Assembly: GCA_027008705.1 (NCBI GenBank)
Contig: JALVEB010000106.1
Coordinates: forward strand, 1-32,015
Length of the DNA: 32,015 nt
Reading direction: 5' to 3'
Origin: Sedimenticola sp.
Lineage (GTDB): Bacteria; Pseudomonadota; Gammaproteobacteria; Chromatiales; Chromatiaceae
Shown here: positions 1 through 32,015 of the stretch, piece by piece
How positions within the stretch are numbered: the first letter of the stretch is position 1
Layout of the letters: every line of letters begins with the position of its first letter
Position numbers and translations under genes: made by a program
The notes under the pieces: generated by a model
Databases searched by the model: none
What the model saw: the letters and a program-made list of their open reading frames with translations, nothing else
Told to the model about the DNA's origin: nothing

Positions 1-65
1 TTTTCCGCCGCTGGTTTTTCCGCCGCCGGTTTCTCCGCCGCTGGTTTCTCCGCCGCCGGTTTTTC
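1..65 (-). repeat. 15-bp tandem repeat coding PAAEK in the RNase E tail
   Basis: Four perfect-length 15-bp units occupy 1-60. On the plus strand they read ttYtccgccgcYggt. A degenerate fifth unit follows to about 75. In the rne frame they encode PAAEK repeated. The units alternate between cca and ccg proline codons, which suggests a 30-bp higher-order unit. The array may continue past the left edge. Confidence 0.85.
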
Positions 66-2423
66 CACGCATGGTTGTTCTACCAGCGCTTTGCCAGGAG
101 ACTTGGTTTCATCCGTCTTGACGGCTTTCTTTTTCGCGCCGCGCCGTTGGCTGGTTTTCTTCCTTGCCTTGGGTGCCGGTTTCTTCGCGGATTCCCGCTT
201 GGCCTCAGTGTCTTCTGTTGATTCGGATGCCTGGTCAGCCGCCTGGGTCCCGACAGCGACAGTGGTTTCTGTCGGGACCGGCAGGGAGTTCCCATTCGCC
301 TCGGCGGGTTGCGTGGAGCCGTCGCTGTCGGGGCGGGATTCGTTTCCGCCGGCTTGCGGGTTACCGCTACGCCGCCGTCCACCGCGACGGCCGCGGCGGC
401 TACGGCTGCTCCGCTTCGGCGGCTGTTCCGGCGACGGTGCTTCGCTGTTTTCCGTTGGTTTCGCTTCGGCGTTCCCTTCTTCCGTCTTTTCCCCCGGAGG
501 GCTCGCGTGCGTGTTTCCATCGTGGCCGCCTGGGTCACGCCGGTTGGAGCGCGCGCGTGGGTTGCGGCGGCCGCCTCCGCGGCGTGAGCGGGAAGACGGG
601 CGCGGGCGATCGCCTTTGTCGGCCGGTGCCTCGTTCCGGGTGGGTTCTTCGCCGCTGCTTTCGGTTTCGCTGGAGAAGAGCTTGGCGATCAAGCGTTGGA
701 TGAAGCTGAGTTCCTGCAAGGGTTTTTTCTTTGGCGTTTTCTCCGGGGCGTGAGCCTTTGCGGTTTTTTCCGGTTTTGGCTTCTTTTCCTTGGACGACGT
801 GCTCTGGGGCGCGGGTTTGTCCGGCATCAGGGCTTTCACCGCGGGTTGTTCCATGCGGGGCGCCTTTGCGCTGGCGTCCTCGATGCGCGGCGGCGCTTCG
901 GGCTCGTCGATCATCTGGTAGCTCGGTTTGCGCGCTTGGTTGTCGAGCTCTTGCGCGCGGATGCGTTCCACCTCGTAATGGGGCGTCTCCATGTGGGGGT
1001 TCGGCAGGATGACGATGTCCACGCCCTGTCGGCGTTCGATGTCGTGGACGACGTTGCGCTTCTCGTTGAGCAGGAAGGTCGCGACCTCGACCGGAAGTTT
1101 CGCCTGGACGCGACCGGTGTTCTCCTTCATTGCTTCTTCCTCGATCAGGCGCAGGATCGACAGCGCCAGCGAGTCGGCGCTGCGGATGGTGCCGTGCCCG
1201 GAGCAACGCGGGCAGACCTGTTCGCTGGATTCGCCAAGTGACGGGCGCAGGCGTTGGCGTGACATCTCGAGCAGGCCGAAGCGCGAGATCCGTCCGATCT
1301 GGACACGCGCGCGATCCAGCTTCAGCGCCTCTTTCAGGCGGTTTTCGACCGCGCGCTGGTTGCGACTCGGACCCATGTCGATGAAGTCGATGACGAACAG
1401 GCCGCCGAGGTCGCGCAGGCGCAGCTGTCGGGCGATCTCGTCGGCGGCCTCGAGGTTGGTGTGCAACGCGGTCTCCTCGATGTCGGCCCCCTTGGTCGAG
1501 CGTGCCGAGTTGATGTCGATCGAGGTCAGCGCTTCGGTCTGATCGATAACGATGGCGCCTCCGGAGGGCAGGCGCACCTCGCGCTGGAAGGCGGTTTCAA
1601 TCTGGCTTTCGATCTGGTAGCGCGAGAACAACGGCACTTCGTCGTCGTAATAACGCAGTTTCTTGGTGAAGCGCGGCATCACCTGAGAGGTGAACTGGCG
1701 GGCCTCCTCATAAGCCTCCCGGCTGTCGATGACGATCTCGCCGATGTCGGCTCGCAGGCTGTCGCGGATCGAGCGGATCACGACATTGCTTTCCTGGTAG
1801 ATCAGGAACGGCGCCTTGCGCTCGGCGGCGGAGGATTCGATCGCCTGCCACAGCTTGGCGAGGTAGTCGAGATCCCATTGCAGTTCCTCGACCGACTTGC
1901 CCACCCCGGCGGTACGCACGATCAGGCCCATGTTGTCGGCATACTCGAGCTGGCTCAGGGCCTCGCGCAACTCGGTGCGGTCCTGGCCCTCGATGCGCCG
2001 CGAGACGCCGCCGGCGCGCGGGTTGTTCGGCATCAGCACGAGGTAACGACCGGCCAGCGAGACGAAAGTGGTCAACGCCGCGCCCTTGTTGCCGCGCTCT
2101 TCCTTCTCGACCTGGACGATGACCTCGAGGCCTTCGGAGATGGCCTTGTCGATGCTCACCCGGCCTGATTGCTGGAGCGCTTCTTCCGAGAAATAGCTTC
2201 TAGCGATCTCTTTCATCGGCAGAAAGCCGTGGCGCTCGGCGCCGTAGTCGACGAAGGCGGCCTCGAGGCTCGGTTCGACGCGGGTCACACGGCCTTTGTA
2301 GATGTTGGATTTCTTCTGCTCGCGGGCGGGGGTTTCGATGTCGAGGTTGAACAGTTTTTGGCCATCGACGATGGCGACGCGCAACTCCTCGGCCTGGGTT
2401 GCGTTGATCAGCATTCTTTTCAT
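1..2423 (-). CDS. rne: Ribonuclease E (C-terminus cut by window edge)
   Basis: Endoribonuclease that starts mRNA decay, matures rRNA and tRNA, and scaffolds the degradosome at the inner membrane. The reading frame starts at ATG 2423 ([20 protein letters not shown]) and runs off the left edge after 807 residues; E. coli RNase E has 1061. An S1 domain lies at about residues 35-120. An R-T pair at 170-171 matches the 5'-phosphate sensor. Catalytic aspartates D303 and D346 and the zinc-link cysteines C404 and C407 (CPRC) fall at the same numbers as in E. coli. Residues 569-586 ([18 protein letters not shown]) look like the membrane-binding amphipathic helix, segment A. Beyond that the chain is disordered, with two arginine-rich patches likely to bind RNA and a run of PAAEK repeats at the edge. 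The Shine-Dalgarno sequence is weak. The call is certain; only the missing C-terminal end is unknown. Confidence 0.97.
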
Positions 2424-2508
2424 GTGGCTGGATATCCGGTTCCGTGCGCGTCACGCCGCGCAGTGGACGCCTCGGGTCCGGAGCGGCGGACGCGCAATTG
2501 TTCAGAAC

Positions 2509-2538
2509 GCCCCCTGGGCCGGGGTCGGCCGGAGGGGC
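2509..2538 (-). other. Hairpin in the rne leader
   Basis: Inverted repeat with an outer GCCCC/GGGGC stem and an inner GGCC/GGCC stem closing a six-base loop. It lies about 85 nt upstream of the rne start codon in the presumed leader. In E. coli, hairpins in the rne leader mediate autoregulation by RNase E; that role here is inference. Confidence 0.5.
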
Positions 2539-2769
2539 GGCGCGGTGCGGTTTCCGTCGGCGCCGGGCGCGCAACGGCTCAGGCGGGTTGCGCAGCCTTG
2601 AGGCCAGTTGGGGGTTGGACCGGTGTACGGCGTCCAAGATCCGGACATGGCGACAGACGGCGGGGAAGAAAACCGCGGATGCCCCGGGCGCGCGTCCATC
2701 GCTGGCGGCGGCGCCGGGGCATCGGAAAATCGGTCTGCAACCAAGGCGTTATGCGCCCTGGCTCGCGTG

Positions 2770-2798
2770 ACTATAACAGTATGGCGGGCGGGCGGCAA
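2770..2798 (-). promoter_or_regulatory. Predicted sigma-70 promoter of rne
   Basis: On the minus strand the -35 box is TTGCCG (2798-2793, 4 of 6 consensus bases) and the -10 box is TATAGT (2775-2770, 5 of 6), with a 17-bp spacer. Transcription would start near 2763, leaving a leader of about 340 nt before the ATG at 2423. Confidence 0.6.
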
Positions 2799-2802
2799 TG
2801 CG

Positions 2803-2831
2803 CTGGCGGATCGGCGGACCTGGTCTATACT
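2803..2831 (+). promoter_or_regulatory. Predicted sigma-70 promoter of the 2865 gene
   Basis: The -10 box is TATACT (2826-2831, 5 of 6). At 17 bp upstream the -35 position reads CTGGCG (2803-2808), a weak match (3 of 6). Transcription would start near 2838, about 27 nt before the ATG. It is back to back with the rne promoter, the two -35 boxes lying only 4 bp apart. Confidence 0.5.
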
Positions 2832-3270
2832 CCCAAAGAGAATCTTTGAGATGAAGGAGGAGTCATGGCGCGTTTCCTGAGCCTGTCCCAGGCATCCCGC
2901 ATGGTGAAGGTGCCTCGCAGAACCCTGCAACGGCAGATACAGCAAGGCAAGCTGTCGACCTTCGAGGGTTCCCTGCTGATGGACGAGCTGTTGCGTATCT
3001 ATCCCGATGCCGATGCCGATGATTCCGGCATGCTGGAGAAGACGCGATTGTTGAAGGATGCCGCCTTCGGCAAGGTGTTGGCCGATACCCGCAATGACCC
3101 GGAACACCTCGCCGCCGAACTCCAGCGCCTGCGGGTGCGTCTGGCGCGTACCGAGGAGGAGCTGGAGAAACACCAGTCGCTGGCGGAGAACCTCCAACAG
3201 CGTTTGTGCCAACTCCAGGATCAGTGCGACAAGCGCCAGGCGCGTCTTCTGGGAACCTTGATCGCCTGGT

Positions 3271-7423
<4,153 letters not shown>

Positions 7424-7432
7424 CAGGATCCG

Positions 7433-8248
7433 ATGCTCCCCGCGATGGCCGGCGCGCTGCTTCTCTATCTGGCTTGTGGTGCGTTGGCCGGCCTGCTTGC
7501 CGGTCTGCTCGGTGTCGGCGGCGGCCTGATCGTGGTGCCCTCGCTGCTTGTCGCCTTCGCCTGGCTCGGTTTTCCGCCCGACAGCGCCACCCATCTTGCG
7601 ATCGGCACCTCGCTGGCCACCATCGTGCCGACCGGTCTCGCCTCGGCGCGCGCTCACCAGCGCCGTGGCGCGCTCGACTGGCCGACGGTCGCGCGGATGT
7701 CACCGGGCCTGGTCGTCGGCAGCGTGACGGGCGGCCTGCTCGCCCGCCGGCTCGACGGCGCTTGGCTGAGCGCCGCCTTCGGCCTGTTCACCTGGTTCGT
7801 GGCCTGGCGCTTGTTGCGTCGGAGCCTGGTGCGTGAAAGCGCCTGTCGGCGCGCCGGCGGCGCCTTCCCGCTCGCGGTTGGATTCGGCATCGGCGCGCTG
7901 TCGGCGCTGGTCGGCATCGGCGGTGGCACCCTGTCGGTGCCCTGGCTGCACCGACGCGGCCTGCGCATCGCCCACGCGGTGGCGACCTCGAGCGCGCTCG
8001 GCGTGCCGATCGCGCTGGCCGGCGCGTTGACCTATGCCTGGGCCGGCATGGCGGCGCGGGGTTTACCGCCTGGCGCCACCGGGTTCGTCTACTGGCCCGC
8101 CTTCGCCGGCGTGATCGCCGCCAGCGTCGCCTGCGCCCCGTTCGGCGCGTGGCTTGCCCACCGCATCGACACCGTCCGGCTGAAACAGCTCTTTGCGCTG
8201 TTCCTGCTCGTCATCGGCGCGCGCCTGCTGTTTAGCTCTGTTTCTTGA
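7433..8248 (+). CDS. TSUP/TauE-SafE family membrane exporter
   Basis: Integral membrane protein of 271 residues with about eight hydrophobic helices, belonging to the TauE/SafE (TSUP) family of sulfite, sulfonate or other small-anion exporters. The two internally repeated halves each carry the glycine-rich signature: GLLGVGGGLIVVPSL at about residues 24-38 and LVGIGGGTLSVPWL at about 160-173. Family membership is clear but the substrate is not. The start ATG 7433 follows alaS by 9 bp with CAGGA as ribosome-binding site, consistent with co-transcription. The last 17 bp overlap the convergent gene at 8232-8894. Confidence 0.9.
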   Translation: MLPAMAGALLLYLACGALAGLLAGLLGVGGGLIVVPSLLVAFAWLGFPPDSATHLAIGTSLATIVPTGLASARAHQRRGALDWPTVARMSPGLVVGSVTGGLLARRLDGAWLSAAFGLFTWFVAWRLLRRSLVRESACRRAGGAFPLAVGFGIGALSALVGIGGGTLSVPWLHRRGLRIAHAVATSSALGVPIALAGALTYAWAGMAARGLPPGATGFVYWPAFAGVIAASVACAPFGAWLAHRIDTVRLKQLFALFLLVIGARLLFSSVS

Positions 8249-8894
8249 ACAACAACAGCTTGCCGTCCTCGTCGCGCAACACCATGCGCCCGTCGCGAAT
8301 CGCGTATTCATAGCTTTTGACGAGCTGGTTGTCGTTGTTGCGGAAGCTGATATAGCGGTCGGTGTGGCGCTCGTCTCCCTGTACATACTCGTCGCGGCTG
8401 ACATAGAGCCGGAACATGCCGCGCCCGATCACCAGCCATTCGCCGTTGCGACCGCGCCATTTTCCCTCCAGGCTGTCGGGATCGCTGCTCGGATCGCCGG
8501 CGGGCCAAGCCTGGCGCATCCAGCTCTGGCTTTGGCGGAAATAGGGCGAAAGCAAGGTCGACGGCAAACCGGCGCCGACGCCGCCAGCCAGCCCCGGCAT
8601 CCCCATCATCGCCGACTGGCCGGGCAATCCGGCGCCGGGGATCGAGGCGCCATAAGGCAGCGCCCCCGGCGTCCAGGCGCCTGTGCCGGGCAAGGCCGCT
8701 GGCGCGCCCGGTGACGCAAGGAAGGGGTTCAGCCATGGGTAGGGGTCCTCGTCGAGCAGACCCATCAGGCGCATCATCGTGCGCATCGCGGCAATGAATG
8801 GGTTGTCGCCGGCGCTGCCGTGGAAGGACCGCGCCGGCGTCCCGGTCGCCGTCAGGCACAGAGCGAGCAGCAGGGTCCCGGGCAGGAGGCGCAT
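8232..8894 (-). CDS. Secreted protein of unknown function
   Basis: I do not recognise the family. The 220-residue product starts with a good Sec signal peptide (MRLLPGTLLLALCLTATGTPARS, likely cleaved near residue 20-23). It then has a short amphipathic stretch rich in methionine (about 35-50), a Gly/Pro/Ala-rich linker (about 58-125), and a compact C-terminal domain (about 140-220) that looks beta-rich, beginning LEGKWRGRNGEWLVIG. The C-terminal part resembles a small stand-alone beta-barrel-like module but no named domain can be claimed. Periplasmic or outer-membrane location is inferred from the signal peptide; no lipobox cysteine is present. It faces the TSUP gene, sharing 17 bp at the 3' ends, and diverges from rsd. 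Confidence 0.8.
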   Translation of the reverse strand: MRLLPGTLLLALCLTATGTPARSFHGSAGDNPFIAAMRTMMRLMGLLDEDPYPWLNPFLASPGAPAALPGTGAWTPGALPYGASIPGAGLPGQSAMMGMPGLAGGVGAGLPSTLLSPYFRQSQSWMRQAWPAGDPSSDPDSLEGKWRGRNGEWLVIGRGMFRLYVSRDEYVQGDERHTDRYISFRNNDNQLVKSYEYAIRDGRMVLRDEDGKLLLFKKQS

Positions 8895-9030
8895 CTTGTT
8901 CTTGTCTCTTTTAATCGTGGGGGATTCAGGTTAGATTAGCAGAGCGGTTCCGGCACGGGGGGTGGGGCCGGGATCGGCGACGATGCCCATCCACGCCAAT
9001 CAACCATCGCGGTCAGCGAAGAGTTTAACC

Positions 9031-9480
9031 ATGACAGAAGAGAATGCAACCGTCGTAGAACGGCGCGGAAGAACCCGGGAGATGGTGGAGAAGCTGCTGG
9101 TCGAGCGCCAGGAAATGCTGGTGTTGTTCTGCCAGGTGGCGGGGCTCGACCCCTTCACCGACAAGGCCTCGGTCAGTGAACGTCTTCAGCGTTTCTGCCA
9201 AGTGCTGGTCGACTACATGGCGTTCGCCCATTTCGAGATCTACGACCGGCTCGCGCGCGGAAAGGAACGGCGCGCCGGGATCCTGGCGACCGCCGAAGAG
9301 GTCTACCCACGGATCGCGTCGCTGACCGAGCAGGCGGTCGAGTTCAACGACAAATACGATGACACCTCGCCACGGGCCGATCTGAGCGAGCTCGCGGCCG
9401 ATCTCTCGCACCTTGGAGAGGTGCTGGCCGAGCGGGTCGAGCTGGAGGACCGCCTGATCGCCTCGATGGTGTCCGGCTGA
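9031..9480 (+). CDS. rsd: Rsd/AlgQ-family anti-sigma-70 factor
   Basis: Regulator that binds region 4 of the housekeeping sigma factor (RpoD) and lowers its occupancy of RNA polymerase. The product has 149 residues (E. coli Rsd 158). Recognition rests on the family blocks FCQVLVDYMAFAHFEIYDRL, YPRIASLTEQAVEFNDKYDD and a C-terminal LGEVLAERVELEDRLI; it is all-helical with no membrane segment. The start at ATG 9031 (MTEENATVVERRG) is taken from family length; an in-frame ATG at 8983 would add 16 residues and cannot be excluded, since neither has a strong ribosome-binding site. The cyclase-like gene follows after 19 bp, so the two are probably one operon. Confidence 0.85.
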   Translation: MTEENATVVERRGRTREMVEKLLVERQEMLVLFCQVAGLDPFTDKASVSERLQRFCQVLVDYMAFAHFEIYDRLARGKERRAGILATAEEVYPRIASLTEQAVEFNDKYDDTSPRADLSELAADLSHLGEVLAERVELEDRLIASMVSG

Positions 9481-9499
9481 ACGGCGCCCGGCGGAGTCG

Positions 9500-11851
9500 A
9501 TGTTTCAACTGAAGACGCTGAACCGCTGGTGCCCCCCGGAAGACGAGTTTCTGGCTCCACTGAGAGTTGCCCCGCCGTGCCGGGATCTGCTCTCCGGTTT
9601 TCCGCGTGGCGTCGACAACGTCCGCGTCGACGTTCTGCTGAGTCAGCGCTTTACCGATATCGCCAGCGAATGGGCCAGCGCCTTGTTGCAGCAGCGTCTC
9701 GGTGAACTGCATCAGTGGAACGGCGAGCCGTTCGGACCGACCACGAAAAACCTCGAACAACGCTTCCGCGACGCCTATGCCTCCTTGCAGCAGGTCGTCA
9801 TCGAACGCGCGCGCAACGAATCGGCGCCGCAACTGCTCGATCTTTTCCATGTCGCGGTCTTCAGCTACCTGCTCGAGCTGCCGGTGCGCGAACATCAACG
9901 CGTGCGCAAGCGCCTGACACGGATGCTGGGGATGGGCGCGAGCGGCACCAATGAGCACGCCCTGACCTTGAACGAACGGCTCGTCCGTCTTGCCAGCCAC
10001 GAACGCGCGATTCGCTATCATCTGACCCGCTCGTTGTTTCGCCCGGTCTACAAGCTCGAGATCGGCCACTTGCGCAAGGCGAGAAAATCGGTGCTCGGAC
10101 GTTCCTGGCAGATCCCGGTCGATTGCCTGTTCAATCCGCTGATGCAGCTTCCCGGCTTCGAAGCCGACGACGAGTTCATGCGCCACTACCCGCTGTGCTT
10201 CTCCGACCCGGAACATGGCGAAGAGCTGTTCGCCAGCCTCGTCGGGCTGTTGCGCGAGCTGTTCGGCCCCTACCTGCCGAAAAGCGTGCTCGCCACCAGC
10301 GGCAAGAAGCTGGGTCACGTTCACCAGCCCACCCTGGGTTATCTCTCGAAGTACTATTTCAACGAAGAACTCTATGGCCGGGAGGGCAGCTGGCTCGACG
10401 AGCCGGACAACTTCTGGTTGCTGATCGGCTCGCCCGAGCTTGCCCGCGGCAGCCGCGCCAGCCTGATCCAGGTGTATTCCGCCCACTGGCGCGACGACCG
10501 CTGGCCCGAGTACCAGAAACTGCTGCGCAAAACCCTGTTGCGGCGTTTGCGACCGGTGCGCAACCTGCTGCTGGCGGCGCAGTATACCCCCGAGGTATGC
10601 GGCGGACTCGACCAGCCGTTGCCGCCGCGTCTGGTCTACCTCTACCTCGCCGGGCGTCTCGCGCGCAAGGAGCTGCTGCGCCGGCTCGAGGCGCTGACGG
10701 TTGGATCGCCCCAGCCGCTGATGCGCGCGCTCGATCAAGCCCAGCGCGCGATGCGTCGGTTCTCGTCCGCCGAGCGGACGAAGCGCGTGCTGCGCGGTTT
10801 CGAGGGCTTCTTGAGCCTGCGTCGCGATGGCAAGCGCGCCTTGCAGTTCATGCGCCTGCAACACAGCTTCCGGCTGCTCGAAAACCCCGACGAGGTAATG
10901 CTCTCGCGTGCCAACGGGGTATTGCAAGAACTGCTCTTCGCCAACGAGATGCGGGGTCAGAGCAAGGCGGTGCGTACCCACGTCATCGTCAAGGCCGACC
11001 TGCGCGGCTCCTCGGCGATCATCTCGCGCCTGATCGCCGACAAGCTGAACCCCGCGACCTACTTCAGCCTGAACTTCTTCAACCCGATCACGCGCGTGGT
11101 CGAGGAACTGGGCGGGGAGAAGGTCTTCGTCGAAGGTGACGCGGTGATCCTCGCGGTGATCGAGCACGAAGGGGTCGGCAGTCGTCGCCAGGCGGTGGCT
11201 CACGCCTGCCTGCTGGCGCAGAAGATCCTCGAGGTGGTCGATCGCAAGAACGCCGGCAACCGCAAGCACAAGCTGCCGGAGCTCGAGGTCGGACTGGGCA
11301 TCGCCTACTCCGATTCTCCTCCCACCTACCTCTACGACGGCGACAAGCCGATCATGATCTCGCCGGCGATCCACCGCAGCGACCGCCTCTCATCCTGTCA
11401 TTCCGACGTGCGCAAGCAGGTCTTCAAGACCCGCGGACGCGGCATCGAGGTGGTCACGCCGAGCCACGGCCGCATGGAACACAAAGCCGACAGCGAAAAC
11501 CTGCTGCGCTACAACGTCAATGGCATCGAACTCGACGCCCCGGCCTTCATCAAACTGAAGAACGAACTGGTGCTGCGTCGTTTCGAGGTGCTCGACAAGA
11601 CCCGGGACGAGGCGGTGTGGATGTATGCCGGTCGTTTCACCGATCGCGTCGGCGGTGTGCACTGGCTGGTGATCCGTGAAGCGTCCGTGCGGGTGTGGGA
11701 AGAGGACGGCCGTCTGACCCCGGATCCGAAAGGCCGTCATTTCTATGAAGTCATCACCGATCCAGAGCAGATCGCGCTGGCGCGCAAGCGCATGAGCACC
11801 AGCTCATCCGGTGAGTTCGCCTCCTCGGCCTTGCGTCCCGAACCCGGCTAG
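9500..11851 (+). CDS. Large protein with a divergent class III nucleotide cyclase-like domain
   Basis: 783-residue protein with no family name I can give. Residues 1 to about 480 are predominantly helical and unrecognised, with no signal peptide and no obvious membrane span. Residues about 493-650 resemble the class III adenylate/guanylate cyclase catalytic fold. THVIVKADLRGSSAI carries the first metal aspartate (D500) and GGEKVFVEGDAVILAV the second (D547). The substrate-lysine position four residues before D547 is phenylalanine (F543), and the usual VNxAxRL segment is replaced by ISPAIHRSDRLS, so ordinary ATP or GTP cyclisation is doubtful. About 130 further residues follow. The start ATG 9500 has GGCGGAG upstream. 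It sits 19 bp behind rsd, suggesting a signalling link to sigma-70 availability; that is inference. Confidence 0.8.
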   Translation: MFQLKTLNRWCPPEDEFLAPLRVAPPCRDLLSGFPRGVDNVRVDVLLSQRFTDIASEWASALLQQRLGELHQWNGEPFGPTTKNLEQRFRDAYASLQQVVIERARNESAPQLLDLFHVAVFSYLLELPVREHQRVRKRLTRMLGMGASGTNEHALTLNERLVRLASHERAIRYHLTRSLFRPVYKLEIGHLRKARKSVLGRSWQIPVDCLFNPLMQLPGFEADDEFMRHYPLCFSDPEHGEELFASLVGLLRELFGPYLPKSVLATSGKKLGHVHQPTLGYLSKYYFNEELYGREGSWLDEPDNFWLLIGSPELARGSRASLIQVYSAHWRDDRWPEYQKLLRKTLLRRLRPVRNLLLAAQYTPEVCGGLDQPLPPRLVYLYLAGRLARKELLRRLEALTVGSPQPLMRALDQAQRAMRRFSSAERTKRVLRGFEGFLSLRRDGKRALQFMRLQHSFRLLENPDEVMLSRANGVLQELLFANEMRGQSKAVRTHVIVKADLRGSSAIISRLIADKLNPATYFSLNFFNPITRVVEELGGEKVFVEGDAVILAVIEHEGVGSRRQAVAHACLLAQKILEVVDRKNAGNRKHKLPELEVGLGIAYSDSPPTYLYDGDKPIMISPAIHRSDRLSSCHSDVRKQVFKTRGRGIEVVTPSHGRMEHKADSENLLRYNVNGIELDAPAFIKLKNELVLRRFEVLDKTRDEAVWMYAGRFTDRVGGVHWLVIREASVRVWEEDGRLTPDPKGRHFYEVITDPEQIALARKRMSTSSSGEFASSALRPEPG

Positions 11852-11978
11852 TTCGCGCTCACCGGAATGAAAGTAACCACTATGGAACGCAGAACTGGCG
11901 CATTTCAGCGGCTAATGTAATGTGAAAATACGACAGCTACTCAGCCAATCAGCTGAAATGATATTCACCAGGCAGGGC

Positions 11979-12008
11979 GTAGGCCCGATCGAGCGCGGCG
12001 GATCGGGC
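11979..12008 (+). repeat. REP-like element: GTAG followed by an 8-bp hairpin
   Basis: GTAG (11979-11982) is followed directly by GCCCGATC (11983-11990), a ten-base loop and GATCGGGC (12001-12008). A GTAG tetranucleotide before an imperfect palindrome is the hallmark of bacterial REP sequences mobilised by RAYT transposases. Only one copy is visible in this window, so the call rests on shape alone. A larger 10-bp inverted repeat (11939-11948 with 12040-12049) encloses it. Confidence 0.45.
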
Positions 12009-12073
12009 GGCGCCGCCGGGTGATGCCGCGTCATGAGCGTTGGCTGAGTCGTGAACGAATAAAATGGCCCCAG

Positions 12074-12100
12074 GGGCGACGCGTATAAGCGCGTTCGCCC
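12074..12100. repeat. Bulged stem-loop upstream of rnpB
   Basis: GGGCGA-CGCG (12074-12083) pairs with CGCG-T-TCGCCC (12090-12100) around the loop TATAAG, giving ten base pairs with one bulged T. It has no T-tract. It could end transcripts coming from the cyclase-like gene, or the TATAAG could be a -10 box with a GC-rich discriminator. Neither is established. Confidence 0.4.
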
Positions 12101-12140
12101 AGCTCGGAACCCCTCCCGATTGTGGTAGTCTAAGCGCCGA

Positions 12141-12492
12141 GAGTCAGCCGGATGGCCGCCGTGGCGTCGCCGCGGAGGAAAGTCCGGGCTCCAATGGACA
12201 GGGCGCCAGGTAACGCCTGGGGGGCGCAAGCCCACGGAAAGTGCCACAGAAAACATACCGCCGATGTTCGCAAGAGCAGGCAAGGGTGAAAAGGTGCGGT
12301 AAGAGCGCACCGCGCCCCTGGCAACAGGGGTGGCAGGGTAAACCCCGCCCGGAGCAAGACCAAATAGGGGGGCAGGCTGAAAGGCCACGCGTGGTCCGCG
12401 CGGTCCCCGGGTAGGTCGCTAGAGGCGCATGGCGACATGCGTCCCAGATGAATGGTCATCCTCGACAGAACCCGGCTTACAGGCTGGCTCTC
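12141..12492 (+). ncRNA. rnpB: RNase P RNA, bacterial type A
   Basis: Catalytic RNA that removes 5' leaders from pre-tRNAs. The ends pair: GAGTCAGCC (from 12141) with GGCTGGCTC (to 12490). The universally conserved blocks are all present and in order: GGAGGAAAGTCCGGGCTCC near 12173, ACCGCCGATG near 12259, AAGGGTGAAAAGGTGCGGTA near 12283, GGAGCAAGACCAAATAGG near 12351, and GACAGAACCCGGCTTA near 12464. The P12 arm is reduced to about four base pairs with a GCAA tetraloop (near 12266-12277), shorter than in E. coli. rnpB just upstream of mraZ is a known gammaproteobacterial arrangement. The 3' end lacks an intrinsic terminator; a pyrimidine-rich, G-poor stretch follows. Ends are accurate to a few bases. 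Confidence 0.96.
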
Positions 12493-12684
12493 TTCTTCCA
12501 ACTTCTCTTTCCAATTGTTGCCTATTGTGTCGTTTTGGGCTTCTCCCTCCTTCCGTTCGTGACAACTTACTTTAACTTGCTTTCTTAGTTTTTTGGTTTT
12601 CCAGCCGAAAGCCAGCGTCATTTTATCGTCTCGAAAAAAACGTTTTAAGTTGCTGTCCGCAAAAGGGAATTCTTGACTTCCGCC
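12493..12684. other. AT- and pyrimidine-rich intergenic stretch after rnpB
   Basis: This stretch is strikingly lower in GC than its surroundings. Its first 110 bases are mostly C and T with few G on the plus strand, which fits a Rho-utilisation (rut) region ending the rnpB transcript; that role is inference. AAAACGTTTT at 12637-12646 is a palindrome. No protein gene is supported. Confidence 0.45.
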
Positions 12685-12713
12685 TTGACAGCCCTGGGTT
12701 CGTTGTCCATTAT
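12685..12713 (+). promoter_or_regulatory. mraZ promoter (dcw operon)
   Basis: A perfect -35 box TTGACA (12685-12690), a 17-bp spacer and CATTAT (12708-12713, 4 of 6) form a good sigma-70 promoter. Transcription would start near 12720, just before the MraZ boxes. A second TTGACT at 12673 has no matching -10. Confidence 0.75.
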
Positions 12714-12724
12714 TGTGTTCCAAA

Positions 12725-12749
12725 GTGGGGTGAAGTGGGGTAAAGGGGG
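12725..12749 (+). promoter_or_regulatory. MraZ operator: three direct repeats at 10-bp spacing
   Basis: The repeats AGTGGGGTGA, AGTGGGGTAA and AGGGGG follow each other at exactly 10-bp intervals. MraZ proteins are known to bind TGGG-type direct repeats separated by 5 bp upstream of their own gene. The boxes lie just downstream of the predicted transcription start, and the third overlaps the ribosome-binding site of mraZ, so bound MraZ would repress the whole dcw operon. Confidence 0.85.
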
Positions 12750-12760
12750 AATTTGTCCAG

Positions 12761-13240
12761 GTGGATGGGGAGTCGGGGGTCTTCTTTCAGGGTTACAGCC
12801 CGCTGAGCCTCGACGCCAAGGGGCGGCTGGCGATCCCCGCGCGCTATCGCGAGCGCCTGCGTGATTGCTGCGCCGCGCGTCTGGTCATCACCATCAATCC
12901 GCAAGAGCGTTGCCTGTGGGTCTACCCGCGTAACGAGTGGCTGGTGATCGCGGGCCAACTGGCGCGCCTGCCGACCCTCAACCGCCAGAATCAGACCATG
13001 AAACGGCTGCTGCTGGGCCGGGCTTCCGAGGTCGAGATGGACGCTCAGGGGCGTGTGCTGTTGTCGGCGGAGTTGCGTGAATACGCCAATCTCGACAAGC
13101 GCGTGGTGTTGTCCGGAGACGGTCGCAAGTTCGAGCTGTGGGACGAGGCGCGTTACAACGAGCTGTTCAACGGCTGGCTCGAAGAGGTCGCCGAGCCGGG
13201 TTCCGACCTTTCGGAAGGTCTGGAGCAGCTCGCGTTGTGA
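12761..13240 (+). CDS. mraZ: Transcriptional regulator MraZ
   Basis: DNA-binding autorepressor at the head of the dcw cluster, forming a ring of SpoVT/AbrB-like subunits. The product has 159 residues (E. coli 152). Two AbrB-like repeats are seen, with the hallmark [13 protein letters not shown] at about residues 18-30 and a second [13 protein letters not shown] at about 93-105; [13 protein letters not shown] near the end is typical. The start is GTG 12761, preceded by AAGGGGGA; the next family-typical position (VFFQGYS) has no start codon. The stop overlaps the start of rsmH (GTGA). It most likely controls the genes from mraZ onward through the three boxes at 12725-12749. Confidence 0.96.
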
Positions 13241-14181
13241 GCGGGGAGCGCGCCGAAGGCCACGCCAGCGTGTTGTTGGCGGAGGCGGTCGAGGGCCTCG
13301 CGGTGAAACCGCACGGCTGTTATGTCGACGCCACCTTCGGACGCGGCGGGCACAGCGCCGCGGTGCTCGATCGATTGGGGCCGGAGGGGCGCCTGATCGC
13401 GATCGACAAGGATCCGGAAGCGGTGGAGGCGGCGCGGCGGCGTTTCGGCGCCGATCCGCGTTTCACGATACGCCATGGCTCATTCGCCGGTCTCGGCGGC
13501 TACCTGGAAGAGTGCGGGCTGCTCGGCCGGGTCGACGGCCTGTTGCTGGACCTGGGGGTTTCGTCACCGCAGCTCGACGAGGCGCGGCGCGGTTTCAGTT
13601 TCCTGCGCGAGGGTCCGCTGGACATGCGCATGGATGTCAGCCGGGGTCTCAGCGCGGCCGAGTGGCTGGCGCGGGTCGAGGTCGGCGAGCTTGCCCGGGT
13701 GCTGCGCCGCTACGGCGAGGAACGTCACGCCGGGCGCATCGCGCGCGCCATCGTGGCCGCGCGCGAGAGCGGTCCGATCCGCACCACGACGCGGCTCGCG
13801 GCCGTGATCGCCGAGGCGATGCCGGGGCGGCCCGATCCGCACAAGCACCCGGCGACGCGCAGTTTTCAGGCGATCCGCATCTTCCTGAACCGGGAGCTGG
13901 AGGATCTGGAACGCGTATTGGCCGACGCGCCGGCGATCCTGGCGCGCGGTGGGCGCTTGGTGGCGATCAGCTTTCATTCGCTGGAGGACCGGATGGTCAA
14001 ACGCTTCATGAAACAGGCGGCGCGTCCCGGTGCGGACCTTCCGGCCCGCCTGCCGGTGCCCGCCAGCGAACTGCGCGCGAGCATGCGCCTGATCGGCCGC
14101 GCGCGCCGCGCCGGCGAGGCCGAGATCGAGGCCAATCCGCGCGCGCGCAGCGCGGTATTGCGCATCGCCGAGCGTCGCTGA
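13237..14181 (+). CDS. rsmH: 16S rRNA m4C1402 N4-methyltransferase
   Basis: S-adenosylmethionine-dependent enzyme (MraW) that N4-methylates C1402 in the ribosomal decoding site. The product has 314 residues (E. coli 313). The SAM-binding loop [10 protein letters not shown] lies near residue 28, [20 protein letters not shown] near 102, and the C-terminal block [19 protein letters not shown] and [16 protein letters not shown] follow. The start is GTG 13237, which shares four bases with the mraZ stop, implying translational coupling; this start gives the family-typical N-terminus ([14 protein letters not shown]). Its stop overlaps ftsL by one base. Confidence 0.97.
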
Positions 14182-14450
14182 TGGATGCGCGCCTGTTGTC
14201 GACGCTGGCTTTGGGGTTGGCCGTGGTGCTGTCGGCGTTGGCCGTGGTCTACGTCGAATACGAGGGGCGTCAGCTGTTCGCCCGGATCGAGCGGCAGCGG
14301 CGCGCGGCCGATGCGCTCGATGTCGAATGGCGTAATCTGCAACTCGAGCGCAGCACATTGCTGACCAATGCGCGCATCGAAGGCATTGCGCGCCGCGTAT
14401 TGCATATGCGGCGCCCGAAAACGAACGAAATCATCCTGGCGGAACCGTGA
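14181..14450 (+). CDS. ftsL: Cell division protein FtsL
   Basis: Bitopic inner-membrane protein of the divisome that forms the FtsQLB complex and activates FtsWI. It has 89 residues, short as in other FtsL proteins. The single membrane helix lies at about residues 5-26 (LLSTLALGLAVVLSALAVVYVE), followed by a periplasmic coiled coil (about 30-75) with regularly spaced leucines. Sequence conservation of this family is weak, so the call rests on length, topology and its place between rsmH and ftsI. The start ATG 14181 overlaps the rsmH stop as TGATG, and its own stop overlaps the GTG of ftsI. Confidence 0.92.
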   Translation: MDARLLSTLALGLAVVLSALAVVYVEYEGRQLFARIERQRRAADALDVEWRNLQLERSTLLTNARIEGIARRVLHMRRPKTNEIILAEP

Positions 14451-16225
14451 AGAAAGCTGTGACATCCCGACCCGGCGCACCCAAGCCATCGCTCGACCGG
14501 GCGACTCCGGCGCCCCGTTACGACGCGCGGCGGCGGGTGGTGCTCGGTCTGCTCGCGCTCGCGGCGTTGGGCTTGGTCGCGCGCGCGATCGAGCGCCAGA
14601 TCATCGAGCGCGATTTCCTGCGCGGCGAGGGAGAACGGCGCTTCCTGCGCATCGTCGAGATGCCGGCGCATCGCGGCGTCATCATGGATCGTAACGGCGA
14701 GAAGCTCGCGGTCAGCGCGCCGGTGGTATCGATCGCGGTCAACCCGCGCGTTCTGCCCCGGGATACCGCGCGTCTGCTGCCGTTGGCGCGTGCGCTGGAC
14801 CTCGATTACGAAGCCTTGCGCCGCAAGCTCACCGCCAATGCGCGGCGGAGCTTTCTGTATCTGAAGCGTGGTGTGGATCCGTCGCTGGCCGGCAAGGTGC
14901 GGGATCTGGCGCGTGGGCTCGATCTGCGCGGCATCGAGTTTCAGCGGGAATACCACCGTTTCTATCCCAGTGGTGAGATCACCGCGCATGTCGTCGGCCT
15001 GACCGACATCGACGACCAGGGCATCGAAGGCATGGAACTGGCCGACGACGCCCATTTGCGCGCCCATCCGGGCCGCAAGCGCGTGATCCGTGACGGCCGC
15101 CATCGCGTGATCGAGGATCTGGAACGGATCGAAGCGCCGCGCGATGGGCGGGATCTGACGCTGAGCATCGACCGCCGCCTGCAATACATCGCCTATCGCG
15201 AATTGAAGGCGGCGGTCGCTCGCCATCACGCGCGCGCGGGCAGCCTGGTGCTGCTCGATGTGCGCAGCGGCGAGATTCTGGCGTTGGTCAACCAGCCCTC
15301 GTTCAATCCCAACAAGCCGGGCGCGGCGCGGCGCGGCGCGTTGCGCAACCGCGCGTTGACCGACGTCGCCGAACCCGGCTCGACGATGAAGCCGTTCACG
15401 GTGGCCGCCGCGCTCGATCTCGGCGCGGTGAGCCCGGATGCCATCATCGACACCCGTCCGGGGTACCTGCGTATCGGCCGTGACCGGGTGAGCGATCATC
15501 ATCCGCTGGGGCGCATCGACCTCGGCACCCTGCTCGCGAAATCCAGCAATGTCGGCGCCGCCAAGCTGGCGCTGGCGCTCGATAGCGAAGCCTTCCACGA
15601 CTACCTCGCCGCGCTCGGCCTGGGTCGTCCGACCGGCATCGGTTTCCCCGGCGAGGTCAGCGGGCGCCTTGCCCCGGCCGGCCGCTGGCGACGCTTCGAG
15701 CAGGCGACGATGTCGTTCGGCTACGGGCTGTCGGTGACCCCGTTGCAGCTCGCCGCGGCCTATGCCGTGATCGCCGCCGACGGCGTCAAGCGGCCGCTGA
15801 GCCTGCGCAAGCGCGAGGCGCCGGCGGCCGGCCGGCAGGTCATGAAGCCCGCCACCGCGCGCCTGCTGCGCAAGCTGTTGCAACGTGTCGTGGAAAAGGG
15901 CGGCACCGCGCCGCGCGCCGCGATTCCCGGTTTCAGCGTGGCCGGCAAGACCGGCACCACGCGCAAGCTGGTGCATGGCCGCTATTCCAACAAGCAGTAT
16001 CGTTCCTTGTTCGTCGGCATGGCCCCGGCGAGCCGGCCGCGTTATGTGTTGCTGGTGATGATCGATGAACCGAAAGGGCGGGAATACTACGGCGGCGCGG
16101 TCGCCGCGCCGGTATTCTCGCGGGTGATGTCCGAGACCCTGCGTCTGATGAACGTCGTGCCGGACCAGGCGCTGGATGGCGCGCCGAGGCTGCGTCTCGC
16201 CGCGCTCGACGGGGTGGCGCGATGA
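14447..16225 (+). CDS. ftsI: Septal peptidoglycan transpeptidase FtsI (PBP3)
   Basis: Class B penicillin-binding protein that cross-links septal peptidoglycan with FtsW. The product has 592 residues (E. coli 588). A membrane anchor lies at about 24-45, then the PBP dimerisation domain (from EMPAHRGVIMDRNGEKLAVS), then the transpeptidase domain with the three active-site motifs: S312-T-M-K315, S366-S-N368 and K501-T-G503. The start is GTG 14447, sharing four bases with the ftsL stop. Its stop shares four bases with murE (ATGA). No odd residues are seen in the catalytic motifs. Confidence 0.98.
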   Translation: MKKAVTSRPGAPKPSLDRATPAPRYDARRRVVLGLLALAALGLVARAIERQIIERDFLRGEGERRFLRIVEMPAHRGVIMDRNGEKLAVSAPVVSIAVNPRVLPRDTARLLPLARALDLDYEALRRKLTANARRSFLYLKRGVDPSLAGKVRDLARGLDLRGIEFQREYHRFYPSGEITAHVVGLTDIDDQGIEGMELADDAHLRAHPGRKRVIRDGRHRVIEDLERIEAPRDGRDLTLSIDRRLQYIAYRELKAAVARHHARAGSLVLLDVRSGEILALVNQPSFNPNKPGAARRGALRNRALTDVAEPGSTMKPFTVAAALDLGAVSPDAIIDTRPGYLRIGRDRVSDHHPLGRIDLGTLLAKSSNVGAAKLALALDSEAFHDYLAALGLGRPTGIGFPGEVSGRLAPAGRWRRFEQATMSFGYGLSVTPLQLAAAYAVIAADGVKRPLSLRKREAPAAGRQVMKPATARLLRKLLQRVVEKGGTAPRAAIPGFSVAGKTGTTRKLVHGRYSNKQYRSLFVGMAPASRPRYVLLVMIDEPKGREYYGGAVAAPVFSRVMSETLRLMNVVPDQALDGAPRLRLAALDGVAR

Positions 16226-17745
16226 TGCCGGCGCCGACGTTTCGCCGCGTGACCCTGGGGGACCTGCTGGCCGGGATCGCCGATCCCGGCGCCGCGGATG
16301 GCTTGTGTCCCGGCGCGATCGAGCAGGACAGCCGGCGCCTGGGCGCGGACAGCCTGTTTCTGGCGACGCGCGGCCAGCGTCATCACGGGCTCGACTTCGT
16401 GCGCGTCGACACCCCGGCGCTGGCGATCCTGGCCGAACCCGATGCGCGCTGGCCGGCGCGGCGCATCGCCGCGCTCGGCGTGTCGCTGGGGCGCCCGGTG
16501 ATCGCGGTGCCGGAGCTCGGGCGGCGCGCGAGCCGCATCGCCGCGCGTTTCTACCAGGATCCGTCGGCCGCGCTGCGCGTCATCGGCATCACCGGCACCA
16601 ACGGCAAAACCAGTTGCGCCCATTATCTCGCGATGGCCAGCGAAGCGCGTTGCGCCACCATCGGCACCCTGGGTTACGGTTTCGGCGACGCGCTGAAGGC
16701 GACCGCGAATACCACCAGCGGCGCGGTCGATACCCAGCGCCAGCTCGCCGAGTTGCACGACCAGGGCGCGGAATGGGTGGCGATGGAGGTGTCGTCGCAC
16801 GCGCTCCATCAGCATCGGGTCGCGGCGGTGCGCTTCGATACCGCGATCCTGACCAATCTGAGCCGCGATCATCTCGATTATCACGGCGACATGCGCGCCT
16901 ACGCCGAGGCCAAGCGCCGCCTGTTCGAACAGGCCGGTCTGAAGCGCGCGGTGATCAATCTGGACGATGCCTTCGGGCGCGAGCTCTACGAGCAGCTGCC
17001 GGCGAGCGTCGAGGCCATCGTCTACGGCCGCCGGGAGCATGTCGCACAGGCCGCCGCGGCGCATCGCGTCCGCCTGTTAGACCTCCAGGCCACGCTGCGC
17101 GGGCTCGAGCTGGAGATCCAGCTCGACGATTACCGCGACCGCCTGCAAGTGCCGCTGATCGGCGGCTTCAACGCCGCCAACCTGATGGCGGTGGCCGGCG
17201 CGCTGCTCGGCGCCGGCCTGACGCCGCAACGGGTGGCCGGACGTCTTGCCGCTCTGCGCAACATCGCCGGTCGCATGCAGACCTATGGTGGCGACGGACG
17301 TCCGCTTGTGGTGGTCGATTATGCGCACACCCCGGATGCGCTGGCCAATGCGCTGGAGGCGCTGCGCGGGCACTGTCGTGGCCGCCTGTTGTGCGTGTTC
17401 GGTTGCGGCGGCGAGCGCGATGCCGGCAAGCGTCCGCTGATGGGCTCGGTCGCCGAGCAGCATGCCGACCAAGTGATTCTGACCGACGACAACCCACGCG
17501 GCGAGGCGCCGCAAGCGATCATTGACCAGATCCTGCGCGGCATGCGCCGGCCGGAGCGGGCGCAACGTGAGCCGGATCGCGCGCGCGCGATCTGCCGCGC
17601 GATCGCGATCGCCGGAGCCGACGACGTCGTGTTGGTCGCCGGCAAGGGGCATGAAGGCTACCAACTGGTCGGCGACCAGGTGCGACCGTTCTGCGACCAG
17701 GCGGTGGTCGCGGTCGCGCTCGCGCAGTGGCGGGGAGGGGCGTGA
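16222..17745 (+). CDS. murE: UDP-MurNAc-tripeptide synthetase (meso-diaminopimelate-adding)
   Basis: Cytoplasmic Mur ligase adding the third residue to UDP-MurNAc-L-Ala-D-Glu with ATP. The product has 507 residues (E. coli 495). The ATP-binding loop GITGTNGKTS is near residue 118. The lysine of AYAEAKRRLF is the likely carbamylated residue. The DNPR motif (D423-R426) is the known marker for meso-diaminopimelate rather than lysine specificity, as expected for a Gram-negative wall. ATG 16222 overlaps the ftsI stop by four bases, and the murE stop shares one base with murF. Confidence 0.98.
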   Translation: MMPAPTFRRVTLGDLLAGIADPGAADGLCPGAIEQDSRRLGADSLFLATRGQRHHGLDFVRVDTPALAILAEPDARWPARRIAALGVSLGRPVIAVPELGRRASRIAARFYQDPSAALRVIGITGTNGKTSCAHYLAMASEARCATIGTLGYGFGDALKATANTTSGAVDTQRQLAELHDQGAEWVAMEVSSHALHQHRVAAVRFDTAILTNLSRDHLDYHGDMRAYAEAKRRLFEQAGLKRAVINLDDAFGRELYEQLPASVEAIVYGRREHVAQAAAAHRVRLLDLQATLRGLELEIQLDDYRDRLQVPLIGGFNAANLMAVAGALLGAGLTPQRVAGRLAALRNIAGRMQTYGGDGRPLVVVDYAHTPDALANALEALRGHCRGRLLCVFGCGGERDAGKRPLMGSVAEQHADQVILTDDNPRGEAPQAIIDQILRGMRRPERAQREPDRARAICRAIAIAGADDVVLVAGKGHEGYQLVGDQVRPFCDQAVVAVALAQWRGGA

Positions 17746-19109
17746 TGGAATGGGCGATGGCCGATGCCGCGCGCGCGATCGGCGGCGAGCTGATCGGCGG
17801 GAACCCCCGCTTTACGCGCGTCGGAACCGATACCCGCCGGCTTGCTCCGGGCAGCTTGTTCGTCGCCCTGCGCGGGCCGAACTTCGACGGTCACGACCAT
17901 CTCGACGCGGCGCGTGACGCCGACGCCGCCGGCGCCTTGGTGCAGCGCGCGCTCGATCACCGCCTGCCGCGCATCCGGGTCGACGACAGCCTGCGCGGCC
18001 TCGGCCGTCTCGCCCATGCCTGGCGCGAGCGGCGCGCCGGCCAGCTGGTCGCGATCACCGCGAGCAACGGCAAGACCACGATGAAGGAGATGCTTGCCGC
18101 GATCCTGCGGCGGCAGGGTCCGGTGCACGCGACGCGCGGCAACCGGAACAACGAGATCGGCGTGCCGACGACCCTGCTCGAATGGCGCGATCAGCCGCGC
18201 GCGGTGATCGAGCTGGGCGCCAACCACCCCGGCGAGATCGGTTACCTGAGTCGCATCGTCGCGCCCGACGTGGCGTTGCTCGGCAACGCCGGGCGCGCCC
18301 ATCTGGCCGGTTTCGGCGACGAGCGCGGCGTTGCCACGGCGAAGGCCGAGATCGTTCAGGGGCTGCGTCCCGGGGGGCATTTCCTGTTTCCGTCCGACAG
18401 CCGTTGGAGCGAGCTGTGGCGGGTGCTGGCCGGCGACGCGCGCGTCACCACCTTCGGCTTCGATGCCGCCGCCGATGTCCGGGTCGATCCGGCGACAATC
18501 CGAATCGCGCGTGGCGCCGAGGGGTTCGTCACCCGTTTTCGGCTGCGCGCCGGCGCGCGCGAGAGCGAGATCGCGCTGCGCCTCGCGGGGCGCCACAACG
18601 TCGCCAACGCCCTCGCCGCGGCCAGCGTCGCGCTCGCTCTGGGTCTGCCGCTGGAGGCGATACGCGAAGGACTCGCCGGGCTGCCTCCGGTGCCGGGTCG
18701 GCTCGCGCCCGAGGCGCTGCCCGGAGGCGGGTTGCTGATCGACGACAGCTACAACGCCAATCCCGATTCGGTGCGGGCCGCGATCGAGGTGTTGGCGCGA
18801 CTGCCGGGGCGGCGCACCCTGGCGCTCGGCGAGCTCGGCGAGCTCGGCGTCGCGGCGCCGGCGCTGCACGAGGGCCTGGGCGAGGCGGCGCGCGACGCCG
18901 GGATCGAGCGCCTGTTCGCGCTCGGTCCGCTGGCGGCGCGCGCGGCCTCGGCCTTCGGCCCCGGCGGTCGGCGTTTCGATGACCACGCCGCGCTCGCGGC
19001 GGCGCTGCGCGCCGATCTCGGCGGCGCGGATGTGGTGTTGGTCAAGGGTTCGCGCTCGGCGGCGATGGAGCGCGTCGCCGAGGCCCTGCGCGGGGGGGCG
19101 CCGGCATGA
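17745..19109 (+). CDS. murF: UDP-MurNAc-tripeptide--D-alanyl-D-alanine ligase
   Basis: Mur ligase that attaches D-Ala-D-Ala (made by Ddl, encoded downstream) to complete UDP-MurNAc-pentapeptide. The product has 454 residues (E. coli 452). The ATP-binding loop is [15 protein letters not shown] (about residues 103-117), followed by [17 protein letters not shown], the central-domain [15 protein letters not shown]-like block, and [12 protein letters not shown] in the C-terminal half. The start is ATG 17745 ([14 protein letters not shown]), with GGGGAGGGG upstream and the TGATG overlap with murE. The end overlaps mraY by four bases. Confidence 0.97.
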
Positions 19110-20188
19110 TGCTGTGGCTCGCCGACTGGCTCGCGCAATGGGATCCGAGCTTCCATGTGCTGCGCTATATCACGCTGCGCGCGATCCTTGCCGCGTTGAC
19201 CGCGCTGGTCATCTCCTTCCTCGTCGGGCCGTTGCTGATCCGCCGCCTGAGCCGTCGCCAGATCGGTCAGACGGTGCGTGACGACGGTCCTCGAAGCCAT
19301 CTGTCGAAGGCCGGCACGCCGACCATGGGCGGCACCCTGATCCTGGTCGCGATCGCGGTCTCGACGCTGGCCTGGGGCGATCTCGGCAACCGCTATGTGT
19401 GGGTCGCGCTGCTGGTGACGCTGGCGTTCGGCGTGATCGGCTTCGTCGATGATTACAAAAAGCTGGTGAAGAAGGATTCACGCGGCCTGATCGCGCGCTG
19501 GAAGTACCTTTGGCAGTCGCTGATCGGTCTCGGCGCGGCCCTGTATCTCTACGCCAGCGCGGGCACGCCGGCCGAGACCCAACTGTTCGTGCCCTTTCTG
19601 AAGGATGTGGTGATCGAGCTCGGGCCGATGTATGTGGTGCTGGCCTATTTCGTCATCGTCGGCAGCTCGAACGCGGTCAACCTGACCGATGGCCTCGATG
19701 GCCTTGCGATCATGCCGACGGTGATGGTCGCCGCGGCGCTGGCGATCTTCGCCTACCTCTCGGGCCATGCCTACTTCGCCAGCTACCTGTTCATCCCGAA
19801 GCTGCCCGGGGTCGGCGAGCTGGCGATCTTCTGTAGCGCGATCGTCGGCGCCGGACTCGGCTTTCTGTGGTTCAACGCCTACCCGGCGCAGGTGTTCATG
19901 GGCGATGTCGGCGCGCTCGCGCTGGGCGCGGCGCTCGGCGTGGTCGCGGTCAGCGTGCGCCAGGAGCTGGTGCTGCTGATCATGGGCGGGGTGTTCGTCG
20001 TCGAGACCCTGTCGGTGATCGTGCAGGTGGCCTCGTTCAAGTTGACCGGACGACGGGTGTTCCGCATGGCCCCGCTGCACCATCATTTCGAACTCAAGGG
20101 CTGGCCCGAGCCGCGCGTCATCGTGCGCTTCTGGATCATCACCGTGATCCTGGTGCTGGTCGGTCTTTCCAGTCTGAAGATCCGGTGA
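19106..20188 (+). CDS. mraY: Phospho-MurNAc-pentapeptide transferase MraY
   Basis: Integral membrane enzyme that transfers phospho-MurNAc-pentapeptide to undecaprenyl phosphate, forming lipid I. At 360 residues it is the same length as E. coli MraY, with about ten membrane helices. Catalytic and substrate motifs are present: [16 protein letters not shown], the [10 protein letters not shown] aspartates, [15 protein letters not shown], and the [11 protein letters not shown] cytoplasmic loop near the C-terminus. ATG 19106 overlaps murF by four bases. After its stop comes the only gap inside the mraZ-ftsA series (31 bp to the chosen murD start). Confidence 0.98.
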
Positions 20189-20219
20189 CCCCGTTATGTA
20201 CGCGACGATGGAGAAACCC

Positions 20220-21560
20220 GTGAACGATGCCCCCCGCACCCTGATCGTCGGCCTCGGCAAGACCGGGTTGTCGTGCGCGCGTTTCCTCGCCCGCCAGGGA
20301 CTGCCGGTGGCGGTGACCGACAGCCGCGACAGGCCGCCGGCGCTTGCGGGCTTGCAGCGCGAGCTGCCGTCGGTGGCGGTGTTCGCCGGCGGTTTCGACG
20401 CCGCCGCCTTCGACGCCGCCGATCGGCTGATCGTCTCGCCGGGGGTGGCGGTCGGCCATCCCTTGATCCAGCGCGCGTTGCGGCGCGGCGTCGAGGTGAT
20501 CGGCGACATCGAGCTGTACGCGCGCGCGAGCACGCGACCGGTGATCGCGATCACCGGCTCGAATGGCAAGAGCACCGTCACCGCGATGCTCGCGGCGATG
20601 GCACGCGCCTGCGGGCGGCGCGTCGGCGTGGGTGGCAACTTTGGCACCCCGGCGCTGGAACTGCTCGACGAAGAGACCGATCTCGATGTCCTCGAGCTCT
20701 CCAGCTTTCAGCTCGAAACCACGGTTTCGCTGGCTCCGGTCGCCGCGGCGGTGCTGAACATCTCGGCCGACCACATGGACCGTTACGAGGGCATTGACGA
20801 CTATGCGCTGGCGAAAGCGCGCATCTACCGCCAGGCCGGGCATCCGGTGTTCAACCGCGACGACGCCGCGGTGATGGCGATGCGGCAAGGGAATCATCCG
20901 GCGAGCTTCTTCACCCTTGGGACGCCGGCCGACGCCACCACCTGGGGCGTGCGCGAGCACGCCGGGGCGGGCTGGCTGGCGCGCGGGGCAGAGCGCCTGA
21001 TGCCGGTTTCCGAGCTGCCGCTGCCGGGTCGCCACAACCAGGCCAACGCGCTCGCCGCGCTGGCTCTCGGCGCCGCCGCCGGGCTGCCGCTGGAAGGCAT
21101 GCTGACCGGTTTGCGCGGTTTCCACGGCTTGCCGCACCGCACCCAGTTCGTCGCCGAGATCGATGGCGTGCGCTGGTTCAACGATTCGAAGGGCACCAAC
21201 CCGGGCGCCACGATCGCCGCGCTGAACGGTTTTGCCGACCACCAGGGGCGCATCCTGCTGATCGCCGGCGGTCAGTGCAAGAACGCCGATTTCGCGCCGC
21301 TGGCGGTGGTCGCGCGGCGCGTCTGCAAGGCGTTGATCCTGTTCGGCGAGGACGCCGCCCGGATCGAACAAGCGCTGGACCCCGACCAGCGCGTCGAGCG
21401 TGCCGCCGACCTGCGCGAGGCGATTGCGCTGGCCGCCGAGCGCGCCGCCCCGGGCGACATCGTGCTGCTCTCCCCGGCCTGCGCCAGCTTCGATATGTTC
21501 AGCGGCTTCGAGCAGCGTGGCGAGCAGTTCGTGCGCATCGTCCTGGAGTACCGCGAATGA
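20220..21560 (+). CDS. murD: UDP-MurNAc-L-alanine--D-glutamate ligase
   Basis: Mur ligase adding D-glutamate as the second residue of the stem peptide. From GTG 20220 the product has 446 residues (E. coli 438). The N-terminal Rossmann motif LIVGLGKTGLSCARFL, the ATP-binding loop ITGSNGKSTVTAML, LELSSFQLETT, the central HNQANALAALALG block and the C-terminal WFNDSKGTNPGAT are all typical. GTG 20220 is preferred because GGAG lies six bases upstream and it gives the family-typical N-terminus. ATG 20196 and ATG 20208 are in frame and cannot be ruled out. It overlaps ftsW by four bases. Confidence 0.96.
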   Translation: MNDAPRTLIVGLGKTGLSCARFLARQGLPVAVTDSRDRPPALAGLQRELPSVAVFAGGFDAAAFDAADRLIVSPGVAVGHPLIQRALRRGVEVIGDIELYARASTRPVIAITGSNGKSTVTAMLAAMARACGRRVGVGGNFGTPALELLDEETDLDVLELSSFQLETTVSLAPVAAAVLNISADHMDRYEGIDDYALAKARIYRQAGHPVFNRDDAAVMAMRQGNHPASFFTLGTPADATTWGVREHAGAGWLARGAERLMPVSELPLPGRHNQANALAALALGAAAGLPLEGMLTGLRGFHGLPHRTQFVAEIDGVRWFNDSKGTNPGATIAALNGFADHQGRILLIAGGQCKNADFAPLAVVARRVCKALILFGEDAARIEQALDPDQRVERAADLREAIALAAERAAPGDIVLLSPACASFDMFSGFEQRGEQFVRIVLEYRE

Positions 21561-22780
21561 GCCACGCGCGCGCCACTCAGACTCCGCTCGCGCGGCGCGC
21601 GGGGATGCGGTTCGACGGGCTGTTGCTCGGCGCGGTGCTGGCGCTGCTTGCGTTCAGCCTGGTGATGGTGGCGTCGGCCTCGCTGCACCTCGGCGAGCGC
21701 GCCGCCGGCGAGCCGTTCCACTACGTCTTCCGCCACCTCTTCGCGCTGGCGCTGGGGCTCGGTCTCGGCGGTCTGGTGGCGGGCGTGCCGATCGCGGTCT
21801 GGGAAAAGAGCGGCCCGTGGCTGTTCCTCGTCGGGATGGCGCTGCTGGGCCTGGTGATGCTGCCCGGGGTGGGGCGCAGCGCCAACGGTGCGACGCGCTG
21901 GATCGCGCTCGGCGGTTTCAATCTGCAACCCTCGGAGTTCATGAAGTGGTTCGCGGTGATCTACATCGCCGGCTACCTGAACCGTCGCCGTGACGAGGTC
22001 GAACAGACCACCTGGGGCTTCGTCAAGCCGATGCTGCTGCTCGCGCTGGCCAGCGGCCTGATCATGCTGCAACCCGATTTCGGCACCACCGCGGTGCTGA
22101 TGGCGGTGGCGCTCGGCATGCTGTTCCTCGGCGGCGCCTCGCTGCGTCATTATGCGGTACTGCTCGGCTTGGTGCTCGGCGCGGCGGTGCTGTTGGTGCT
22201 GGTCTCCTCGTACCGGCTGAAACGGGTCACGGTGTTTCTCGACCCCTGGAGCGATGTCAACGGCGCCGGCTACCAGCTCGCCCAGGCGCTGATCGCGTTC
22301 GGACGCGGCGGAATCGACGGCGTCGGTCTCGGCAACGGCGTGCAGAAGCTGTTCTATCTGCCCGAGGCGCATACCGATTTCCTGATGGCGGTGATCGGCG
22401 AGGAGTTCGGCCTGGTCGGCACCTTGTGCGTGATCGCGGCGTTCGCCTTGATCACCTGGCGGGTGTTCGCGATCGGCGCGCGCGCCGAGGCGATGGAGTG
22501 GCGCTTCGCCGCGTACACGGCCTATGGCTTCGGCATCTGGATCGGCTTGCAGGCATTCATCAATATCGGCGTCAACCTCGGTTTGTTGCCGACCAAGGGG
22601 ATCACGCTGCCGTTCATGAGCTACGGCGGAAACGCGATCCTGGTCGCCTGCGTAATCGTCGCCATCGTGCTGCGCATCGATTTCGAGACCCGCATCGCCG
22701 ATGCCGACGATGAGCTGCGGCGTCGCAACCGAGCGGCGCCGGCGAAGCCGGAAGAGGAGGCGAAATGGGCGCGCGTGTGA
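21557..22780 (+). CDS. ftsW: Septal peptidoglycan glycosyltransferase FtsW
   Basis: SEDS-family lipid II polymerase acting with FtsI. The product has 407 residues (E. coli 414), with about ten membrane helices. The SEDS blocks are LGGFNLQPSEFMKWF, LMLQPDFGT-type (IMLQPDFGTTAVLM), VTVFLDPWSD, and LPEAHTDFLMAVIGEEFG; the last contains the aspartate equivalent to the catalytic D297 of E. coli FtsW. The signature near the end reads LPFMSYGGNAILVAC, where many homologues have serine after GG. ATG 21557 overlaps murD by four bases. The 3' end overlaps murG by 16 bp. Confidence 0.97.
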   Translation: MSHARATQTPLARRAGMRFDGLLLGAVLALLAFSLVMVASASLHLGERAAGEPFHYVFRHLFALALGLGLGGLVAGVPIAVWEKSGPWLFLVGMALLGLVMLPGVGRSANGATRWIALGGFNLQPSEFMKWFAVIYIAGYLNRRRDEVEQTTWGFVKPMLLLALASGLIMLQPDFGTTAVLMAVALGMLFLGGASLRHYAVLLGLVLGAAVLLVLVSSYRLKRVTVFLDPWSDVNGAGYQLAQALIAFGRGGIDGVGLGNGVQKLFYLPEAHTDFLMAVIGEEFGLVGTLCVIAAFALITWRVFAIGARAEAMEWRFAAYTAYGFGIWIGLQAFINIGVNLGLLPTKGITLPFMSYGGNAILVACVIVAIVLRIDFETRIADADDELRRRNRAAPAKPEEEAKWARV

Positions 22781-23847
22781 TGGTCATGGCGGGTGGCACC
22801 GGCGGTCATGTATATCCGGCGCTTGCGGTCGCGCGGTTGCTGCGCGAGCGTGGTCACGAGGTCGCCTGGATGGGCGCGCCGGACAGCTTCGAGGCGCGCC
22901 TTGTGCCGGATGAGGGCTTCGTATTTCACGCGGTGCGGGTCGCCGGCCTGCGTGGCAAGGGCTGGGCGCGGCGCGCGGGCGCGCCGCTGATGCTCGGCGG
23001 CGCGCTTGCGCGCGCGCTTGCGGTGTTGCGGCGCGCGCGTCCGGCGGCGGTGCTCGGCATGGGCGGCTTCGTCAGCGGGCCGGGCGGGGTCGCCGCGCGC
23101 CTGCTCGGGCGACCGCTGGTGATCCACGAGCAGAACGCCGTTCCGGGGCTTACCAACCGCCTGCTCGCGCGCATCGCCAACCGCGTGCTCGAGGCCGTGC
23201 CGGGCAGCTTTCCGGCGGCGCGCGGCGCGCGCGCGGTCGGCAACCCGGTGCGCGCCGCGATCGCCGCGCTGGCGCCGCCGCAGCGACGTTTCGCGGAGCG
23301 CGGCGAAGCGCCGCTGAGTTTGCTGGTGCTGGGTGGTTCGCTCGGCGCGGAGGCCTTGAACCAGGTTGTGCCGGCGGCGCTCGCGCGGGTCGCCGCGCGC
23401 CATCCGCTGAGGGTGCGCCACCAGGCCGGGCGCGGCAAGGCCGAGGCCACCGCCCAGGCCTATCGCGCGGTCGGGCTGGAGGCCGAGGTCGACGAGTTCA
23501 TCGACGATATGGCCGCGGCCTATGCCGGGGCGGACCTCGCGATCTGCCGCGCCGGCGCGTTGACGATCGCCGAGCTCGCCGCGGCCGGCCTGGGTGCGGT
23601 GCTGGTGCCTTATCCGCATGCCGTGGACGACCACCAGACCGCCAACGCGCGCGGTCTTGCAGAGGCCGGCGCGGCGCGCCTCGTGGCGCAAGCCGGGTTG
23701 ACCGTCGAGACCCTTGCGGAGATCCTCGACGCGCTGTTTTCCAGTGGTCGGGAGGGCCTTTCGGAGATGGCCGGTCGCGCGCGCGCCCTGGCGCGACCCG
23801 ATGCCGCGCGCGCGGTCGCCGATGCCTGCGAGGAGGTGATGTCGTGA
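22765..23847 (+). CDS. murG: Lipid II synthase MurG (GlcNAc transferase)
   Basis: Peripheral inner-membrane GT28 glycosyltransferase that adds GlcNAc to lipid I, giving lipid II. The product has 360 residues (E. coli 355). The N-terminal [14 protein letters not shown] loop (about residues 10-23), [15 protein letters not shown] and the C-terminal [12 protein letters not shown] and [11 protein letters not shown] nucleotide-sugar motifs are all present. ATG 22765 lies inside the end of ftsW, preceded by GAAGAGGAGG, a strong ribosome-binding site. It overlaps murC by four bases. Confidence 0.97.
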
Positions 23848-25271
23848 GTGCGTCGTTCACCGCCCACGCGCCCGAGAGCGCGATGAAGCGCGTGCGGCGC
23901 ATTCATTTCGTCGGCATCGGCGGCGCCGGGATGAGCGGCATCGCCGAGTTGACCCGCAACCTCGGTTTCGAGGTGTCCGGCTCGGACATGCGCGAGAACC
24001 AGGCCACGCGCCGCCTCGAAGCCCTTGGCGCGCGCATCCATATCGGCCATGACGCGGCGCATGTCGCGGAGGCCGACGCGGTGGTGATCTCGAGCGCGGT
24101 GGGGGACGACAACCCCGAGGTCGTCGCCGCGCGCGCGCGCCGCGTGCCGGTGGTGCCGCGCGCCGAGATGCTCGCCGAGTTGATGCGTTTCCGCTACGGC
24201 ATCGCGGTCGCCGGCACCCACGGAAAGACCACCACCACCAGTCTGGTCGCGAGCGTGCTCAGCGAGGGCGGGCTGGATCCGACCTTCGTCATCGGCGGGC
24301 GGCTGAACTCGGCCGGCGCCAACGCGCGGCTCGGGGAAAGCGGTTATCTGGTGGCCGAGGCCGATGAGAGCGATGCCTCGTTCCTCTATCTGCAACCGAT
24401 GATCGCGGTGGTGACCAATATCGACGCCGATCATCTGTCGACCTACGGCGGTGATTTCACGCGGCTGGTCGGGACCTTCGCCGAGTTTCTGCACCATCTG
24501 CCGTTCTACGGCCTCGCGGTGTTGTGCATCGACGATCCCGAGATCCGTCGCCTGCTGCCGTCGCTCGGCCGCCCGGTGCGCACCTATGGTTTCGATACCG
24601 CCGCCGATGTGCGCGCCGGCGGGGTCCGGGCGGAGGGCGCGCGCACCCGCTTTGAGGTCGCATTGGCCGACGGCGGGCGTTTCCCGGTCACCTTGAACCT
24701 GCCGGGGCGACACAACATCGCCAACGCCCTGGCGGCGATCGCGGTCGCTCGCGAGCTGGGCGTGCCGGTCGAGGCGATTCAGCGCGCGCTGGCCGGGTTC
24801 GAGGGCATCGGGCGACGTTTTCAGATTCATCCTTGCCGCGCCGGCGACGCCGACGATGTGCTGTTGATCGACGATTACGCGCATCACCCGAACGAGTTGC
24901 GCGCGACTCTCGCGGCGGTGCGCGAGGGCTGGCCCGGACGCCGCCTGGTGTTGGTTTTCCAGCCGCATCGCTATACCCGCACGCAGGAGCGCTTCGAGGA
25001 TTTCGTGCAGGTCTTGTCGGAGGCCGACGTACTGGTATTGAGCGAGGTCTTCGCCGCCGGCGAGGCGCCGATCGCCGGCGCCGACGGTCGCGCGCTGAGC
25101 CGCGCGATCCGCGCGCGCGGCCAGATCGACCCGGTGTTTGTCGATCCGGTCAGCGAGACGCCGGCGGTGTTGCGCGGGTTGCTGCGTGCCGGCGACATCG
25201 TGCTGGTCGCCGGCGCCGGCGACATCGGCGCGGTCGCCGCCGGACTGCCACGGGAGTTATGCCGATCATGA
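23844..25271 (+). CDS. murC: UDP-MurNAc--L-alanine ligase
   Basis: Mur ligase adding L-alanine, the first residue of the stem peptide. The product has 475 residues (E. coli 491). The N-terminal [16 protein letters not shown], the ATP loop [28 protein letters not shown], and C-terminal [14 protein letters not shown] and [16 protein letters not shown] are diagnostic. The start is GTG 23844, with AGGAGG seven bases upstream and a four-base overlap with murG. Its stop overlaps ddl by four bases. In many gammaproteobacteria murB follows murC, but here it does not. Confidence 0.97.
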
Positions 25272-26200
25272 ACCAGGGTATCGACAAGACGGATCTGGGA
25301 CGCGTCGCGGTGCTGCTCGGCGGGCGCGCGGCGGAGCGCGAGATCTCGCTGATCAGCGGTCGCGCGGTGCTCGAGGCGCTGCGCCGCCAGGGGGTCGACG
25401 CGCATCCGTTCGATCCTGCCGACGGACTCACCGGATTGACCGCGGATGCCTTCACGCGCGCCTTTGTCGTGCTGCACGGGCGCGGCGGCGAGGACGGCGT
25501 GATCCAGGGCTATCTCGACAGCGTCGGTCTGGCATACACCGGCAGCGGAGTCGCCGGTTCGGCGCTGGCGATGGACAAGTACCGCAGCAAGCTGCTGTGG
25601 CGCGGCCTCGGCCTGGCGACGCCGGACTTCATCGTTGCGCGCGATGCCGGCGGGCTGTCCGCGGCCGCCCGTCTGGGTTTTCCGCTGATGGTCAAGCCGG
25701 CGCATGAGGGCTCGAGCATCGGCATTCGCAAGGTCGACGACCTTGCCGCGCTCGAATCGGCCTGGCGCGAGGCCGCCGCCCTGGATGACGAGGTGCTCAT
25801 CGAACAGTGGATCGACGGCGCCGAGTACACCTGCGCGCTGCTCGGCGCGCGCGCGCTGCCGCTGATCCGGCTCGAAACCACCAACCCGTTTTATGACTAC
25901 GCCGCGAAGTACCAGGACGAGGACACCCTTTACCACTGCCCCAGCGGTCTCGACGAGGCCACCGAGAAGGCGTTCCAGGAGCTTGCGCGAACGGCTTTCG
26001 CGGCCCTCGGCGCGAGCGGCTGGGGGCGCATCGATCTGATGGTCGACGGCTCCGGCCGGCCGTGGCTGATCGAGGCGAATACGGTGCCGGGGATGACCGA
26101 TCACAGCCTGGTGCCGATGGCCGCGCGCGCCGCCGGCATCGATTTCGACGAGCTGGTGTTGCGCATCGCCGCGAGCGCCGGCCACGGGGGGGCGCGCTGA
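25268..26200 (+). CDS. ddl: D-alanine--D-alanine ligase
   Basis: ATP-grasp enzyme that makes D-Ala-D-Ala for MurF. The product has 310 residues (E. coli DdlB 306). N-terminal [69 protein letters not shown] and [18 protein letters not shown] are the expected blocks in order. The tyrosine of YTGSG fits the vancomycin-sensitive D-Ala-D-Ala type rather than D-Ala-D-Lac. ATG 25268 gives the usual ATGA overlap with murC; ATG 25259 is also in frame but has its purine stretch only two bases away. The stop shares one base with ftsQ. Confidence 0.97.
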
Positions 26201-27009
26201 TGGCCGCGCCGCGTCGTCACGCCCGCCCGCGTCGCGCGGCATGGCGTCCGCGCCGGCCGGACGCGCGCGCGTTGAAGCTCGGCGGCGGCGTGCTGCTGCT
26301 GGGGCTGCTGCTCGGCGGCGGTGCCTGGCTCGGCGGCCTGCTCGCCGACCCCGCGGTAATGCCGGTGCGCCACGTCGGCGTCGACGGCCTGCTGCGGCAT
26401 GTCTCGCGGGCGCAACTGCAACGGCGTATCGAGGAGGTGGTGAGCGGCGAGAGCTTCTTCACCGTGGATGTCGACGCGGTGCGCAAGGCGGCGCGCGGGA
26501 TTCCGTGGGTCGATGACATCCGCGTGCGCAAGCAATGGCCGGATCGCTTGCGCGTCGAGGTCGTCGAGCAACGCGCGGTGCTGCGCTGGAACGATCGGAT
26601 GCTGGTCAACGCCCGCGGCGAGCCCTTCGCCGCGCCGCGCGCCAGCTTCCCGGCGGGTCTCGCCCGGCTGCGCGGCGGGCGCGCCGACCTGCCGCGTCTG
26701 TTCGCCGCCTACCGCGACATCCAGCGGCGTCTGAATCCGCTCGGTCTGCGGGTCGCCGAGCTCGAGCGCAGCGCGCGCGGCGGCTGGCGCTTGCAACTCG
26801 ATGACGGCCCCCGGGTCGAGCTCGGACGCCAACCATGGACGCGGCGCATCATGCGGCTGGTGGCCTTGTACCCGCGCCTGAGCGCCGATCCGCGGCGCCG
26901 GCCGGGGCGCATCGATCTGCGGTACGCGAACGGTCTCGCGGTGAGCTGGCGCGCGGCGGAGAAGGGGCTGGCCGCGCGCGCGCGCCCGGCCGGAGGGAAG
27001 AGAGGATGA
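26200..27009 (+). CDS. ftsQ: Cell division protein FtsQ
   Basis: Bitopic inner-membrane protein that recruits FtsL and FtsB to the septum. The product has 269 residues (E. coli 276). An arginine-rich cytoplasmic tail (about 1-25) precedes one membrane helix (about 27-47). The periplasmic POTRA domain follows (from MPVRHVGVDGLLRHVSRAQL to about residue 120, including ESFFTVDVDAVRKAARGIPW), and then the beta domain with RIDLRYANGLAVSW near the end. ATG 26200 shares one base with the ddl stop, and the end overlaps ftsA by four bases. Confidence 0.96.
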   Translation: MAAPRRHARPRRAAWRPRRPDARALKLGGGVLLLGLLLGGGAWLGGLLADPAVMPVRHVGVDGLLRHVSRAQLQRRIEEVVSGESFFTVDVDAVRKAARGIPWVDDIRVRKQWPDRLRVEVVEQRAVLRWNDRMLVNARGEPFAAPRASFPAGLARLRGGRADLPRLFAAYRDIQRRLNPLGLRVAELERSARGGWRLQLDDGPRVELGRQPWTRRIMRLVALYPRLSADPRRRPGRIDLRYANGLAVSWRAAEKGLAARARPAGGKRG

Positions 27010-28238
27010 CGCGGAAATCGGACAAGAACCTGCTCGTCGGGCTGGATATCGGCACCTCGAAGGTGGTTTGCATGATCGGCGAGCTGAAGGACGACGGCGG
27101 GATCGAGGTGATCGGCTTCGGCTCCAACCCCTCGCGTGGGCTGCGCAAGGGAGTGGTGGTCAATATCGAATCCACCGTGCAGTCGATTCAGCGCGCGGTC
27201 GAGGAGGCCGAACTGATGGCCGGTTGCGAGATCCACGCGGTCTACGCCGGCATCGCCGGCAGCCATATCGGCAGCATGAATTCGCACGGCATCGTTGCGA
27301 TCAAGGACGGCGAGGTCAGCACCTCCGACGTCGACCGCGTGATCGACGCGGCGCGCGCGGTGGCGATCCCGGCGGACCAGAAGATCCTGCACATCCTGCC
27401 TCAGGAATTCATCATCGACCACCAGGACGGCATCCGCGAGCCGGTCGGCATGTCCGGCGTGCGTCTCGAGGCCAAGGTGCATCTGGTCACCGGCGCGGTC
27501 AGCGCGGCGCAGAACATCGTCAAGTGCGTGCGTCGCTGCGGCCTCGAGGTCGATGACCTGATTCTCGAACAGCTGGCCTCGAGCTACGCGGTGCTCAGCG
27601 AGGAGGAGAAGGAGCTCGGCGTGTGTTTGGTCGACATCGGCGGCGGCACCACCGACATCGCGATCTTCACCGAGGGCGCGATCCGCCATACCGCGGTGAT
27701 CCCAATCGCCGGCGATCAGGTCACCAACGACATCACCGTGGCGCTGCGCACGCCGACGCACAACGCCGAGGAGATCAAGCTGAAGTACGCCTGCGCGCTG
27801 ACCCAGCTGGCCAGCCCCGACGAAGCGATCGAGGTCCCGAGCATCGGCGACCGGCCGCCGCGTCGGCTCGCGCGCCAGACCCTCGCCGAGGTCGTCGAGC
27901 CGCGCTACGAAGAGCTGCTCTCGCTGGTGCAGGCCGAACTGCGCCGCAGCGGCTTCGAGGATCTGATCGCCGGCGGCGTTGTCGTCACCGGCGGCAGCGC
28001 CAAAATGGAAGGGCTGATCGAGCTCGCCGAGGAGGTCTTCCACATGCCGGTGCGCCTCGGCGTGCCGCGTCATGTCAGCGGCCTCCCGGCGGTGGTCGGC
28101 AACCCGATACACGCCACCGGCGTCGGTCTGCTGTTGTTCGCGCGCAACAATCGCGGCGCGTTCGGGCGGGACTTCGAAGACGCCGGGGCGCATTCGATCT
28201 GGAGCCGCATGAAACGTTGGTTCCAGGGCAATTTCTGA
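27006..28238 (+). CDS. ftsA: Cell division protein FtsA
   Basis: Actin-like ATPase that tethers FtsZ to the membrane. The product has 410 residues (E. coli 420). The phosphate-1 loop region NLLVGLDIGTSKVVCMIGEL is at the N-terminus, LVDIGGGTTDIAIFTEG is the phosphate-2 motif, and VVVTGGSAKMEGLIELAEEV is the adenosine motif. The C-terminal SIWSRMKRWFQGNF is the amphipathic membrane-targeting helix. ATG 27006 overlaps ftsQ by four bases and has GGAGGGAAGAG upstream. A 107-bp gap with two hairpins follows before ftsZ. Confidence 0.98.
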   Translation: MTRKSDKNLLVGLDIGTSKVVCMIGELKDDGGIEVIGFGSNPSRGLRKGVVVNIESTVQSIQRAVEEAELMAGCEIHAVYAGIAGSHIGSMNSHGIVAIKDGEVSTSDVDRVIDAARAVAIPADQKILHILPQEFIIDHQDGIREPVGMSGVRLEAKVHLVTGAVSAAQNIVKCVRRCGLEVDDLILEQLASSYAVLSEEEKELGVCLVDIGGGTTDIAIFTEGAIRHTAVIPIAGDQVTNDITVALRTPTHNAEEIKLKYACALTQLASPDEAIEVPSIGDRPPRRLARQTLAEVVEPRYEELLSLVQAELRRSGFEDLIAGGVVVTGGSAKMEGLIELAEEVFHMPVRLGVPRHVSGLPAVVGNPIHATGVGLLLFARNNRGAFGRDFEDAGAHSIWSRMKRWFQGNF

Positions 28239-28308
28239 TCATGGCTCATGATCATGCGCCGGCAGGAGGAGCGGCGCGGCAACCCGGGCGCATGAGGCAT
28301 GCGCCCGG
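28236..28308 (+). promoter_or_regulatory. Two perfect triloop hairpins between ftsA and ftsZ
   Basis: TGATCATG (28236-28243) and CATGATCA (28247-28254) form an 8-bp stem with loop GCT; its first three bases are the ftsA stop codon. CCGGGCGCATG (28284-28294) and CATGCGCCCGG (28298-28308) form an 11-bp stem with loop AGG, ending 37 bases before the ftsZ start. The motif CATGCGCC(C)GGCA also occurs twice as a direct repeat (28253 and 28298). No T-tract follows, so attenuation, RNA processing or transcript-stability control are all possible. Confidence 0.6.
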
Positions 28309-28345
28309 CAACGTGGTAATTGAAAATCCGTGGAGGATATAGGCA

Positions 28346-29551
28346 ATGTTTGAATTGATGGATGTGGATTCCCAGAACGCAGTGATCAAGGTCATCGGCA
28401 TCGGTGGCGGGGGCGGCAACGCGATCAATCACATGATCGCCCACCAGATCGATGGCGTCGATTTCATCTGCGCGAACACCGACGCGCAGGCGCTGAACAA
28501 CAGCCAGGTGCGCACCGTGCTGCAGATCGGCTCGAGCATCACCAAGGGGCTTGGCGCCGGCGCCGACCCCGAGGTCGGACGCCAGGCGGCGGAAGAGGAC
28601 ATCGACCGCATCCGCGAGGCGATCGAAGGCTCCGACATGGTGTTCATCACCGCCGGCATGGGGGGCGGCACCGGCACCGGCGCGGCGCCGGTCGTGGCGA
28701 AGGTCGCGCGCGAGCTCGGGATTCTCACCGTTGCGGTGGTCACCAAGCCGTTTCCGTTCGAGGGGGGGCGCCGCATGGCGGTGGCCGAACAGGGCATCGC
28801 CGAGCTTGCCGAACACGTCGACTCCCTGATCACGATCCCGAACGAGAAGCTGCTCGCGGTGCTCGGCAAGCATATGAGCCTGCTCGACACCTTCGGCGAG
28901 GCCAACGACGTGCTGCGCAACGCGGTTCAGGGGATCGCCGAGCTGATCACCCGTCCGGGCCTGATCAACGTCGACTTCGCCGATGTGCGCACCGTGATGT
29001 CCGAGATGGGCATGGCGATGATGGGCAGCGGCGCGGCCAGCGGCGAGGACCGCGCGCGCGAGGCCGCCGAGCAGGCGATCAACAGCCCGTTGCTCGAAGA
29101 CATCGATCTGGCCGGCGCGCACGGCGTGCTCGTGAACATCACCGCGGGCATGGATCTGACGATCGGCGAGTTCGAGGAGGTCGGCACCACGATCAAGGAA
29201 TTCGCCGACGACGAGGCCACCGTGGTGGTCGGCACCGTGATCGACCCGGAGATGAGCGACCAGCTGCGCGTCACCGTGGTGGCCACGGGCCTGGGCAAGG
29301 AACGCGCCGCGCGCGAGCCGGCCGGGGAGGTCGCGCCGGTGCGACTGGTTTCGGAGCCGCCGGCGCAGCCGGTGCGCGAACGCGAGCCGGCGGCGGCGCC
29401 TGAGCCGGTGGCCCCGGCCGCGGCGTCCCGTCCGGCCGAGCCGGCGCCGGCCGCCGCCGGCTATGGCAACGCGACGACCGAACCGGCCAAGAAGAAGCGA
29501 GGCATGGACTATCTGGATATTCCAGCCTTTCTGCGGCGCCAGGCGGACTGA
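28346..29551 (+). CDS. ftsZ: Cell division GTPase FtsZ
   Basis: Tubulin-like GTPase forming the Z-ring. The product has 401 residues (E. coli 383). N-terminal [15 protein letters not shown], the tubulin signature GGGTGTG at residues 106-112, the synergy/T7 loop around [16 protein letters not shown], and a variable linker rich in Ala, Pro and Glu (about 325-380) are seen. The C-terminal [15 protein letters not shown] is the conserved peptide that binds FtsA and ZipA. The start ATG 28346 has GGAGG ten bases upstream. Unlike the genes before it, ftsZ does not overlap ftsA, so it may be separately controlled. Confidence 0.99.
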
Positions 29552-29606
29552 CTCCGGCGCGCTCCCGACAGCTTGGTTCCAGCGAGTTGTTGTAAAAAAC
29601 GCAAAC

Positions 29607-29636
29607 TTGCGAAAAATGCCAATCTGGTGCTACTAT
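29607..29636 (+). promoter_or_regulatory. Predicted extended -10 promoter of lpxC
   Basis: TTGCGA (29607-29612), an 18-bp spacer and TGC-TACTAT (-10 at 29631-29636) form an extended -10 type promoter in an AT-rich island between ftsZ and lpxC. Transcription would start near 29643, leaving a leader of about 83 nt. Confidence 0.55.
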
Positions 29637-29659
29637 TGTGGCATCGAAGCAGGAATTGG

Positions 29660-29688
29660 CGGGCCGGTCAGGAGTTTGTATCGGCCCG
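29660..29688 (+). other. Hairpin in the lpxC leader
   Basis: CGGGCCG (29660-29666) and CGGCCCG (29682-29688) form a 7-bp stem with a 15-base loop, inside the presumed lpxC leader and 37 bases before the start codon. The loop contains AGGAG, which resembles a ribosome-binding sequence but has no start codon at a useful distance. Confidence 0.4.
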
Positions 29689-29725
29689 GTTCGTTGGGCG
29701 GACCATACGGAAGCTATTCGGGACT

Positions 29726-30640
29726 ATGATCAAGCAGAGAACACTCAAGAACGTGATTCGCGCGACCGGGGTCGGTTTGCATTCCGGGGAAAAGGTCTAT
29801 CTGACCCTGCGGCCGGCCGCGCCGGATTCCGGGATCGTGTTTCGCAGGGTGGATCTCGACGATCCGGTGGATATCAAGGCCTGTCCCGAGAATGTCGGCG
29901 ACACGCGCCTGTCCACCACGCTGGAAAGGGATGGCGTGCGCATCTCCACGGTGGAGCACCTGTTGTCGGCCTTCGCCGGGCTGGGCATCGATAACGCCTA
30001 TGTCGATGTCAGCGCGCCCGAGGTGCCGATCATGGATGGCAGCGCCGGTCCGTTTGTATTTTTGATACAGTCGGCCGGCGTCGAGGAACAGCCGGCGGCG
30101 AAGCGCTTCATCCGCATCAAGCGCAAGGTCCGGGTCGAGGACGGTGACAAATGGGCCTCGTTCGAGCCGTTCGAAGGTTTCAAGGTCTCCTTTGCGATTG
30201 CCTTCGATCACCCGGTGTTCCGGGAACGCAGCAACTATGCGTCGATCGATTTTTCCTCCACGTCGTTCGTGAAGGAGGTCAGCCGGGCCCGGACCTTCGG
30301 CTTTCTGCGCGACCTTGAGCGGTTGCGTGAACACAACCTGGCGCTCGGGGGCAGCCTCGACAACGCCATCGTCGTCGACGACTACCGTGTCGTCAACGAC
30401 GATGGCCTGCGTTACAAAGACGAATTCGTCAAACACAAGATTCTCGACGCGATCGGCGATCTCTACCTGCTCGGGCACAGCCTGATCGGCGCCTTCGAGG
30501 GCTACAAGTCCGGACATGCGCTGAACAATCGCCTGCTGCGCGCCCTGCTGGCCGACGCCTCGGCCTGGGAAGAGGTCACCTTCGACGAGGCGCACGGCGC
30601 GCCGATCTCCTACATGAAGCCGGCCTGCGTCAGCGTCTGA
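29726..30640 (+). CDS. lpxC: UDP-3-O-acyl-GlcNAc deacetylase LpxC
   Basis: Zinc enzyme for the committed step of lipid A synthesis. At 304 residues it is one shorter than E. coli LpxC. It begins [20 protein letters not shown]. Zinc ligands H78 (in [10 protein letters not shown]), H237 and D241 (in [10 protein letters not shown]) and the catalytic H264 (in GHALNNRL), plus E77, are all present. The C-terminus is non-polar (MKPACVSV), as in E. coli, where a non-polar tail is part of the FtsH degradation signal; turnover by FtsH here is inference. The start has only weak purines upstream. Its stop is 18 bp from the convergent dciA. Confidence 0.98.
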
Positions 30641-30658
30641 GCCTGCTCCTCGCGTCTT

Positions 30659-31102
30659 TCAGCCTTTTCCCGCGTGCCGGCTCAAACGGCGCAAGGCCTC
30701 CGCCAAGGCGGGATCCTGGATATTGCTTGCTGTCGTGGCGAGCGATTCGGCGGCGCGCGCGCCGAGGCGGCGTGGCGCGCGGGCGCGGCGCGGGGGCGGG
30801 TGGCAGGCGTCCACCCGGATATCGATGGCCAGAATGGCTTCGTGGCGTTTCCGCAACTGTTGCAACAGTCGTGGCAGGGACAGCCGCAGGCGGCTCGCCC
30901 ACACTGGACTGTCGACGAACAGGCGCAGGCGGTTGTGTCGGAAACGCAGGCCGCGCAGATGGCCGCGCGCGCTCATCGGCAACAGCGCGCGCGCCTCGTC
31001 GAGCAGGGCGGCCTGCAACTGGATCTCGTCGAGCAGTTGCCGCATCCGCGCGTTGCGTCGCAAGATATTGTATAATTGGAACGATTTGGTTTTCGGGCGC
31101 AT
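30659..31102 (-). CDS. dciA: DciA-like (DUF721) replicative helicase operator/loader
   Basis: DciA proteins load or activate the replicative helicase DnaB in bacteria lacking phage-derived DnaC/DnaI. The product has 147 residues. The N-terminal DUF721 domain (about 5-95) contains LYNILRRNARMRQLLDEI, the basic RGLRFRHNRLRLFVDSPVWA core and LRLSLPRLLQQLRKRH. An arginine/proline-rich disordered tail (about 100-147) follows. The position between lpxC and the M23 peptidase/secA is the usual one in Pseudomonas and relatives. ATG 31102 lies only six base pairs from the divergent M23 start, so each gene's promoter must lie inside the other's coding sequence. Confidence 0.88.
   Translation of the reverse strand: MRPKTKSFQLYNILRRNARMRQLLDEIQLQAALLDEARALLPMSARGHLRGLRFRHNRLRLFVDSPVWASRLRLSLPRLLQQLRKRHEAILAIDIRVDACHPPPRRARAPRRLGARAAESLATTASNIQDPALAEALRRLSRHAGKG
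31071..31076 (+). promoter_or_regulatory. Consensus -10 box for the M23 peptidase gene
   Basis: A perfect TATAAT sits 32 bp before the plus-strand ATG at 31109, in an AT-rich patch inside the 5' end of dciA. No good -35 lies at 16-18 bp. Transcription would start near 31083. Confidence 0.45.
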
Positions 31103-31108
31103 GGTGGC

Positions 31109-32015
31109 ATGAGCAACGGCTTGATCGATGGCTGTCTGGGGCTGGGTGGTCCGTCACGCTGCAGGGCATGGCTGGGCTTTGGCGCCTTGCTTGTGCTCGT
31201 CGGCATGGTAGCCCTTTCCGCATGGCTCGGCTACCGTCAGGGCGTTGCCGATGCCTCGCCGGACAGCGCGGCCTATCAGGCGCAGATCGCCCGTTTGCTG
31301 GAGGCCGACCGGGAAGCCCTGGCCGGCGCGCGGCGGCGCGTCAACGAGCAACTGGATGCATTGGCCTTGCGCCTCGGTGAGTTGCAAGCCCGGATGCTGC
31401 GGCTCGATGCGCTCGGTGGGCGGCTGGTGGCGCGCAGCGGTCTGGACGCGACGGAATTCGATTTCGACGCCGAGCCCGCGCGCGGCGGGGTCGATGCCTA
31501 TCCGGCGCGGGATGCCTCGCCGCGCATGTTGATCGATGACGTTGCGCGTCTGGGCCGCCTGATCGACGATCGCGCGGATAAGCTGACGCTGCTCGAGCAG
31601 TTGTTGCTTGAAAAAGAGCTGCGCAACGAGGTCGAGCCCGCCGGCCGGCCGCTGGACAGTGGTTGGGTCTCGGCGCGCTTCGGCATGCGCAACGATCCGT
31701 TCGACGGTAAGCGCAAGTTTCATCATGGCATCGATTTCGCCGCCCGGCGCGGCACGCCGATACGCGCCGTGGCGGCTGGCGTCGTGGTCCGTTCCGGCCC
31801 GGTCACCGGTTTCGGCAATCTGGTCGAGATCAAGCACGGTAACGGGCTGGTCACACGCTATGCGCACTGCGACAAGACCCTGGCGAAGCTCGGTGAGGTG
31901 GTGCGTCGCGGCCAGATCATCGCGACGGTCGGCTCGAGCGGTCGCTCGACCGGCCCCCATCTGCATTTCGAGGTGCTGCGCGACGGCCAGCCGGTCGACC
32001 CGGCCGCCTATGTGC
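31109..32015 (+). CDS. M23 family metallopeptidase (3' end beyond window)
   Basis: Membrane-anchored LytM-type peptidoglycan endopeptidase or activator. 302 codons are visible and only the last few residues are missing. A membrane segment lies at about residues 21-41 (AWLGFGALLVLVGMVALSAW), a coiled-coil region at about 50-105 and again 145-175, then the M23 domain (about 180-302). Its metal and catalytic residues are H205 and D209 (HHGID), H253 (YAHC), and H284 and H286 (HLHF), all intact, so it is likely an active hydrolase rather than an EnvC/NlpD-like degenerate activator. ATG 31109 is the first sensible start, though its ribosome-binding site is weak. secA is expected just downstream, from known gene order. 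Confidence 0.92.
   Translation, partial: MSNGLIDGCLGLGGPSRCRAWLGFGALLVLVGMVALSAWLGYRQGVADASPDSAAYQAQIARLLEADREALAGARRRVNEQLDALALRLGELQARMLRLDALGGRLVARSGLDATEFDFDAEPARGGVDAYPARDASPRMLIDDVARLGRLIDDRADKLTLLEQLLLEKELRNEVEPAGRPLDSGWVSARFGMRNDPFDGKRKFHHGIDFAARRGTPIRAVAAGVVVRSGPVTGFGNLVEIKHGNGLVTRYAHCDKTLAKLGEVVRRGQIIATVGSSGRSTGPHLHFEVLRDGQPVDPAAYV

Follow-up and report, generated by a model that had tools for sequence, protein, structure and literature searches.

Rsd helps determine the availability of sigma-70 while growth slows. In the DNA of Sedimenticola sp. studied here, a gene for an Rsd-family protein is followed by a gene for a large, cyclase-like protein, which raises the question of whether the second protein could act on the first. 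The window, i.e., the whole stretch of DNA that was analysed, comprises positions 1-32,015 (32,015 nucleotides) of the forward strand of contig JALVEB010000106.1 from assembly GCA_027008705.1, and the locus in question is located at 9,031-11,851. The first-pass annotation had proposed that a nucleotide-binding partner encoded together with Rsd could sense a nucleotide signal and release or capture the anti-sigma factor. A full-text search, mostly of open-access literature, found no work pairing Rsd or sigma factors with cyclases. The 783-aa gene downstream of rsd is referred to below by the working label RCL (Rsd-linked, cyclase-like).

The rsd-RCL locus

The following features were assigned in the window.

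8232-8894, minus strand: 220-aa gene of unassigned family, divergent from rsd; a conserved upstream neighbour that adjoins rsd in 68 of the 83 pair loci for which over 1.5 kb of upstream DNA was available
9031-9480, plus strand: rsd/algQ, 149-aa anti-sigma-70 factor of the Rsd_AlgQ family (PF04353, match to PDB 2p7v)
9481-9499, no strand: intergenic gap of 19 bp with a Shine-Dalgarno-like GGCGGAG before the ATG (read from the sequence)
9500-11851, plus strand: RCL, 783-aa soluble protein with an ATG start and without a Pfam or NCBIfam family (16-member alignment A1)
9500-10957, plus strand: N-terminal region of RCL, residues ~1-486, family-specific, with no known domain found and with conservation below that of the cyclase-type domain
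10961-11485, plus strand: predicted divergent class III cyclase-type domain, residues 488-662 (hhalign, fold search)
10997-10999 and 11138-11140, plus strand: putative metal aspartates D500 and D547 within this domain
11489-11815, plus strand: C-terminal region of RCL, residues 664-772, family-conserved (alignment A4)

The gene layout given in the first-pass annotation was correct: rsd and the 783-aa gene both lie on the plus strand and are separated by 19 bp. A pattern scan of the gap revealed neither a terminator-like nor a sigma-70 promoter-like site. The assignment of the first gene to the Rsd family was confirmed as well, by a full-length match to PF04353 above the curated cut-off (E 1.5e-41; 142.3 bits against a cut-off of 35; residues 1-146, profile positions 1-149 of 150). 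A phmmer search against the PDB matched the E. coli Rsd structure 2p7v with an E-value of 2.4e-16, and the score against the NCBIfam sigma D regulator equivalog NF008723 was 125.1 bits, under its cut-off of 139. In E. coli, Rsd binds region 4 of sigma-70 and has HPr and SpoT as regulatory protein partners, according to PMC6904343. The 149-aa gene thus resembles E. coli Rsd in matching the family over its full length; the difference lies in the partners, which are HPr and SpoT for the E. coli protein, whereas the neighbour here is a cyclase-like gene.

Distribution and gene neighbourhood

All 210 genomes of the order were searched, with RCL accepted at E ≤ 1e-10 and Rsd at E ≤ 1e-5. Since all 139 genomes listed in the RCL search belong to the family of the window, "order" here means in effect one family. 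RCL was found in 119 of the 210 genomes and Rsd in 106 (105 with an Rsd match above the family cut-off). Both genes were present in 98 genomes, RCL only in 21, Rsd only in 8, and neither in 83, so that their presence is associated (Fisher p 1.6e-28 over 210 genomes, kinship ignored). The same was seen at the level of genera (n = 61, counted by hand), where 25 had both genes, 7 RCL only and 6 Rsd only (Fisher p 9e-6, kinship ignored). In 95 of the 98 genomes with both genes, rsd is located upstream of RCL on the same strand, with 15-718 nt between the match edges. In two of the three non-adjacent cases (G018 and G163) RCL lies near a contig end, with 119 and 461 nt of DNA upstream, so the pair may have been split by a contig break; the third (G082) carries a weak Rsd elsewhere, at 32 bits and below the cut-off. 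The first-pass annotation had named restriction of the pair to a single genome as evidence against its proposal, and with 95 adjacent pairs among 210 genomes this is not what we found. A search for plasmid copies gave no match. The association of rsd and RCL exceeds chance, and the two probably constitute a two-gene transcription unit that is ancestral in this lineage; same-strand adjacency was observed directly, and co-transcription is what we infer.

Such adjacency could also be no more than synteny. According to this explanation, the segment 220-aa gene-rsd-RCL-slt was inherited vertically in one lineage by genes without shared function, with RCL acting independently as a nucleotide-binding regulator. 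We consider this a serious possibility, although short of probable. In its favour, the immediate neighbours of the pair are conserved too: besides the 220-aa gene upstream, slt was found downstream in 69 of 80 loci. Because of this, the adjacency of rsd and RCL is only moderate evidence of shared function. On the other hand, the order of the pair on one strand is kept in nearly all genomes with both genes, while both neighbours almost always point the other way (the 220-aa gene in 68 of 68 loci, Slt in 68 of 69) and, being so oriented, cannot share the rsd-RCL transcript. In addition, the pair persists without either conserved immediate neighbour in 3 of the 71 loci with both flanks (G221, G078 and G229). 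Co-evolution was also considered as support, using partial correlation of distance matrices. The values were 0.57-0.60 for Rsd-RCL, 0.50-0.74 for RCL-Slt, 0.52 for RCL and the 220-aa gene, and 0.86 for RCL-TauE; since the other genes match the value of Rsd, this measure does not single out Rsd and was dropped as non-discriminating.

Two observations concern the flanks in the window. Searches of Pfam and NCBIfam up to E 1 found nothing for the 220-aa gene at 8232-8894, the start of which appears signal-peptide-like by eye. Just downstream of RCL, where 69 of the 80 pair loci carry slt, an RNase P RNA was located at 12140-12495 (RF00010, 327.9 bits).

Mere synteny is also favoured by genomes in which one gene occurs without the other. 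The 21 order genomes with RCL only, some of them incomplete assemblies, have no Rsd match at E ≤ 1e-5. A diverged or broken rsd upstream of RCL was searched for in 20 of these 21 genomes (G175 was left out) and in the three non-adjacent ones, in three frames of the RCL strand and over up to 1.2 kb of DNA preceding the first aligned RCL residue, and none was detected. The upstream DNA was shorter in G077 (101 nt), G018 (119 nt), G163 (461 nt) and G172 (849 nt), and in G100 and G123, where the alignment starts within the gene, less true upstream DNA was covered. In the RCL gene tree, the order copies from genomes without Rsd are scattered over several places, which suggests that Rsd was lost more than once while RCL stayed; this is a gene tree and not a species tree, support is low (0.07-0.13) at some of its deep nodes, and the copies from outside the order do not form one clade. 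The reverse situation, Rsd without RCL in the same synteny, was observed at L112, L113, L115 and L116.

A class sample of 369 genomes contained RCL in 15 (13 of them outside the order), and a phylum sample of 398 genomes in 8 (7 outside the class, all in one family); both samples are draws and not censuses. No rsd was found near RCL at any of 19 loci outside the order, taken from 12 of the 13 class genomes and 7 of the 7 phylum genomes, some with flanks of about 1.5 kb or less. Six of the 13 class genomes with RCL outside the order carry Rsd elsewhere, five of them above the cut-off. The first-pass annotation had also stated that finding the large protein usually without rsd nearby would speak against its proposal. 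This was true in part: within the order, 95 of 119 genomes with RCL have rsd upstream of it, and outside the order none of the 19 loci does. The partnership of Rsd and RCL is therefore not obligate. Taken together, the 19 outside loci and the 21 order genomes without an Rsd match indicate that RCL is not simply an accessory of Rsd, and its retention, with the metal aspartates, in genomes without detected Rsd suggests an Rsd-independent role.

Domain architecture of RCL

Neither Pfam nor NCBIfam yielded a match up to E 1 for the RCL protein of the window, which has one match within its own genome. The highest mean Kyte-Doolittle value over 19 residues was 1.34, which indicates no transmembrane segment by hydropathy. 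No Pfam match under E 0.05 was obtained for the N-terminal region in any of 16 full-length members, or for the C-terminal region in 15 members. Among the columns conserved in at least 95% of 133 RCL sequences, 33 of 54 fall roughly within the cyclase-type domain, the column numbering being about 3 low.

Profile and structure comparisons were used to identify this domain. A profile of 14 RCL domains matched 17 canonical class III domains with an hhalign probability of 94.8. PF00211 reached E 0.12 at best, on 1 of the 14 domains. In the PDB, a search with the domain profile returned weak cyclase matches first (best CyaB, E 0.013), and the full-length RCL profile gave no match at E ≤ 1. A first, single-sequence structure model was set aside (pLDDT 44.1). 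The model used was made with AlphaFold from two sequences for residues 486-772 and is of low confidence (pLDDT 51.9). With this model, the best Foldseek match was CyaC (1wc5), with E 2.5e-5 and TM-scores of 0.31 (query) and 0.44 (target), and all 17 matches at E ≤ 0.001 were class III cyclases, with low TM-scores of 0.30-0.35 by query. The structure of a cyclic UMP synthase, 7r65, was also among the matches (E 1.1e-3). The structural aligner (VIA) gave Z-scores of up to 10.2 to class III cyclases (129 residues, rmsd 3.2) and of 8.6 to one GGDEF domain, which we take to be a fold related to class III cyclases. Judged by the profile comparison and by the low-confidence model, residues ~488-662 form a class III cyclase-type domain, as the first-pass annotation had claimed, albeit one too divergent for Pfam.

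In comparison with class III cyclases (CyaC, Cya2, CyaB; PF00211), RCL appears to share the fold, the order of elements and both metal aspartates. It differs in the K/F/E base pocket and the variable transition-state Asn and Arg described below, in the ~480-aa family-specific N-terminal region, and in lying under Pfam detection; the domain belongs to a subfamily unrecognised by Pfam.

Active site and putative ligand

The active-site residues were read in RCL from 133 genomes, 115 of the order and 18 outside it. Both metal aspartates are near-invariant (D500 in 130 of 133, D547 in 131 of 132). The positions of the pocket compared with the 17 canonical domains are presumably the base-specifying residues of ATP or GTP cyclases. 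Two residues before the first Asp, RCL has K498 (K in 131 of 133), where the canonical domains have F or L. Four residues before the second Asp it has F543 (F in 123 of 132; canonical K/R/Q), and two residues before the second Asp E545 (E in 131 of 132; canonical I/V/M). The position seven residues before the Asn is I or V in 130 of 132 copies and T/S/D in the canonical domains. The base-specifying residues of ATP and GTP cyclases are thus absent from the RCL family, and with the pocket rebuilt to K498/F543/E545, RCL probably recognises its ligand differently from ordinary ATP/GTP cyclases.

The compared Asn and Arg positions, which we assume to be the transition-state residues of class III cyclases, are less uniform. 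The Asn is present in 102 and the Arg in 98 of 132 RCL copies, as against 17 of 17 canonical domains for each, so this pair is not a family-wide feature; the window RCL has His in place of Asn, together with Arg. As read from the alignment, the metal site and the new base pocket are under constraint and the catalytic pair less so. To this extent the nucleotide-binding role given to the large protein in the first-pass annotation is backed, by a near-invariant two-metal site and an unusual pocket that is itself near-invariant. RCL is best read as a cytosolic, putatively nucleotide-binding protein whose ligand would be unusual. Since the transition-state Asn and Arg vary, a nucleotide sensor is more likely than a fast cyclase, and cyclase turnover is doubtful.

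Signs of decay were seen in genus g77 (e.g., L237-L242), where RCL has E at the position of D500 in 3 of 8 copies, one of these also with E at D547, and where Rsd occurs in the same synteny without RCL in one member (G211).

Alternatively, RCL could be an active cyclase making an unusual cyclic nucleotide, pyrimidine or other, which is read by Rsd or by an unlinked protein. We find this rather improbable. The near-invariance of both metal aspartates is in line with it, and so are the 71 copies that keep both Asn and Arg. These comprise 49 of the 92 pair copies, 20 of the 23 order copies for which no adjacent rsd was found, and 2 copies from outside the order, so that RCL may still have cyclase activity. 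It is at odds with the 31 of 132 copies that have Gln for Arg and the 30 of 132 that have Gly, His or another residue for Asn, and with the loss of metal aspartates in g77. The pocket also bears on this alternative. In EaPycC the CTP-binding residues are F100, R142 and Q144 and the metal residues D102 and D146, according to PMC11224242. The replaced positions of RCL, two before the first Asp and four and two before the second, have the same offsets as these CTP-binding residues (PMC11224242), which speaks for this alternative.

Membership of RCL in the Pycsar systems was considered on the basis of a weak match of the window protein to the PADLOC PycC model (E 0.0017). With E ≤ 1e-15, however, this model finds matches in 75 of 143 genomes, one of them being the genome's own canonical class III cyclase; the match of RCL is for this reason non-specific, and the assignment was not accepted. 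RCL and Pycsar PycC are alike in having a class III domain, in RCL a predicted one, with a base pocket unlike that of ATP/GTP cyclases. They differ in that RCL occupies a conserved chromosomal locus, with no order genome searched showing two full-length copies, and in the surroundings: among the eight recurrent neighbour genes scanned (Slt, epimerase, Sel1, DAHP synthase, inositol phosphatase, methyltransferase, thioredoxin and PilZ; also TauE) no Pycsar effector (PycTM, PycTIR, cNMP-binding) was recognised. A cyclic-nucleotide receptor was likewise missing from these families, which speaks against an active cyclase; only a PilZ gene was seen, in one genus.

This gene, of ~134 aa, follows RCL on the same strand in genus g30 (L107:7136-7537, plus strand, and 12 other loci). 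The L107 member, the one checked against Pfam, matched PF07238 with E 3.9e-7, and a link to c-di-GMP is possible. That RCL is part of c-di-GMP or motility control and adjoins rsd by chance is nevertheless highly improbable: a gene of the PilZ cluster lies behind RCL in 13 of 15 g30 genomes, two of them without Rsd, which agrees with it, whereas the loci scanned in other genera gave no homologue (E ≤ 1e-3).

Proposed role of RCL

The best explanation of the data, which we hold tentatively as a whole, is that rsd is co-encoded with a putative nucleotide-sensing RCL that probably tunes Rsd, and that RCL has an Rsd-independent role as well. The class III cyclase-type domain would bind a metal-nucleotide through its two aspartates, as their conservation suggests, and the residues of the K498/F543/E545 pocket point to a ligand recognition probably unlike that of ordinary ATP/GTP cyclases. 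RCL would more likely sense a nucleotide than turn one over quickly as a cyclase. Where a species carries both genes, the ligand state of RCL would probably tune Rsd and hence the availability of sigma-70, either by direct contact or through a shared response to the growth state. Control of Rsd through a protein partner has a precedent in the interactions of E. coli Rsd with HPr and SpoT (PMC6904343), and nucleotide-gated control of Rsd by RCL is plausible. The interpretation offered in the first-pass annotation thus holds in part: the pair is conserved and probably co-transcribed, and the second protein looks like a nucleotide binder. The part to be amended is that RCL has a role of its own.

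A more far-reaching version, which we think unlikely, would make RCL the founding member of a class III-derived kind of nucleotide sensor whose base specificity is new and which binds or releases the co-encoded Rsd. This lineage would then have a nucleotide-gated switch on the availability of its housekeeping sigma factor, in addition to the links to HPr and SpoT described for E. coli Rsd.

With a cyclase-fold neighbour whose unusual pocket is nearly fixed, small-molecule gating of Rsd becomes directly testable within one two-gene unit, and the ligand of RCL is a testable question in its own right.
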